Of a DNA stretch of 64,000 bases, positions 1-64,000 are shown piece by piece. The position numbers and the translations under genes were made by a program. How positions within the stretch are numbered: the first letter of the stretch is position 1; the number at the start of each line of letters is the position of its first letter. The notes under the pieces are model-generated. The model was given only the letters and a program-made list of their open reading frames with translations, made no database searches and had not been told where the DNA came from. Origin of the DNA: an uncultured Aquimarina sp. (lineage in GTDB: Bacteria > Bacteroidota > Bacteroidia > Flavobacteriales > Flavobacteriaceae); contig CALLUJ010000031.1 in the NCBI GenBank assembly GCA_938011245.1, positions 1-64,000 on the forward strand, given 5' to 3'.

Positions 1-459
1 ATTATTAAACAGTCGGACGATAATTATGAATATTATGAAACAGTTAAGCATAAAGATTCTTTTTTTCAAACTATAAATAGGTACTACAAGTCGGGTCGTT
101 TAAAAATGACTGTAAAAGATTTTCCCAATAATTTTTTAGCAGGTATAAAAAAAGAATATAATGAACAAGGGAAATTAATTAAAGAAACAGATTACGATGC
201 GCCCTATAAATTTACTTGGGAAGATGTTTTAGAATTAATGAATAAGTATAAAATTAGTTTAACCGATCCAGAGCTGGAAATAGGAAGAGGTAATAGTAAA
301 AAGGGGACTTCATGGTATATTGTATGGGATAAGCTTGATAAATCGGGATTAAATGTGATAAATGTTAACGGAATTACAGGAGAGATTACGCGAAAATCGG
401 AGTTAGATTATCCTATTGAAGAGGAATATAACACCTTACCTAATATGGAAAATGAATAA
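1..459 (+). CDS. Hypothetical protein, 5'-truncated by the window edge; weak MORN/YwqK-like motifs (YYKSGRLKMTV..., EYNEQGKLIKET)
   Basis: Frame of the 106..459 ORF stays open upstream to base 1 (IIKQSDDNYEYYETVKH...). Confidence 0.6.
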   Translation: MIKQSDDNYEYYETVKHKDSFFQTINRYYKSGRLKMTVKDFPNNFLAGIKKEYNEQGKLIKETDYDAPYKFTWEDVLELMNKYKISLTDPELEIGRGNSKKGTSWYIVWDKLDKSGLNVINVNGITGEITRKSELDYPIEEEYNTLPNMENE

Positions 460-559
460 CGTTTTGTAACAATTGCTATATCCTATTAGTTGCAAAAAAA
501 TATATGGTGCACGCATAATAAATGAATGAAATTTTGTTTATTTATATAAAATTTAAAAA

Positions 560-949
560 ATGAATTTAGAAAGCCCTAAAGTAAATCTTTCAAAATCTCC
601 ACAAGAAGTGTTCGATTTTTTGACCGATGTAGAAAATTTTGAACAAATAATGCCTAATAGTAAGCAAAAATTTGAAAAGTTAGCTGCTGATAAATTTTTA
701 TTTCAGCTTAAAGGAATGCCAGAAATTATTCTAAAACAAAAAGAAGCACAAGCCCCTTCTAAAGTAGTTTTAGGAGCAGCTAGCGAGAAGCTTCCTTTTA
801 CATTAACAGCTAATATTTCTGAAGTAGAAGGCTCTACGGAGACTCAATTAATTTTTGATGGAGATTTTAATCCAATGATGTCTATGATGATTAAGAAGCC
901 AATTCAAAATTTTATTAATTCGTTAGCCGAAAATTTGACAAAAATTTAA
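560..949 (+). CDS. SRPBCC-family (START-like) protein
   Basis: 129 aa; N-terminal SPQEVFDFLTDVENFEQIMP pattern typical of SRPBCC/polyketide-cyclase-like proteins. Confidence 0.7.
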   Translation: MNLESPKVNLSKSPQEVFDFLTDVENFEQIMPNSKQKFEKLAADKFLFQLKGMPEIILKQKEAQAPSKVVLGAASEKLPFTLTANISEVEGSTETQLIFDGDFNPMMSMMIKKPIQNFINSLAENLTKI

Positions 950-1266
950 ACACATAATATCTAACATAAAAATTAGTGCTATTTAAAATAGATAGTCTTT
1001 TTTTAAAACTAAAAATAGTACTATTATTTTTTGAAGCTATGTTTATTACTATAGAATGTTTTTTAGAGGCATTATTATAGTATTAATTTTTTAATACAAC
1101 GTATTCGAAAACAACGGTTTTAAAACAACTGATTATGGTAGCGAAATAGGTTGATTTTAAATGATTTGAAAAATAAACAAGATTTTTTGTAACAAAAAAG
1201 CAAAATTGTACGTACTAATAATTACAGTTCGTAAGAACTTGTAAGTTTTAACTTTAGAATCACTGA

Positions 1267-2130
1267 ATGAGACAACTAAAAATTACCAAACAAGTTACTA
1301 ATAGAGAGACCGCATCTTTAGACAAGTATTTACAAGAAATTGGAAAAGTAGATTTAATTACAGCCGATGAAGAAGTAGAATTAGCACAGCGAATTAAAGC
1401 AGGCGATATGCGTGCTTTAGATAAACTAACAAAAGCTAATTTACGTTTTGTGGTATCGGTTGCGAAGCAATATCAAAACCAAGGATTAACCTTACCAGAT
1501 TTAATTAATGAAGGTAATTTAGGATTAATTAAAGCAGCAAAGCGTTTTGATGAAACTCGTGGGTTTAAATTTATCTCTTATGCCGTTTGGTGGATTCGTC
1601 AATCTATACTACAAGCATTAGCAGAACAATCCCGTATTGTTCGTTTGCCTTTAAATAAAATTGGATCTATTAATAAAATTAATAAGACATACGCCTTTTT
1701 GGAACAATCTCACGAACGTCCACCAAGTGCAGAGGAAATTGCTAACGAGTTGGATATGACGATTAGTGATGTAAAAGAATCTATGAAAAATTCGGGTCGT
1801 CATGTATCCATGGATGCTCCTTTAGTAGAAGGAGAAGACTCTAACTTATACGATGTTTTACGTTCGGGAGAATCACCTAATCCAGATCGAGAATTAATGC
1901 ACGAATCTTTACGCACAGAAATAGAACGTGCTTTAGAAACATTAACACCACGTGAGGCAGATGTAATCCGTTTGTACTTTGGTTTAGGAGATCAACACCC
2001 AATGACCTTAGAAGAAATTGGTGAAACATTTGATTTAACTCGAGAGCGAGTACGTCAAATTAAAGAAAAAGCTATTAGAAGATTAAAACATACTTCTAGG
2101 AGTAAAATTTTAAAAACATATTTAGGATAA
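1267..2130 (+). CDS. rpoD: RNA polymerase primary-type sigma factor (RpoD/SigA family)
   Basis: Region 2 ([54 protein letters not shown]) and region 4 HTH ([27 protein letters not shown]). Confidence 0.95.
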
Positions 2131-2200
2131 TTGTAATGAGTATTTTACTAATGGGGAAATAGTTTATAACTCGGTAATTACATTATTTTTAGAATACAGT

Positions 2201-2233
2201 AATAAAGCTATCTTTGAAAAAGATAGCTTTATT
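2201..2233 (+). terminator. Perfect inverted repeat AATAAAGCTATCTTT-gaa-AAAGATAGCTTTATT downstream of the sigma factor gene
   Basis: 15-nt arms read directly, 3-nt loop. Confidence 0.75.
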
Positions 2234-2252
2234 ACGTTTAAAACAAATTAAA

Positions 2253-2912
2253 ATGAAAGATATAATTGTAGCTCCATCGGTACTAGCAGCAGACTTTGGA
2301 AATTTACAACAAGATATAGAAATGATTAACGATAGCGAGGCTAATTGGTTTCATATAGATATTATGGATGGAATGTTTGTACCTAATATTTCTTTTGGAA
2401 TGCCTGTACTTGAAGCAATTCAAAAACATGCAAAAAAAACCTTAGATGTACATTTAATGATTCAAGATCCAGACAGGTACATAAAAAATTTTGTGGATTT
2501 AGGCGCTAAAATTATTACGGTACATTATGAAGCTTGTTCACATTTACATAGAACTATTCAATTAATACACTCTTACGGAATTAAAGCAGGCGTAGCACTA
2601 AACCCACATACTAATGTAGAATTACTTAAAAATATAATAGCAGATATTGATTTAGTTTGTTTAATGAGTGTTAACCCTGGTTTTGGAGGGCAATCTTTTA
2701 TTGAAAACACTTATGAAAAAATTAGAGATTTAAAAGAAATGTCCAAACAGATTAATCCAAAGTTGTTTATAGAAATAGATGGAGGAGTAAGTACTAAAAA
2801 CGCTAAAAAATTGTATAATGCAGGAGCTAATGTGTTGGTAGCAGGTAGCTTTGTGTTTGGAGCAGAAAACCCTAAAGAAGCTATTGTAGGTTTAAAACAG
2901 GCTGTTGTTTAA
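2253..2912 (+). CDS. rpe: Ribulose-phosphate 3-epimerase
   Basis: APSVLAADFGNLQQDIEMI, HIDIMDGMFVPNISFG, SVNPGFGGQSFI, IEIDGGV motifs. ATG at 2253 preferred over the TTG at 2214, which lies inside the upstream hairpin. Confidence 0.93.
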   Translation: MKDIIVAPSVLAADFGNLQQDIEMINDSEANWFHIDIMDGMFVPNISFGMPVLEAIQKHAKKTLDVHLMIQDPDRYIKNFVDLGAKIITVHYEACSHLHRTIQLIHSYGIKAGVALNPHTNVELLKNIIADIDLVCLMSVNPGFGGQSFIENTYEKIRDLKEMSKQINPKLFIEIDGGVSTKNAKKLYNAGANVLVAGSFVFGAENPKEAIVGLKQAVV

Positions 2913-2942
2913 TAAAATTATAGAATTACTGTATAATAACAT

Positions 2943-4061
2943 CTAGGAAATGTTATCTAAGATTAATTTAAGCTGTAGTCCAATTGATAGATTACTATAA
3001 TTTGTTAAAATTTGCTTGCGTTCTGGATCAATTTTAAACTCTTTTAGGTTCAATTCTGTTACAGCATCTTTTAATTCTTGTCCACTATTAACAACGGTGC
3101 ATATTTTTTTAATAGATAGATTATCAGTAATATTTTTATTTATAATACAATGTTTTCCATTGTAGAGTGCCGTAAAAACTTTTAGCTTGGTGCCCGATTG
3201 CTGAAAAGACCATAATATATTAATATGTGCTTTTTTTAAAAGGTTATTTAATTTGTTTTGTTCTTTGATGTTTATAAAACTAATATGAGAAAATTGATTA
3301 ATAATTTTTTTTAAAGAAGCAGGTAAAACCGATCCACCAATAATTAATGGGATGGTTATTTTGGAAAATTCGTTTGCTATGAATAAAGCAGATTTTAAAT
3401 TATCTGAAATAGACAAGTCTCCATGATAAAAAGCAAATTTTTCAACTTCTTCTTCAGAAGATTTTAAAGTGTTATTTCCATGAAAAGGAGGTAATAAAAA
3501 AGTTTCTTTGCTATATTTTTCTTTAAAATAATGATTTTCACTTTTTGAAATAGGAATAATACAGTTAACTTTTGATAATATTTTTTCGTATTTCTTATAT
3601 TTTGATGCTTCTAAATAAAATATTCCTTTAAGTAAAAAGGATTTAGCGCTTTTTGCAAGACCTTTGTAATAAAAATGCTCAATGTTATGGGTTCTAACAA
3701 TTATCTTATTTTTAAAGTGATTAGAATTAAGTATATGTGTACTTTGAAGACCTTCAAATAAAATAGGGGCATTGGACAGATTTAGATTTTTGTACATTGC
3801 ATCGGAAGATCTAGAAACAACTCCGAATGGATATTTTTTAAAAAAATGGATATAAGATTTATTTCGTTTGTAACCAAAAATGGATTTACAATATTTATTT
3901 AAAGGTCCTAAATCTTTTCTTTCAGTATAAAAATAATGTAGGTGTATCTTAATACCTAGTTCGTAAAGCGCTTCAATTTTAAAAAATACATCCATTACGC
4001 CCCCAAAATTGGGAGGGTAGGGGTTATCAAAGCAAACTATTTGAACTTCTTTGAGATTCAT
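2943..4061 (-). CDS. Glycosyltransferase (GT4/group 1-like)
   Basis: 372 aa; N-terminal NPYPPNFGGVMDVFFKIEALYELG, later FAFYHGDLS and GTKLKVFTALYNGKHCI; locus context. Confidence 0.7.
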   Translation of the reverse strand: MNLKEVQIVCFDNPYPPNFGGVMDVFFKIEALYELGIKIHLHYFYTERKDLGPLNKYCKSIFGYKRNKSYIHFFKKYPFGVVSRSSDAMYKNLNLSNAPILFEGLQSTHILNSNHFKNKIIVRTHNIEHFYYKGLAKSAKSFLLKGIFYLEASKYKKYEKILSKVNCIIPISKSENHYFKEKYSKETFLLPPFHGNNTLKSSEEEVEKFAFYHGDLSISDNLKSALFIANEFSKITIPLIIGGSVLPASLKKIINQFSHISFINIKEQNKLNNLLKKAHINILWSFQQSGTKLKVFTALYNGKHCIINKNITDNLSIKKICTVVNSGQELKDAVTELNLKEFKIDPERKQILTNYSNLSIGLQLKLILDNIS

Positions 4062-4125
4062 GAAAGATAATTAAGCTTTTTATTCATTGATATTGTTACT
4101 TTTGAATATAAATATAGTCTAGATT

Positions 4126-5040
4126 TTGAATTCAACGCCTTTTTTTTCAATTATAATACCACTTTTCAACAAGGAAAATTATGTAAAGGATTCATTAAAA
4201 TCAATACTCTGTCAGTCTTTTTCAAAGTTTGAAGTAATTATTGTTAATGATGGTTCTACCGATGCAAGTTTAGAAGTAGTTAACACCTTTAAAGATTCTA
4301 GAATTAAGATTTTAAATCAAGAAAATCAAGGAGTTTCAGTAGCAAGAAATAAAGGAATAAAGCATTCTAAGGGAGTATTTGTAGCCTTCTTAGATGCGGA
4401 TGATTATTGGTATCCCAACCACTTAGAAGAACTTTATGAGACTATTTGTTTATTTCCAAAGCAGTCTATTTTTTGTATGAACTATAAAAAAGAAATCAAA
4501 AAAGGGATAATAAAGGACACTGCTTTTTCTGTTCAATTAGCAGAAAAACATACTTTAATTAAAAATTTTTTTACTGCAAGTAAACTGGATAGTATTGCTA
4601 CCCCTATTGCGATAAGTATAAACAAAGCTTTTTTAGAAAAGAAAGGCTTTTTTTTTGATGAGAATATTAAGTCTGGAGAGGATATAGATTTATGGATTCG
4701 AATGGCTCTTAATTATACTTTTATTTTCAACAAAAAGCCCACTGCACTTTATAAAATGACGGTTAAAAATTCGTTATCAAAGAAAAGAAAATCGACAGAT
4801 GAGTTTATGAAAGTAATTGATAAGCATAAAAATTATGAAAATGCTTATAAGGGTTTAAAGCAATATCTAGATTTAAATAGATTTTCAATTGCCTTAGAAT
4901 ATAAAATGCAAAAAGAAATTACTAAATACCGATTGCTAAGGCGAAACATAAAATTAAAAAACCTACCGTTGCGAAGGATATTGTTTTTGTTTTTACCCAA
5001 TACTGTGTTAAAATGGTTGTATAAAATAAGAGGTTATTGA
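4126..5040 (+). CDS. Glycosyltransferase family 2
   Basis: FSIIIPLFNKENYVKDSLKSILCQSFSKFEVIIVNDGSTD and DADDYW motifs; TTG start with an in-frame stop just upstream. Confidence 0.9.
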   Translation: MNSTPFFSIIIPLFNKENYVKDSLKSILCQSFSKFEVIIVNDGSTDASLEVVNTFKDSRIKILNQENQGVSVARNKGIKHSKGVFVAFLDADDYWYPNHLEELYETICLFPKQSIFCMNYKKEIKKGIIKDTAFSVQLAEKHTLIKNFFTASKLDSIATPIAISINKAFLEKKGFFFDENIKSGEDIDLWIRMALNYTFIFNKKPTALYKMTVKNSLSKKRKSTDEFMKVIDKHKNYENAYKGLKQYLDLNRFSIALEYKMQKEITKYRLLRRNIKLKNLPLRRILFLFLPNTVLKWLYKIRGY

Positions 5041-5441
5041 TTTTTAGATTTTAAAAAGTCTTTATAATTCCTTATATAATCTTCCTCATCATATACATCT
5101 GATGCAAGAGCTAGACATACTGCACCGGCTGAAAAATTTTCAAGTTCTCTCCAAATGCCATTAGGAATTAATAGGCCAGTATCTGGTTTGTTAAGATTTA
5201 ATATTTTTTTTTCCGAGCCATCGTCTAATACTACATCAAAACTTCCACTTAATGGAATTAAGAATTTATGTTGGATTTTATGTGAGTGTCCTCCTCTAAC
5301 AGCATCACTTCTTACATCATATAAATAGTAAACACGTTTAAAACTAAAAGGAATAGCTTGTTTTTCAATTACGGCTAGATTTCCTCTGCTATCTATAATT
5401 TTTGGTAAATCGATAAGAATACAATCTTTTATTTTTGACAT
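5034..5441 (-). CDS. fdtA: WxcM/FdtA-type cupin: dTDP-4-oxo-6-deoxyglucose 3,4-ketoisomerase family
   Basis: 135 aa; DSRGNLAVIEKQ-PFSFKRVYYLYDV, RGGHSHK cupin pattern. Confidence 0.8.
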   Translation of the reverse strand: MSKIKDCILIDLPKIIDSRGNLAVIEKQAIPFSFKRVYYLYDVRSDAVRGGHSHKIQHKFLIPLSGSFDVVLDDGSEKKILNLNKPDTGLLIPNGIWRELENFSAGAVCLALASDVYDEEDYIRNYKDFLKSKNQ

Positions 5442-5442
5442 T

Positions 5443-6264
5443 TTATAAGCGAGAGATTAATTTTTTTTCTACTAAGTCGTTGTATTTTTCTACCCCTTCA
5501 AAGCCAACTTTACATTTAGAAAGGAACTCATTTAATTTTATAAAATTGTGGCGGAGTAAAAAAAACACATATTTGAACACCCATACTTTTGCAGTAATAT
5601 TTCCATAAAAATGATTTTTCATAGCAGCTCTTGCATAAATATTAGCATCAGATTCCATAATAGTCCCAGAAGATTCTTCTTCGTGATAGACTATAGTTTT
5701 TGGGATATGGAAAAGGTTAAGTTTTTTTTGAAGAGCATTGATGGTAAATAAATACTCTCCACCACCGTTAAATATACCTCCCAAAGAAAAAAAAGAACTA
5801 AAAAATAAAGAATGTTTAAGGATAGATAAAGGTTTGAAAGCTATTATTATAGTGTGAACCGCTTCTAGTGTTTTTTTATTGTGTAATCCATAAGAAGGAT
5901 ATTTTGCATGCGGTATGCCTTCTTCAGAAATAGCTTCAAAGGTTAACAAATCAGCATTAGGATGTTTATTAAAAGCGTTAATAATTGTAGTGCCAAATTC
6001 TTTTTCAAAAACAGTATCATCATCTGCAAACAAACAGATAGTTCCTTTTGCATTTTTAATAGCGGTGTTTCGACTATCCGAAGTTCCTCTTTTAAAAGAG
6101 TTAATTACTCTAATTTTTGGATTATTAGAGTGTGCTAACTTATCTTCAGAGGTTTGATTAACAACTAATATATTAAAGTTGTTAATGTCGTTTTTAGAAA
6201 AAAGATTGTTTAAAAACAACAAGTTCGTTCTGAACATTGTAGCTATAAGAATTTCAAAATTCAT
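5443..6264 (-). CDS. Glycosyltransferase family 2-like
   Basis: GTSDSRNTAIKNAKGTICLFADDDTVFE (GT-A nucleotide-sugar site and DDD). Confidence 0.8.
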   Translation of the reverse strand: MNFEILIATMFRTNLLFLNNLFSKNDINNFNILVVNQTSEDKLAHSNNPKIRVINSFKRGTSDSRNTAIKNAKGTICLFADDDTVFEKEFGTTIINAFNKHPNADLLTFEAISEEGIPHAKYPSYGLHNKKTLEAVHTIIIAFKPLSILKHSLFFSSFFSLGGIFNGGGEYLFTINALQKKLNLFHIPKTIVYHEEESSGTIMESDANIYARAAMKNHFYGNITAKVWVFKYVFFLLRHNFIKLNEFLSKCKVGFEGVEKYNDLVEKKLISRL

Positions 6265-6336
6265 ATATTTGATAGCAAATTTACAGTCTACAATTTAAAA
6301 AAATTAACAACCAACTAATCCTTTTTTCCTATTAAT

Positions 6337-7239
6337 TTGAAAACTCCTTTAGTATCTGTAATTTGTTTGTGCTTTAACCACGAAATTTATTTAAAAGACG
6401 CCTTAGACTCCGTAGTTAGTCAGAATTATAAGTTTGTTGAAATAATTATTGTAAATGATTGTAGCACAGATGATTCTGATTCAGTTATACAGAAATGGAT
6501 ATCGAATAATAAATTAATTGAAACCACTTATATAAATAATAGCAAAAATTTAGGGAATACCCAATCATTCAATAAAGGTCTAAATAAGGTTAAAGGGGAA
6601 TATATTATAGATTTAGCTACAGATGATATTTTATTGCCCAATGCTATAGAAGATCATTTAAAGAATTTCGAGTCAACTAATATAACAGATGTAGGTGTTT
6701 CTTTTGCAAACGTAGAATTAATCGATTATAAGAAAACTCATTTAGGATTCCATTATGATGTAAATAATAACGGTAAAGTGTTACGATTGCCTAAAAGTGG
6801 AAATTTATATAATGAGTTATTAGCCTCTTATTATCTTAATCCTACAGGAATGTTTGTTAAGAAAGAAGTTTATGATTTATTAAGAGGATATGATGAAACC
6901 TTAGATTACGAAGATTTTGATTTTTGGATTAGATCTTCTCATATGTTTAATTATATTTTTTGTAATTCGATTACCATACAGAAACGAATTATAAAAAGCT
7001 CTCATAGTTATTTAGCAGATACTGTAAAAAAAAATAAGTTTACTAGAGATTTTTCTACTTATAAAGTCTGTCTAAAGGCATATCATTTAAATAGCACAAA
7101 GAGAAATTTTGAGGCCTTATGGATTCGTATTTTACACGAATTTAAACAAGTTACAAAAAGTGGTAATTACAAGCTATCAATTAGGTATTTTATTTTGTAC
7201 TTAAAGTCTTTAAGGAAATACTTTCTTGTCAAAAAATAA
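6337..7239 (+). CDS. Glycosyltransferase family 2
   Basis: PLVSVICLCFNHEIYLKDALDSVVSQNYKFVEIIIVNDCSTDDS; TTG start, in-frame TAA at 6316-6318. Confidence 0.9.
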   Translation: MKTPLVSVICLCFNHEIYLKDALDSVVSQNYKFVEIIIVNDCSTDDSDSVIQKWISNNKLIETTYINNSKNLGNTQSFNKGLNKVKGEYIIDLATDDILLPNAIEDHLKNFESTNITDVGVSFANVELIDYKKTHLGFHYDVNNNGKVLRLPKSGNLYNELLASYYLNPTGMFVKKEVYDLLRGYDETLDYEDFDFWIRSSHMFNYIFCNSITIQKRIIKSSHSYLADTVKKNKFTRDFSTYKVCLKAYHLNSTKRNFEALWIRILHEFKQVTKSGNYKLSIRYFILYLKSLRKYFLVKK

Positions 7240-7264
7240 GTTATTATAAAGTAAATTTTAAGAA

Positions 7265-8113
7265 ATGCCAACAGAAGAAAGATGTAGACTTATTATTGAT
7301 GGACAAAATTTTGAATTTGGTGTTCAAGGTAATTTTTTTGTTGGGGATGATGTGGTTTTGTATAATAAGAATACGGATAATTCAATTTCGGGTTGTTCAT
7401 GGGAACATTTAGGATATAAAATTATAGATGTTTTTAACAGTGACGAATATGAAAACTTGTTAAAATCAGTAAAAAAAAATATAATTGAAGGGATTAAAAA
7501 TATAGGACTAGTTATCGATGAACAGGAATTTAAATTACAAAATTATCATAAATACATAACCAAAAGTTCAGATCATTATCAAATAGTAAATCATACAAAG
7601 AATTTAATAAACGACGATTTCGATATAAATATAGACAAGTTAATTAAGAAATTTGAAGATCATGTAAGATGTAATTTATCTTCTCATATTAAAGATTTAG
7701 GAAAGAGTCATGTACAGATTAGGATAATTAGGCCCAACTCATTAGATATAAATCCGCCACACCGAGATAGCTATTTAGATTATTGGAAGAAAATTTTAAA
7801 TGTTTGGATACCAATAACAGGTTCCAATAAAAATTCATCATTACCAATAGTACCAAAAAGTCATTTACTTTCTGAAAAAAAAATTTTGCGTACTAAAGCA
7901 AGAGAAGCTTTAATTAACGGAAACTTATATACGGTACCATGTATTATAAGTACTACGGAAGGACCTTTTGAAATGATTAGGCCTAATCCTCAAAAGGGAC
8001 AAGCATTAATTTTTACACCCTATTTAATACATGGAGCTGCGATAAATAATAACAACGATACCACTAGAATTTCTTTAGAATTAAGATTTGAAAAAGCAGA
8101 GACTAAAGATTGA
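7265..8113 (+). CDS. Phytanoyl-CoA dioxygenase-like 2OG-Fe(II) oxygenase
   Basis: HRD (HxD-type) in PPHRDSYLDYWKKILNVWIPI, distal His/Arg in LIHGAAINNNNDTTRISLELRF. Confidence 0.6.
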   Translation: MPTEERCRLIIDGQNFEFGVQGNFFVGDDVVLYNKNTDNSISGCSWEHLGYKIIDVFNSDEYENLLKSVKKNIIEGIKNIGLVIDEQEFKLQNYHKYITKSSDHYQIVNHTKNLINDDFDINIDKLIKKFEDHVRCNLSSHIKDLGKSHVQIRIIRPNSLDINPPHRDSYLDYWKKILNVWIPITGSNKNSSLPIVPKSHLLSEKKILRTKAREALINGNLYTVPCIISTTEGPFEMIRPNPQKGQALIFTPYLIHGAAINNNNDTTRISLELRFEKAETKD

Positions 8114-9614
8114 TTTTAAATTTCTTTTTTAGGTAATATATTAAATCTATTTTTTTATTTAATTTGATAAAAGAATAGATTAATGAAATTGACACCAAAA
8201 TAAAAAAGAAGACTAGTTGAGGAATACTGGATAGAATTAAAGAACTTATAATACAAAGTACCCCTAAAATTACAGAAATAGTAAATATTTTAAATGCCTC
8301 CGAAGTAAGATTAAATTGATACTTTTTATGCACATAAAGGTATAAGTATATACCATAAATTACAAAATTGATTACAGTGGCTAAACCAATACCTTTAAGA
8401 TTATAAAATTTATAACACAAAATGGTAAGGCTAATATTTAAAAAGTCGCCTAATAGTTCTTGTTTAAAGTATTGAACCTTGTTGTCTTTAGCAAGGATAA
8501 TATAGGATAATGGCCAAAGTACAGTCTTTAGTATAATAGCAAATAATCCAAAAACAAAAATTTCAGAAACTTTTACAAACGAGGAAGAGTATAGTAACTT
8601 TAAAACAAAAGGAGCAGACAAATATAAAAAGAGAATTAAAGGAGTTACAATTAGCAATGCAACTTCGATTTGTTTGTTTACTAAGCTTTTTACTTGGTTG
8701 TTATTATGTTGTACACTGGTTAATCTAGGAAAAAAATCGACAGACATTGCTGTAAATATTAGACCCACGTAGGAAGTTAAAATTACTATACTAGCTTCAA
8801 AAAGACCTAAAACTTCTTCCGAATTAGAAAACTTGTCTAGGTATAAACGGATAAAGAAATTGCAAATGTGTCCAAAAATTATATTTAAAGAAAGGAAGAA
8901 ACCTAACTTTAGCATAGGACTAGCTTCTTTTATATATATGGAAAAGGAAGTTTTTATTCTTTTTTTCTGTAAATTTCTAGTAAAATGAATATTGACTAGT
9001 AAAGCAATAAAACTACCACTGATTATAGAAGGTATAATTCCTTCCTTTCCAAGGTAAAAGTATAATGGAATAGTAATAAGAGCACTTAAAAGAGACGAAA
9101 TAATACTAGACAAAGCAATAGATTTCATTAAGCGCATTCCTTGTAAAATGGCTCCATAGGCTGTGCCATAACTGGTAAATATAAAATTTACCGATAGGAT
9201 AATAAACCAATAAAATTTAGAGGAATCATTAAAAATCCATGAGCTTAAGGTAATACTTAGTATTAATGTTACAACACAGCCTAAAATACCTAAATAAAGT
9301 CCAGTGCGCTTAACAACTTGTATAGATTTTTGAAGTTTTGATTTGTCTGTATCATTTAAGTTGACTGCAATTTCTTTGATGCTTACGGTAGAAAAACCAA
9401 AACTGGTTATGGATGTAATTACATTTAAAGCATTTTTGATTAAACCTAAAAGACCAATACCAGAAGGTCCTAAAAAAATAGCAGCAAATTTTGTAGTAAC
9501 TAAGCCAATAAGTAATTTAAAAAATTGCATAGAACCAAAAACTCCAATAGCTTTTACAATAGACTTATGTGAGTTTTCATTGGTCGTTATTTTATTTAGG
9601 TTGTTATTACTCAT
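8103..9614 (-). CDS. Polysaccharide/O-antigen flippase (Wzx-like, MOP superfamily)
   Basis: 503 aa, many TM segments; N-terminal GVFGSMQFFKLLIGLVTTKFAAIFLGPSGIGLLGL typical of flippases. Confidence 0.85.
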   Translation of the reverse strand: MSNNNLNKITTNENSHKSIVKAIGVFGSMQFFKLLIGLVTTKFAAIFLGPSGIGLLGLIKNALNVITSITSFGFSTVSIKEIAVNLNDTDKSKLQKSIQVVKRTGLYLGILGCVVTLILSITLSSWIFNDSSKFYWFIILSVNFIFTSYGTAYGAILQGMRLMKSIALSSIISSLLSALITIPLYFYLGKEGIIPSIISGSFIALLVNIHFTRNLQKKRIKTSFSIYIKEASPMLKLGFFLSLNIIFGHICNFFIRLYLDKFSNSEEVLGLFEASIVILTSYVGLIFTAMSVDFFPRLTSVQHNNNQVKSLVNKQIEVALLIVTPLILFLYLSAPFVLKLLYSSSFVKVSEIFVFGLFAIILKTVLWPLSYIILAKDNKVQYFKQELLGDFLNISLTILCYKFYNLKGIGLATVINFVIYGIYLYLYVHKKYQFNLTSEAFKIFTISVILGVLCIISSLILSSIPQLVFFFILVSISLIYSFIKLNKKIDLIYYLKKKFKINL

Positions 9615-10620
9615 CTATAACACATCCAAAAGATTTAAATTCTGATTTAAAACTATTTTTCCATTTTCTCCACGATTTTTTAGATATCTTAATACTCGTA
9701 TTACTTAAAAAAAGCTGTATGTAATCATCTGAAAAATCATTTGGAAAATTTTCCATAGAATTAAAAAGATTCTCAAACCAAGCTTTGTTAATTATCTGAT
9801 TAAATAAAAACATATCAAAATTAACTTCATTGTAATTTCTATTTGTAGCAGATGAGGTAAATCCAGTTTTAGCAACCTCTAATTTGGTACGGGCAAAACC
9901 AGGCTTTTGATTTTGATTGTTTATAAAACGTAAAGCGTTATAGATTTGTAATTTTTCATCTACCTTATTGTTGTGATTTTTCCAAAGACTTAAAAAATAA
10001 CTTTTTTTAAATAAAACTCCAGCTACGCTATAAATAGAGTAGTAACTGATGTCTTTTAGCTTTGTATGAATTTTTAGGAATTTAAAAGTTTTTCGAATTT
10101 TAAGTTTATCAAACTTGTAAAAAATTAGCTTGTACAGAAATGAATTATAATATGGGATTTTAGGAATTAAAAAATTTATATTCTTTCCTTTTTGATCTAT
10201 TTTACTTTGAATAAGTTTAGGATTACCTAACCAAAACAATTTTAAAAACAAAGCATTTTTAGAAACCATTTCTCCGACCATAGACGATAAATCGATAGTT
10301 TTGGTAAGCCATATATCGTCCTCCAAAAGTAAAAAGTACTCAGAAGCTCGTTTAGTACCTTCAAGCCATAGATCTATTGGAATACTTTTGTTTTCGGGTT
10401 CAACCCCAAGATATACAGATTCTGATTTTATGGTATAAGCCTTAGATTTAAGAATAGTTACTTTTGGAAAATCGGTTTTAATTTTATTTAAATAGATATC
10501 GGGGGTTCCGTCGTCCAATATGGTAATTTTATAATCAGTATTGATTACATGTTGCCGAATCGATTTTAAGCACCTTTCTAAATAATAAGGTCTATTAAAT
10601 GACTTTATAAGAATATCCAT
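9607..10620 (-). CDS. Glycosyltransferase (GT2-like)
   Basis: MDILIKSFNRPYYLERCLKSI...ITILDDGTPD...LLLEDDIW. Confidence 0.75.
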   Translation of the reverse strand: MDILIKSFNRPYYLERCLKSIRQHVINTDYKITILDDGTPDIYLNKIKTDFPKVTILKSKAYTIKSESVYLGVEPENKSIPIDLWLEGTKRASEYFLLLEDDIWLTKTIDLSSMVGEMVSKNALFLKLFWLGNPKLIQSKIDQKGKNINFLIPKIPYYNSFLYKLIFYKFDKLKIRKTFKFLKIHTKLKDISYYSIYSVAGVLFKKSYFLSLWKNHNNKVDEKLQIYNALRFINNQNQKPGFARTKLEVAKTGFTSSATNRNYNEVNFDMFLFNQIINKAWFENLFNSMENFPNDFSDDYIQLFLSNTSIKISKKSWRKWKNSFKSEFKSFGCVIDE

Positions 10621-11723
10621 TAAAAGGAATTAATAGCATTAATAACATAATTCACTTCAGAGTCTTCCATAACAGGACTTATAGGAATACTCAATACCTC
10701 ATTGCATTGCTTGTCAGTTATTGGGTAGGGTTGTGTAAACACATTTTGAAATGCCTGTTGTTTGTATAAAGGTATTGGATAGTGTATTAGAGTTTGAATA
10801 TCTTTATTGTTTAAGTAGTCAACTAAAGATTCTCTTTTAGAAGTTCTAATTACAAATAAATGAAATACGTGATTTTTAGAGAATTTCCATTTAGGTAATT
10901 CAATAGCTGTATTGTTTATCTCTTTAAGATACCTAGTAGCTATTTTTCTACGATAGTCGTTATCGTTATCTAGTTTGCGTAATTTTAGTCTTAAAAATGC
11001 TGCTTGAATTTCATCTAATCTGGAATTTACTCCAGCATAATCATTGACGTATTTAGAAGAGGTTCCGTAATTTCTTAGTTTTTTTATAACCTCTGCCAAT
11101 TCGATATTATCAGTTGTAATAGCTCCACCATCTCCAAGAGCTCCTAAGTTTTTACTAGGGTAAAAACTAAAACCAGAGGCATGAGCCAAACTTCCTGCTT
11201 TTTTTCCGTTTTCAGTTATTGCTCCATGGGCTTGAGCAGCATCAGAAATTAGAATTAAATTACGGGTAGTACAAATATTATTTAACGCTTCCATATTGGC
11301 TAACTGTCCATAAAGGTGAGTAACCATTATTGCTTTAGTCTTAGAGGTTATTTGAGAATCAATCTTAGAAGGATCAAGATTAAAATCAATATCACTAGGC
11401 TCTACTAAGACAGGGGTTAGCCCAGCATTTACAATAGCCAAAACTGTAGCAATATACGTATTAGACGCTACTATAACTTCGTCTCCTTTTTGGAGTTTTC
11501 CAAGTTTTCGATACCCTTTAAGGATTAAAAATAAAGCATCTAGTCCATTTCCAACTCCAATACAATTATTTACACCACAATAAGCAGCAAATTCTTTTTC
11601 AAAATCATTAACATTATTACCAAGTATATAATATCCAGAATCTAAAAAGGATTGGAAGCAGATATTGAAATTATCTGTAAAACGCTGATTTATTTTTTTT
11701 AAATCTAGAAAGTTAATACTCAT
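10620..11723 (-). CDS. fdtB: DegT/DnrJ/EryC1/StrS-family PLP-dependent sugar aminotransferase (FdtB-like)
   Basis: GVGNGLDALFLILKGY, ISDAAQAHGA, FSFYPSKNLGALGDGGAI (PLP Lys), DYAGVNSRLDEIQAAFL. Confidence 0.88.
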   Translation of the reverse strand: MSINFLDLKKINQRFTDNFNICFQSFLDSGYYILGNNVNDFEKEFAAYCGVNNCIGVGNGLDALFLILKGYRKLGKLQKGDEVIVASNTYIATVLAIVNAGLTPVLVEPSDIDFNLDPSKIDSQITSKTKAIMVTHLYGQLANMEALNNICTTRNLILISDAAQAHGAITENGKKAGSLAHASGFSFYPSKNLGALGDGGAITTDNIELAEVIKKLRNYGTSSKYVNDYAGVNSRLDEIQAAFLRLKLRKLDNDNDYRRKIATRYLKEINNTAIELPKWKFSKNHVFHLFVIRTSKRESLVDYLNNKDIQTLIHYPIPLYKQQAFQNVFTQPYPITDKQCNEVLSIPISPVMEDSEVNYVINAINSF

Positions 11724-11725
11724 AA

Positions 11726-12661
11726 TTATGCTATTGGAATCTCATAAAAATCTTGAAGATATTGCTGACAGCCTAATTCTTCTTTTTGTTTTAAAAGAGA
11801 ATAATTTCCTGCAATGATACCCATATCAAAATAGCGATAATTTTCGGATTTAAATTTCTCTATTAAATGCATAAATAAATAGTCTAGAGCTCTATGTTGT
11901 TCTCCAAGTTTTGTGGTTGCTCCGTATTGGGATTTTACAACAGAATCGGTTTTAAAAATAGTAATACCTGCTAATAACTCTTCTTCTAATAAAATGTTGT
12001 ATTGTATAATATTATTAGGAAATTGCTGGTTCAAATAAGATATTTCATCTAATGTATGTACAGGTTTGGATTCGTGTTTTTCTTTAAGTCTCGGTTCTAG
12101 AATCTCTTTCCAGAAAGAGTCAAAATTTGAGGTTTCTATAATTTTGAATCCTAGGTTATGGGACTTCCTAAAGTGCTTTAATTTGGTCTTATGGAATGGA
12201 ATTGGTAAAGAATAATCAATCGCAAAATTCTGTGCTCGTTGAGTAATTTTGCCTTTCAGTTTTAAAAATAAAGGCTCTAATTCATTACACGGGTTTTTGT
12301 GATAAAACAATGGAATGCTTTTTAGCTGAATTAAATTAAAGCCTTTTTGTTTTAAAAATTCTAAAATAGCTAAAAATAAATTTTCAACTTTGGCTACCCC
12401 ATAACTTGATGTCAATAACAATCCTCCATAAGTTAAACCTTGGTGAGAATAGATAATAGTATCCTTTTTATTAGCAGGAAATAGAGCTATTAACTTTTCT
12501 CCTTTAAATACCATTAGTGAAAAGTCCCCAAAGCGATCCTTATGGTATTCCATAAAATTTCTAAGAAATAGAAAAGTAGCGTTTTTTGCAGTGCTAACGA
12601 AAGAGTTCCACTGTTTATAATATGACGGTTCATATTTTTTAACTGTATATTCTGAAAACAA
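11726..12661 (-). CDS. GNAT/FemAB-like acyltransferase, possibly sugar N-acyltransferase
   Basis: 311 aa; N-terminal WNSFVSTAKNATFLFLRNFMEYHKDRFGDFSLMVF, C-terminal GNAT-like fold; adjacent to fdtB. Confidence 0.65.
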   Translation of the reverse strand: MFSEYTVKKYEPSYYKQWNSFVSTAKNATFLFLRNFMEYHKDRFGDFSLMVFKGEKLIALFPANKKDTIIYSHQGLTYGGLLLTSSYGVAKVENLFLAILEFLKQKGFNLIQLKSIPLFYHKNPCNELEPLFLKLKGKITQRAQNFAIDYSLPIPFHKTKLKHFRKSHNLGFKIIETSNFDSFWKEILEPRLKEKHESKPVHTLDEISYLNQQFPNNIIQYNILLEEELLAGITIFKTDSVVKSQYGATTKLGEQHRALDYLFMHLIEKFKSENYRYFDMGIIAGNYSLLKQKEELGCQQYLQDFYEIPIA

Positions 12662-12697
12662 ATTTGATTACTTTATTGTAAATTGAGTAAAAATAAA

Positions 12698-12725
12698 AGA
12701 CCACCTTAATTTTTTAAGGTGGTCT
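12698..12725 (-). terminator. Hairpin AGACCACCTTAA-tttt-TTAAGGTGGTCT downstream of typA
   Basis: 12-nt perfect arms, flanking A/T tracts; lies just 3' of the typA stop. Confidence 0.8.
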
Positions 12726-12747
12726 AAAAATATCAATAAAAAATTGA

Positions 12748-14550
12748 TTAAGCTATTTTATTACGCTTACGTTCGTTTTCGGTAAGGTAAATTTTACGTA
12801 ATCGTAAGAAGTTAGGAGTAACTTCTACATATTCGTCTTTTTGGATAAACTCTAAAGCTTCTTCTAAAGAGAATTTAATTGCAGGTACAATTTTAGCTTT
12901 ATCATCCGCCCCAGAAGAACGTACGTTAGATAATTTTTTTGTTTTGGTAATATTAACAGTCATATCATCTCCACGAGAGTTTTCTCCAATAACTTGACCT
13001 TCGTAAATGTCCTCTCCTGGGTCTACAAAAAAGCGACCTCTATCCTGTAACTTATCAATAGAATAAGGAATAGCTTTTCCTAGTTCCATGGATACTAAAG
13101 AACCATTTTGACGCTCAGGAATTCCACCTCTCATAGGTTGATACTCTGTAAAGCGATGAGCCATAATAGCCTCCCCAGCAGTTGCGGTTAGTAATTGATT
13201 ACGTAAACCAATAATACCTCTAGAAGGAATTACAAACTCGCAAATCATACGATCTCCTTTTGTTTCCATACTTAAAAGTTCACCTTTTCTAAGCGTAACC
13301 ATTTCTACAGCTTTACCAGAAACATTTTCAGGTAAATCAATAGTTAATTCTTCTACAGGCTCACATTTTACACCATCAATTTCTTTGATAATTACTTGAG
13401 GTTGACCAATTTGTAATTCGTAACCTTCTCTACGCATAGTCTCTATAAGTACAGAAAGGTGTAGTACACCACGTCCAAAAACTAAAAATTTATCAGCGCT
13501 ATCCGTTTCGTTAACACGTAAAGCTAAGTTTTTTTCAAGTTCTTTATTTAAACGATCCTTGATGTGTCTTGAAGTTACAAACTTACCGTCTTTACCAAAA
13601 AAGGGAGAGTCGTTAATGGTAAATAACATACTCATTGTTGGTTCGTCAATAGCAATAGTTTTTAGAGCTTCAGGGTTTTCAATATCAGCAACAGTATCAC
13701 CAATGTCAAAACCTTCTAAACCTACTAGTGCACAGATATCACCTGTGACTACCGATTCTACTTTTTTACGACCAAGACCTTCAAAGCTATGTAGTTCTTT
13801 AATTCTAGATTTTATAATGGAGCCATCTCTTTTAACTAAAGAAACTTGTTGTCCTTCTACTAAACTTCCTCTTTGTAATCTACCAATAGCAATACGTCCT
13901 GTGAAAGAAGAAAAATCTAGTGAGGTAATTAACATTTGAGTAGTACCTTCATCAAACTTAGGGGTAGGAATGTGTTCTAAAACCATATCCAATAAAGGTT
14001 CAATGTTATCAGTTTGGTTTTTCCAATCGGTACTCATCCAATTATTTTTAGCAGAACCATAAACGGTTGGGAAATCAAGTTGCCATTCTTCTGCTCCTAA
14101 TTCAAACATTAGGTCAAATACTTTTTCATGTACTTCGTCTGGAGTACAGTTTTCTTTATCAACTTTATTTACGACAACACAAGGTTTCAAACCTAAATCG
14201 ATTGCTTTTTGTAGCACAAAACGAGTTTGGGGCATAGGACCTTCAAAGGCATCTACTAATAAAAGTACACCATCTGCCATATTAAGAACTCGCTCTACTT
14301 CTCCACCAAAATCGGCGTGACCAGGAGTGTCAATAATATTTATTTTAGTCCCTTTATAAGTAACAGAAACGTTTTTAGAAGTAATAGTAATACCACGTTC
14401 ACGCTCTAGATCATTATTATCTAAAATTAGATCACCAGTATTTTGATTTTCACGAAATAACTGACAGTGATACATAATCTTATCAACCAACGTAGTTTTT
14501 CCGTGGTCAACGTGTGCAATAATCGCAATGTTTTTAATAGTTGTACTCAT
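12748..14550 (-). CDS. typA: Ribosome-associated GTPase TypA/BipA
   Basis: NIAIIAHVDHGKTTLVDKIM, ERERGITI, DTPGHADFGGEVERVL, VNKVDK; full-length BipA. Confidence 0.97.
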   Translation of the reverse strand: MSTTIKNIAIIAHVDHGKTTLVDKIMYHCQLFRENQNTGDLILDNNDLERERGITITSKNVSVTYKGTKINIIDTPGHADFGGEVERVLNMADGVLLLVDAFEGPMPQTRFVLQKAIDLGLKPCVVVNKVDKENCTPDEVHEKVFDLMFELGAEEWQLDFPTVYGSAKNNWMSTDWKNQTDNIEPLLDMVLEHIPTPKFDEGTTQMLITSLDFSSFTGRIAIGRLQRGSLVEGQQVSLVKRDGSIIKSRIKELHSFEGLGRKKVESVVTGDICALVGLEGFDIGDTVADIENPEALKTIAIDEPTMSMLFTINDSPFFGKDGKFVTSRHIKDRLNKELEKNLALRVNETDSADKFLVFGRGVLHLSVLIETMRREGYELQIGQPQVIIKEIDGVKCEPVEELTIDLPENVSGKAVEMVTLRKGELLSMETKGDRMICEFVIPSRGIIGLRNQLLTATAGEAIMAHRFTEYQPMRGGIPERQNGSLVSMELGKAIPYSIDKLQDRGRFFVDPGEDIYEGQVIGENSRGDDMTVNITKTKKLSNVRSSGADDKAKIVPAIKFSLEEALEFIQKDEYVEVTPNFLRLRKIYLTENERKRNKIA

Positions 14551-14766
14551 AAAGCTAAGCTAAAATTTGGCGCAAAGGTACTTCTTTTTTTATTAAAGGA
14601 TTGAATTTTAATAACTCTTTAAAGTAAAATTTGTATTCAATTAGTTTAGAAGTTACATTGCGTAATTTCATGTAATTGATAATAAATTAATGTGTCAAGT
14701 AAATTCTTATAATAAAAATTATTTAACAAGATTTAAATTACTTTAGCGAAATAAAAATGAATTATA

Positions 14767-15585
14767 ATGAACCTAAATAATATCCCACAACTTAAAAATA
14801 TTGATTCTAATAATTTCTTCCTTTTAGCTGGACCATGTGCTATTGAAGGTGAAGAAATGGCTTTACGGATCGCAGAAAAAGTAGTAAAAATTACTACCGA
14901 TCTTAAAATACCCTATGTGTTTAAAGGGTCTTTTAAAAAAGCAAATAGAAGTAGGGTGGATAGTTTTACAGGTATTGGAGATGAAAAAGCATTAAAAATT
15001 CTTCGAAAAGTATCAGAAACTTTTAAGGTTCCTACAGTAACCGATATACATACTAATGAAGACGCAGATAGAGCAGCACAATATGTGGATGTATTACAAA
15101 TTCCAGCTTTTTTAGTACGTCAAACAGACCTTGTAGTTGCTGCAGCAAAAACAGGAAAAACAGTAAACTTAAAAAAAGGACAGTTTATGAGTCCAGAAGC
15201 TATGCAACATGCCATTAGGAAAGTACACGATAGTGGAAATAACAATGCTATGATTACAGATAGAGGAACAATGTTTGGATATCAAGATATGGTTGTGGAC
15301 TTTAGAGGAATTCCAACAATGAAACAATACGGAACAACAGTCTTAGATGTAACTCATTCCTTGCAACAGCCTAACCAAACCAGTGGAGTAACAGGAGGAA
15401 GACCCGATATGATTGAAACTATTGCAAGAGCAGGTATTGTAACAGGAGTAGATGGTTTGTTTATCGAAACCCATTTTGATCCTGCAAATGCAAAAAGTGA
15501 TGGAGCAAATATGTTAAAACTGGATTATTTAGAAAAGCTGTTAAGTAATTTATCTGCTATTAGACAGGTGGTTAACACACTGTAA
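14767..15585 (+). CDS. kdsA: 3-deoxy-8-phosphooctulonate synthase
   Basis: FLLAGPCAIEGEEMALRIAEKV, FKGSFKKANRSRVDSFTGIGDEKALKIL, LIETHFDPANAKSDGANML. Confidence 0.95.
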   Translation: MNLNNIPQLKNIDSNNFFLLAGPCAIEGEEMALRIAEKVVKITTDLKIPYVFKGSFKKANRSRVDSFTGIGDEKALKILRKVSETFKVPTVTDIHTNEDADRAAQYVDVLQIPAFLVRQTDLVVAAAKTGKTVNLKKGQFMSPEAMQHAIRKVHDSGNNNAMITDRGTMFGYQDMVVDFRGIPTMKQYGTTVLDVTHSLQQPNQTSGVTGGRPDMIETIARAGIVTGVDGLFIETHFDPANAKSDGANMLKLDYLEKLLSNLSAIRQVVNTL

Positions 15586-15903
15586 AATGGAATATAATTC
15601 TAATGAAATATAAAATATTATTATAAAAAGCAGTGGTGTTTTTTCGAATTTGACTCACATTTTAAACGAAGCCTTCAGAAAAAGACAAAAAGCCTAGGCA
15701 GGTAAGTTATATTATTGCTCATTTTTATTGAAAAATTAATAACAATATAACTTTAGTTGTGTTTTTTTAAACATAATTAAAGTTAAAAAGAATGAATTGT
15801 TAAGAATATTTGAAATTAATAATAGTTATGTAAAAATGTTGCATTTCTAACAAGTTATGTATAATAATTATACTAGCTTTATTGAAGAATCAATAATTGT
15901 TAA

Positions 15904-17340
15904 ATGCAAATAATACATATTAGTGCCGAGTGTTTTCCAATTGCTAAAGTAGGGGGATTAGCAGACGTTGTTGGAGCGTTACCAAAATACCAAGAAACTT
16001 CAGGGATTAGTTCTAAAGTAATAATGCCTTTTTATGAGAATAAATTTACAATTCAGCATTTAGAAGAACTAGAATCCACATTTATAGGAGAAATAAATTT
16101 AGGAGAGAAGCTTTACAACTATAAAGTTCTAAAGTTGCCGAAACAAGTATTAGGTTTCGAAGTATTTTTAATTAAAATTGAAAACTTAACAGATAGACCT
16201 AATGTTTACGGGTATCCCGACGATGTAGAGCGCTTTACAGCATTTCAAAAAATAGTTTGTGATTTTTTAGTAAATTTTAAAGAAAAACCAAATGTGGTGC
16301 ATTGTCACGATCATCATACAGGTTTTATTCCTTTTTTTATGAGTTATAGTATGGCACATAAAAAATTGCAACATATTCCTTCAATAATAACAATACATAA
16401 TGCACAATATCAAGGCGACTTTAGTTATGATAAAATGTATTATCTACCAGATTTTAATATTGAAAACGCAGGTCTAATAGATTGGTACGGACGTATTAAT
16501 CCGTTAGCCACAGGTATTAAGTGTGCTTGGAAAGTAACCACAGTATCATCTAACTATTTGGGAGAATTACAAAAAGTAGCTAACGGTTTAGAAGGATTGT
16601 TGCGAAGCGAAAAAGCAAAATCGATAGGTATCTTAAATGGAGTAGACTCTCAAGTTTGGAATCCTAGTACAGATTCTATGTTAAAATTTAATTTCAATAA
16701 AAAAACGATTAATAAAGGAAGACAAGGTAATAAAGAATGGCTTTGCAATAAATTTAATTTAGATCCAAAATTACCATTAATAGCCTTTATAGGTCGTTTT
16801 GTTTACGAAAAAGGCTCCGATTTATTATCCGAAGTAGTTTCTCAGGTTTTAGAAAAAGAAAACAAAGAAGTAAACCTATTATTATTAGGAAGTGGAAACC
16901 CAGAAACAGAAAACCAACTTCGAGAACTTCAAAATAGAATACAAGGAAAATTTAACACTTTTATTGGTTACGACGAAGAGCTATCCCACATCATTTATGG
17001 TGGAGCAGATTTCTTATTAATGCCTTCAAGAGTAGAACCTTGTGGATTAAATCAAATGTATGCAATGCGCTATGGAATGCTTCCAATAGTAAGTAATACA
17101 GGTGGATTAAAAGACACTGTAATAGATATAGATCAAGGCGAAGAAGGTTTTGGAATAGTCTTAAATCCTGTAAATGTACACGAGATTTGTTTTGCAATAC
17201 AACGCGCAATTGATGTATATGCAAATAAGGCTTTTTTTAAAGCTAAGCGTAAACAATTAATGAATATTGAACATAGTTGGGATAAATCGGCTCAAGAATA
17301 TATAAAGATGTATCAATCCTTAGTGAATATTGCTCAATAA
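15904..17340 (+). CDS. glgA: Glycogen synthase (GT5)
   Basis: IHISAECFPIAKVGGLADVVGALPK (KxGGL), HCHDHHTGFIP, PSRVEPCGLNQMYAMRYG. Confidence 0.93.
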   Translation: MQIIHISAECFPIAKVGGLADVVGALPKYQETSGISSKVIMPFYENKFTIQHLEELESTFIGEINLGEKLYNYKVLKLPKQVLGFEVFLIKIENLTDRPNVYGYPDDVERFTAFQKIVCDFLVNFKEKPNVVHCHDHHTGFIPFFMSYSMAHKKLQHIPSIITIHNAQYQGDFSYDKMYYLPDFNIENAGLIDWYGRINPLATGIKCAWKVTTVSSNYLGELQKVANGLEGLLRSEKAKSIGILNGVDSQVWNPSTDSMLKFNFNKKTINKGRQGNKEWLCNKFNLDPKLPLIAFIGRFVYEKGSDLLSEVVSQVLEKENKEVNLLLLGSGNPETENQLRELQNRIQGKFNTFIGYDEELSHIIYGGADFLLMPSRVEPCGLNQMYAMRYGMLPIVSNTGGLKDTVIDIDQGEEGFGIVLNPVNVHEICFAIQRAIDVYANKAFFKAKRKQLMNIEHSWDKSAQEYIKMYQSLVNIAQ

Positions 17341-17347
17341 AAAACAT

Positions 17348-18622
17348 ATGTTAAATAAAAAAGTACTAAGTATTATTTTAGGCGGAGGAAGAGGAACTCG
17401 TTTAAAACCATTAACAAGTCACCGATCAAAACCAGCAGTGCCTATCGCAGGAAAATACAGATTAGTAGATATACCTATTTCTAATTGTATTAATAACGGT
17501 TTAAAACGCATTTACGTTCTTACTCAATTTAATTCTGCGTCCTTAAATTCTCATATAAAAAACACCTATCAATTTAGTGGATTTAGCGAATCTTTTGTAG
17601 ATATTTTAGCCGCAGAACAAACACCAGATAACCAAACATGGTTTCAAGGAACTTCGGATGCCGTAAAGCAATGTCAGCATCATTTTAATAGAAAAGATTG
17701 GGAATACGCACTTATCCTATCCGGAGATCAACTGTATCAAATGGATTTAATGGAAATGGTTCAGAAACATGTGGACAGTGGAGCCGAAATTACGATAGCA
17801 ACACAACCCGTTTCAGCAAAAGAAGCACCAGCCTTTGGTATTTTAAAAACAGATAAAAACAGTTTTATAAGAACCTTTACAGAAAAACCTTTATTAGAAG
17901 ACTTAGGAGGTTGGGAATCAGAAGTGTCTGAAACCATGAAAGCAGAAGGAAAAGAATATTTAGCCTCTATGGGAATTTATATTTTTAACCGAAAGGTTTT
18001 GGACGAAGTACTAAATAATAATGCAGTAGATTTTGGGAAAGAAATAATACCCGATGCCATTACAGAAGGGCGTAAAGTACTAGGTTATCAATACGAAGGA
18101 TACTGGGAAGATATAGGAACCATTAAATCTTTTTATGAAGCTAATTTAGCATTAACAGATAACCTTCCTAAATTTAATTTATTTGATAAAGCAAATACAA
18201 TACTTACCCGTGCTAGAATTTTACCCCCTTGTAAAATTAACGATACTTGTATTAAAAAAGCAATGGTAAGTGAAGGCTGTATTATAGATGCAGAAAAAAT
18301 AGAAAACTCTATTATTGGTGTTCGGTCTCGCATAGGAAAAAGATCTGTAATAAAAAACACCTATATTATGGGAGCAGATCAATATCAAAGTTTATCCGAA
18401 TTAAATAATTGTATGCAGTTAGATAAACCCTATGTAGGTATTGGAGTAGATTGTAATATTAGTGGAGCTATTATAGAAAAAAATTGTAGAATAGGCAATA
18501 ATGTAACTATTAAAGGAGGAGACCATTTATTGGATACCGAAACAGAAACTTATGTGATAAAAGATGGCGTAGTCGTTATTAAAAATAATGCCATAATAGT
18601 ATCGGATACCGTTATTGGATAA
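17348..18622 (+). CDS. glgC: Glucose-1-phosphate adenylyltransferase
   Basis: ILGGGRGTRLKPLTSHRSKPAVPIAGKYRLVDIPISNCINNG; ATG at 17348 in frame with the ORF-track TTG at 17330. Confidence 0.95.
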   Translation: MLNKKVLSIILGGGRGTRLKPLTSHRSKPAVPIAGKYRLVDIPISNCINNGLKRIYVLTQFNSASLNSHIKNTYQFSGFSESFVDILAAEQTPDNQTWFQGTSDAVKQCQHHFNRKDWEYALILSGDQLYQMDLMEMVQKHVDSGAEITIATQPVSAKEAPAFGILKTDKNSFIRTFTEKPLLEDLGGWESEVSETMKAEGKEYLASMGIYIFNRKVLDEVLNNNAVDFGKEIIPDAITEGRKVLGYQYEGYWEDIGTIKSFYEANLALTDNLPKFNLFDKANTILTRARILPPCKINDTCIKKAMVSEGCIIDAEKIENSIIGVRSRIGKRSVIKNTYIMGADQYQSLSELNNCMQLDKPYVGIGVDCNISGAIIEKNCRIGNNVTIKGGDHLLDTETETYVIKDGVVVIKNNAIIVSDTVIG

Positions 18623-18803
18623 TTGGGGATTATTTATTGATTATAATAAAGTTTTATGAATACAAATACAACAAAAAAAGAATATTCAATTTGTATAAAC
18701 GCAATACCTTCTAACTAATGTTATTTAGAATTTATTTCAGCATCTTATTATACTTATGTAATATTAATTTTGTTTTCACGAATAATTAAACAAAACACAC
18801 TGT

Positions 18804-20711
18804 ATGTCCCAAGTTCAACCCTATTCATTATTTACAGATTTTGATATTTCTTTATTTAAAAATGGATCTCATTATAATTTGTTCGATAAATTTGGAGCAC
18901 ATGTAGTAGCCTTAGAAGGAGTTATAGGGACGTATTTTTCTGTTTGGGCGCCTAGTGCTAAATCAGTTTCCGTAATTGGCGATTTTAACTATTGGTCAGG
19001 AACAGAACATCAACTCTATGTGCGGTGGGATAGTTCAGGAATTTGGGAAGGTTTTATACCCCACATTACTCATGGAACCCTATATAAATATAAAATAGAA
19101 TCTCAGCATAATGGAGTAGTAACAGAAAAAGCAGACCCTTATGGAAGATTATGCGAAACACCACCAAAAACAGCCTCAGTAGTTCAAAAAAAGTCTCCTT
19201 ATGTATGGAATGATACTGCGTGGATGAAGTATCGCAAGGAAAAAAATGGATTAGATAGACCATACTCGGTTTATGAAGTGCACTTAGAATCTTGGAAAAA
19301 AAAGGAATACAATCAAAATTTAAGTTTTAAAGAATTAGCAACCGATTTAGTTATTTATGTAAAAGAAATGAATTTTACTCATGTAGAATTTATGCCTATT
19401 ATGGAGTACCCTTATTCGCCATCATGGGGATATCAACTTACAGGTTATTTTGCTCCTAGCTCACGTTTTGGTTCGCCAGACGATTTAAAATATCTAATAG
19501 ATCAATTTCATCAGAATAATATAGGGGTTATTATCGATTGGGTACCATCTCATTTTCCTGAAGATCCTCACGGACTAGGCTTTTTTGATGGATCACATTT
19601 ATATGAATACCCAGACCCACGGAAAGGGTTTCATCCCGATTGGAAAAGCCTTATTTTTAATTATAGTCGTAACGAGGTAAAGGCCTTTTTAATAAGTAAT
19701 GCCGTATTTTGGTTACAAGAATTTCATATAGATGGCTTACGCGTAGATGCTGTTGCTTCCATGTTATACTTAGACTATTCAAGAAAGGAAGGAGAGTGGG
19801 AACCTAACATTTACGGAGGAAGAGAAAATTTAGAGGCAAAAGACTTTTTACAAGAATTGAATCGAGAAATTTACGCTCGTTTTGATGGAGTACAAACTAT
19901 TGCAGAAGAATCTACATCTTATACAGGTGTTACTAAACCTGTTGAATATGGAGGTTTAGGTTTTGGAATGAAGTGGATGATGGGCTGGATGAATGATACT
20001 CTAGAATACTTTTCCAAAAACACCTATTTTAGGCAGTATCATCAAAACGATATAACCTTTAGCTTAGCTTATGCCTTTAGTGAACATTTTATGTTACCAT
20101 TTTCCCATGATGAAGTAGTACATGGTAAAAAATCATTAATTTATAAAATGCCAGGAGACGATTGGCAGCGTTTTGCAAACCTTAGAGCTATGATTGGATT
20201 AATGTATATGCATCCAGGGGCTAAACTATTGTTTATGGGAGGAGAATTTGGGCAAACTTCCGAATGGAATTTTCAACAAAGTTTAGATTGGCACTTGTTG
20301 GAATTTGAACCACATCAAAAATTTCAAAAGTATATTAAAGAACTTAATACATTATATAAAAACGAACCAGCCTTATACGAAAAAGCATTTAGTAGTGAAG
20401 GCTTTGAATGGATTTCGTTAGACGATAATGAAAATTCGGTAATTAGTTTTATTCGTAAAGGACACGATGCTAAAAACGATTTAGTAGTTCTATGTAATTT
20501 TACTCCCGAAGTAAGAAATAACTATACTATAGGAGTTCATAAAAAAGGAAAATGGCAAGAGGTTTTCAATTCAGATTTATCAATATTTTACGGAAGTGGT
20601 GTAGAAAATGATAAAAGCATAAAAACAGACAAGAAACAGGTTCATAACAAAAAAAGCTCATTAACAATATCGCTTCCACCGTTATCGGTAATTGTTTTAA
20701 AGCAAATATAA
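18804..20711 (+). CDS. glgB: 1,4-alpha-glucan branching enzyme (GH13)
   Basis: FSVWAPSAKSVSVIGDFNYW (CBM48), GLRVDAVASMLYLDYSR, TIAEESTSYTGVT, FSHDEVVHGK. Confidence 0.93.
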   Translation: MSQVQPYSLFTDFDISLFKNGSHYNLFDKFGAHVVALEGVIGTYFSVWAPSAKSVSVIGDFNYWSGTEHQLYVRWDSSGIWEGFIPHITHGTLYKYKIESQHNGVVTEKADPYGRLCETPPKTASVVQKKSPYVWNDTAWMKYRKEKNGLDRPYSVYEVHLESWKKKEYNQNLSFKELATDLVIYVKEMNFTHVEFMPIMEYPYSPSWGYQLTGYFAPSSRFGSPDDLKYLIDQFHQNNIGVIIDWVPSHFPEDPHGLGFFDGSHLYEYPDPRKGFHPDWKSLIFNYSRNEVKAFLISNAVFWLQEFHIDGLRVDAVASMLYLDYSRKEGEWEPNIYGGRENLEAKDFLQELNREIYARFDGVQTIAEESTSYTGVTKPVEYGGLGFGMKWMMGWMNDTLEYFSKNTYFRQYHQNDITFSLAYAFSEHFMLPFSHDEVVHGKKSLIYKMPGDDWQRFANLRAMIGLMYMHPGAKLLFMGGEFGQTSEWNFQQSLDWHLLEFEPHQKFQKYIKELNTLYKNEPALYEKAFSSEGFEWISLDDNENSVISFIRKGHDAKNDLVVLCNFTPEVRNNYTIGVHKKGKWQEVFNSDLSIFYGSGVENDKSIKTDKKQVHNKKSSLTISLPPLSVIVLKQI

Positions 20712-20790
20712 TTTAACTTTATGTTACCATTAGTATAATAAAACCCGTATAAATTTCTTATACCTTTAATACAGTTTAAAAAGAATTATT

Positions 20791-23190
20791 ATGATCTTAA
20801 ACGAACAAATAGAAAAAAAAGGAAATCAGTTTCCTTCCAGAATAATTAAGCAAGAGAAAGATTTAGATACTTTTTATTTTCATACCGAAAACAGAGTAAT
20901 TTTGCAAGTAAAAGTACTTAGAGACAGTGTTATTCGTTTTAGATATACTACTACCAATAAGTTTGAAGACGATTTCTCTTATGCTATAGATAAAAACCCA
21001 ACAACAGGTTATAATTTTTTAGAACTTAAAGAGCAAGAAGAAGAATATATTATAAAAACAGCCAAAGTTAGTCTTCATATTTCGAAAAACGATTTAAGAA
21101 AAACGATTTACTGTTTAGAAACGGATAAAGTAATATTAAAAGACGAACAAGGTTTTCATTGGGAAGAGAGTTACGAGTTGGGTTCTGATATTGTTAAAAT
21201 GAGTAAGATATCCGAAGATGCCGAAAACTTTTACGGGTTAGGAGATAAACCTACCCATCTAAACTTAAAAGGAAAACGCTTAGAGAATTGGGCTACCGAT
21301 TCCTATGCATTTGGATCGGGAACCGATCCAATATATAAATCTATTCCCTTTTATGTAGGTTTACACCATAATACAGCCTACGGTGTATTTTTTGATAATA
21401 CCTTTAGAACCTTTTTTGATTTTTGTAACGAACGTAGGCATGTTACTAGTTTTTGGGCATTAGGAGGAGAAATGAATTATTATTTTATTCATGGTCCCCA
21501 GGTGCAAGAAGTAGTAGAAAAATATACCCAACTTACAGGAGTACCAGAGTTACCCCCTTTATGGGCATTAGGTTTTCATCAATGTAAGTGGAGTTATTAT
21601 CCAGAATCTAAAGTAAAAGAAATTACAGGAAAATTTAGAGAATTAAACATACCATGCGATGCCATCTACTTGGATATTGATTATATGGATGGATTTAGAT
21701 GTTTTACGTGGGATAAAGAAAAATTTCCCGAACCTGTACGGATGGTAAAAGAATTGGCAGATGATGGATTTAAAACGGTAGTTATTATTGATCCAGGGAT
21801 AAAGATAGATTACAGTTATGATGTGTTTTTAGAAGGCTTAGAAAACGATTATTTTTGTAAACGTGCAGACGGCCCTTACATGAAAGGGAAAGTATGGCCG
21901 GGAGAATGTTATTTTCCAGATTTTACCAAACCAGAAGTAAGAGAGTGGTGGGCAGGATTGTTTAAAGGTTTAATAGAAGAAACAGGAGTTGCAGGAGTTT
22001 GGAATGATATGAATGAACCGGCAGTAATGGATGTACCAGGAAAATCTTTCCCCGACGATGTACGCCACGATTATGATGGACACCCTTGTAGTCACCGCAA
22101 AGCACATAATATTTATGGAATGCAAATGGCACGTGCTACCTACCATGGAGTACAGAGATCGGCACACCCCAATAGACCTTTTGTAATTACACGCTCTGCA
22201 TATTCGGGAACACAACGTTATACAAGTACATGGATGGGAGATAATGTAGCTACATGGGAACATTTAGTAGTTGCTAACCGCCAAATTCAACGTATGTGTA
22301 TGTCTGGATATTCTTTTGCAGGAACCGATATTGGAGGTTTTGCAGAACAACCCAATGGAGAGCTTTTTGCACGTTGGATACAATTAGGTGTGTTTCATCC
22401 CTTTTTTAGAGTACATTCTAGTGGGGACCATGGCGAACAAGAACCTTGGTCTTTTGGAGATGAAATTACAAACATATCAAGAAAATTTATAGAAATTCGA
22501 TATCAACTATTACCATATATATACACCGCTTTTTGGAAATATATAGAGCATGGATTACCAATTTTAAAATCCTTGGTAATGTACGATCAAGCAGATTACC
22601 AAACACATTACCGTACCGATGAGTTTATTTTTGGAGAACAAATGTTAATATGTCCAATTAATGAGCCTAATGCTAAAGGCCGTCGTATGTATATCCCTAA
22701 AGGGATTTGGTTCGATTATTGGTCTAATTCTGTAATTAAAGGAGGGAAAGAATACTGGATAGATGCCGATATTGATTCGATGCCAATTTTTGTAAAATCT
22801 GGAGCTGTAATCCCTAAATACCCAATTCAGCAATATGTTGGCGAAAAAGAAATTACAGAATTAGAGTTAGATTGTTACTATATAAAAGGTGAAGAAAAGT
22901 CTAGTATTTATGAAGATGCTAATGATGGTTATGGTTATAAGAAAGGGGATTTTAGTAGACGTACTTTTAGATACGTAGGTAAAGACAATGAAATTGTTAT
23001 ACAACAGCACAAAAGAGGGAAGTTTATAACTAGTTATGATAATTTTAAAATTAGATTAGTTGGAATTCCTTTCTTAATAAAAAGCATACAATTAGACAAT
23101 ATAATTATAACACCAGAAATTATTTATAAAAATGGAGAAGCCACTTTTGTAATACCTAAAGAATTTACAGAATTACATATAGAGGCTTAG
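20791..23190 (+). CDS. Glycoside hydrolase family 31 (alpha-glucosidase-type)
   Basis: 799 aa; DAIYLDIDYMDGFRCFTWD, GVWNDMNEPAVM nucleophile motif, GTDIGGFAEQPNGELFARWIQLGVFHPFFRVHS. Confidence 0.93.
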   Translation: MILNEQIEKKGNQFPSRIIKQEKDLDTFYFHTENRVILQVKVLRDSVIRFRYTTTNKFEDDFSYAIDKNPTTGYNFLELKEQEEEYIIKTAKVSLHISKNDLRKTIYCLETDKVILKDEQGFHWEESYELGSDIVKMSKISEDAENFYGLGDKPTHLNLKGKRLENWATDSYAFGSGTDPIYKSIPFYVGLHHNTAYGVFFDNTFRTFFDFCNERRHVTSFWALGGEMNYYFIHGPQVQEVVEKYTQLTGVPELPPLWALGFHQCKWSYYPESKVKEITGKFRELNIPCDAIYLDIDYMDGFRCFTWDKEKFPEPVRMVKELADDGFKTVVIIDPGIKIDYSYDVFLEGLENDYFCKRADGPYMKGKVWPGECYFPDFTKPEVREWWAGLFKGLIEETGVAGVWNDMNEPAVMDVPGKSFPDDVRHDYDGHPCSHRKAHNIYGMQMARATYHGVQRSAHPNRPFVITRSAYSGTQRYTSTWMGDNVATWEHLVVANRQIQRMCMSGYSFAGTDIGGFAEQPNGELFARWIQLGVFHPFFRVHSSGDHGEQEPWSFGDEITNISRKFIEIRYQLLPYIYTAFWKYIEHGLPILKSLVMYDQADYQTHYRTDEFIFGEQMLICPINEPNAKGRRMYIPKGIWFDYWSNSVIKGGKEYWIDADIDSMPIFVKSGAVIPKYPIQQYVGEKEITELELDCYYIKGEEKSSIYEDANDGYGYKKGDFSRRTFRYVGKDNEIVIQQHKRGKFITSYDNFKIRLVGIPFLIKSIQLDNIIITPEIIYKNGEATFVIPKEFTELHIEA

Positions 23191-23224
23191 TTTTGGTATT
23201 AGCTAGCTTTATATAGTAATATAT

Positions 23225-23267
23225 AAAAAAAGTAATAGCCGTAAAATTTACGGCTATTACTTTTTTT
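23225..23267. terminator. Bidirectional terminator between convergent GH31 and GH15 genes
   Basis: AAAAAAAGTAATAGCCGTAAA-a-TTTACGGCTATTACTTTTTTT, 21-nt perfect arms. Confidence 0.88.
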
Positions 23268-23280
23268 ATGTGCTATTTTA

Positions 23281-25086
23281 TTAGTGAATTGTAGCCATTA
23301 GTTCTTCTTCGTCGGTAAAACCACCAGAGAAATTAATGGCTGTTTCTATTAATGCTAAATGGGAGTATGCTTGAGGGAAATTACCCAATAAGCGTTTAGA
23401 TTTAAAGTCGATATCTTCACTAAAAAGCCCTAAGTGGTTACTGTAGGTTAGCAATTGGTCAAAGTATTTTTTAGCTTTTTTACGCTCTCCAATTTTATAT
23501 AAACTATTAATCATCCAAAAAGTACAAATAGTAAAAGAAGAAGAAGGAAGCCCAAAGTCGTCTTTGTTTTTATAGCGATACATTAAACCGTTATTGCAAA
23601 GCTCCCTTTCTGTTGCTTGTACTGTAGAGATAAACCTAGGGTTTTTAGCTTCAATAAACCCATAACTTTGCATAAGTAAAGTAGAGGCATCTAAATCTTC
23701 CGATCCATAAGACTGTGTGTATGCTTGTACCTCGTTATTCCAAGCATTATTATAAATATCGCTATGAATTTCGTCGCGCAGGTTAATCCATTTATTATTA
23801 TTAGCCTCTTTACCCAAAAGTTGTGCTATTTTAATAGCCCTATCCACAGCTACCCAACATAATAACTTAGAAAATGTAAAATGGCGCTCTTCTGTTCTAA
23901 ATTCCCAAATACCTTTATCGGGTTTTTCCCAATTGTCTTTTACAATAGTAACGATACTTTTGCTTAATGTCCATAACTCCTCACTATTGTTAAGGTTGTT
24001 ATTAAATTGAACAAACTGCTGGTAAATAACGTCCATTAAAATACCATAAATATCATTCTGTTTCTGTTCGTAAGCAGCATTCCCTATGCGTACAGGGTTA
24101 GATCCTTTATAACCTTCCAAATGATCTAAAATTTCTTCGGTTAGTTTCTTTTGTCCATTAATGCCATACATTATTTGAATTTTTTCATCCTTAATAGGGA
24201 CGACACTTAAAATAAATTCCAAAAATCGTTTAGCAACTCCAGAATGCCCAAGCCCAGAAATTACTTTAATTACCATAGAAGCATCTCTAATCCAACAAAA
24301 ACGATAATCCCAATTACGTACTTCACCTATAGTTTCTGGTAGCGAAGTGGTTGCCGCAGCTAAGACAGCCCCGGATTGCTCATAACTTAATAATTTTAAA
24401 ACTAATGCACTTCTTAAAATTTCTTCGTTATAGTAATTATATTGTGTTGTTTTTTCAGACCAATTAAGCCAATATACTCTAGTACGTTCTAATTTTAGAT
24501 ACTCTCTGTCTATAGATTGGCTAAGTAGCTTTTCGTGATAGCTAATTAAAAAGTAGCCGTTACTATCGGTTAAGGTAATTTCATGTCCATTCAAAATGGC
24601 TTCGTAATCAAAACTAGAGTATAAAAAAAGAGAATCGTAGGATTCTTCTATATATTTAGAATGGATATAATCGGCTTTAATTTCATTAATTGTATTGCCT
24701 TTCGCATAATTCAATTTAGGATTATAATTTACTACAAATTTAGGAGTTCCTTTAAGGTATTTTACATATCGAACTACCTCCGATGGAGTAAAATAAGAAA
24801 GGTCCTCTTCTTTATATCGAGGCATAAAATCTATAAATTCAAAAGCATCTGTTCCATTATCCCATTTGGTTACTAAAATAGAGGTGTTACGGATATACTT
24901 TTGAGAAATAGTATAATCTTTAGATACAATAATGTCAAAACTTCCACCTTTATTTTGGTCTAAAATTTTAGCAAATGCAGAAGCAGAATCAAAATTAGGT
25001 AGACAACACCATTCTAAAGAGCCTGTTTTAGAAATTAATGCAGCACTTTGGCAGTTTCCTATAATTCCGTAATTCAAATTATTCAT
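23281..25086 (-). CDS. Glycoside hydrolase family 15 (glucoamylase/trehalase-like)
   Basis: YGIIGNCQSAALISKTGSLEWCCLPNFDSASAFAKILD (trehalase-like N-terminal domain), IGEVRNWDYRFCWIRDASM. Confidence 0.9.
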   Translation of the reverse strand: MNNLNYGIIGNCQSAALISKTGSLEWCCLPNFDSASAFAKILDQNKGGSFDIIVSKDYTISQKYIRNTSILVTKWDNGTDAFEFIDFMPRYKEEDLSYFTPSEVVRYVKYLKGTPKFVVNYNPKLNYAKGNTINEIKADYIHSKYIEESYDSLFLYSSFDYEAILNGHEITLTDSNGYFLISYHEKLLSQSIDREYLKLERTRVYWLNWSEKTTQYNYYNEEILRSALVLKLLSYEQSGAVLAAATTSLPETIGEVRNWDYRFCWIRDASMVIKVISGLGHSGVAKRFLEFILSVVPIKDEKIQIMYGINGQKKLTEEILDHLEGYKGSNPVRIGNAAYEQKQNDIYGILMDVIYQQFVQFNNNLNNSEELWTLSKSIVTIVKDNWEKPDKGIWEFRTEERHFTFSKLLCWVAVDRAIKIAQLLGKEANNNKWINLRDEIHSDIYNNAWNNEVQAYTQSYGSEDLDASTLLMQSYGFIEAKNPRFISTVQATERELCNNGLMYRYKNKDDFGLPSSSFTICTFWMINSLYKIGERKKAKKYFDQLLTYSNHLGLFSEDIDFKSKRLLGNFPQAYSHLALIETAINFSGGFTDEEELMATIH

Positions 25087-25180
25087 AGATTAAAAAAAGT
25101 TTTATTTGAGTTCCGTTAATTTTTTAATTTGATGTAATTTAACAAAAACAAATTAGAAGAATCACCTAGAAAATAACTTC

Positions 25181-27391
25181 ATGAGCAAAACTATCATAAT
25201 CTCAAATAGATTACCCGTACAATTAGAAATTGATAAAAATGAGGTTTCAGCAACTCCTAGTGTTGGAGGTTTAGCAACTGGAATGAAATCGGTACATCTA
25301 AAAAGTAATGGTATATGGATAGGATGGAATGGACTTGTGGATGAAGAATTAACTCCAGAATTGCAAAAAGAAGTAAATAAAAAGTTAAAAAAACACCAAT
25401 GTGCTGCGGTAAACTTAACCCAAGAAGAGGTAAATAAATTTTATTTTGGTTTTAGTAATAAAACTATTTGGCCGTTATTTCATTATTTTATGGAATATGC
25501 TGAGTTTGAGTTAGCCGATTGGGATATTTATAAACTTGTAAATCAAAAATTTGCACAAAAAGTATTAGAACATTACAAAAAGGGAGATACTATTTGGATT
25601 CATGATTATCAGCTATTAGTATTAGCTAAATACATTAGAGAGCTATTACCAGAAGTAAATATTGGGTTCTTTTTACATATTCCGTTTCCATCGTATGAAG
25701 TTTTTCGAACCTTACCATGGAGAGAAGAAATTTTAGAAGGAATGTTAGGGGCAGATTTGCTTGGTTTTCATACCTATGAATACGAGAGGCATTTTTTGAG
25801 TTCGGTACAACGTATTTTAGGGTATAGTTTAGAATTTAACTCTATTATATTGGAAGATCGTACGGTTAAAGCCGATTCTTTTCCTATGGGTATTGATTAT
25901 GAAAAATTTGCTAAGGCAGCCAATAAGAATAATAAACTTAAAGGAAGCGATAAAAGTGATATTCAAATAGAAATCGATAAACATTTAAGTAGAGACGGCA
26001 ACACCTCTTTGGTATTAAGTATAGATCGTTTGGATTATACAAAAGGCATACCAAGTCGTTTACTAGCTTTTGAATATTTTTTAGAAAAGTACCCTCAATT
26101 TAAAGGGAAAGTACGTTTGGTAATGCTTGCTGTACCTTCTAGGTCCAATGTACCACAATATCAATTATTGAAGAATGAAGTAGATCAATTGGTAGGGAGA
26201 ATTAATGGCAAGTACTCCGATGTAGGATGGACACCAATATGGTATTTTTACCGATCTTTTCCTTTTGAAAATTTAATTGATTTATATACTTCTTGCGATG
26301 TTGCTTTGCTAACACCATTACGAGACGGGATGAATTTAGTAGCCAAAGAGTATATTGCTTGTCGGGAGGACCAAACGGGGGTATTAATTTTAAGTGAAAT
26401 GACAGGAGCTTCTCAAGAAATGGGCGAAACTCTTTTAATAAACCCGAATAATTATGAGCAAGTAGCAGATACGCTTAAATATGCTTTGGAAATGCCAGAA
26501 AAGGAACAAAAAGAACGGAATTTAGCTTTGCAAAAAAGATTGAAGCGATACAATGTAGAGCGTTGGGCTAGCGATTTTATGGAAACGCTAAAAGAAACAA
26601 CAGAAAATAATGAGCAGAAGAAAATTAAACGTTTAAATAACAATCGAAAAAATGAGTTAATAGAAAATTATAAGAAAGCAGAAAAGAGGATTCTGTTTTT
26701 TGATTACGATGGTACGCTTGCTCCTTTTGAAAAATTACCAGAAAATGCATTTCCTAAGCCAGAATTATTCGAGTTACTAGACAAAATACACAACCACCCT
26801 AAAACAGATTTAGTGTTAATTACGGGTAGAGATAAATTTACTTTTAATAAATGGTTTGGCCATAAAAACTATAAATTAATTACGGAACACGGTGCTTGGT
26901 TTAAAGATGGGCAAAAAGACTGGATAATGTTAGAAGCATTAACAAGTAATTGGTTTGAGGTTATTGCTCCAATTTTAGAACGCTTTACAGATCGTACTCC
27001 AGGCTCTTTAATAGAAGAAAAAGCATTTTCGTTAGCATGGCATTTCCGTAATTGTGATCCAGAATTAGGACAAAGAAGATCCTACGAATTAAAATCTACA
27101 ATACAGCACCTTATAGCAAACCATAATTTAGAGGTTTTAGAAGGCGATAAAGTATTAGAAATAAAGATTAGTGGTGTTAATAAAGGACGTTCTGCTAAAA
27201 AGATGTTATTGGGTAAAAATTACGATTTTATTTTTGCAATAGGAGATGATTGGACCGATGAATTTATGTTTAAAGAATTGCCTAAAAACACAGTAACGGT
27301 AAAAGTAGGCTTAAAGAAAACGATAGCCAATTATTATGTTGACGGGACAAAACAAGTAAGTGAATTGGTAAAAGATTTTTCTGAATTCTAA
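25181..27391 (+). CDS. otsAB: Bifunctional trehalose-6-phosphate synthase/phosphatase (OtsA-OtsB fusion)
   Basis: GT20 N-terminal half (SIDRLDYTKGIPSRLLAFE, LRDGMNLVAKEYIA); C-terminal HAD phosphatase (ILFFDYDGTLAPF, IGDDWTDEFMF). Confidence 0.93.
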   Translation: MSKTIIISNRLPVQLEIDKNEVSATPSVGGLATGMKSVHLKSNGIWIGWNGLVDEELTPELQKEVNKKLKKHQCAAVNLTQEEVNKFYFGFSNKTIWPLFHYFMEYAEFELADWDIYKLVNQKFAQKVLEHYKKGDTIWIHDYQLLVLAKYIRELLPEVNIGFFLHIPFPSYEVFRTLPWREEILEGMLGADLLGFHTYEYERHFLSSVQRILGYSLEFNSIILEDRTVKADSFPMGIDYEKFAKAANKNNKLKGSDKSDIQIEIDKHLSRDGNTSLVLSIDRLDYTKGIPSRLLAFEYFLEKYPQFKGKVRLVMLAVPSRSNVPQYQLLKNEVDQLVGRINGKYSDVGWTPIWYFYRSFPFENLIDLYTSCDVALLTPLRDGMNLVAKEYIACREDQTGVLILSEMTGASQEMGETLLINPNNYEQVADTLKYALEMPEKEQKERNLALQKRLKRYNVERWASDFMETLKETTENNEQKKIKRLNNNRKNELIENYKKAEKRILFFDYDGTLAPFEKLPENAFPKPELFELLDKIHNHPKTDLVLITGRDKFTFNKWFGHKNYKLITEHGAWFKDGQKDWIMLEALTSNWFEVIAPILERFTDRTPGSLIEEKAFSLAWHFRNCDPELGQRRSYELKSTIQHLIANHNLEVLEGDKVLEIKISGVNKGRSAKKMLLGKNYDFIFAIGDDWTDEFMFKELPKNTVTVKVGLKKTIANYYVDGTKQVSELVKDFSEF

Positions 27392-27440
27392 AAATATAAA
27401 GTGAGAGTGTTTTCTAAACCCTGTCTATGTTTTTTTAAAC

Positions 27441-27482
27441 CACATAAGGGATTTTGAAGCTAACTTCAAAATCCCTTATGTG
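27441..27482. repeat. 19-bp perfect inverted repeat CACATAAGGGATTTTGAAG-ctaa-CTTCAAAATCCCTTATGTG at the end of the IS256-like remnant
   Basis: Read directly; adjoins the remnant's C-terminal codons. Confidence 0.85.
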
Positions 27483-27483
27483 T

Positions 27484-27800
27484 TAGTCGCTAAATCGAGT
27501 ATCACTCGATCTTCGAATTTAATATATAATTGCTGTATAATCAAGCTCCAATTTTGAAGAGGTGTTGTCCATTTTTTTCAATATTCTTTGCTGCTAAATA
27601 TACCAGTTTAAGTAGTGCCATACCGCTAGTAAAAGCCCCTTTAGTTTTGGTTACTTTTCGGATTTGTCTGTGAAAACCCTTCTACAGCGTTAGTGGTATA
27701 AATCACCTTTCTTATTAGAGGGTCAAAGTCAAAATATTGTGATAATTCCTCCCAATTTCATTGTCAACTCTCAATGACTACAGGATATTTAGCTTCCCAT
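27484..27800 (-). pseudogene. IS256 (Mutator)-family transposase C-terminal remnant, with nonsense codons and frameshifts
   Basis: Minus-strand reading: EEKWEAKYPVVIES*Q*NWEELSQYFDFDPLIRKVIYTTNAVEGF / HRQIRKVTKTKGAFTSGMALLKLVYLAAKNIEK / KWTTPLQNWSLIIQQLYIKFEDRVILDLATN. Slashes are frameshifts. Boundaries approximate. Confidence 0.88.
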
Positions 27801-28075
27801 TTTTCTTCTAACACAGTACTTGTAAAACCTCTATTGAGTGTGTTTTCTGCTACTGGGTTATCATGCTTTAATTGTGTAGTTGCTATAAATTTTCTTTTTA
27901 AAATACTTTTTAAACTCATTTGTTTCATCAATTTTCCGATATAAGAAATACTATACACTAAACCTTCTAACTCTAATTTCTTTTGAATCTTAGTACTTCC
28001 ATAAATGCTATGATTCTTAAAAAAATGATGTTTAATCCTAGCTTTTAAGTAATTTAATTTTTCATTTATTGATCT
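27800..28075 (-). pseudogene. IS3-family OrfB (integrase-type) fragment, joined in frame to the IS256 remnant
   Basis: Minus-strand reading: FFKNHSIYGSTKIQKKLELEGLVYSISYIGKLMKQMSLKSILKRKFIATTQLKHDNPVAENTLNRGF, typical of IS3 OrfB. Boundaries approximate. Confidence 0.75.
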
Positions 28076-28154
28076 TAAAAATAGTTAAAACTATGTATTT
28101 TAGTGCATTTCGCTTTTAGCTTCTAAAAAATTATCTTCGTATTATGTCTTATTA

Positions 28155-28573
28155 ACGAAGTAATGGTCATAGCGTAAGTCCATTAACAGTTTACTTAGTT
28201 TAGAATACAAAATACAGATATTCAGTATTAGAAGGAGATATCAAACAGCGTTGTCTAACAATTTTGATGCAGATTTTTGAATCTGAGGATGTTAATATCT
28301 TAAAAGGAGTAATTTCAACTAATCATGTTCATATGCATGTTAAATATCGTCCATCATTATCGATAAGTGATTTGGTTAAGAAATTAAAAGGAAGAAGATC
28401 AAGAAAATTACAACAAGAGTTTACAGAGCTAAATAAGCGTTATTGGGGTCGTCTTTCAGGGGTATAGGAATGGTTGTTGGAGTACGGGAAATATTGTAGA
28501 TGAGGTGGTTAATGAATGTTTAGAGCATCGTCGAAAGCCTAATGATTATGGTTCAAGTTTTATATTAGAATGA
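28155..28573 (+). pseudogene. IS200/IS605-type Y1 transposase (TnpA) remnant
   Basis: GHSVSPLTVYLV*NTKYRYSVLEGDIKQRCLTILMQIFESEDVNILKGVISTNHVHMHVKYRPSLSISDLVKKLKGRRSRKLQQEF...RYWGR, HUH motif in HVHMH; in-frame TAG where LVW is expected, frameshift near 28455. Confidence 0.85.
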
Positions 28574-28591
28574 CTTTCAGTCGCAAAGGAA

Positions 28592-28614
28592 ACTATGGAC
28601 TTCAAGTCCATAGT
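28592..28614 (+). mobile_element. Putative right-end hairpin of the IS200-type element
   Basis: ACTATGGACTT-c-AAGTCCATAGT, 11-bp perfect stem just 3' of the TnpA remnant. Confidence 0.65.
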
Positions 28615-28654
28615 GGTTCATTTCTTAAACTACAGCTATTTATAAGTAAATGGA

Positions 28655-29374
28655 TTATTTGTCTTCTTTTTTGAAAAGGAAAATAGCATTACTATCTAGA
28701 CCAGTAAGCTTTTTAATACTATTATAAATGTACCATATAATTCCAAACATTATAAGCATAGAAGGGATTACTATAATAGGATAGCTATATAATGTCATTT
28801 GTCCTAATTCATCATTGAATGCTTCTGTACCTGTAGGGCTTTTTACAAAGTACTTGGCTAATACATAATTTAAAACAGCAGAAAGCATAAAAGAAAGAAA
28901 TAAAAAAAACGAAGCTTTTTTTATGTTACTTTTTAGTGAGGCTTGTTTGGTTTCGTCTAAATTTTGATTAATGGCTTCTTTATCAAATATATCTTCATGA
29001 TATAAAAACTTTGGAGCAATAGGAAATGATGTAAAATTAGAAAAGTAAATAACGCAACCAATAATAAAAGGAATAGCAGCCTCTTTTATGGCAATAAGTT
29101 CTGTGGAAAGTTTCATTACTCCTACAATCCCAGAAAGTAAGATGCTTACAAAACCTAGTACAGCAATAAAGTTTTTTTCTTTCTTTATAATAAGGTCGTA
29201 TAAACCGTAAATTAACGGGAAAGCCAGAGCGATAATCAAAGTGTGTACAGCAGTAATTTCCAAGTTTAATTTATCGGCCCATTTGGCTCCTTTCATTAAA
29301 ATTATTGCGGGTACTACTATATTTATAATAAGGTTATTTAAACCATTATCCTTTTTTTTTGTTGAAGTTGTCAT
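28655..29374 (-). CDS. Multi-TM membrane protein, VC0807-like family
   Basis: 239 aa with several TM segments; family name by recollection only. Confidence 0.55.
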   Translation of the reverse strand: MTTSTKKKDNGLNNLIINIVVPAIILMKGAKWADKLNLEITAVHTLIIALAFPLIYGLYDLIIKKEKNFIAVLGFVSILLSGIVGVMKLSTELIAIKEAAIPFIIGCVIYFSNFTSFPIAPKFLYHEDIFDKEAINQNLDETKQASLKSNIKKASFFLFLSFMLSAVLNYVLAKYFVKSPTGTEAFNDELGQMTLYSYPIIVIPSMLIMFGIIWYIYNSIKKLTGLDSNAIFLFKKEDK

Positions 29375-29380
29375 TCCGTT

Positions 29381-30931
29381 TTAATCTTCTTGTTTAAATG
29401 TAATAGTCTCGTACGCACCAATATCAGAAGGGTTAGTTCTATCTGTACCAATAATGTCTTTGCTATCTATAAATTTAGCTTTTCCGTTTCCAGCAGACTC
29501 CTCATCTACCTCTAGCATATTAAGTCGAGTGTTTTTAAATAAAGGATCTTCATTAAAAATACAATTGCTAAAAATAGAGGCGTTCATAGTATCAAGTTCA
29601 GAGTTGGTATTTGAGGAAGCAAAATTAATTAAGCAGTTTTCAAAAAACAAACTGAAAGTAGCCATAGGGTTATTTGTTACAGTAATTTCATCCCTCTTGT
29701 TGCCTGTTATAATACAATTAGTAAAAGTAGCTTGTAAATTAGTATTTGTGCTTCCTTCTTTTGGAATATTATTGGCAACAATAGAGGTTTGGTTGGGACT
29801 TCCAAAATTAAAAGTATTAGAAAAAGTGGAATGTGTAAAACTATATGTTCCTCCATTTTCAATATTTAAAGATCCTCGCCCTGTTTGATTGATTACAACG
29901 TTAGTACCTTCTATAGTTGATGATTCGGCTTGTATTCCAACAGTCTGAGAATTATAAATCTGAACATTAGTAAGTAAAAGATTAGGAGTTACTTCGGCCC
30001 CATTTCCTTGGATAAATAATCCAGTAGTTGCATTTTTAATAATGGTATTTGTTAAAGTAGCACTTGCTCCTTTCTGAATCCAAATAAAATCCCATTGAGC
30101 AGGAAGGTTATCAAAATCATCATCAATTTGATTACCTTCAATAATAACGTCATTTAAAAATGGGTTCTCATCGTCGTCTTCGGGACTATCTTCTCCTATA
30201 ATATTTAAAGTAGCACCATCTTCTACAATAATACCAGAAGATCTATGAAAGTACAATCGGGATCCTGCGTTTATAGTCATAGTCTTATTAGCAGGAACCA
30301 CAGCATAACCAAAAATAACTTGAGCTTTATCTCGAGTAATATTCAATTCCTCATCTGTAAAATCGTAAGCCTTAAGAGTAATAAATTCTCCTTGTTCATC
30401 TCGTTGTTCTGTAATAAATTCTCTTGTTGGATTTTCACTAAAAGAAAAATTAGCGTCTATTACTTGGGCGAGTAAATGAACTTTTCTTTGTGCATTATTG
30501 GTATCAAATACAATTTTGTCGGTGTAATTACCATTGGTATCAATATCATCTACTGCAGGATCAACAGTGGTTTCTATGAAAATAAAAATACTATCGTTAG
30601 CTAATATTTCAACGTTTTCAAAAACTTTTCCAGCACTAGGTAAAATAGGGTCACTATTGTTAGGAGTACCATCTATATTTAATTGATATTTAGAGTCGAT
30701 TCCTCTTTCTAACCTAACATTAGAAATACTAATATCATTGTCAGAATTATTACGAACGGTTAAAATTCGTGTTTTTGATCTTATATTATTGAATAAGGTA
30801 TCCATAAATATAGTATCGGTAGAGAATGATATTTGATTTACCTGTGCTGTTTCGAAATCAAAATCTTTTCGACAGGAGCTCCACAATAAAATAAGAGCTA
30901 AAGAAATAATGAAATAAAAATACTTTTTCAA
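29381..30931 (-). CDS. Secreted lipoprotein with right-handed parallel beta-helix
   Basis: Signal plus lipobox (LALILLWSSC); repeated short beta-helix turns (GLFIQGNGAEV..LLLTNVQIYNSQTVGIQAESSTIEGTNVVINQ); DIGAYE near the C-terminus. Confidence 0.8.
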   Translation of the reverse strand: MKKYFYFIISLALILLWSSCRKDFDFETAQVNQISFSTDTIFMDTLFNNIRSKTRILTVRNNSDNDISISNVRLERGIDSKYQLNIDGTPNNSDPILPSAGKVFENVEILANDSIFIFIETTVDPAVDDIDTNGNYTDKIVFDTNNAQRKVHLLAQVIDANFSFSENPTREFITEQRDEQGEFITLKAYDFTDEELNITRDKAQVIFGYAVVPANKTMTINAGSRLYFHRSSGIIVEDGATLNIIGEDSPEDDDENPFLNDVIIEGNQIDDDFDNLPAQWDFIWIQKGASATLTNTIIKNATTGLFIQGNGAEVTPNLLLTNVQIYNSQTVGIQAESSTIEGTNVVINQTGRGSLNIENGGTYSFTHSTFSNTFNFGSPNQTSIVANNIPKEGSTNTNLQATFTNCIITGNKRDEITVTNNPMATFSLFFENCLINFASSNTNSELDTMNASIFSNCIFNEDPLFKNTRLNMLEVDEESAGNGKAKFIDSKDIIGTDRTNPSDIGAYETITFKQED

Positions 30932-31114
30932 AGCTTTTTTGTTTTAGGTAAAAATATAACTTTTTACGATAGTAAAATGTGAAAGATTTCTAATAAAAAA
31001 ATTACGTACTTATACGTAATTTATGAATTTCTAATACGTCAAAAAAAAGAAACATTTGTACATTTGTTAGATTGTATTACAAATTTCGATTTTAAAAGTT
31101 AAAAAAAAAGATAT

Positions 31115-32521
31115 ATGAGTTCATTTGATGTGGCCATAATTGGTTCGGGACCTGGAGGCTATGTAGCAGCAATTCGTTGTGCACAATTGGGAATGAAGAC
31201 AGCTATTATAGAAAAATATAACACCCTTGGTGGAACTTGTTTAAATGTGGGTTGTATTCCAAGTAAGGCGTTATTAGATTCTTCGCATCATTACGAGCAT
31301 GCTATAAAGCATTCGGAATCTCATGGTGTTGAAATTTCGGGAACCATTGAAGCCAATTTAGAAAAAATGATTGCTCGTAAGCAAACGGTAGTAGACCAAA
31401 CCTGTGCTGGAGTAAAATTTTTAATGGATAAGAATAAAATTGAACTTTTTACAGGAGTTGGTAGTTTTAAAGATGCAACTCATATTAATATCAAAGATTC
31501 TGCAGGGAAAGTAATCGAAATTGAAGCTAAAAATACCATTATAGCTACAGGGTCAAAGCCTTCTCAATTACCTTTTGCGACAGTAGATAAAGAGCGTGTA
31601 ATAACCTCTACAGAAGCTTTAAAGCTTAGAGAAATCCCTAAGCATTTAGTAATTATTGGAGGTGGAGTTATTGGTTTAGAGCTAGGACAAGTATATCGTA
31701 GACTAGGAGCAGAGGTTTCTGTGGTAGAATATGCAGATCGAATTATTCCAACTATGGATGCTTCTTTATCTAAAGAATTAACAAAAGTACTTAAAAAGCA
31801 AGGTGTTAAATTTTATTTAAAACATCAGGTTAAAAATGTAAAAAATACAGGAGAAGAAGTAATTATTACAGCAACAGATAAAAAGGATAAAGAAGTTAGT
31901 TTTACAGGAGACTATTGTTTAGTTTCTGTAGGAAGAAGTCCATACACTAAAGGCTTGAATTTAGAAGGTATAGGTGTTCAAATAACAGAAAAAGGTCAAG
32001 TAGAAACGAATGCTTATTTACAGACTAATATTGCTAATATATATGCCATTGGAGATGTAGTAAAGGGAGCAATGTTAGCTCATAAAGCAGAAGAAGAAGG
32101 GACTATGGTTGCAGAAATTTTAGCAGGTCAAAAACCCCATATTGATTATAATTTAATACCAGGAGTTGTTTATACATGGCCAGAGGTGGCTGCTGTGGGT
32201 AAAACAGAAGAAGCATTAAAAGAAGAAGGAGTTGCATATAAAGTAGGTCAATTTCCATTTAGAGCTTTAGGTCGTGCTCGTGCCAGTAATGACTTAGATG
32301 GATTTGTTAAAATTTTAGCAGATAAAGAAACTGATGAGGTTTTAGGAGTGCATATGATTGGGGCACGTTGTGCAGATCTTATTTCGGAAGCGGTAACGGC
32401 AATGGAATTTAGAGCTAGTGCAGAGGATATTGCACGTATGAGTCATGCACATCCAACTTTTACGGAAGCGATTAAAGAAGCAGCGTTAGCAGCTACAGAA
32501 GGTAGAGCACTACATGTGTAA
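31115..32521 (+). CDS. lpdA: Dihydrolipoyl dehydrogenase
   Basis: GSGPGGYVAAIRCAQLGMKTAIIEKYNTLGGTCLNVGCIPSKALL; C-terminal HAHPTFTEAIKEAAL. Confidence 0.96.
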   Translation: MSSFDVAIIGSGPGGYVAAIRCAQLGMKTAIIEKYNTLGGTCLNVGCIPSKALLDSSHHYEHAIKHSESHGVEISGTIEANLEKMIARKQTVVDQTCAGVKFLMDKNKIELFTGVGSFKDATHINIKDSAGKVIEIEAKNTIIATGSKPSQLPFATVDKERVITSTEALKLREIPKHLVIIGGGVIGLELGQVYRRLGAEVSVVEYADRIIPTMDASLSKELTKVLKKQGVKFYLKHQVKNVKNTGEEVIITATDKKDKEVSFTGDYCLVSVGRSPYTKGLNLEGIGVQITEKGQVETNAYLQTNIANIYAIGDVVKGAMLAHKAEEEGTMVAEILAGQKPHIDYNLIPGVVYTWPEVAAVGKTEEALKEEGVAYKVGQFPFRALGRARASNDLDGFVKILADKETDEVLGVHMIGARCADLISEAVTAMEFRASAEDIARMSHAHPTFTEAIKEAALAATEGRALHV

Positions 32522-32541
32522 ATTTAAATAGTTTAGCATAT

Positions 32542-32581
32542 AAAAAATCCAAGATTTACTACTTCAAATCTTGGATTTTTT
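32542..32581 (+). terminator. Rho-independent terminator after lpdA
   Basis: AAAAAATCCAAGATTT-loop-AAATCTTGGATTTTTT. Confidence 0.88.
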
Positions 32582-32693
32582 TTAGTTGTTTTTTTAACAA
32601 AATATCTTTTATGTACAGTAACCTAATAGAAAATCTAAATTAAATAAAATTTGATTATTCTGTAGAATAGCCCCTTTAAAGAGTTTATTTTTT

Positions 32694-33866
32694 CTAATCA
32701 GCTTTGTATGTTAGTTTTACTAGCTGAGTTACTAGATAATCGATTTCTTTACGTGTATTAAAAATGGAAAATGAAAAGCGTAAAGACGTAAAATTTAAGT
32801 CTTGTTTTGAGGAAATGATATCCAAAACATGAGAAGGTTTGTTACTTCCACTTTGACAAGCACTACCTCTAGAGCAACATATTCCAGCTAAGTCTAATTT
32901 AAATAATGTAGTAGCTGCTTTTTCGTTAGAAATAGGAAGGCGTATGTTTAATAAATTATAATTTCTGTTTTTTTTATCTGAATTAGCATTAAAAACAATG
33001 GTTGGTATAAATTTTAAGAGTTGTGTTACTGCATATTCTTTTAATTTAGATATGTATTCAAAGTTTTTCTCTAAATTATTATTACTTAATTCTAAAGCTT
33101 TTTTCATTCCTATTAATAGAGGTATGGGCTCTGTACCAGCTCGTAAACTACGTTCTTGTTCTCCGCCGTAGTGCAAAGGCTTTACTTTTAATCCTTTTTT
33201 AATAAAAGCAAATCCAATACCTTTAGGACCATGAAATTTATGAGCGCTAGCAGTGGCAAAGTGTATTTTGTTATTGGTTAAGTTTAATTGAAAGTGCCCT
33301 ATAGATTGAACGGTGTCGGTATGAAATAACGCATTGTAATTTTCGCATAATTTCCCAACAGCATTTAAATTTAAAATAGTTCCAATTTCATTATTAATAT
33401 GCATTAAACTAACCAATGTTTTTTCTTTATTTTTACTTAATAAGTAGTCAATACTCTCTATAGAAATATCTCCGCATTCAGTAAAAGTTACATAGTCTAT
33501 TTCTACAGGGTAAATTTCAGCTAGTTTTTCAATAGTTTTTAAAACTGCATGATGTTCTATTTTAGAAGTAATAATTCGCCGAATTCCTAGGTTTTTAATT
33601 GCAGTTAATAAAATCCAGTTATTAGCCTCGGTACCGCCAGATGTAAAGGTGATTTCAGCACTTGAAACTCCTAATTGCGACGCAATATATTTACGAGTTA
33701 ATTCCATTTTACTTTTCGCATTTCTACCAATATTATAAGTAGAGGAAGCATTGGCATAGCTACACTTCATTTCTTCTGTAATTATTTTAATTACTTCGGG
33801 AAAAGGCTGGGTTGTGGCAGCATTATCTAAATAAACAATAGGTTTCAAAATAGGAATCTTTTTCAA
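32694..33866 (-). CDS. Cysteine desulfurase (NifS/IscS family)
   Basis: VYLDNAATTQPFPEV, FTSGGTEANNWIL, ATASAHKFHGPKGIGF (PLP Lys), CCSRGSACQSGSNKPSHVL (active Cys). Confidence 0.92.
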   Translation of the reverse strand: MKKIPILKPIVYLDNAATTQPFPEVIKIITEEMKCSYANASSTYNIGRNAKSKMELTRKYIASQLGVSSAEITFTSGGTEANNWILLTAIKNLGIRRIITSKIEHHAVLKTIEKLAEIYPVEIDYVTFTECGDISIESIDYLLSKNKEKTLVSLMHINNEIGTILNLNAVGKLCENYNALFHTDTVQSIGHFQLNLTNNKIHFATASAHKFHGPKGIGFAFIKKGLKVKPLHYGGEQERSLRAGTEPIPLLIGMKKALELSNNNLEKNFEYISKLKEYAVTQLLKFIPTIVFNANSDKKNRNYNLLNIRLPISNEKAATTLFKLDLAGICCSRGSACQSGSNKPSHVLDIISSKQDLNFTSLRFSFSIFNTRKEIDYLVTQLVKLTYKAD

Positions 33867-34076
33867 TGCAAATCTACATAAAACAAAACACTAAAATACC
33901 GTAACTCTTTACTTGTAAAAAGGATTAGTTTTTAGTTTAAAAATTATGTTTAACCTTTCTTAAAATTAAAACAAAATGAATGTTAATCTAAAGCACACAA
34001 AATATTCAACATCAACTAAAATTGTCGAAAAATTAGTTTGCATAAACATCATTTAAAAGGAACGAACGGCAGCTAC

Positions 34077-35312
34077 TTACTTCCTAAGATTACGAATACG
34101 TTTTGATAGGGAAGGGTGCGAATAATGCCAAAACTCGTATGCAGGATGGGGGGTTAAGTTGCTTAAACTATTTTTAGATAACTTTTTTAAGCTAGTTACT
34201 AATGGTTCTGCAGCAAAAGTTTCTTTGGCATAATCGTCTGCTTGATATTCAAACTTACGAGACATTAAATTCATAAATAAACCAGTAATTTCAGAAATAG
34301 GTGTATATAAAATTCCAAAAGCAATTAGACCAATGTGGAAGGTAGGGTTTGCTACACCTAAAGCCTGTGACAAGGCAGGACTAGCTACAAATAAAGATAA
34401 CAGCCATAAAGTAAATCCAGTAAGTAAAATAGATAATACTAAATTAAAAATAATGTGTTTTCTTTTATAATGCCCTACTTCGTGAGCAAAAACCGCCACA
34501 ATTTCGTCTTCATCTAAGTCGTTTACTAACGTATCAAAAAGTGTTACTCTTTTTTCACTTCCAAATCCAGAAAAATAGGCATTGGCTTTTGTGCTTCTTT
34601 TTGATCCGTCTAACACAAAAATTTTATCCAATTTAAAGCCTACTTTATTGCCATAACCTTCAATTTTATTTCTTAATGTTCCTTCTTCTAAGGGTTTTTG
34701 TTTGTTAAAAATAGGGACAATTAATTTAGCATAAAACATATTCATTAATACAGAAAAAATAGCAATTAAGGCCCAGGCGTATAACCAAAAATTTGCGCCA
34801 GCCGTACCGTAAAACCATATAATTAAAGCTAATATTCCACCACCAACAAGAGCAGTCATTAAAATTCCTTTTATTTTGTCGCCTATAAAAGTGCCTGTCG
34901 TCATTTTATTAAACCCAAATTTCTCTTCAATTACAAAAGTTTTGTAGTATCCAAAAGGAGTGTTAATAAGATCACTACCAATCATAATTATTCCAAAAAA
35001 TATAAGTCCCGATATAATAGTATTGTCGCTTATTGAAATAGCTATTTCGTGTACCCATTTAAAGCCTCCTAAAAAGAAAAAAGCTAAGGTGAGTGCTAAA
35101 GAAAAGCTACTGGTAATTAGTCCAAATTGATAATTTGTTTTTTTGTAATCCATAGACTTTTTGTACTCGTCCTCGGGATATACATCTTGTAATTCGGAGG
35201 GGAGTTTAGCGCCATATTGCTTGGCGTTAAGTCCGTCTAAAATTAAGTCTATCAAAAAGTTGATTATAATAATAGCGATTAAAATATAAAAAACAGTATT
35301 TGGATTATTCAT
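34077..35312 (-). CDS. M48-family (Ste24/CAAX prenyl protease-like) metallopeptidase
   Basis: HEVGH zinc motif in VAVFAHEVGHYKRKH; DDYAKETF; 411 aa with multiple TMs. Confidence 0.93.
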   Translation of the reverse strand: MNNPNTVFYILIAIIIINFLIDLILDGLNAKQYGAKLPSELQDVYPEDEYKKSMDYKKTNYQFGLITSSFSLALTLAFFFLGGFKWVHEIAISISDNTIISGLIFFGIIMIGSDLINTPFGYYKTFVIEEKFGFNKMTTGTFIGDKIKGILMTALVGGGILALIIWFYGTAGANFWLYAWALIAIFSVLMNMFYAKLIVPIFNKQKPLEEGTLRNKIEGYGNKVGFKLDKIFVLDGSKRSTKANAYFSGFGSEKRVTLFDTLVNDLDEDEIVAVFAHEVGHYKRKHIIFNLVLSILLTGFTLWLLSLFVASPALSQALGVANPTFHIGLIAFGILYTPISEITGLFMNLMSRKFEYQADDYAKETFAAEPLVTSLKKLSKNSLSNLTPHPAYEFWHYSHPSLSKRIRNLRK

Positions 35313-35348
35313 TTTAAAAATTTAAAGGATGGTAAATGTACAAATTGG

Positions 35349-36152
35349 TTAGCAACTACGTTGTCTTTTGGCTTCAAAAATAAGGATTCCTGCAGCAACA
35401 GAAACATTCATAGAATCTACTTTTCCTTCCATAGGAATAATAATATTTTGTTTAGAAGCTATTCTCCATTCTTCGCTAAGTCCGTCGTGTTCGGTACCAA
35501 GAACTATCGCTGTTGGAATAGTATAGTTTTGTGAAGTATAAGGAACTGCTTCTTGCAGTATAGCTGTATAAATGTTAATTTGTTTGTGGTTTAAAAACTC
35601 AATAATTTCTGTCGTAGTTCCAATACCTATTTTAGTAGTAAACACACACCCTACACTAGATCTAATAATATTAGGATTATACATATCGGTTTTGAGATTA
35701 GCTATAAGTATAGCATCTATATTGGCAGCATCGGCAGTGCGTAATAATGCACCAATATTTCCAGGCTTTTCTGGAGCTTCGGCAATAAGAATTAAAGGCT
35801 TTTTAGATTCGAAAGTTATGTTATCTATAGATAAGCTTTTCCATTGGGCAATAGCAAAAACTCCTTCTGTAGACATGCGGTAGGCTAACCTTTGATATAC
35901 TTCCAAGCTAACTTCAATAACATTAATGTTATTAAGGAATGTATTGAAGTGTTTTTCAAAATCTATAAGTGTAAGTATATCGGAACAAAAATAAATTTCA
36001 GTAAGTGTATAACCACCTTGTAAGGCCAATAAAGTTTCTTGAATTCCTTCAATAATAAATAACTGCTCTTTTTTGCGGTTACGCGATTTTTCCCGCAGTT
36101 GTAATAGTTGTTTTATCTTATTATTTTGGGGACTAATAATTTGTTTATACAT
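35349..36152 (-). CDS. TrmH/SpoU-family RNA 2'-O-methyltransferase
   Basis: EAPEKPGNIGALLRTADAANIDAIL, NPNIIRSSVGCVF, VLGTEHDGLSEEW, IPMEGKVDSMNVSVAAGILIFEAKRQR. Confidence 0.92.
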   Translation of the reverse strand: MYKQIISPQNNKIKQLLQLREKSRNRKKEQLFIIEGIQETLLALQGGYTLTEIYFCSDILTLIDFEKHFNTFLNNINVIEVSLEVYQRLAYRMSTEGVFAIAQWKSLSIDNITFESKKPLILIAEAPEKPGNIGALLRTADAANIDAILIANLKTDMYNPNIIRSSVGCVFTTKIGIGTTTEIIEFLNHKQINIYTAILQEAVPYTSQNYTIPTAIVLGTEHDGLSEEWRIASKQNIIIPMEGKVDSMNVSVAAGILIFEAKRQRSC

Positions 36153-36252
36153 GTAGACAAATATAATAAAAGCGAAGACTAAACTTAACTAGAAGTGACT
36201 CAATATGCCATTTCAAGAATTCAATTTACTTATCTTTGAATAAAGTTTTCTT

Positions 36253-37806
36253 ATGCCATCAATATTTCAAATTCAAGTTTCTCCAAAGGAAGCAGCAACA
36301 CCACATTTATTACAACTTACTGTTGCTAAACTTAATGGACTTCCTGAAAAAGAAATTACTTATATCGAAATTTTAAAACGATCTATTGATGCCCGTCAAA
36401 AAGCAGTTAAAATTAATTTAAAAGTGGCGGTGTACCTTAACGAGAAATACGTAAGCGAATCTATAAGTTTACCTAATTATCCAGATGTACACAATGCCAA
36501 ACCTGTAATTATAGTAGGCGCAGGTCCAGCAGGGTTATTTGCGGCTTTAAAATGTATAGAATTAGGTTTAAAGCCCGTTATTGTGGAACGTGGTAAGGAT
36601 GTAAAAGCTAGACGTAGAGATTTAAAAGCGATAAATAGAGACCATATTGTAAATGAAGATTCTAATTATTGTTTTGGAGAAGGAGGAGCTGGTACTTATA
36701 GTGATGGAAAATTATATACGCGCTCCAAAAAGAGGGGAGATGTAAATAAAATTTTAAAATTGTTAGTAGGTTTTGGTGCTACACCTCAAATAATGATAGA
36801 AGCACATCCACACATTGGAACTAACAAACTTCCAGCTATAATAGCTCGTATTAGAGAACAAATTATAGTACAAGGAGGCGAAGTGCTTTTTGAAAGTAGA
36901 GTAGTGGATTTTATACTTAAATCTAATGCTATTAAAGGGATACAATTACATAATGGAAGTATTATTAATTCGGATAAAGTAATTTTGGCAACAGGACATT
37001 CTGCTAGAGATATTTTTGAGTTACTACATCAAAAACAAATTTTAATAGAAGCCAAACCTTTTGCTTTAGGGGTTAGGGTAGAACATTCGCAACAGTTAAT
37101 AGATCAAATACAATATAAGACCTCTTTACGTAGCGAGTATTTGCCGCCATCGCCTTACAGTATTGTAAAGCAAATTAAGGGGAGGGGTATGTATTCCTTT
37201 TGTATGTGTCCTGGAGGTGTTATAGCCCCTTGTGCTACTAGAACCGGCGAGGTGGTAACTAATGGTTGGTCGCCATCTAAAAGAAATCAACCTACATCCA
37301 ATAGTGGTATTGTGGTAGAATTACGCCTTGAAGATTTTAAAAATTATGCTAAATTTGGACCTTTAGCAGGAATGTATTTTCAAGCTTCGATAGAGCAAAA
37401 AGCATGGCATTTGGGAGGGGAAACCCAGCGAGTACCAGCACAACGACTAACCGATTTAATAGAAGGAAAAGTATCTGGAAATTTGCCAAAAACTTCTTAC
37501 AAACCGGGGTTAACTTCTGTTGATATGGGAGCGATATTTCCAGAGTTTATTCATGATATTTTTAAAAAGGGTTTTCAGGAGTTTAATAAAAGCATGAAGG
37601 GTTATCTAACCGAAGATGCAGTTGTACATGCTCCAGAGTCAAGGACATCTTCACCAGTTCGTATTCCTAGAGATTATAAAACACTAGAGCATCCTCAAAT
37701 TAAAGGTTTATTTCCTTGTGGGGAAGGAGCAGGTTACGCTGGTGGAATTATATCGGCTGCTATAGATGGCGAAAAGTGTGCGGAAGCCTTGGCTATAAGT
37801 GTGTAA
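36253..37806 (+). CDS. NAD(P)/FAD-dependent oxidoreductase (YtfP/HI0933-like FAD protein)
   Basis: VIIVGAGPAGLFAALKCIELGLKPVIVERG; NYCFGEGGAGTYSDGKLYTRSKKRGD; C-terminal GLFPCGEGAGYAGGIISAAIDGEKCAEAL. Confidence 0.88.
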   Translation: MPSIFQIQVSPKEAATPHLLQLTVAKLNGLPEKEITYIEILKRSIDARQKAVKINLKVAVYLNEKYVSESISLPNYPDVHNAKPVIIVGAGPAGLFAALKCIELGLKPVIVERGKDVKARRRDLKAINRDHIVNEDSNYCFGEGGAGTYSDGKLYTRSKKRGDVNKILKLLVGFGATPQIMIEAHPHIGTNKLPAIIARIREQIIVQGGEVLFESRVVDFILKSNAIKGIQLHNGSIINSDKVILATGHSARDIFELLHQKQILIEAKPFALGVRVEHSQQLIDQIQYKTSLRSEYLPPSPYSIVKQIKGRGMYSFCMCPGGVIAPCATRTGEVVTNGWSPSKRNQPTSNSGIVVELRLEDFKNYAKFGPLAGMYFQASIEQKAWHLGGETQRVPAQRLTDLIEGKVSGNLPKTSYKPGLTSVDMGAIFPEFIHDIFKKGFQEFNKSMKGYLTEDAVVHAPESRTSSPVRIPRDYKTLEHPQIKGLFPCGEGAGYAGGIISAAIDGEKCAEALAISV

Positions 37807-37864
37807 TATAATTTTGCCTTTTACAAATGTGTTTAAAATAAGGGGCCAATTAAAAAAGTGTGTT

Positions 37865-38422
37865 TTAAGAGTTTTCAATTGGGTTACTAATAGCAGTATC
37901 AAACCCATCAATACTTTTAGTGTTTTCGTTTACCCAGTAATCTCGTATTTTGTCTTTGCCTTGCTTTTCGGCCCAAGATTGTAGCATTGTTCGATCCTCT
38001 TTAAAATCCATAAAAGGGACAGCATATCCACAAGAAGTTTGCACAAGGTCTACTTCCATTTCTATACATTGGCGTGAGCCAGCTATTTTTGGGAAAAGAG
38101 TAATTAGTTGTGCAAATTGACTATCTTTTTCGTGATATATTTTAGCTTTACCATATAAGCGTAATATCATAGGTTTTCCTTCAAAAGCACAAAACATAAT
38201 AGTCATTCGTTTATCTTTTAGAAGATGTGCAGCAGTTTCATTACCGCTTCCTGTAAGGTTAAGCCATACAATTTTATTAGCATTAATTACTCTAAACGAA
38301 TCCATTCCTTTAGGCGATATATTTACACGACCTTCTTGAGCAGCGGTGCCGACAAAGAAAATAGATTGTTGTGAAATAAAAGTAGCAAGTTCGTTACTAA
38401 TTTTAGAAAGTTGTTTACCCAT
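37865..38422 (-). CDS. Pyridoxamine 5'-phosphate oxidase-family flavin-binding protein
   Basis: FFVGTAAQEGRVNISPKGMDSFRVINANKIVWLNLTGSGNETAAHL. Confidence 0.85.
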   Translation of the reverse strand: MGKQLSKISNELATFISQQSIFFVGTAAQEGRVNISPKGMDSFRVINANKIVWLNLTGSGNETAAHLLKDKRMTIMFCAFEGKPMILRLYGKAKIYHEKDSQFAQLITLFPKIAGSRQCIEMEVDLVQTSCGYAVPFMDFKEDRTMLQSWAEKQGKDKIRDYWVNENTKSIDGFDTAISNPIENS

Positions 38423-38439
38423 AATCTTAAATTTTAAAT

Positions 38440-38476
38440 AAAAAGCCTTTGTAAAATTAAATTACAAAGGCTTTTT
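38440..38476. terminator. Hairpin between the flavin-binding protein gene and the leuA-like gene
   Basis: AAAAAGCCTTTGTAA-loop-TTACAAAGGCTTTTT. Confidence 0.85.
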
Positions 38477-38497
38477 AAAAGTTATCTGATACTTATG

Positions 38498-39649
38498 TTA
38501 AGCATAAGTTTTCATAATTTCATGAATATCGTTATCCACCACTTCTTTTTTACGATCGGCATAAGTAAGGAAATCTTTATAAACATCGTCTAATTGGAGT
38601 TTGGTTAATTCGTAACCTATTTTTTTGGCACGATATGCTAGAGCAGCACGACCACTACGTGCTGTAAGCACAATAGCAGATTCGGTAACTCCAACTTCCT
38701 CGGGGTCAATAATTTCGTAAGTTTCTCTGTTTTTAATAACTCCATCTTGGTGTATGCCAGAGCTGTGGGCAAAAGCATTAGAACCTACAATAGCTTTGTT
38801 AGGTTGTACCATCATTCCCATATTTTCAGAAACCATTTTACTAGTATCGTATAATAATTTAGTATTAATTTCTGTGGTAAGGTCTAAATAAGGATGCTGT
38901 TTTAAAATCATTACTACCTCTTCCAAAGCGGTATTTCCAGCTCGCTCTCCAATACCATTAATAGTACATTCTATTTGTCTAGCACCATTAATAACTCCAG
39001 CAATAGAATTGGCAGTAGCTAATCCTAAATCGTTATGGCAATGGCAAGAAAGCGTTATATTGTGGATTCCTTTTACGTTTTCCTTAAGATATTTAATTTT
39101 AGCACCGTACTCTTCGGGTAAACAATACCCGGTAGTATCTGGAATATTTAAAACGGTAGCACCAGCGGTAATCATGGCTTCGCACACACGCGCTAAATAT
39201 TCATTATCAGTTCTTCCAGCATCTTCGGCATAAAATTCTACATCTTCTACAAAAGATTTAGCATATTTTACTGCAGCAGCTCCACGTTCTATAATTTTTT
39301 CTGGAGTAGTTTTAAATTTATGTTTAATATGAGATTCCGAGGTACCAATACCAGTATGAATCCTTGGTCGAATAGCATACTTTAATGCCTCGGCAGCTAC
39401 TTTAATATCGTTTTCTACAGCTCTTGTTAAACCACAAACGGTAGCGTTTTTAACAATTTTAGTAATTTCCATTACCGAGTTAAAATCACCAGGACTAGAT
39501 ACCGGAAAACCAGCTTCAATAACGTCGACACCAAGAATGTCTAAACGCTTTGCGATAATTAACTTTTGTTCCGTATTTAACTTACAACCTGGAACTTGCT
39601 CTCCGTCTCTTAACGTAGTATCAAAAATCTGGACTTTATTATCGCTCAT
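38498..39649 (-). CDS. leuA: 2-isopropylmalate synthase-type (LeuA/homocitrate synthase) enzyme, short form
   Basis: [75 protein letters not shown]; 383 aa. Confidence 0.85.
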
Positions 39650-39797
39650 TTTTTGGAATTACTTTTAATAGTTCTATCAAATGTATATTTTTATAGTCTA
39701 TTTTTCTTTTAAAAATAGGTGTATCTTACAACGGTAAGTTTTTTTTAAAATACGTTTACCCCTTACAAATAAAGAGTTTTATAATTTTTTTCTTACA

Positions 39798-41342
39798 ATG
39801 ACTAACGAAGTAAAAGACCCTCTTTTTATACTTATAAAATCGCTTACAAAGTCTGAAAAGCGACAATTTAAGCTATATGCAGGACGCTTAGGGAATAATA
39901 GTGACTCTAAGTTTATAGCGTTATTTAATTTTCTGGATAAAGCAGAACGTTTTGACGATACACTTATTATTAAAAAGGGTATTGTAACAAAGCTGCAATT
40001 ATCTAATTTAAAGGCACACTTGTACAAGCAAATATTGGTAAGCTTACGCCTAAATCCAGTACATCGCACTATGCGAATGAAAATTAGAGAACAATTGGAT
40101 TTTGCGACTATTTTGTACCATAAGGGTTTGTATAAACAGAGTTTAAAAATTTTAGATAAAGCAAAAGCCTTAGCAATTGATAATGATGAAAATAATATTG
40201 CTTACGAAATAGTAGAATTCGAAAAAATTATAGAAACTCAATATATTACTAGAAGTATTTCTAGTAGAGCCGATGAATTAGCAGTGCAGGCTAAAGGGCT
40301 TAGTATAAAAAATGTAATAGCCAGTAGATTGTCTAACCTATCGTTGCAACTATATGGACTAATGTTAAAAACAGGCTATGCTAAAAATGATAAAGAGCAT
40401 GAATATTTAAAAAATTATTTTGAAGGTCGTTTACCTCAATATGATTGGGAATTACTTGGTTTTCGAGAAAAGTTATGGTTGTATAAGGCACATTTATGGT
40501 ATGCGTTAATGACTCAGGATTTTTTATCGGCGTATAAATACTCCAAAAAATGGGTGGATTTGTTTTATGAATCGCCTAAAATGATAGAAGTAAACCCTGT
40601 ATTTTTTTTAAAAGGAAACAACTATCTAATGGAGTCTCTTTTTCTTATAAAGGATCGTACAAGTTTAGAAATAAAACTTGCTCGATTACAAAAAATGGTA
40701 AAATCCGATGGTTTTCCACAGCATGAGAATACTTTGGGAATTAGTTTTTTATATATAAGTATTAATAAATTTAACCTATATTTTTTAGATGGTTCTTTTA
40801 AGAAAGGTCTGCCTTTTGTAGAAGAGGTTTTAGAAGGATTAGAAAGGTATAAAAATTATATAGATGGACACCACGTAATGGTATTGTATTACAAAATAGC
40901 CTGTTTATATTTTGGAATGGACGAGCACGAAAAGTGTATAGAGTATCTTCAAAAAATTATTTCGAATAGATCTTTAAAAATGAGAGAAGACTTAATGTGC
41001 TTTGCAAGGGTATTAAGTCTTATAGCCCATTACGAAGCGCAAATGGACGAACACTTTGATACTCAAGTAAGGGATACGTATAAGTTTTTAATTAAAATGG
41101 ACGATTTGTACGCAGTACAAAAAGAAATGATTAAGTTTTTAAGGAATCTTCAGAATGTAAATCCGTTAGGTCTTAAAGCAGAATTTAAAAAATTGTACGA
41201 TCGTATTAAGAAGTATGAAAACCACCCCTACGAGAAGCGAGCTTTTCTATATTTAGATATTTTATCGTGGCTTCAAAGTAAGATAGAAGATAATACTATT
41301 GGCGATATTATTAGAGAAAAGGCTCTTGTAAAAGTAAGATAA
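39798..41342 (+). CDS. Hypothetical protein, alpha-helical/TPR-like
   Basis: 514 aa, long intact ORF, helical repeat-like content; no named domain recognised. Confidence 0.65.
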   Translation: MTNEVKDPLFILIKSLTKSEKRQFKLYAGRLGNNSDSKFIALFNFLDKAERFDDTLIIKKGIVTKLQLSNLKAHLYKQILVSLRLNPVHRTMRMKIREQLDFATILYHKGLYKQSLKILDKAKALAIDNDENNIAYEIVEFEKIIETQYITRSISSRADELAVQAKGLSIKNVIASRLSNLSLQLYGLMLKTGYAKNDKEHEYLKNYFEGRLPQYDWELLGFREKLWLYKAHLWYALMTQDFLSAYKYSKKWVDLFYESPKMIEVNPVFFLKGNNYLMESLFLIKDRTSLEIKLARLQKMVKSDGFPQHENTLGISFLYISINKFNLYFLDGSFKKGLPFVEEVLEGLERYKNYIDGHHVMVLYYKIACLYFGMDEHEKCIEYLQKIISNRSLKMREDLMCFARVLSLIAHYEAQMDEHFDTQVRDTYKFLIKMDDLYAVQKEMIKFLRNLQNVNPLGLKAEFKKLYDRIKKYENHPYEKRAFLYLDILSWLQSKIEDNTIGDIIREKALVKVR

Positions 41343-41478
41343 CTTTAGCTTAATTAGAAGCTTATAATTAGATAATCTTTAGTTTCGTATTTGCAGTTAA
41401 CTTTATTGTTTTGATAATATTGACTTTAAATTGTCTTTATATGTAGTAATTACATTTATAAAAAATAAATGCACTATT

Positions 41479-43206
41479 ATGAATAGAAGACACTTCTTCA
41501 AAAAATCCTTGATAGCTTCAAGTGGATTAGTTTTAGCTCCGTTGTATATAAGTTGCTCTAGTGATGATGATTTTGTTGCAGACGAAGGGAATCCAGAAGT
41601 GCTCCCTACTAAAGATGTAGCACAATTTAAGGAACAAAACTTTGTAGAAGGAGTAGCTAGTTTTGATCCTATAGACACCGCTATTATTATATGGACTCGT
41701 TTTTCTGGAAAAGAAGAAGGAGCAACAATAAAATGGCAGGTAGCTAACGATATAACATTTAATGATGTTGTGAGATCTGGAGAGCATACTGTTTCCAAAG
41801 ATTTTGATTATACATTGAATATAGATGTACAAGATTTGCCTTCAAATTCTAAATTTTATTACCGCTTTTTTGAAGAAACTACAGAGAGTATCTCGGTAGT
41901 AGGAGAAACAATTACGTTGCCTTCGGAAAGTGACAGTATTAATAAAATGACATTAGCAGTCGCATCTTGTTCTAATTTTGCTGCTGGTTTTTTTAATGTT
42001 TACGATGCTATAGCAAGCTCCTCTGCAGATGTAGTAGTCCATTTAGGAGATTATATTTATGAGTACGAAAAAGGAGGTTTTGGAACCAATGGGAATACAG
42101 GTGTAAACACAGCAGCCTTAGGGAGAGAGCATAAACCTGATAGAGAAATAATTTCGCTTGAAGATTATAGAGCGCGCTACAAGCAATATCGTTCGGATAA
42201 AGCCTTACAGTTAGTGCACCAAAAAAAGCCTTTTATAGCAGTTTGGGACGATCATGAGGTTACAAATGATGCATATAAAAATGGAGCAGAAAACCATCAA
42301 GCAAACGAAGGAGATTTTGAAGCCCGAAAAAAGAGAGCAATCCAGGTTTATAGTGAGTATATTCCTGTAAGAACATCAAACCCATCAGAGATCTATAGAT
42401 CATTTAATTTTGGAAGTTTATTGAGTTTACATATGTTAGATACTCGCATAATAGGAAGGGATAAACAACTAGCATTTGCAGATTTTTTTAATGCAGACGG
42501 AAGTTTCAATTTTGTGGACTTTGGTACAGCACTTCAAGAGCCAAATAGAAAAATATTGGGAGACACTCAATTAAATTGGTTAGGAAGCAAAATAAACAAT
42601 AATAGTACGTGGCAAGTTTTAGGTCAGCAAGTACTTATGGCTCGTATGTTTATGCCAGCAGAACTGTTAGTTAATTTGGGACAATCCCCAGAAGTATTGC
42701 AAAAAACATTAACCGAGCTAACGGCTATTAAATTGAGGGTGAATACAGGAGATGCTACATTAACTCCAGAAGAAATCGCAAGAGTGTCGGTAGTTGTTCC
42801 CTATAATTTGGATGCATGGGATGGTTATGCTGTGGAAAGAGAAAAAATGTTAACAATGCTATCAGGAAAAAAAGTTATTACTTTAGCTGGCGATACGCAT
42901 AATGCTTGGTTTAGTAATGTAAAAAATGTAGAAGGAACTAAAATTGCTACAGAATTAGCAACTTCTTCGGTTTCGTCTCCTGGTTTTGAAAGTTTTTTAA
43001 ATTTAACTACACCAAAAGCGATTCAAAGATTTCAAAACGCATTAGAAATACTTATAGAAGATTTAGAATATACCAATTCTTCGCAAAGGGGCTATTTGTC
43101 TGTAACATTTACATCAAGCGAAGTTGTTGCAAGTTGGAGTTTTGTGGATACATTAGCTTCAGAAAATTATGTGCTTTCTACCGAAAGGACAGAGACAATT
43201 AGTTAG
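41479..43206 (+). CDS. PhoD-like alkaline phosphatase/phosphodiesterase with RR-type lipoprotein signal
   Basis: MNRRHFFKKSLIASSGLVLAPLYISCSSDDD; VHLGDYIYEYEKGG, VWDDHEVTNDAYKNGAENH, LAGDTHNAWFSNV. ATG at 41479 preferred over the TTG at 41431. Confidence 0.92.
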   Translation: MNRRHFFKKSLIASSGLVLAPLYISCSSDDDFVADEGNPEVLPTKDVAQFKEQNFVEGVASFDPIDTAIIIWTRFSGKEEGATIKWQVANDITFNDVVRSGEHTVSKDFDYTLNIDVQDLPSNSKFYYRFFEETTESISVVGETITLPSESDSINKMTLAVASCSNFAAGFFNVYDAIASSSADVVVHLGDYIYEYEKGGFGTNGNTGVNTAALGREHKPDREIISLEDYRARYKQYRSDKALQLVHQKKPFIAVWDDHEVTNDAYKNGAENHQANEGDFEARKKRAIQVYSEYIPVRTSNPSEIYRSFNFGSLLSLHMLDTRIIGRDKQLAFADFFNADGSFNFVDFGTALQEPNRKILGDTQLNWLGSKINNNSTWQVLGQQVLMARMFMPAELLVNLGQSPEVLQKTLTELTAIKLRVNTGDATLTPEEIARVSVVVPYNLDAWDGYAVEREKMLTMLSGKKVITLAGDTHNAWFSNVKNVEGTKIATELATSSVSSPGFESFLNLTTPKAIQRFQNALEILIEDLEYTNSSQRGYLSVTFTSSEVVASWSFVDTLASENYVLSTERTETIS

Positions 43207-43894
43207 ATACAGCATCCCATAAATTATCCTTAGGAAGAGGAGCTGTTATAGTTAATAGTTCCTTTTTTACAGGATGTTCAAAAGATAATTTACGAGCATG
43301 AAGATGGATTCCACCATTTGGATTGCTTCTTTTAGCGCCATATTTAAGATCTCCTTTTATATAGCATCCAATTTTACAAAGTTGAGCTCTTATTTGATGG
43401 TGTCTTCCTGTATGCAAATCTATTTCTAATAAGGAAAAACGGTCAAATTTTTGAAGAATACGGTACGTTAAGTTTGCCTTTTTGGAGTTAGGAACTTCTT
43501 TAAGGTGTGCGTAAGATTTATTTTGTTTAGGGTTTCTAACTAAATAATGTTCTAAAGTATCGGTATTTTTCTTTGGGGCAGGACTTACTATAGTCCAATA
43601 ACTTTTTTGCGTTTTTTTTTCAGCGAAAGCTTTATTTAATCGGGGAAGCGCTTTACTAGTACGAGCAAAAATAATTACTCCTGTTGTAGGTCTATCCAAA
43701 CGATGTACTACACCTAAGTACACAGCTCCCGGTTTATCGTATTTTTTAGCAATATATTTTTTTACAATTTCACTCAAAGGTTCATCCCCTGTATGATCTC
43801 CTTGTACAATATCTCCAGCACGTTTGTTTACAGCTATAATATGATTGTCTTCGTAAAGAATTTCAATATTTTCTGGAGTAGTATGGTTTTTCAA
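43199..43894 (-). CDS. RluA-family pseudouridine synthase
   Basis: YLGVVHRLDRPTTGVIIFARTSKALPRLNKAF; LEIDLHTGRHHQIRAQL. Confidence 0.94.
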   Translation of the reverse strand: MKNHTTPENIEILYEDNHIIAVNKRAGDIVQGDHTGDEPLSEIVKKYIAKKYDKPGAVYLGVVHRLDRPTTGVIIFARTSKALPRLNKAFAEKKTQKSYWTIVSPAPKKNTDTLEHYLVRNPKQNKSYAHLKEVPNSKKANLTYRILQKFDRFSLLEIDLHTGRHHQIRAQLCKIGCYIKGDLKYGAKRSNPNGGIHLHARKLSFEHPVKKELLTITAPLPKDNLWDAVSN

Positions 43895-44026
43895 AAGTTA
43901 AAAAAGTGTTGTAAAAAGGTTATTTGCCTCTAATTGGACAATTGAGGTCAAAAATAAGAGTTATTTTTAATTCAAGGCTAACATAAGTATAATGCTTAAT
44001 AGAATTTAATAACTTTAATTAAAAAA

Positions 44027-44572
44027 ATGGAAGAAAAAGCAGTTTTGGCTGGAGGTTGTTTTTGGTGTACAGAGGCGGTCTTTCAGCGTTTAAAAGGGGT
44101 TGAAAAAGTACGGTCAGGATTTAGTGGTGGTTATATTAAAAATCCTGCATATAGAGAAGTGGTTACTCAAAGAACAGGACATGCAGAGGCTATAGAAATT
44201 ACATTTAACTCAACAGTAATATCGTTTCATCAATTATTAGAAGTTTTTTTTGCGACTCATGACCCCACTACGTTGAATAAACAAGGTGCGGATGTGGGAA
44301 CACATTACCGAAGTGCTATTTTTTATATTTCAGAGAGCCAAAGAATAGATGCGAAAACCTTTATTGATACATTAACTACAGAACATGTTTTTGAGAGCCC
44401 TATTGTTACTGAAATAACCCCTTTTGAAGCTTTTTTCCCTGCAGAACAGTATCATACTAATTATTACAATTCTAATAAGCAACAAGGATATTGCCAAATG
44501 GTAATACGCCCTAAAGTAGCAAAATTAAATACTTATTTTAGAAAAGAAATAAAGTCCGACTTTTTGGAATAA
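44027..44572 (+). CDS. msrA: Peptide-methionine (S)-S-oxide reductase
   Basis: AVLAGGCFWCTEAVFQRLKGVEKVRSGFSGG; FFATHDPTTLNKQGADVGTHYRSAIFY; AEQYHTNYY. Confidence 0.96.
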   Translation: MEEKAVLAGGCFWCTEAVFQRLKGVEKVRSGFSGGYIKNPAYREVVTQRTGHAEAIEITFNSTVISFHQLLEVFFATHDPTTLNKQGADVGTHYRSAIFYISESQRIDAKTFIDTLTTEHVFESPIVTEITPFEAFFPAEQYHTNYYNSNKQQGYCQMVIRPKVAKLNTYFRKEIKSDFLE

Positions 44573-44600
44573 GATTTGCAAATAAATATTAAAAACAACT

Positions 44601-44876
44601 ATGAATAAACTTTTAGTGCTTTTATTGAGTTTAATATTTGATGCTATTGGAATGGTGTCCTATGTTTGGCCAGGAGTGGGAGAAACAATGGATGTAGTTT
44701 GGGCACCAGCTTCGGCTTGGATAATGACTAAATTATATAAAGGAAAAGAAGGAAAAATAGCAGGAATAATTGCTTTTATTGAAGAGATTATTCCTGCGAC
44801 AGATGTTATTCCAACATTCACAATAATGTGGGTTTATACCTATGTAATTTCCTCTAAAAAAGAGAACAAATTTTAG
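44601..44876 (+). CDS. Small hypothetical membrane protein
   Basis: 91 aa, hydrophobic segments, immediately downstream of msrA. Confidence 0.6.
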   Translation: MNKLLVLLLSLIFDAIGMVSYVWPGVGETMDVVWAPASAWIMTKLYKGKEGKIAGIIAFIEEIIPATDVIPTFTIMWVYTYVISSKKENKF

Positions 44877-45739
44877 TTAGCCTTTAATTGAATCGTAGCT
44901 TCTAAAGCTACATCTGGCCATAATTTATTTTGATGGTGTCCTGCACATACCTTTTCTAAAGTATCGTGTCCATTTTGCCATTCAAAAAATGCAAGATCTG
45001 GAATAGTTCCTTTTAGAGTTAGCAGTTTTCCGTCTTCGGAAAAACTACTGCTTAATTCTATGTTTTGTGTAATAGAATTCATAGTAAAGGCTATAACAAC
45101 GGTATTGCCCAAATAACTAATTACTTTTCCTTTAATGGTCGAAGTAAAAGCACCAAAAAATAAGCCTACATTAGTAGTACGTACTATTTCGTTACTCACA
45201 TTTACTGAACTTGTGTTAATAGTAATTTCGGCATCTTTTAAAATATCTATAGGATTTTCAAAACCTTCATTAAGAGTAAAATTAAAGTCGTCAAAAGTTC
45301 CGCTTACACCCGCTCTTTCATTAAAATTGGGGTATTTATAAGCAGTCCATTGCAGCCGTATTCTATTAGGTTCCGATGTTGTAGGACCATTAAGTATTGT
45401 AAGAAAGTTGTCAAAAACTTGCTTTTCTTCTGCAGTAAGAATATCAGAATCGGGAGGAGGCATAACTGTATTGTCGCTTTTATTAATTCGAGACAACATT
45501 AAGGATATTGAAGATTTCGTCTTTTCAAAAGAATCGTAACGATTGGTGCCTTCTAAATGGTAAATATGACAAGAGATACATTTATTTTCTATAATTGCCC
45601 GTAAAGATTGGTCATAAAGTACTCTAGCTTCGGTATCGTTTGTTGGAAATAAAGTTTCTGCGTTTTCGGAAGTACAATTTACTAACCCAATACAGGTAGT
45701 AAATGTAAGTATTATTTTTATTAAAGTACGATATAACAT
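44873..45739 (-). CDS. Lipoprotein with N-terminal c-type heme site and C-terminal YceI-like domain
   Basis: Lipobox CIGLVNC; heme motif IIENKCISCHIYHLEGTNRYDSF...VMPPPDSDILTAEEKQVFDNFL; C-terminal RLQWTAYKYPNFNERAGVSGTFDDFNF...ITINTSSVNVSNEI...GLFFGAF...TMNSITQNI...GTIPDLAF...WPDVALEATI. Confidence 0.75.
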   Translation of the reverse strand: MLYRTLIKIILTFTTCIGLVNCTSENAETLFPTNDTEARVLYDQSLRAIIENKCISCHIYHLEGTNRYDSFEKTKSSISLMLSRINKSDNTVMPPPDSDILTAEEKQVFDNFLTILNGPTTSEPNRIRLQWTAYKYPNFNERAGVSGTFDDFNFTLNEGFENPIDILKDAEITINTSSVNVSNEIVRTTNVGLFFGAFTSTIKGKVISYLGNTVVIAFTMNSITQNIELSSSFSEDGKLLTLKGTIPDLAFFEWQNGHDTLEKVCAGHHQNKLWPDVALEATIQLKAN

Positions 45740-46116
45740 TTTGTTAAGCTTATTTCGTTAAACATATCATCAAACCCACTAAAAATACCCTTAACAGTTA
45801 AATAATCTCCTTTAACAAAAGGAGGGTTTTTATCTAAAATTATTTCACATTTAATACCTTCATTTAATACGATAATAATGCTTTCTTTTCCTTTTTCAAT
45901 ATCGGTAACTTTTCCAGAAACTTGAATAACCTTAGAAAGTAATTCGGAAGAGGAGGAGGTTTGTCCCGATCCAAATTTTGCAATGAGTTGAGGAGCAATA
46001 GTACTTAAATAAGGCTTGGTAGTAGCTATATCTTTACTGGGTTTTTGAAATAAATAATAGCCATACCCAGTAGCCGAAAGTAGGGCTACAACCACAAGAA
46101 TTAGAATTTTTTTCAT
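45721..46116 (-). CDS. OB-fold/tRNA_anti-like secreted protein
   Basis: N-terminal TM/signal then VIQVSGKVTDIEKGKESIIIVLNEGIKCEIILDKNPPFVKGDYLTVKGIFSGF. Confidence 0.65.
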   Translation of the reverse strand: MKKILILVVVALLSATGYGYYLFQKPSKDIATTKPYLSTIAPQLIAKFGSGQTSSSSELLSKVIQVSGKVTDIEKGKESIIIVLNEGIKCEIILDKNPPFVKGDYLTVKGIFSGFDDMFNEISLTKCYIVL

Positions 46117-46118
46117 AA

Positions 46119-46661
46119 TTATTTATAATTTGTAGCTACAGAAATTTTAATTTGTTCGGAAATTTTGTCTTTTACTAGTGACGGAACTTTAATATCATAA
46201 TCTTCTAATTTTAAGTTAAAAGAAGAAGAAAAGGATATGGAGAGGTCTTCTTTAACTTCAATATTCGCAATAATTATTAAAGGTTTTTTTACGCCATGAA
46301 ATAACATTTGGCCATTTATTTCTACACCTTCATAATTATGTGCTTTGTCCAATGCTACAGACGGAGGTATAGAGCCTTTAAATTTTGCTGCAGGAAATTT
46401 ATTGGAGTGTACGTATTTTTCATTAAAATGCTCCTCCATTAAGGCTTTTTCAAATTTGAAAGATTTCATTAAAACGTTAAAAGCAATTTGTTTTTCGTTT
46501 ACTAATAAAATACTAGCGACTTGATTATTTTGAGCGGCTATGTTTTCGATAGGTGTTTTGGAAAGAAACTGAACACTTCCCGTGCGGGTTACTTTTTTGT
46601 TTTGAGCAAATGCGCCGAAAACGGTAATAGTAATCAGCATAATTAAGAGTTTGTTTTTCAT
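46119..46661 (-). CDS. YceI-family protein
   Basis: Signal peptide; FNVLMKSFKFEKALMEEHFNEKYVHSNKFPAAKFKGSI...GQMLFHGVKKPLIIIANIEV. Confidence 0.88.
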   Translation of the reverse strand: MKNKLLIMLITITVFGAFAQNKKVTRTGSVQFLSKTPIENIAAQNNQVASILLVNEKQIAFNVLMKSFKFEKALMEEHFNEKYVHSNKFPAAKFKGSIPPSVALDKAHNYEGVEINGQMLFHGVKKPLIIIANIEVKEDLSISFSSSFNLKLEDYDIKVPSLVKDKISEQIKISVATNYK

Positions 46662-47557
46662 GATTTGTGTTTTTTATGTTTAGAGGTATTAAAAGCTCTT
46701 AGAAGACTAAAGCCGAAATTGATTTCGCGATCAAAAAAATTACCACTTTGGTTAATAGCGAATTTTCCAGGATGTAAAGCAAAAGCATTGGTAAAGTATA
46801 GTTGAAATACATGTCCTCCAGTTTCTATATCAAAACCAATACTAAATGTGTTAGCCTCATCTTGGTGTAAATCGAAATTAGGAATAGTATAATAATACTC
46901 GGCATTTAGCGAAATGGATCCAGAAAACAAATAACGACCACCAATACCAATACTGTAAATATCGTTAGGTTCTTCTATGTTATCGGTAAGGTTTCGATGT
47001 ACCCATATTGGAGCTACTTGCAGGGATAAGTAATCATTCATTTTTCGACTAATCAATGCTTGATTTATATAATCTATACGACCTTCAAAATTTTCGTCTC
47101 TAGCTTTTGGAGTGTATTCTCGAGTTTTAATATCTATATTTCCAAAATAGGAAATATTAAAAGGAAAGGGTTTTTGTCCTGTTTTTTGACGCAGTAGACT
47201 AAGTTTTAAAGTTCCTGAATAAGTTTTATCGGGCTTATTAGATCTAGCTATTCCTGCCTGAATATAGTTAGTAATTCCATATTCAAAACCTAAATGCATA
47301 TTGTTTAAATTATCTAGCCCAAAAAAATTATCAATGCCTTTTATTTTACTAAATACATGAGAAACTCTAAAATGCAATTGTCCAGTTCTAACACGTTCGG
47401 TAGATTGACCAATCATTAATCGTGTAGATTTAAAAGTAGCAATTACTTCTTCTTTTTTAGGCTTAGAAATAGCATCTAATTCTGCAAATAAATCGTCTTC
47501 TTGAGCATTGAGTAGATATGTGAAAAAGCAGAGGAATAATAAGGATATTGTTTTCAA
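46658..47557 (-). CDS. DUF5777-like outer-membrane beta-barrel protein
   Basis: Signal peptide; TERVRTGQLHFRVSHVFSKIKGIDNFFGLDNLNNMHLGFEYGITNYIQAGIARS; beta-strand-rich. Confidence 0.75.
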   Translation of the reverse strand: MKTISLLFLCFFTYLLNAQEDDLFAELDAISKPKKEEVIATFKSTRLMIGQSTERVRTGQLHFRVSHVFSKIKGIDNFFGLDNLNNMHLGFEYGITNYIQAGIARSNKPDKTYSGTLKLSLLRQKTGQKPFPFNISYFGNIDIKTREYTPKARDENFEGRIDYINQALISRKMNDYLSLQVAPIWVHRNLTDNIEEPNDIYSIGIGGRYLFSGSISLNAEYYYTIPNFDLHQDEANTFSIGFDIETGGHVFQLYFTNAFALHPGKFAINQSGNFFDREINFGFSLLRAFNTSKHKKHKS

Positions 47558-47864
47558 AAGATATAGTTTGTTGGAGCGTATAACTTCTATTATTCAATAA
47601 TATTATTATTTCAGTTTATATTTTAACACATTCTGTAGTCTTTATATTACTATTAGGGATATACGTTGTTGTATTAACTTAGAAAGTAAAATATCTAGTT
47701 TGTCTAAAATATTAGTGTAGTAAATTTATGTGTAGGCCTTTAAATTGAGTTTTTAAAAGCCATTAACGGATATAATATATTTAGAACAAAAAGTAATTTT
47801 AGGTTAGTGCAAAGTTTTGTAATTATCTTGTTAACTAACTATTTAGTCTGTAATTTTTATTATA

Positions 47865-49328
47865 CTATTCCTTTATAAAACGTAATGCTTGGCTTTTACC
47901 ATTGTTAGTTATATTTATAATGTAAAAGCCTTGTGTAAGTTTTGTAATATCGATACTAGAATTTACAGCTTTCCCACTTTGAATAAGTTTCGAGTTATAA
48001 TTAACGATTTGGTATTCAAAATTTTTGAAAAGTACATTTTCAATAGTTATAATTTCTGTTGCAGGATTAGGATAAAGTATTAGTTTTTTGCTAATATTCA
48101 ATAAGTCTCGTTTTGCTTTTGGTAATCCGTCATCGATAGTTATAGAAGGAGTTTTAGTTTCATTAATTAGTTTTACAGGATGGTGCTTATTTTCTTTAGA
48201 GCATGAAATATCGATATATTTTTGTAAGCTGTATCCATCGTGGGTTTTTTCAAAGCCTAACTCTTTAGATTTTGTTAATAATTCACAAGCGGTATCGTAT
48301 TCGCCTAAATCATGACATATTATTCCAAGATTTCTTAAGGCATAAGAGTTATTTGGATTTAGTTTTAATGCATGTTTAAGATCTTTTTTCCCTGCATTAG
48401 AATTGCCTAATTTATGTTTTATATAACCTCTTACAGATCTAAGACCTTTTTCTTCGGTTAAACTTCCTAGTTTTATTAGTTGATTTTCGCCGTTAAAAGC
48501 TATCTCAATATGCTCTAAAGCTTTTTTGTAGTTTCCTTGATTTAAATTAATGAGAGCCAAGTTTTGATGAGTAAAGGCGTGTTTAGGCCATACTTTTTTG
48601 GTTTTGTTTAAGTAATGTAATGCCAGTTTATAAGATTTTATTGAAGCTAAATAATCTCCTAAATTATACACTAGTCTAGTTTGAGAGGGGTTTACTTCTA
48701 CAGCCAAATATCGATAATGGATTGCATGGTTTTCAAGTTCAAAATGGCTATAAACACTAGCCATACAATCGTATAGGTTGCCTAAAAATCGACGAGGGAC
48801 TTCATTAATTTTTTTACTTTTTTTTAAAAATCTTTCTATCTGTTTTAAGTTTGATAGAGCCAATGTGTGAAACCCTAATCTATGTAACAAATCTCCTCTT
48901 CTAAAGTAATATGAAATATTAACCGTACTAGACTTCATTTTTTCATTAATTGCATTTAATTGTTTGTAGTATAGTAAAGTACGTTCTTTAGTTTTTTTAT
49001 TATAGGGTTTAAAGTGATTGTCTACAGAGATTAACTTTCCAAATTTAAATTCCCAAGTGGCCTGTTTTTCTCCATTTTTATGGTACTTATAATATTTTCC
49101 ATCTAATATATTATCTCTATAGTTTAAGATTTCACTTATTTTTCCAGAGGGATAATAAGCTTTTACACGAGTTAATTTGTTGTTATTGCCATAGAGTTTT
49201 TCAAGTGCAATTACTCCATCGTCAAAATAAAGAGTCTTAATTTTAATAGTATCTTGAGCCAAAAGAGCATAAGAATTATTAATTATAAAGAAAATAAATA
49301 TAAAAAAACGAATGTGTAAATATTTCAT
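47865..49328 (-). CDS. YwqK-like/TPR protein with T9SS type A sorting domain
   Basis: N-terminal LTRVKAYYPSGKISEILNYRDNILDGKYYKYHKNGEKQ; TPR HAFTHQNLALINLNQGNYKKALEHIEIA; C-terminal LILYPNPATEIITIEN...ITKLTQGFYIINITNNGKSQALRFIKE. Confidence 0.82.
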   Translation of the reverse strand: MKYLHIRFFIFIFFIINNSYALLAQDTIKIKTLYFDDGVIALEKLYGNNNKLTRVKAYYPSGKISEILNYRDNILDGKYYKYHKNGEKQATWEFKFGKLISVDNHFKPYNKKTKERTLLYYKQLNAINEKMKSSTVNISYYFRRGDLLHRLGFHTLALSNLKQIERFLKKSKKINEVPRRFLGNLYDCMASVYSHFELENHAIHYRYLAVEVNPSQTRLVYNLGDYLASIKSYKLALHYLNKTKKVWPKHAFTHQNLALINLNQGNYKKALEHIEIAFNGENQLIKLGSLTEEKGLRSVRGYIKHKLGNSNAGKKDLKHALKLNPNNSYALRNLGIICHDLGEYDTACELLTKSKELGFEKTHDGYSLQKYIDISCSKENKHHPVKLINETKTPSITIDDGLPKAKRDLLNISKKLILYPNPATEIITIENVLFKNFEYQIVNYNSKLIQSGKAVNSSIDITKLTQGFYIINITNNGKSQALRFIKE

Positions 49329-49422
49329 AAGGGTATAATCAAAATAACTATCAATATAAGTTTTTGTATTTAAACTATTGGTAATTAGTTTTTTATTAAA
49401 ATATTATAGATGTTTTATAAGT

Positions 49423-50439
49423 CTACCATTTTATTACTGCACTAGCCCAAGTAAAGCCGCTACCAAAAGCAGCTAAAACTACAGTATCGTCTTTTTTAAT
49501 TTTTCCTTGTTCCCAAGCTTCCGTTAAAGCAATAGGAATAGAAGCAGCAGTAGTGTTTCCGTAATGTTGTATGTTATTAAAAACTTGATTGTCTTCTAGA
49601 CCAAACTTTTTTTGGATAAATTGGGAAATACGCAAATTTGCTTGGTGTGGTATTAACATATCAATATCTTCTTTTTTTAGATTATTTTGAAGCAACCCTT
49701 CCATAATTACTTCCGAAAAACGAGTAACAGCATTTTTAAATACAAATTGCCCATTCATATATGGATAGTAGGTAATGTCGTCGTCTGTAGCAGTTGTGTT
49801 TTCTTTAATTATCTGAGGAACCCAATGCGCTGTACTAGGCCCAATAAGGGCTAATTCTTTAGCATGAACCCCTTCGCTATGCATATGAGTTGACAAGATG
49901 CCTTGACTGTCGTTTTCACTTCTACTAACAACAACAGCACCAGCGCCATCTCCAAAAATAACAGATACCGATCTTCCTCGAGTAGTCATATCCAAACCAC
50001 CACTATGATTTTCACTACCAATAACTAAAATATTCTGGTACATTCCTGTTTTAATGTATTGGTCTGCAATGGATAAGGCATATACAAAACCACTGCATTG
50101 GTTTCTTACATCTATGGCAGGTACGGTAGGAAGTTCTAGTAGGTCTTGAACCTGTACTCCGCAACCAGGAAAATAATAATCGGGACTAAGAGTAGCAAAA
50201 ACAATTAATTCTATTTTATTTTTATCAATTTTAGCACGCTCTAATGCTATTTTAGCAGCTTTTACACCCATTATTGCAGTACTATTACCATCTCCTTTTT
50301 TGATGTGACGGCGTTCTTTGATTCCTGTGCGCTCTTGTATCCAAGCATCATTGGTATCCATTAACTTTGACAAATCATCGTTAGTAACTATATTTTCGGG
50401 GACGTATTTTCCAAGTCCTGTTATTTTTGAACGGTACAT
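49423..50439 (-). CDS. fabH: 3-oxoacyl-ACP synthase III (FabH-like)
   Basis: MYRSKITGLGKYVPENIVTNDDLSKLMDTNDAWIQERTGI; Cys in DVRNQCSGFVYA, His in LIPHQANLRI, Asn in HYGNTTAASIP. Start moved from 50520 to the in-frame ATG at 50439. Confidence 0.9.
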   Translation of the reverse strand: MYRSKITGLGKYVPENIVTNDDLSKLMDTNDAWIQERTGIKERRHIKKGDGNSTAIMGVKAAKIALERAKIDKNKIELIVFATLSPDYYFPGCGVQVQDLLELPTVPAIDVRNQCSGFVYALSIADQYIKTGMYQNILVIGSENHSGGLDMTTRGRSVSVIFGDGAGAVVVSRSENDSQGILSTHMHSEGVHAKELALIGPSTAHWVPQIIKENTTATDDDITYYPYMNGQFVFKNAVTRFSEVIMEGLLQNNLKKEDIDMLIPHQANLRISQFIQKKFGLEDNQVFNNIQHYGNTTAASIPIALTEAWEQGKIKKDDTVVLAAFGSGFTWASAVIKW

Positions 50440-50507
50440 ATTTTTCTTTTGTTGTAGATAGCGCAATTTAGCCAAATTAGTTTTTTTGTAAGCTATAACG
50501 ATAGTTT

Positions 50508-51263
50508 TTAATAAAACCATAATTTAATAGCCATAACGGAAACAGCCGTAATCATAAAAATTTGAATTACACGATCTCCTTTTTTTACAGACCATCGGCT
50601 AGCAAACCAACCTCCTGCAGCATTTCCAATGGCTAACAGTATTCCATATTTAATATTGATGTGACCGTTAATGGCAAAAATATAAATGGCACCAATGGTT
50701 AATAAAAATACTACTAGAGTTTTAATAGCATTAGAATGTACCAGAGATAAATTGTTTAAGTAACTAAAGCCTAAAATCATTAAAAAACCAGTTCCTGCTT
50801 GTATAAATCCTGCATAAATTCCAATAATAAAAAAAGTACCTAATGAAATTAGATATCCTTTTTTAGGGCTTTGAGCAAGATTTTTAGAAGGTTTAGGCTT
50901 CCAAATAGTAAGAATAAGAACACAAAGCATTACTATAGAAAGTACTTTATTAAACCATTGATCTGGAAAATCAATTGCAATATATGCACCTATTATAGCA
51001 CCTCCCAAGGTAACCAAACCTAAAAAAATAGATTTTTTTATTCCTAAGACAAAAGGTGAAATGTTTTTACTATTAAACCCTAAAGCAGAAAATACGGTTT
51101 GAACTATTATACCAATGCGATTGGTTCCGTTAGCAACTGTTGGCGGAAGCCCAAAAAACAAAATAAGAACAGGTAGTATAATTACCGAACCCCCACCTGC
51201 AATAGTATTGATAAATCCCGTTAGAGTTCCTATAAAAATGAGAAGCAAATCTTTTAACTCCAT
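50508..51263 (-). CDS. TauE/SafE-family membrane exporter
   Basis: GTLTGFINTIAGGGSVIILPVLILFFGLPPTVANGTNRIGI; multiple TMs. Confidence 0.92.
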   Translation of the reverse strand: MELKDLLLIFIGTLTGFINTIAGGGSVIILPVLILFFGLPPTVANGTNRIGIIVQTVFSALGFNSKNISPFVLGIKKSIFLGLVTLGGAIIGAYIAIDFPDQWFNKVLSIVMLCVLILTIWKPKPSKNLAQSPKKGYLISLGTFFIIGIYAGFIQAGTGFLMILGFSYLNNLSLVHSNAIKTLVVFLLTIGAIYIFAINGHINIKYGILLAIGNAAGGWFASRWSVKKGDRVIQIFMITAVSVMAIKLWFY

Positions 51264-51275
51264 GTGGTTTTAATG

Positions 51276-51635
51276 TTATTTCTTTTCAGTTCTTATGTAA
51301 TCTATTTCAATCATTTCTTCAATAGATTCGATAAGTAATTCGTATGGAATGTTATTACTATTTTTGATGTGATAACTCAATACTACCTTTCGTCCTAGAC
51401 GTTGTAAAATACCATGTTTATTCGAGAGCTTTTGTCCTGCCATAAAACATAGATGTACTCCTTCTTTTTTATCGGGATTTAGATAAAAAATATGTTTGTT
51501 TCCAAAATAAGTAGGAATTCCCCATTTAATATAACTTTTGAGTCCGTAGGATTTAGTAAAAAGCGTATGGAAAAGCATAAGGATTTCTTGTTCTTTTGGA
51601 GGACGATTTATAATATATGTGGCAACGGGATTCAT
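51276..51635 (-). CDS. DUF1801-family protein
   Basis: 119 aa; KSYIKWGIPTYFGNKHIFYLNPDKKEGVHLCF. Confidence 0.75.
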   Translation of the reverse strand: MNPVATYIINRPPKEQEILMLFHTLFTKSYGLKSYIKWGIPTYFGNKHIFYLNPDKKEGVHLCFMAGQKLSNKHGILQRLGRKVVLSYHIKNSNNIPYELLIESIEEMIEIDYIRTEKK

Positions 51636-52040
51636 TACTTCAATTATATGTTAAATAATAAGTTGTGTTTTATAAGTTATAGTTCTAATTATTACCAACA
51701 GAATTAATATAAAAAACAACTTTTATGGAATTGAAACAAAATTACGCACAAAAGTTATTCTGTTAGTTTATTCTATACTACAATTGTGGATTTAAATTAG
51801 AATAATAATACACGGGAAATTATAAAAACCTTTTGAGATTGAAATTTGATTTCAATTGCGAGATAGAGATATTTTTTTTAGTTAGTAAATAGTACTTTAA
51901 TTGAAAAAATTCAACATCTATTTATTCCTTTTTAGGCTCAAAAATTCCTTTTAAACCTATTTTATACTGCGAAAACAGTATGCAATGCTTTGATTTGCAG
52001 TGTTAATTAGAAATATTAATAATTATAACTTTAAAATCTT

Positions 52041-53954
52041 ATGAAAAGGAATTTGTTTTACGCAGCGGCATTAGCAGCAGTTTTAATTTCATCTTGTGAT
52101 AGTGATGATGAACCAATTAATGTACCGATTAATCCGCCAATAGAAGAACCAATACCAAGTGTTGGTACAGTAGTATTAAACGAAGTAGAATACTTAGGTA
52201 ATCGAGTAGAAATTTATAATAATAGTAATGCGTCTGTAGATATAACAAATTATTGGTTATGTTTAGGTCCAGGAAGATATTCTAGAATAGGAGCTTTAGA
52301 AATAGAAGGTAATCTAGTTTTAGGAGCAGGAGAGTTGGCAGTAGTATCTTATAATATGCCAACAGAATCTGGAGGGTTAGGGCTTTACAGAACAGGTGGA
52401 GGTTTCGGAAACCCTGATAACATTGTAGATTTTGTTCAGTGGGGTGAAGCAGGTTCTCCTAGAGAAAATGTGGCAGTATCTGCGGGTATTTGGACAGAAG
52501 GAGATTTTGTTCCTGTTTCAGGAATAGATACTTACAGTATAGAATATGATGGAGAAGGTGATGCAGCTTCTGATTGGACAGAAGCGTCTAACTCTTCTTT
52601 AGGATTAGCTAATGGTACAGGAGTTGCTTCTGCGATGACTACGTTTGATGTTAAGATTACAAATGTTACTAATTATTTGAATGCTCATGTATTTAATACA
52701 CCTGTAGGAGCAACTAGCCCAGGACCTTTAAATGCTAATGGATTACAATATCAAATTACTTTTAAAGCAGTGCCTGGTACAAAATTTACGCCAGTAACCA
52801 TGATGGGTAATAGTAATGATTGGTTTTTAGCCCCAACAGATTTAGGAGGAATTTCTTTATGGGACGAAAGTGGGAATGCTTTAAATAATGTAGATATAGC
52901 TAGTCAACTTTCTTTATACGATGCAGGTACAGAAGCAGATAATAATCCAGCTAATTTCCCTCCAGCAGGTGCTAATGTAGGACCAGCAGATGCTAATTCA
53001 GCAGTAAGGATATTATCGGGTAGAGGTAATGGAGATATTTATATGACTGCAATTTTGAACTATGCACCAGCAGCAGCAGCTAACGAAGCAGGAACGTTTA
53101 CTTTTACTATAACAGCAACGAATGCACCAGATCCAACCTTGCCAGCAAGTTCTAACAATGGATTTGTAATTACCCCTGGTATTGTTGTATTACATGCACA
53201 GCCAGAACCTTTATTTACTTTAGGTCAGCCAGATAGAGGAGTTGGTTTAGAAGGAATTGCAGAAGACGGTCAGCCAGGAGTATTATATAATTGGTTTAAA
53301 GAAACAGGTTCAACAGGAGCACCATTACGTTTGTCTTCTTCTTTAAGTGTTTTTTCTCCAGGGTTAGTATATGCATTCAACTCAGAAAGAGATCCATTAG
53401 TACTACAAGGATCTATTAATCCTGCAAATAATGGTTTAGAAGAATTAGCGGAAGATGGTAATAATGCTGTAGCAGTAGATTACTTAGATGGTTTAAATAT
53501 ACCAGTAGCAGCTAGTAATGAGACTACTAACCAAGGTCCAGGAGGAGAATTAAATTTCTCGTTAAATGTACCACAAGGACAAGGTTATAAATTAGGTTTT
53601 ACAACAATGCTTGTAGAAACTAACGATTGGTTTATTTCTTATAATAATGCAGGTTTCCCATTATGGGATGAAAACGGTGTTGCAGTTTCAGGAACAGGAG
53701 CAAGCACTAAGTCGTACTTATACGATGCAGGAACAGAAGTAGACGAAGCAGTTGGATTTGGAATATACCAAGCACCTAGACAATCTGCTGTTAATGTTGG
53801 CCCTGCCGATGCTAATAATATTGTAAGAAGAGTTGGGTCTATTGATGATGTACAATTTGGAAAAGGATCTATAGTTAGTCCAGCAGGTGTTGTATATGTA
53901 AGAGACCCTAGAGGAGGTTATAATGTATTCCGTATAGAAGTAACTCCTAGATAA
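52041..53954 (+). CDS. Lipoprotein with lamin-tail-like domain and two spondin-N-like domains
   Basis: Lipobox VLISSC; VVLNEVEYLGNRVEIYNNSNASVDITNYWLCL; duplicated segments TMMGNSNDWFLAP..GISLWDESG..LSLYDAGTEADNNPA...NVGPADAN and TMLVETNDWFISY..GFPLWDENG..SYLYDAGTEVDEAVG...NVGPADAN. Confidence 0.8.
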   Translation: MKRNLFYAAALAAVLISSCDSDDEPINVPINPPIEEPIPSVGTVVLNEVEYLGNRVEIYNNSNASVDITNYWLCLGPGRYSRIGALEIEGNLVLGAGELAVVSYNMPTESGGLGLYRTGGGFGNPDNIVDFVQWGEAGSPRENVAVSAGIWTEGDFVPVSGIDTYSIEYDGEGDAASDWTEASNSSLGLANGTGVASAMTTFDVKITNVTNYLNAHVFNTPVGATSPGPLNANGLQYQITFKAVPGTKFTPVTMMGNSNDWFLAPTDLGGISLWDESGNALNNVDIASQLSLYDAGTEADNNPANFPPAGANVGPADANSAVRILSGRGNGDIYMTAILNYAPAAAANEAGTFTFTITATNAPDPTLPASSNNGFVITPGIVVLHAQPEPLFTLGQPDRGVGLEGIAEDGQPGVLYNWFKETGSTGAPLRLSSSLSVFSPGLVYAFNSERDPLVLQGSINPANNGLEELAEDGNNAVAVDYLDGLNIPVAASNETTNQGPGGELNFSLNVPQGQGYKLGFTTMLVETNDWFISYNNAGFPLWDENGVAVSGTGASTKSYLYDAGTEVDEAVGFGIYQAPRQSAVNVGPADANNIVRRVGSIDDVQFGKGSIVSPAGVVYVRDPRGGYNVFRIEVTPR

Positions 53955-53982
53955 AATAATTTTTTATGTTTTTCTAAAAAGG

Positions 53983-54015
53983 TGCCTTAGCTACATATAG
54001 TTAAGGCATTTTTTT
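53983..54015 (+). terminator. Terminator after the spondin-domain gene
   Basis: TGCCTTAgCTacatatAGtTAAGGCA followed by a T run. Confidence 0.7.
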
Positions 54016-54322
54016 AGTTAAAGGATGCGATAATTTATTACAAAAAATAAACAATATGTGTTATTCCAACCTACTACAATTTAATACGTATTACGTGTTA
54101 AAGCTTTGTTATAAGTTTTGTAATATGCAATAAACAGAATTCACAACAATATTTAAGGTGGATTGTAAATACGATAGATTTTTTAGTATAAAAACTCAAG
54201 TTTAAATAATATACTTAGTGCGTAAATAACGTATTATTTTACAAATCATAAAACTAAGTTATCCTATCAGAATCTATTCGATTACTGTTGCTAAAATTTG
54301 TAAATTTGCTCAAATTGCAGCT

Positions 54323-55198
54323 ATGAACATAGAAACAATAACCCCTATTAAAGAACGTGTAAAAAAACCAAAATGGTTACGTGTAAAATTGCCTACAGGT
54401 AAAAAATACACAGAATTACGTGGTTTGGTAGATAAGTACGATTTACATACAATATGTACCTCGGGAAGTTGCCCTAATATGGGTGAATGTTGGAGCGAAG
54501 GTACTGCTACTTTTATGATATTAGGAAATATTTGCACTAGATCCTGTGGTTTTTGTGGAGTACAAACAGGTCGTCCAGATACAGTAGACTGGGCAGAGCC
54601 CGAAAAGGTTTCTCGTTCTATAAAGCTTATGAAAATTAAGCACGCCGTAATTACTTCCGTAGATAGAGACGATTTAGCAGATGGAGGTTCCATAATTTGG
54701 GCGGAAACGATACAGGCTATTAGAAGGATGAATCCAGAAACAACTTTGGAAACTTTAATTCCTGATTTTATGGGGAAGAAAAGAAATATAGATCGCATTA
54801 TTTATGAAGCCCCAGAAGTGGTTTCTCACAATATGGAAACAGTTCGAAGACTAACGAGAGAAGTTCGTATTCAAGCAAAATACGATCAAAGTTTAGAAGT
54901 GCTAAGGTATTTAAAGCAAGAGGGGATTCACAGAACTAAAAGTGGTATAATGCTAGGTCTAGGAGAACGTGAAGATGAGGTATTACAGACTATGGAAGAT
55001 TTACGAAAGGTAAATTTAGATGTACTTACCATTGGACAGTATTTACAACCAAGTAAAAAACATTTACCTGTCAAACAATTTATCTTACCAGAACAATTCG
55101 AAAAGTACGAAAAGATAGGCTTAGAAATGGGATTTAGACATGTAGAAAGCAGTGCTTTAGTGCGATCTTCTTATAAAGCACAAAAACATATTACATAG
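54323..55198 (+). CDS. lipA: Lipoyl synthase
   Basis: CTSGSCPNMGECWSEGTATFMILGNICTRSCGFCGVQTG (two CxnC clusters of radical SAM LipA); GLGEREDEVLQTMEDLR. Confidence 0.96.
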   Translation: MNIETITPIKERVKKPKWLRVKLPTGKKYTELRGLVDKYDLHTICTSGSCPNMGECWSEGTATFMILGNICTRSCGFCGVQTGRPDTVDWAEPEKVSRSIKLMKIKHAVITSVDRDDLADGGSIIWAETIQAIRRMNPETTLETLIPDFMGKKRNIDRIIYEAPEVVSHNMETVRRLTREVRIQAKYDQSLEVLRYLKQEGIHRTKSGIMLGLGEREDEVLQTMEDLRKVNLDVLTIGQYLQPSKKHLPVKQFILPEQFEKYEKIGLEMGFRHVESSALVRSSYKAQKHIT

Positions 55199-55327
55199 CA
55201 ATTACTTAAAGTTTTCAAGGATAAAATAATTAGATTTATTAACTCCAAATGTAAATTATTATTACTGCGATAGAAATTTATTTTTGAAAGATAAGAAAAG
55301 TAAAAGCTAGGATTAATTGATTGTAAA

Positions 55328-55372
55328 ACACTTATTTATTCTTTTTAATAATTAAAAAGAATAAATAAGTGT
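55328..55372. repeat. 22-bp perfect AT-rich inverted repeat with 1-nt centre between lipA and the histidine kinase
   Basis: ACACTTATTTATTCTTTTTAAT-a-ATTAAAAAGAATAAATAAGTGT read directly. Confidence 0.9.
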
Positions 55373-55471
55373 AATTGTATGTTAATAATGATTCTTTAAG
55401 ATTAGCAAATTATGGTACCTTAAAGTTATGAGATTTAGTTATATTTAACCAATTGCTTAAATTAATGTTAA

Positions 55472-56929
55472 ATGTACAGTATAAGATTTATTATCTTAAT
55501 GTTTTTGTTTGGCTTCCAAAGTTTATTGACAATGTCCATAAATACAGTTGTTGATGTTCCAACAGTAGACTTTTCTCATACTAGTTTTGCAGAAGATTTA
55601 CGATCTGTTATAGAGGAAAAACCAATTATTGATAATCCAGATTTTCAATACGGTAATTTGATTATTCTTTTTAGTGTTACACTAATTACTATTTTAACAC
55701 TACTAACCTTTTCACTGTATAAAATTAACAAAATTAGAGCGAAAGCTAATTTTTTACTTCAACAAAAGAATACAGAGCTTATAGTTGCAAAAGAGAAAGC
55801 AGAAAAAGCAAATAAAACAAAAACCCAGTTTCTATCTAATATAACACACGAGTTGCGAACTCCTTTGTATGCTGTTACGGGGTTAACACATCTTTTATTG
55901 GAAGAAAACCCTACAGCTAATCAAAAAGAACATTTAAATTCACTTCGTTTTTCCGGAGAATATTTATTATCTCTAATTAATAATATACTAGATTTAAATA
56001 AATTAGAAGCAAACAAAGTAAATATAGAAGTTACTTTATTTAACCTTAAGAAAAGGATAAGCGATGTAATAATTGCTTTAAATAAGGCAGCACAGGATAG
56101 GAATAACAAAGTAAACTTTTACTTTGATGATAATATTCCAAATAAAATAAAAGGGGATTCCCTTAAAGTCTCTCAAATACTAATCAATCTAGTGGGTAAT
56201 GCTATTAAGTTTACTCGGGATGGAATTATTTCTATTCGTGTAAATTTTATAGAGGAATTGGAAAACGAAAAAATACGTTTGTATTTTGAAATAGAAGATA
56301 ATGGTGTTGGAATTTCAGAAGATAAAAGAGAAGAAATTTTTGGGAGTTTTAACCAAGAGTCGCAAGAAATTAACCGTATGTATGGCGGGAGTGGTTTAGG
56401 ATTATCCATAGTTAAAAATTTGTTAGAACTTTTAGGAAGCGATATAAAGTTAGAAAGTGAATACGGAAAGGGATCTCGTTTTTTCTTTGAATTGGATTTT
56501 GAAAAGGTAGAGGGCACCGAACTATCAACTCAAAAACAGGCTTTAAAAGAAATTAATTTTGGTTTATTAAAAAACAAGAAAATCTTAATAGTTGAAGATA
56601 ACAAGATAAATCAATTAATAACTCGTAAAATTTTAGAAAAGCAGGGTGTAACATGTGATGTTGCAAATAATGGAGATATAGCTGTAGATAAAGCTAAAAA
56701 TTTAAATTATGATTTAATTTTAATGGATATTCATATGCCAGGAATAAGTGGTGTGGAAGCAACAAAGCTAATTCGTAAGTTTGATATGCGTACGCCAATT
56801 ATTGCACTAACGGCGGTAACTTTAGAGGATCATTTAGAAGAGTTTTTTGCTAATGGAATTACAGATGTAATTCCTAAACCATACAAAACAGAAGAGTTTT
56901 TTGAAAAATTACAAAAAGCTTTTATATAA
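55472..56929 (+). CDS. Hybrid sensor histidine kinase/response regulator
   Basis: HisKA FLSNITHELRTPLYAVTGLTHLL; HATPase (QILINLVGNAIKFTRDG, DNGVGIS, GGSGLGLSIVKNLLELLGSDI); C-terminal REC (KILIVEDNKINQLI...YDLILMDIHMPGISG). Confidence 0.95.
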   Translation: MYSIRFIILMFLFGFQSLLTMSINTVVDVPTVDFSHTSFAEDLRSVIEEKPIIDNPDFQYGNLIILFSVTLITILTLLTFSLYKINKIRAKANFLLQQKNTELIVAKEKAEKANKTKTQFLSNITHELRTPLYAVTGLTHLLLEENPTANQKEHLNSLRFSGEYLLSLINNILDLNKLEANKVNIEVTLFNLKKRISDVIIALNKAAQDRNNKVNFYFDDNIPNKIKGDSLKVSQILINLVGNAIKFTRDGIISIRVNFIEELENEKIRLYFEIEDNGVGISEDKREEIFGSFNQESQEINRMYGGSGLGLSIVKNLLELLGSDIKLESEYGKGSRFFFELDFEKVEGTELSTQKQALKEINFGLLKNKKILIVEDNKINQLITRKILEKQGVTCDVANNGDIAVDKAKNLNYDLILMDIHMPGISGVEATKLIRKFDMRTPIIALTAVTLEDHLEEFFANGITDVIPKPYKTEEFFEKLQKAFI

Positions 56930-56955
56930 ATGTTTTAACCACTTAAAAATTATAT

Positions 56956-57684
56956 TTATTGAAAGGTAAAATTAATAAACACTCCACGAGTTCTTAATTT
57001 GTCAATAGGAGAAGTGTATTGGCTTGGTAAATTATCGTCTTGAACAATTTCGTTAGTAGTGGAAAAGACACCTCTAATAGAAGGTGTAAATTTAAAATAA
57101 GGTAAAAAGAAATCGATGCCAAAACCTAACTCATAATTAAATAAATTCGTTTTTGTTCTAAATTCCCCAACACTATTATCGTCGGGGTTATCTTCATTAC
57201 TCGAAAGATTAATAGAGGTAGAAACCCCTCCTACAATAAAAGGTTTAAAGTTGTTTAAACGTTTTGTAGAAAGTTTGATTAATATAGGTATATGTACAGC
57301 AGTAGTCTGTACTTCCCGTTTAGTATCGTTAATTCTTGTAGAGACAATATTTGGAAAAAATAATTCCCTAGTAGTAAAAATTACACCAGGTTCGGTTCTA
57401 AGGTCTACATAGTCGTTAATACGAAGATTACCAATAAGTCCCACATTAAATCCAATTTGTTTATTGGTTACAATATCTTGTCTATTTACCTCTAAATTAG
57501 CACGATCTTCAACATAATCAACTTTAAAATCTAAAGAATTGAATCCGAGGTAGTATCCCCATCGATATTTTTTTTTATCGTGGTTCTGTCTATTTAATAA
57601 ACGATCTTTAGTAAATATTCCTTGTGCTAAACTAATTTGAAAACTAAAAAGTATAAGGAAAAGAAGGGTCAGTTTTTTTATCAT
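56956..57684 (-). CDS. porT: PorT-family outer-membrane protein (T9SS component candidate)
   Basis: Signal peptide, beta-barrel pattern; KKYRWGYYLGFNSLDFKVDY; directly downstream of ubiE, the usual porT/sprT location in Flavobacteriia. Confidence 0.78.
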   Translation of the reverse strand: MIKKLTLLFLILFSFQISLAQGIFTKDRLLNRQNHDKKKYRWGYYLGFNSLDFKVDYVEDRANLEVNRQDIVTNKQIGFNVGLIGNLRINDYVDLRTEPGVIFTTRELFFPNIVSTRINDTKREVQTTAVHIPILIKLSTKRLNNFKPFIVGGVSTSINLSSNEDNPDDNSVGEFRTKTNLFNYELGFGIDFFLPYFKFTPSIRGVFSTTNEIVQDDNLPSQYTSPIDKLRTRGVFINFTFQ

Positions 57685-57687
57685 TAT

Positions 57688-58416
57688 TTATTTACTTGCC
57701 GTGTATATTGTAGCTACACCAAAAGTTTGAGGAATAGCCTTACAGTTTATAAACCCAACTTTTGATAAAATATTGTTGAATGCCTTTCCAAAAGGAAATG
57801 AGGCAGCACTTTCGCTAAGATAAGAATAAGCTACTTTGTCTTTAGAAAAAAGTTTTCCTATTAAAGGTAATATTATTTTACAATGGATGTTATAGCCTTG
57901 TTTATAAGGGAATTTCGTTGGTACGGAAGTCTCTAAAACAACAAACGCTCCATTAGGTTTTAATACTCTTAATATTTCTGTTAATCCTTGCTCTAAATTT
58001 TCAAAATTACGTACCCCAAAAGATACTGTAATAGCATCAAAATAATTATCGGGATAATCAATTTTTTCGCCATCGCCCAATACCATCTTTATGGTAGAGT
58101 CTAAATTTTGTTGTGTTACTTTTTGTTTTCCAACATCTAACATGCCTTTAGAAATATCCAAACCAATAATCTCTGTAGCTCCTGTTTTTACAAGATTTAT
58201 AGCTAAATCTCCTGTTCCTGTAGCTACGTCTAAAACAGTTTTGGGTTTAGAAGTGGTAACTATAGAGACTACTTTATTGCGCCATTTTACATCAATTCCA
58301 AAAGAAATAACACGATTAAGACCATCGTAGTTTGTAGAGATGGTATCAAACATAGAGGCCACTTGTTCTTTTTTACTTCTAGTAGAATCTTTGTAAGGAG
58401 TAATCTTTTCTAACAT
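57688..58416 (-). CDS. ubiE: Demethylmenaquinone methyltransferase
   Basis: FDTISTNYDGLNRVISFGIDVKWRNKVV; VLDVATGTGDLAI; ITVSFGVRNFENLEQGLTEILRVLKPNG. Confidence 0.95.
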   Translation of the reverse strand: MLEKITPYKDSTRSKKEQVASMFDTISTNYDGLNRVISFGIDVKWRNKVVSIVTTSKPKTVLDVATGTGDLAINLVKTGATEIIGLDISKGMLDVGKQKVTQQNLDSTIKMVLGDGEKIDYPDNYFDAITVSFGVRNFENLEQGLTEILRVLKPNGAFVVLETSVPTKFPYKQGYNIHCKIILPLIGKLFSKDKVAYSYLSESAASFPFGKAFNNILSKVGFINCKAIPQTFGVATIYTASK

Positions 58417-58554
58417 TTAAAAAATTTGTACAAATATAAGTTTTTGTGTTAGTATCTAATGCTTTTTTAAACAGTTAATAATTAACTTATAATAAGTAAA
58501 TAGGTATATTTGCCTAACTTTTAGAGGCAGATAGACCTCATTTATTTTCACTTT

Positions 58555-59904
58555 ATGAAGATTATTATAGCAGGAGCTGGTGAAGTAGGGTTTCACTTAG
58601 CTAAATTACTTTCTTACGAATCTCAAGATATTACGTTAATAGATACAGACAAAGAGCGGTTAGCCTATGCAGAAAATCATATAGATATTAAAGGTGTCAA
58701 AGGAAATGCCTCTTCTATAGAAATTTTGAAAAATGCCAATGTAGGTAATGCCGACTTAATTATAGCAGTTACAGGTTTAGAAACGACCAATATTACTATT
58801 TGCGTATTAGCAAATGAATTAGGAGTAAAACAATCTATAGCAAGAATTTCTAATACAGAGTTTATTACAAATATTGATAATATAGGATTTAAGAAGTTTG
58901 GAATAGATGAGTTAATTTCTCCTGAACTGTTAGCAGCAAACGAAATTAGTTTACTCTTAAATCAGTCAGAGTTTAACGAATCGTATGAGTTTGAAGGAGG
59001 GGCCTTAACTATGGTTGGAATAACCTTGGAAGAAGAAGCTCCATTTGTAGGGAAAACAGTTAAAGAAGCAGCCCAAATTGTGCCTCATTTAAAATTTATG
59101 CCTATCGCTCTTCAACGAAAAGGAACTCAATTTACAATTATACCTAGAGGTAATACAGAGTTTAAAGTTGGCGACGAAGCCTATTTTGTAACCACAAAAG
59201 ATGGGGTAGCACAATTATCTAAATTAATAGGAAAAGAAAAAAGAAAAATAAAAGATGTAATGATTCTAGGCGGAAGCAAAATTGGCTTTAATACCGCTAA
59301 GGATTTGTGCGCTAAAAGATTTAATATAAAATTAGTCGAAAAAATAGAAGAACGTGCTTTTGAACTTGCAGATAATTTGCCAAAAGCTCTAGTAATTAAT
59401 GGTGATGGTCGTAATGTAGAGCTGTTAGAAGAAGAACACGTATATGATATGGATGCCTTTATTGCTGTAACAGGAGATTCGGAAACAAATATTATCTCAT
59501 GTCTTATGGCAAAATCTAAAGGAGTTCCTAAAACAATAGCCTTAGTAGAAAATATGGATTATTTTCAGCTTTCACATTCCATAGGGGTAGATACTCTTAT
59601 TAACAAGAAGTTACTAGCAGCAAACTCTATTTTTAGATATGTTCGTAAAGGAGAAGTATTAGCAATGACTAAACTTAATAACATGAATGCAGAGCTGTTA
59701 GAATTTGAGGTAAAATACAGTTCAAAAGTAGCGAATACACAAATTAAAGATATTGATTTTCCTAGGGCAGCAGTAATAGCAGGTATTGTTAGAGGAGACG
59801 AAGGGGTTATTCCATTAGGTAATTTTAAAATACAACCTGCGGATAAAGTAGTAGTGTGTAGTTTACCAAAATCAATTGTTCAAGTAGAAAAATTATTTGT
59901 CTAA
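58555..59904 (+). CDS. trkA: Trk potassium uptake regulator TrkA (two RCK units)
   Basis: IIIAGAGEVGFHLAKLLSYESQDITLIDTDKERL; second repeat VMILGGSKIGFNTAKDL. Confidence 0.93.
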   Translation: MKIIIAGAGEVGFHLAKLLSYESQDITLIDTDKERLAYAENHIDIKGVKGNASSIEILKNANVGNADLIIAVTGLETTNITICVLANELGVKQSIARISNTEFITNIDNIGFKKFGIDELISPELLAANEISLLLNQSEFNESYEFEGGALTMVGITLEEEAPFVGKTVKEAAQIVPHLKFMPIALQRKGTQFTIIPRGNTEFKVGDEAYFVTTKDGVAQLSKLIGKEKRKIKDVMILGGSKIGFNTAKDLCAKRFNIKLVEKIEERAFELADNLPKALVINGDGRNVELLEEEHVYDMDAFIAVTGDSETNIISCLMAKSKGVPKTIALVENMDYFQLSHSIGVDTLINKKLLAANSIFRYVRKGEVLAMTKLNNMNAELLEFEVKYSSKVANTQIKDIDFPRAAVIAGIVRGDEGVIPLGNFKIQPADKVVVCSLPKSIVQVEKLFV

Positions 59905-61400
59905 TGCCAAAGTTAAATTATAAGATAATACTACACATATTAGGCGTATTACTATTAATCAATGGTGGGTTTATGCTTTTTGCCTCTTTATTTAGTTTGA
60001 TTTATAAAGATGGAGTGACTATTGAGATTACTATAGCAGCGTTTTTAACCATGGTGCTTGGAGTAGCTGCTATGTTTCTAACTAAAGAACACAAAAAAGA
60101 TTTAGGTAAACGAGAAGGATATTTGGTGGTTACATTAGGTTGGCTGTTTATGTCGTTAAGTGGAACATTACCGTATTTATTTACAAATTCGATACCCAAT
60201 TTTACAAATGCCTTTTTTGAAACCATTTCGGGATACACCACTACAGGTGCTTCTATTTTAGACGATATTGAAGCAGTGCCCTATGGAGTGCTGTTTTGGA
60301 GAAGTTTAACGCATTGGATAGGTGGAATGGGAATTATAGTGCTAGCTATAGCAATTTTACCATTATTAGGAATAGGAGGGATGCAGTTGTTTGCAGCAGA
60401 GGCACCTGGACCTAGTGCCGATAAATTACACCCTAGAATTACAGATACGGCAAAACGATTATGGTATATATATGTTGGTTATACTGCTATAGAAACATTG
60501 TTATTAAAAATAGCAGGAATGAACTTTTTTGATGCTATAAACCATGCTATGAGTACGCTTTCTACAGGAGGTTTTTCTACGAAAAACGCTAGTGTTGCAT
60601 ATTGGAATGACAATCCAATAATTCAATGGATTATTATTATATTTATGTTTTTAGCTGGGGCTAATTTTGTATTAAGTTATTTTGGTTTTAAAGGAAAATT
60701 TAGTAAAGTGTTTGCAGATGAAGAGTTTAAATATTACGCTAATTATATTTTGTTTTTTAGTATTATTGTAGGAAGTATTATTTATTTTCAATTTGACTCT
60801 TCTAAATCTTCTATAGAACATCCTATGGTATGGGGAGAAATAGAAAGTGCTTTTAGACACGCAGCTTTTCAAATATTAGCAGTAGTTACTACTACAGGTT
60901 TTGTCTCTGCCGATTATACAATGTGGACTCCGTTTTTAACAGTATTTTTCTTTGGATTAATGTTTTCTGGAGGATCGGCAGGATCTACTTCTGGAGGGAT
61001 AAAAGTAGTAAGACATATTATTACAATAAAAAACGGATTGTTAGAATTTAAAAGATCCTTACATCCTAACGCAATATTACCTGTGCGTTACAATACTAGG
61101 GCAGTAGATAAGCAAATAGTATTTACTATTTTGGGTTTTTTTATTTTATACTTTTTATCCTTTATTATAGGAGCTTTAGTTTTAGGAGCTTTAGGTTTAA
61201 ATTTTGAGTCTGCAATAGGTGGTGCGGCCACGTCCTTAGGAAATGTAGGTCCAGGTTTAGGGCAATTGAGTCCGGTAAATAATTTTAATTCACTACCTAG
61301 TGCAGCCAAATGGTGGTGCTCTTTTTTAATGCTACTAGGACGCTTAGAATTATTTACGGTATTAATATTGTTTACGCCATTTTTTTGGAGAAAACGCTAA
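59904..61400 (+). CDS. trkH: Trk potassium uptake channel TrkH
   Basis: FFETISGYTTTGASIL, GGMGIIVLAIAILPLLGIGGMQLF, SGGSAGSTSGGIKVVR, TSLGNVGPGLG; 1-nt overlap with trkA (TAATG). Confidence 0.94.
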   Translation: MPKLNYKIILHILGVLLLINGGFMLFASLFSLIYKDGVTIEITIAAFLTMVLGVAAMFLTKEHKKDLGKREGYLVVTLGWLFMSLSGTLPYLFTNSIPNFTNAFFETISGYTTTGASILDDIEAVPYGVLFWRSLTHWIGGMGIIVLAIAILPLLGIGGMQLFAAEAPGPSADKLHPRITDTAKRLWYIYVGYTAIETLLLKIAGMNFFDAINHAMSTLSTGGFSTKNASVAYWNDNPIIQWIIIIFMFLAGANFVLSYFGFKGKFSKVFADEEFKYYANYILFFSIIVGSIIYFQFDSSKSSIEHPMVWGEIESAFRHAAFQILAVVTTTGFVSADYTMWTPFLTVFFFGLMFSGGSAGSTSGGIKVVRHIITIKNGLLEFKRSLHPNAILPVRYNTRAVDKQIVFTILGFFILYFLSFIIGALVLGALGLNFESAIGGAATSLGNVGPGLGQLSPVNNFNSLPSAAKWWCSFLMLLGRLELFTVLILFTPFFWRKR

Positions 61401-61633
61401 TCTACTTATGTATTAGAGAATTTATTATACAATTTTCGGTTATTTTTTTCGCATATTTAATTTGTTGTTCAACATAGAGAAATAGGAATAAAAGAAGATT
61501 TAGAATCTTTACTACGCAAAGAATAAAACAAGAAAAATGTACTTAGAATACAATCGTTACTTCATATAAAATTGAATACCTTTTTCCACACAAGAAGACT
61601 TGGCATCTTATTTAGGTTATGGAGTACGTAGTA

Positions 61634-62401
61634 TTAACCCAACGGCAATAAAAATAGATTTTTTTACGCTGTGTATTTTATATCCTTATGCTTAAAATAT
61701 TTAGCAACTCTGTCACTATTTAGAGTTAGCATCTTCATAGGGTTATAAACATTTTCTTCAAGCTGTTTTTCGTTTTTAGGAGCTGGTTTTTCAGATAAAG
61801 CATATTTTAAATCACGGTTCAGGTATTCATCGGAGTTTTTCTTAGGAGAATAAGACGGTAAAATCAATAACTCAATATACTCCTGCTTTTCTTTAGCCCA
61901 TTGCTTTACTATTTTACTGTGATGAACTCTTAAATTATCAAGAATTAGAACTATTTTTTGCCCTTTATCTTTAATAAGTTGTTCTAAAAATAATATGAAT
62001 CTATCAGCATTTATAGTACCAGAGTAAATCATAAACTAAACACTTCCTTGGTTTGTTACTGTGGAAATTATGTTTATAGAAAAACGCTTAGACATGGTTT
62101 TCTTTACAGGTGTTTTGCCTTTGGGAGCATAAGAACGTCCATGTTGATTCGTGTTTCTTAATCCTGTTTCATTACCCCATTGTATTTCTGCATTTTAATC
62201 TTTAGCTCGTTTTTTTATGGCTGGATATTGCTTGTCTAACCATAACTGAACTTTTTTTGAACACCTGAATTAATTTGTTTAATCGCTCGTTTTTGTATTT
62301 CATTTCTACTTGACGAATCTACTGATCTAAAATCCATATCCTTTATAAGAAAAAGATGCGAATAATATTTTATTTAATATAATTATTTACCGCTGGGTTA
62401 A
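61634..62401 (-). mobile_element. Decayed IS630-family element bounded by imperfect TIRs and TA dinucleotides
   Basis: Left TTAACCCAACGGCAATAAAA; right end, reverse-complemented, TTAACCCAGCGGTAAATAATT; flanked by TA at 61632-61633 and 62402-62403. Confidence 0.8.
61664..62337 (-). pseudogene. IS630-family transposase pseudogene (several frameshifts and stops)
   Basis: MDFRSVDSSSRNEIQKRAIKQINSGVQKK...KRFSINIISTVTNQGSV*FMIYSGTINADRFILFLEQLIKDKGQKIVLILDNLRVHHSKIVKQWAKEKQEYIELLILPSYSPKKNSDEYLNRDLKYAL. Confidence 0.88.
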
Positions 62402-62512
62402 TAATGATTACTGTGATTACAAAATTGTGTGCGAAAACAGATATTCAAAAATAATATGATTTAAAGAAAGTGGTTAAAACTACAGGCTTAATAGTTCCTT
62501 TTTTGCAATTAG

Positions 62513-63424
62513 TTAATTAATCAAAGTAATAGAAGTATTTGTAACAATCAATTCGGTTTTTTTACCAAAAACTATCGCCCTATTATCAGCAATATGTCCA
62601 AAAGGCGCATTAAAAACTATTGGGAAATTATATTTAGATCCAATGTCCAACAACATAGAAGGAACCGTATATCCAAAAGGAATCGTATGGTCGTGCATAG
62701 CAGTCATTCCCCCAACCACCAATCCAGCGAGATTAGAGAATAGACCGTTACGATCTAAATTTTGAAGCATACGATCTACATGATACAAGTATTCATCCAA
62801 ATCTTCCAAAAACAAAATTTTACCTCTCGTATCTATTGCCGATTCCGAACCACAAAGCGAATATAATACCGATAAATTTCCCCCAATAGCAATTCCAGAA
62901 AAAGAACCAGTCTTCGTTTTTTCAGTATTAGAAAAATAGTAAAAATTTGTTTTAGACTTTAAGCTAACAGCTAAGCTTTGTTGTGCTTCAGGAGTAGTCT
63001 TTTCAATATCAAAAGCCATAGGTGCATGTAAACTAGGGATATTCAAAGTATGTAAGTGAGAGTGCAGTACCGTAATGTCAGAATAACCAATAATCCATTT
63101 GGGCTGTTGTTGTAAAGACGAAAAATCGAGTTTATCAATTATTCTAACTGTACCATAGCCACCTCGTGCACACCAAATGGCTTTAATATTAGGGTTGTCA
63201 ATCATTTCCTGAAAGTCTTTAGCACGTTCGATATCCGTACCTGCAAATTGATGATGTGTCAACCCAATCGTTTTACCTAAAAGTACACTAAAACCTAAAT
63301 TCTCTAACCATTTAATGCCAAAAGAAAGTTCAGATTTGGTAATTTTTCTAGCCGTAGAAACAATGCCAATAATATCTTTTTTCTTTAAATAGGGGGTAGA
63401 TATTGAGTTGGAAGAAGTGTGCAT
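62513..63424 (-). CDS. LD-carboxypeptidase (S66 family)
   Basis: IGIVSTARKITKSELSFGIKWLENLGFSV; IWCARGGYGTVRIIDKLDF; FLEDLDEYLYHVDRML. Confidence 0.93.
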   Translation of the reverse strand: MHTSSNSISTPYLKKKDIIGIVSTARKITKSELSFGIKWLENLGFSVLLGKTIGLTHHQFAGTDIERAKDFQEMIDNPNIKAIWCARGGYGTVRIIDKLDFSSLQQQPKWIIGYSDITVLHSHLHTLNIPSLHAPMAFDIEKTTPEAQQSLAVSLKSKTNFYYFSNTEKTKTGSFSGIAIGGNLSVLYSLCGSESAIDTRGKILFLEDLDEYLYHVDRMLQNLDRNGLFSNLAGLVVGGMTAMHDHTIPFGYTVPSMLLDIGSKYNFPIVFNAPFGHIADNRAIVFGKKTELIVTNTSITLIN

Positions 63425-63535
63425 TTTATAAATTTTTAATAAAGATAAAAAAGCTTAGAATTTATTGCTTAAAGCTTTTAGCGAAAAAGCTATTGCTTTT
63501 TCATAAATTTGCGCCTTTATTAGAAACAAATTCTT

Positions 63536-64000
63536 ATGAGTACTCCAAAAAGATACACCATTACTACAGCATTACCATACACTAACGGTCCCATACACAT
63601 AGGGCATTTAGCAGGAGTATATGTGCCAGCAGATATCTACACACGTTATTTGCGTAGTATTGACAAAGATGTAGTGCTTATTGGAGGAAGCGACGAACAT
63701 GGAGTTGCAATACCTATGCGAGCTAAGAAAGAAGGAGTTTCTCCGCAAATAATTATAGATAAGTACCATAATATAATAAAAGATTCCTTTGAAGAATTCG
63801 GAATTTCATTTGATAATTACTCAAGAACTTCCAGTAAAATTCATCATGAAACCGCTTCCGAATTCTTTGAAAAAATGAATAGTAAAGGACAGTTTATAGA
63901 AGAAGTAACAGAGCAGCTATACGACCCCGAAGCTAATCAGTTTTTAGCAGACCGTTTTGTAACAGGTACTTGTCCTAAATGTAATTACGAAGAAGCCTAT
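63536..64000 (+). CDS. metG: Methionyl-tRNA synthetase, 3'-truncated by the window edge
   Basis: ATG at 63536: [67 protein letters not shown]...; HIGH motif and zinc-knuckle [10 protein letters not shown]. Missing from the ORF track because it runs off the end. Confidence 0.96.

Follow-up and report, generated by a model that had tools for sequence, protein, structure and literature searches.

Does the outer membrane of Bacteroidota house a lipid or quinone relay fed by a haem or a Rieske centre? The question is raised by P0001, a 288-aa lipoprotein encoded at 44873..45739 on the minus strand of the window (the 64,000-nucleotide stretch of uncultured Aquimarina DNA analysed here), in which the open reading frame, alignment, and Foldseek identified a fusion of cytochrome c and YceI. 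From the N-terminus, and all on the minus strand, the protein contains a signal peptide with lipobox GLVNC (45674..45739), the lipidated Cys being residue 22; a monohaem cytochrome c-like domain at residues ~44–118 (45386..45610), with C54-I-S-C57-H58, H61, and M93-P-P; and a YceI lipocalin domain at residues ~127–288 (44876..45361), with C265-x3-H269-x4-W274. The motifs quoted in the preliminary description—GLVNC (C22), NKCISCH (C54, C57, and H58), VMPPP (M93), and several C-terminal stretches—were all found in this reading frame. Taken alone, P0001 scores under the Pfam cut-offs for both YceI (PF04264; 16.4 vs. 23.7 bits) and Cytochrome_CBB3 (13 vs. 27), so that the reading of its domains rests on relatives, fold, and alignment. 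Its CTSENAE stretch shows only partial likeness to SDDFE, the consensus predicted as a surface-export signal in F. johnsoniae (PMC5080379), so that the fusion may lie on either side of the membrane. Two further reading frames, an MsrA gene and one of 91 aa (44027-44876 of the window), converge on the fusion gene; the 91-aa ORF and the fusion gene share 4 bases at their stops. Inspection by eye of the other fusion loci revealed no neighbouring MsrA gene, and this neighbour was dropped as functional evidence.

For the N-terminal half, matches were obtained to stand-alone cytochrome lipoproteins of ~115–125 aa, with E values down to ~1e-10. A profile (A5) of 20 fused and stand-alone domains, in all of which C54, C57, H58, and M93 are invariant, was found to match bc1 cytochrome c best in the PDB (E = 6e-6), followed by cytochrome c6; PDB searches with P0001 or with a profile of the fusions alone returned nothing significant or useful. 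An AlphaFold2 model of this half, built without haem (pLDDT 76.5), had no PDB match at E ≤ 1e-3. Since the haemless model matched nothing whereas the profile of relatives hits c-type cytochromes, the assignment rests on sequence and not on fold: the N-terminal half is probably a cytochrome c-like domain, with M93 as the probable axial ligand.

The preliminary description had further proposed a YceI lipocalin fold for the C-terminal half. Indeed, with the full model (pLDDT 74.7), all 15 PDB matches obtained by Foldseek at E ≤ 1e-3 were structures of YceI proteins, the best of them at E = 9.5e-8. BcnA, E. coli YceI, and the polyisoprenoid-binding domain of S. degradans are included, and the X158 structures 2x32 and 2x34 are among the top matches. 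Stand-alone relatives pass the Pfam YceI cut-off, at 26.6 to 49.3 bits. Overall, the union of a monohaem cytochrome c and YceI in one lipoprotein is supported by relatives, fold, and alignment, the cytochrome half by its sequence.

A scan of GTDB recovered the fusion at 11 further loci from Aquimarina, Algibacter, Dokdonia, Kordia, and other Flavobacteriaceae, a lower bound given that the scan relied on two short motifs; some of these loci belong to the same genomes as in a search of the genus. In that search, eight of 69 genomes contained a match at E ≤ 1e-12, seven of them full-length fusions, the window's own included. Beyond the window's own, no full-length fusion turned up among 392 genomes sampled from the order and 397 from the phylum, indicating that the fusion is rare, and no viral relative was found in BFVD at E ≤ 1e-3. 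Alignment of the 12 fusion proteins showed nine invariant residues—C22, C54, C57, H58, H61, M93, C265, H269, and W274—and the CxxCH motif, on whose conservation in homologues the preliminary description had made its reading depend, is thus present in 12 of 12; the linker between the haem domain and YceI differs in length. Such invariance is attributable neither to chance nor to an assembly join in one genome, and the occurrence of the fusion in 11 other genomes likewise ruled out an assembly artefact or chance ORF. In a tree of 88 YceI domains, which was midpoint-rooted only and with a bootstrap not fully settled, all 12 fusions fall on one branch (support 100/100); the joint between cytochrome and YceI arose once, in some marine Bacteroidota.

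The fusion gene is the last of a minus-strand operon, in which it is preceded by genes for a DUF5777 outer-membrane beta-barrel (299 aa; 46658..47557; PF19089, E = 1.2e-81), the operon's own soluble YceI (180 aa; 46119..46661; PF04264, 47.4 bits, cut-off 23.7), and an OB-fold protein with an N-terminal membrane segment (tRNA_anti-like, PF12869; 131 aa; 45721..46116; 28.7 bits, cut-off 23.5). The OB gene overlaps the start of the fusion gene by 19 bases. The complete operon was observed at nine of the 11 GTDB fusion loci; locus L073 retains DUF5777 and YceI and lacks only OB, and the fusion at L072 is solitary, outside the operon. The window's genome contains three DUF5777 clusters, namely a canonical one (C143), the fused one (C31), and one without a cytochrome (C124). 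In the last of these (L164:4928-8095; G000:C124), the order OB, YceI, and DUF5777 is followed by two adjacent ORFs matching successive parts of DUF4331.

Of 242 Bacteroidia genomes sampled, 216 contain DUF5777, and the literature searched yielded no paper that mentions it. Across 40 DUF5777 loci—taken largely from the high-scoring end of the list and not a random draw—a cytochrome lies within 3 kb of the barrel at 37, YceI at 33, OB at 19, and cytochrome together with YceI at 30. At seven of the 40, a cytochrome is present with no YceI nearby, such that YceI is not an obligate partner. Cytochrome matches numbered 56 in the 235 kb within 3 kb of DUF5777, and no cytochrome, YceI, or OB match was found in the 162 kb lying more than 3 kb from the barrel. 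The three loci without a cytochrome each have, beside the barrel and in the cytochrome's place, a Rieske [2Fe-2S] protein above the Pfam cut-off (L146:6093-6527, L188:5560-6048, and L189:4515-4964), the second ligand pair being unusually spaced in L146. As every one of the 40 sampled loci has a Rieske protein or a cytochrome c close to the barrel, the constant feature of the partner is its redox activity; that an iron–sulphur protein unrelated to the haem protein can occupy its position suggests a common role in electron transfer. A few cluster cytochromes carry CxxxCH instead of CxxCH, and at L183:6103-6924 and L186:3566-4393 a cluster cytochrome domain is joined to SprB repeats.

The best account of these observations is that the lipid-anchored fusion serves as a redox relay in the cell envelope, between the putative haem and a YceI-bound prenyl ligand, a plausible reading that we hold to be about evenly balanced between right and wrong. 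Electron exchange would take place on or close to the outer membrane, between the haem and a prenyl ligand that a YceI barrel carries; in Bacteroidota, this ligand is probably menaquinone or a related isoprenoid. The likeliest use would be to keep the bound lipid in its reduced state or to quench lipid peroxyl radicals, as has been put forward for BcnA–LcoA, and the fusion would make permanent a cytochrome–YceI pairing formed by separate proteins in relatives. The relay is favoured by the single origin of the fusion, its operon with DUF5777, YceI, and OB, the homologues of its N-terminal half among cluster cytochromes, and its YceI fold, and also by the concentration of cytochrome genes beside DUF5777 and the precedents of Cbp2D and LcoA–BcnA. 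A periplasmic redox adaptor had been suggested in the preliminary description, and the redox protein found near the barrel at each of the 40 DUF5777 loci strengthens that idea. Against the relay stand the haemless model of the N-terminal half, which gave no cytochrome fold, the seven loci with a cytochrome and no YceI, the L072 fusion outside the operon, and the unusual Rieske spacing in L146; furthermore, quinone carriage gives no explanation for the invariant Cys-x3-His of the fused domain.

Alternatively, the fusion may merely hold two partners of the DUF5777 complex, each acting on its own, at one place and dose, the haem serving another partner and exchanging nothing with the YceI ligand. 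The canonical YceI is kept in the same operon as the fusion, and the loci with a cytochrome and no YceI imply that the pair is not required; however, proteins joining a redox domain to YceI in other phyla suggest direct coupling, and we regard simple tethering as rather unlikely.

The ancestry of the fused YceI domain was read from the tree of 88 domains, in which the fusions share a group with YceI lipoproteins (99/99), away from the 51 YceI proteins of the clusters; the fused domain derives from the stand-alone YceI lipoprotein family, and a copy of the operon's own YceI was ruled out by the same tree. Across fusions and YceI lipoproteins, the Cys (C265) is present in 35 of 35, the His four residues on (H269) in 34 of 35, and the Trp (W274) in 35 of 35, with C-x3-H absent from the cluster proteins (0/51). 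C-x3-H-x4-W is a signature of this lipoprotein subfamily, shared by the fusion and stand-alone members in L028–L049. The ligand of the fused domain may thus differ from that of the cluster YceI proteins, with C-x3-H a possible site for a metal, haem, or covalent ligand. In a second alternative, fused YceI might bind a metal or other ligand through C265 and H269, with the haem acting there and not on a quinone; the distribution of the motif agrees with this, but no further protein ligands are evident and both residues could be structural, and we judge such a role to be distinctly improbable. A sensor, in which the haem detects a gas or the redox state and thereby controls whether the YceI barrel binds lipid, would suit the single haem site and the variable linker but is very improbable in view of the invariant axial Met, which is typical of electron-transfer cytochromes, and of Rieske proteins at the cytochrome's place in other loci.

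Returning to the relay, a wider proposal can be made tentatively, as one that we lean somewhat against: DUF5777 clusters may constitute a redox system of the outer membrane, as yet undescribed and present in nearly all Bacteroidia, in which YceI-bound lipid is fed by a cytochrome c or a Rieske protein. The fusion would be its most compact form and would contribute a YceI domain of the Cys-His type that has a new cofactor or ligand. The value of the fusion lies in telling which proteins work together, namely a haem domain and a YceI barrel, in a widespread and unstudied cluster.

Literature searches on YceI with Rieske proteins or with Bacteroidetes lipoproteins yielded nothing of use. YceI–cytochrome proteins are already known, and the covalent link is therefore not unprecedented. 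Cbp2D of Cellvibrio japonicus contains CBM2, X158, FN3, X183, and X132 domains, X158 being a YceI domain, with UQ8 binding in a relative, and X183 a cytochrome (PMC8981238). Like the fusion, it combines a YceI domain and small c-type cytochrome domain(s) in one polypeptide; unlike the fusion, it has its cytochromes after YceI, is ~1,100 aa long, binds carbohydrate, is tied to cellulose use, and has no reported DUF5777 operon. No CBM domain was detected in the Pfam scan of P0001. LcoA–BcnA proteins are cytochrome b561–YceI chimeras of alphaproteobacteria with a proposed part in peroxyl-radical detoxification; in them, electron flow from haem to quinone has been proposed to act against lipid peroxidation (PMC9113575). 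They likewise join an N-terminal haem protein to a C-terminal YceI barrel, but their cytochrome is b-type and membrane-embedded, whereas that of the fusion is c-type and soluble and is carried by a lipoprotein, with one CxxCH domain after the lipobox and no N-terminal cytochrome b561 membrane domain. The canonical cluster of the same genome (C143; cytochrome, OB, YceI, and DUF5777) likewise brings these protein families together in an operon, but there, unlike in the C31 fusion, the cytochrome is a lipoprotein of its own, 116 aa long, to which no YceI domain is fused. By analogy, the fusion would work like Cbp2D and LcoA–BcnA while being a member of neither.

Follow-up and report, generated by a model that had tools for sequence, protein, structure and literature searches.

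What joint task could a beta-barrel, a YceI protein, a small OB-fold protein and a heme lipoprotein perform at the cell envelope when a single operon encodes all four? The locus that raises this question lies in a 64,000-nucleotide stretch of DNA from an uncultured Aquimarina sp. (Flavobacteriaceae; GenBank assembly GCA_938011245.1, contig CALLUJ010000031.1, positions 1 to 64,000 of the forward strand), referred to here as the window. The original prediction had suggested that it might be an envelope module with a redox or lipid-carrier function.

Composition of the four-gene operon

ORF reading of the sequence placed four ORFs, A-B-C-D, on the minus strand. Gene A (46658..47557; 299 aa) is predicted to encode a DUF5777 outer-membrane beta-barrel, gene B (46119..46661; 180 aa) a YceI-family protein, gene C (45721..46116; 131 aa) a small OB-fold (tRNA_anti-like) protein and gene D (44873..45739; 288 aa) a heme lipoprotein with a C-terminal YceI domain. 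Genes A and B overlap by 4 nt, B and C are separated by 2 nt, and C and D overlap by 19 nt; every coordinate, overlap and gap originally predicted for this right-to-left operon was correct. The start codon of gene A is TTG, which yields a normal signal peptide, and no in-frame ATG was found between this codon and the preceding stop. Export-type N-termini were read from the sequence on all four products, with signal peptides on A and B, a hydrophobic anchor on C and a lipoprotein signal with Cys22 on D, consistent with the export that had been proposed for each of them. At the downstream end, a small convergent gene (44601-44876) shares 4 bases with gene D. The upstream neighbour (47865-49328), 307 bases away on the same strand, encodes a TPR protein carrying a type IX secretion tail and was not a member of the module in relatives.

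The families originally assigned to genes A, B and C were all recovered by Pfam. Gene A matched PF19089 (DUF5777) at 1.2e-81 over profile positions 1-247 of 247. AlphaFold2, run on the protein chain alone, predicted a membrane beta-barrel of 12 strands between residues 60 and 290 (mean pLDDT 88, pTM 0.82). Foldseek analysis of this model returned small generic porins alone, with KdgM as the best match (TM 0.81 by target length); the nearest folds were those of the small diffusion porins KdgM, NanC and OmpG. Comparison of the barrel sequence profile with solved structures gave no homologue. The most conserved stretch of the subfamily is the ETGGHVFQ motif (residues 245-252; 46802..46825, minus strand), which shows no or almost no variation in alignments A2 and A5.

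Gene B matched PF04264 at 3.3e-12, above the cut-off, and contains a conserved EHFNENY motif; its family profile also matched the solved YceI proteins 5ixg (2.3e-6) and 1y0g (2.9e-5). Gene C matched PF12869 (tRNA_anti-like, an OB fold) at 1.1e-6. Three cysteines were found in 46/76 of its relatives, and the window protein keeps two of the three, as Cys-Phe-Cys.

Gene D had been described as a cytochrome-YceI lipoprotein, and each part of this description could be substantiated. Beyond Cys22, the protein carries a CISCH covalent heme-binding motif (residues 54-58; 45566..45580, minus strand) followed by Met93 within an MPP motif (45461..45463, minus strand), the likely distal heme ligand. The heme C, C and H and the downstream M-P are invariant in the D family alignment A8, and MP was present downstream of the heme motif in 89 of 93 short D relatives. 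The cytochrome half aligns with single-heme lipoproteins adjoining other DUF5777 genes. By profile, this family of about 120 aa falls among the ordinary class-I cytochromes c, with a relationship to cytochrome c6 (4.2e-5).

The YceI half of D (about residues 128-288; 44876..45358, minus strand) was recognised through its relatives (L208-L217). Its direct match to PF04264 was weak (0.012, below the cut-off), and comparing its profile directly with that of gene B yielded nothing significant. The C-terminus did match stand-alone lipoproteins of about 200 aa in a search of 251 Flavobacteriaceae genomes (up to 9.7e-19), and alignment A4 is continuous. Two of these stand-alone relatives (L210 and L212) matched PF04264 at 1.1e-10 and 7.2e-11, and a joint profile of the D C-terminus and its relatives matched solved YceI structures at 5.7e-7. 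Because the stand-alone relatives match PF04264 and the joint profile matches solved YceI proteins, we assign the C-terminus of D to YceI; on this sequence evidence, the operon contains two YceI domains, gene B and the C-terminus of D.

Only four genomes, all of the genus of the window, were found to carry the cytochrome-YceI fusion (G000, G007, G010 and G549; the G010 copy and L066, Aquimarina sp. RZ0, are one and the same stretch), and it is this fusion that is novel to the window specifically. Elsewhere, D corresponds to a YceI-free cytochrome lipoprotein of about 120 aa, frequently accompanied by a longer relative of 230-340 aa, mostly with two or three heme motifs. One point of the original prediction therefore needs correcting: its set of four genes is a local variant, and most relatives have the separate short cytochrome lipoprotein in place of the fusion.

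The N-termini of the short D proteins are frequently acidic. Two or more acids at positions +2 to +6 were counted in 35/76 short D relatives versus 24/105 other lipoprotein-like genes, and a CYYDxEE N-terminus is conserved, many of the proteins sharing CYYDxEExLYP. The LES surface-export signal of F. johnsoniae is an acidic SDDFE placed right after the lipid-bearing Cys (PMC5080379). The counts are suggestive of surface export, but CYYDxEE differs from published export signals, and the CTSENAE of the window D protein is weaker.

Partners of DUF5777 genes across Bacteroidota

DUF5777 was detected in 116 of 297 genomes sampled evenly across Bacteroidota and in 0/14 control genomes; more than one third of the sampled genomes in the phylum encode it, yet it is named in none of the papers searched. 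The survey of its neighbourhoods combined 80 named loci, retrieved by a genome-collection scan with an alignment of ETGGHVFQ-subfamily barrels (ETGGHV motif, best match), with 40 loci taken from the phylum sample because they were divergent or represented second copies. One of these 40 had no recognisable A, leaving 119 loci.

Since the loci were not a random sample, the fractions describe the surveyed loci and not the phylum: a heme partner (any CxxCH or CX4CH protein) was encoded within four genes on the same strand of 98/119 DUF5777 genes, in one case by fusion, and a YceI gene within the same distance and on the same strand of 94/119. The survey supports the original prediction, which had named such a neighbourhood survey as a check; the rare co-occurrence that would have spoken against it was not seen. 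Both partners were present at 78 loci and neither at 5; a YceI gene occurred without a nearby heme gene at 16 loci, and a heme gene without a nearby YceI gene at 20. Enrichment close to the barrel gene was clear for each family when genes within four positions of A were compared with those farther out: 147/897 versus 2/615 for D-family genes, 101/897 versus 14/615 for YceI genes and 60/897 versus 1/615 for OB-protein genes. All 147 nearby D-family genes share the strand of A, and the median gap between module genes was 11 bp. The OB protein was mostly found in closer relatives (53/80 named loci versus 4/39 divergent loci). Across Bacteroidota, DUF5777 has a heme protein and YceI as its standard partners.

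Not every copy follows this pattern. L055, another copy in the genome of the window, has A, B and C together with a LytTR regulator and no heme gene nearby. Given this locus and the 16/119 loci with YceI only, it may be that the barrel and YceI have a joint role for which an adjacent cytochrome is not required. The strongest argument against a fixed cytochrome-barrel unit comes from these 16 loci.

Redox arrangements and a proposed electron route

The arrangements bearing on function (ARRANGEMENTS) were a cytochrome-barrel fusion, quinol-dehydrogenase operons, diheme-cytochrome loci and the typical enzyme-free set. The fusion was found at L150, in the single-contig genome G065, where one protein of 421 aa combines a CX4CH cytochrome in its N-terminal part with a DUF5777 barrel in its C-terminal part. 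Full-length fusions were detected in six further genomes of several families among 80 genomes of the same order, giving a total of at least seven; the C-terminal part of one of them (L191) matched DUF5777 at 2e-50 by Pfam. The four fusions placed in the barrel tree formed one group with full SH-aLRT support. AlphaFold2 predicted a helical cytochrome domain followed by the same 12 strands, with lower confidence than for the window barrel.

At three loci (L167, L173 and L175) the gene order was cytochrome, DUF5777, cytochrome c, 4Fe-4S protein and NrfD, the families being identified by Pfam for L173 and by sequence resemblance for the other two. An ethylbenzene-dehydrogenase-like heme protein was also encoded at L173 (EB_dh, Pfam) and L175 (by resemblance). 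Locus L062/L221 combined the same quinol-dehydrogenase core with a hexaheme MtrC/MtrF-like protein (Pfam) and also encoded a fused ResB/CcsA heme-maturation protein. The barrels of these quinol-dehydrogenase-type loci formed one supported group in the tree. A diheme cytochrome of about 345 aa adjoined the barrel at L170, L176, L177 and L183, and other heme neighbours were, at L036, a weakly P460-like protein and, at L169, a COX1-type oxidase subunit with a cytochrome c ahead of it. The 94 other genes that share these transcription units belonged most often to the LytTR/response regulators (10) and two-component sensor kinases (7), which makes regulation the main additional function. The secreted repeat protein Lipoprotein_15 was sometimes encoded beside the module in Flavobacteriaceae. 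A module serving one dedicated enzyme was considered and rejected, because neighbours vary between loci and the typical set has no dedicated enzyme.

Between the two functions named by the original prediction, the redox reading gains strong context from the sequences of the cytochrome-barrel fusion and of the quinol-dehydrogenase and diheme operons; the lipid-carrier reading would follow by analogy from a single source, the ligands of YceI proteins elsewhere. We therefore hypothesize, with a probability of roughly 50%, that the operon specifies an outer-membrane electron-transfer module of the porin-cytochrome type that has no relation to Mtr or Cyc2. The co-occurrence of DUF5777 with heme and YceI genes, the strand agreement of the D family (147/147), the invariant heme ligand motifs, the fusion and the respiratory neighbours all point in this direction.

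In such a module, A and D would form an outer-membrane heme-barrel unit; binding of D at the barrel is suggested by the equivalent cytochrome, which one clade has as a fusion with the barrel and which is otherwise encoded beside it. Gene B, the C-terminus of D and gene C would act on the periplasmic side, where the YceI domains of B and D, judging from known YceI proteins, would probably serve as carriers of quinone or another isoprenoid. Electrons would pass from the quinone pool to a periplasmic carrier (YceI-bound quinone or another cytochrome), from there to the D heme at the barrel and then to a partner at the cell surface or outside; alternatively, the whole flow would be reversed. In this model, electrons may cross the outer membrane through the barrel. 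A physical complex of A and D in the window, quinone as the YceI ligand and the direction of flow would be further elements of it. There is precedent for quinone in a YceI protein (PMC9113575) and, with Cbp2D, for YceI and cytochrome c in one extracellular redox protein (PMC8981238).

Two features count against a conduit: D has one heme, and a barrel of 12 strands is narrower than the Mtr and Cyc2 porins, which have 26 strands and a predicted 16 strands, respectively. Surface exposure of D would also be tentative, given the departure of the acidic N-termini from published export signals.

The main rival to the electron-transfer module is an envelope antioxidant system, a Bacteroidota counterpart of BcnA-LcoA, in which quinone carried by YceI would quench outer-membrane lipid peroxyl radicals, the D cytochrome would re-reduce the quinone or dispose of the electrons, and the barrel would act as a membrane anchor or a lipid port. 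BcnA is a YceI lipocalin encoded beside the cytochrome b561 LcoA, and lipid peroxides build up in the mutants (PMC9113575). YceI is the second most constant partner in the survey (94/119) and is duplicated inside the D protein of the window, and the two-component/LytTR regulators that recur beside the module would fit a stress response. However, no cytochrome b561 was found in the window operon or among the first 25 families listed for the 94 adjacent genes, and 20/119 loci have a heme protein without a nearby YceI gene. The operons with NrfD/Fe-S, hexaheme or diheme proteins look respiratory, not protective. This explanation, which we judge rather unlikely, accounts well for YceI and the regulators but not for the NrfD, hexaheme and fusion arrangements.

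Distinctly unlikely is a substrate channel, in which a small electron donor or acceptor would enter through the barrel and be oxidised or reduced in the periplasm with the help of the cytochrome, YceI and OB proteins, and no electron would cross the membrane. The small diffusion porins nearest to the predicted fold agree with such a role, as does the variety of heme proteins adjoining the barrel (diheme, P460-like, COX1-type and EB_dh). Against it, the loci have no one enzyme in common, a dedicated enzyme neighbour is absent from the typical set of four genes, and the covalent fusion of cytochrome and barrel is hard to reconcile with a plain diffusion channel. Operons in small genomes can unite unrelated envelope genes, but the survey, in which 119 loci across the phylum have the same families on one strand at short gaps, the gene order varies and a fusion occurs, contradicts a chance neighbourhood without shared function and makes it highly improbable.

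Relation to known systems and origin of the window copy

The proposed electron-transfer module resembles porin-cytochrome systems by kind and BcnA-LcoA and Cbp2D by components. Like Cyc2, it combines a one-heme cytochrome with a small outer-membrane barrel, and one DUF5777 clade has the N-terminal cytochrome and C-terminal barrel in a single chain. Unlike Cyc2, the cytochrome and barrel of the window are separate genes, fused only in a distant clade; the DUF5777 barrel is predicted to have 12 strands, and YceI and OB proteins are its partners. The Cyc2 criterion is an AXPXFAR[Q/K][T/Y] motif before CXXCH (PMC8406198). This motif was found in 0/151 D-family proteins, and identity with Cyc2 was rejected.

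As in MtrCAB/PccABC, an outer-membrane barrel is encoded with c-type cytochromes, and the relative locus L062/L221 has its MtrC/MtrF-like hexaheme protein beside a quinol-dehydrogenase module. In contrast to the decaheme wire of those systems, which is a multiheme cytochrome inserted in the barrel, D of the window has one heme motif, and it accompanies a barrel of 12 strands; no known Mtr or Pcc porin family was detected by Pfam in the window operon. The module is therefore filed neither under Cyc2, for lack of the motif, nor under Mtr/Pcc, for lack of the multiheme cytochrome.

BcnA-LcoA similarly pairs a YceI protein with an envelope cytochrome (PMC9113575), but the window cytochrome is a c-type lipoprotein and an outer-membrane barrel is present. 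Cbp2D, like gene D, unites a YceI with a cytochrome c domain in a single exported protein, and differs in having a carbohydrate-binding module and a link to cellulose use; the available text mentions no barrel partner for Cbp2D/Cbp2E of Cellvibrio (PMC8981238).

No account of this module emerged from literature searches on YceI with a cytochrome or barrel, or on YceI in Bacteroidota or Flavobacteria. From its sequences, the module is probably an undescribed system moving electrons at the outer membrane, and there is a real chance that it constitutes an independent family of outer-membrane electron conduits. Tentatively, and with the odds clearly against it, we put forward the broader possibility that DUF5777 and the heme lipoprotein form a third, independent porin-cytochrome conduit family across Bacteroidota, fused in one clade, in which one-heme lipoproteins and YceI-bound quinone would replace the multiheme wire. 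Should the module indeed transfer electrons at the outer membrane, a surface redox route would exist in many bacteria of a major phylum that has not been known for transferring electrons extracellularly; there would be a defined gene set for testing such exchange, and YceI proteins would gain a role beside c-type cytochromes. Unnamed genes are thereby turned into a specific, testable hypothesis.

In a quick tree with midpoint root and SH-aLRT support only, the barrel of the window clustered with Marinifilaceae and Marinilabiliaceae copies, and the other two barrels of the same genome (G000:C143 and C124) fell into two separate groups consisting mainly of Flavobacteriaceae copies. By its placement apart from these two, the window copy represents a distinct lineage, either old or horizontally acquired.

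Cysteines of the OB-fold partner and N-termini of the cytochrome lipoproteins

Alignment of gene C relatives indicated that three cysteines are conserved in 46 of the 76 OB-fold proteins. The middle cysteine is lost in the window (gene C, 45721-46116) and in G007, another genome of the same genus, with Phe or Tyr found instead; both carry the cytochrome-YceI fusion. Among relatives of the cytochrome half of this fusion (alignment A8), many of the short lipoproteins have the conspicuous N-terminus CYYDxEExLYP in common, starting from the lipid Cys (e.g. locus L068:6508-6891), and many of the longer ones start with CKH(E/D)P. Both N-termini differ from published surface-export motifs and may act as barrel-docking or sorting signals. 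The fusion gene itself (gene D) is convergent with a plus-strand gene encoding a 91-aa small membrane protein (window 44601-44876), which overlaps the gene D stop codon by 4 bases and gave no family match.

Additional and paired DUF5777 operons

Besides the window operon, its genome contains two further DUF5777 operons of differing lineages. The operon on C143 (L054:653-2902) encodes YceI, an OB protein and a small cytochrome; the one on C124 (L055:16168-18095) encodes YceI and an OB protein, with an adjoining LytTR regulator and without an adjacent cytochrome. Two surveyed loci (L040:6453-16113 and L038:8087-14786) each contain a divergent pair of DUF5777 operons of different subtypes, separated by genes for a membrane-bound regulator of the sCache-LytTR type and for a Lipoprotein_15 protein. 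This layout suggests that the paired operons are under joint control by a periplasmic signal.

Other heme and redox neighbours

In three divergent loci (L153:6929-8554, L158:7497-9131 and L164:4400-6046), the protein that follows the barrel is 540-550 aa long and contains a single CxxCH motif; by Pfam, the L153 copy combines a Temptin-like domain with a type IX secretion tail, and the protein is possibly a secreted partner. In one relative, a heme lipoprotein weakly matching cytochrome P460 directly follows the module (L036:9460-9975). Just downstream of another DUF5777 operon, a cytochrome c and a COX1-type subunit (L169:9316-11107) look like NorC/NorB (nitric oxide reductase).
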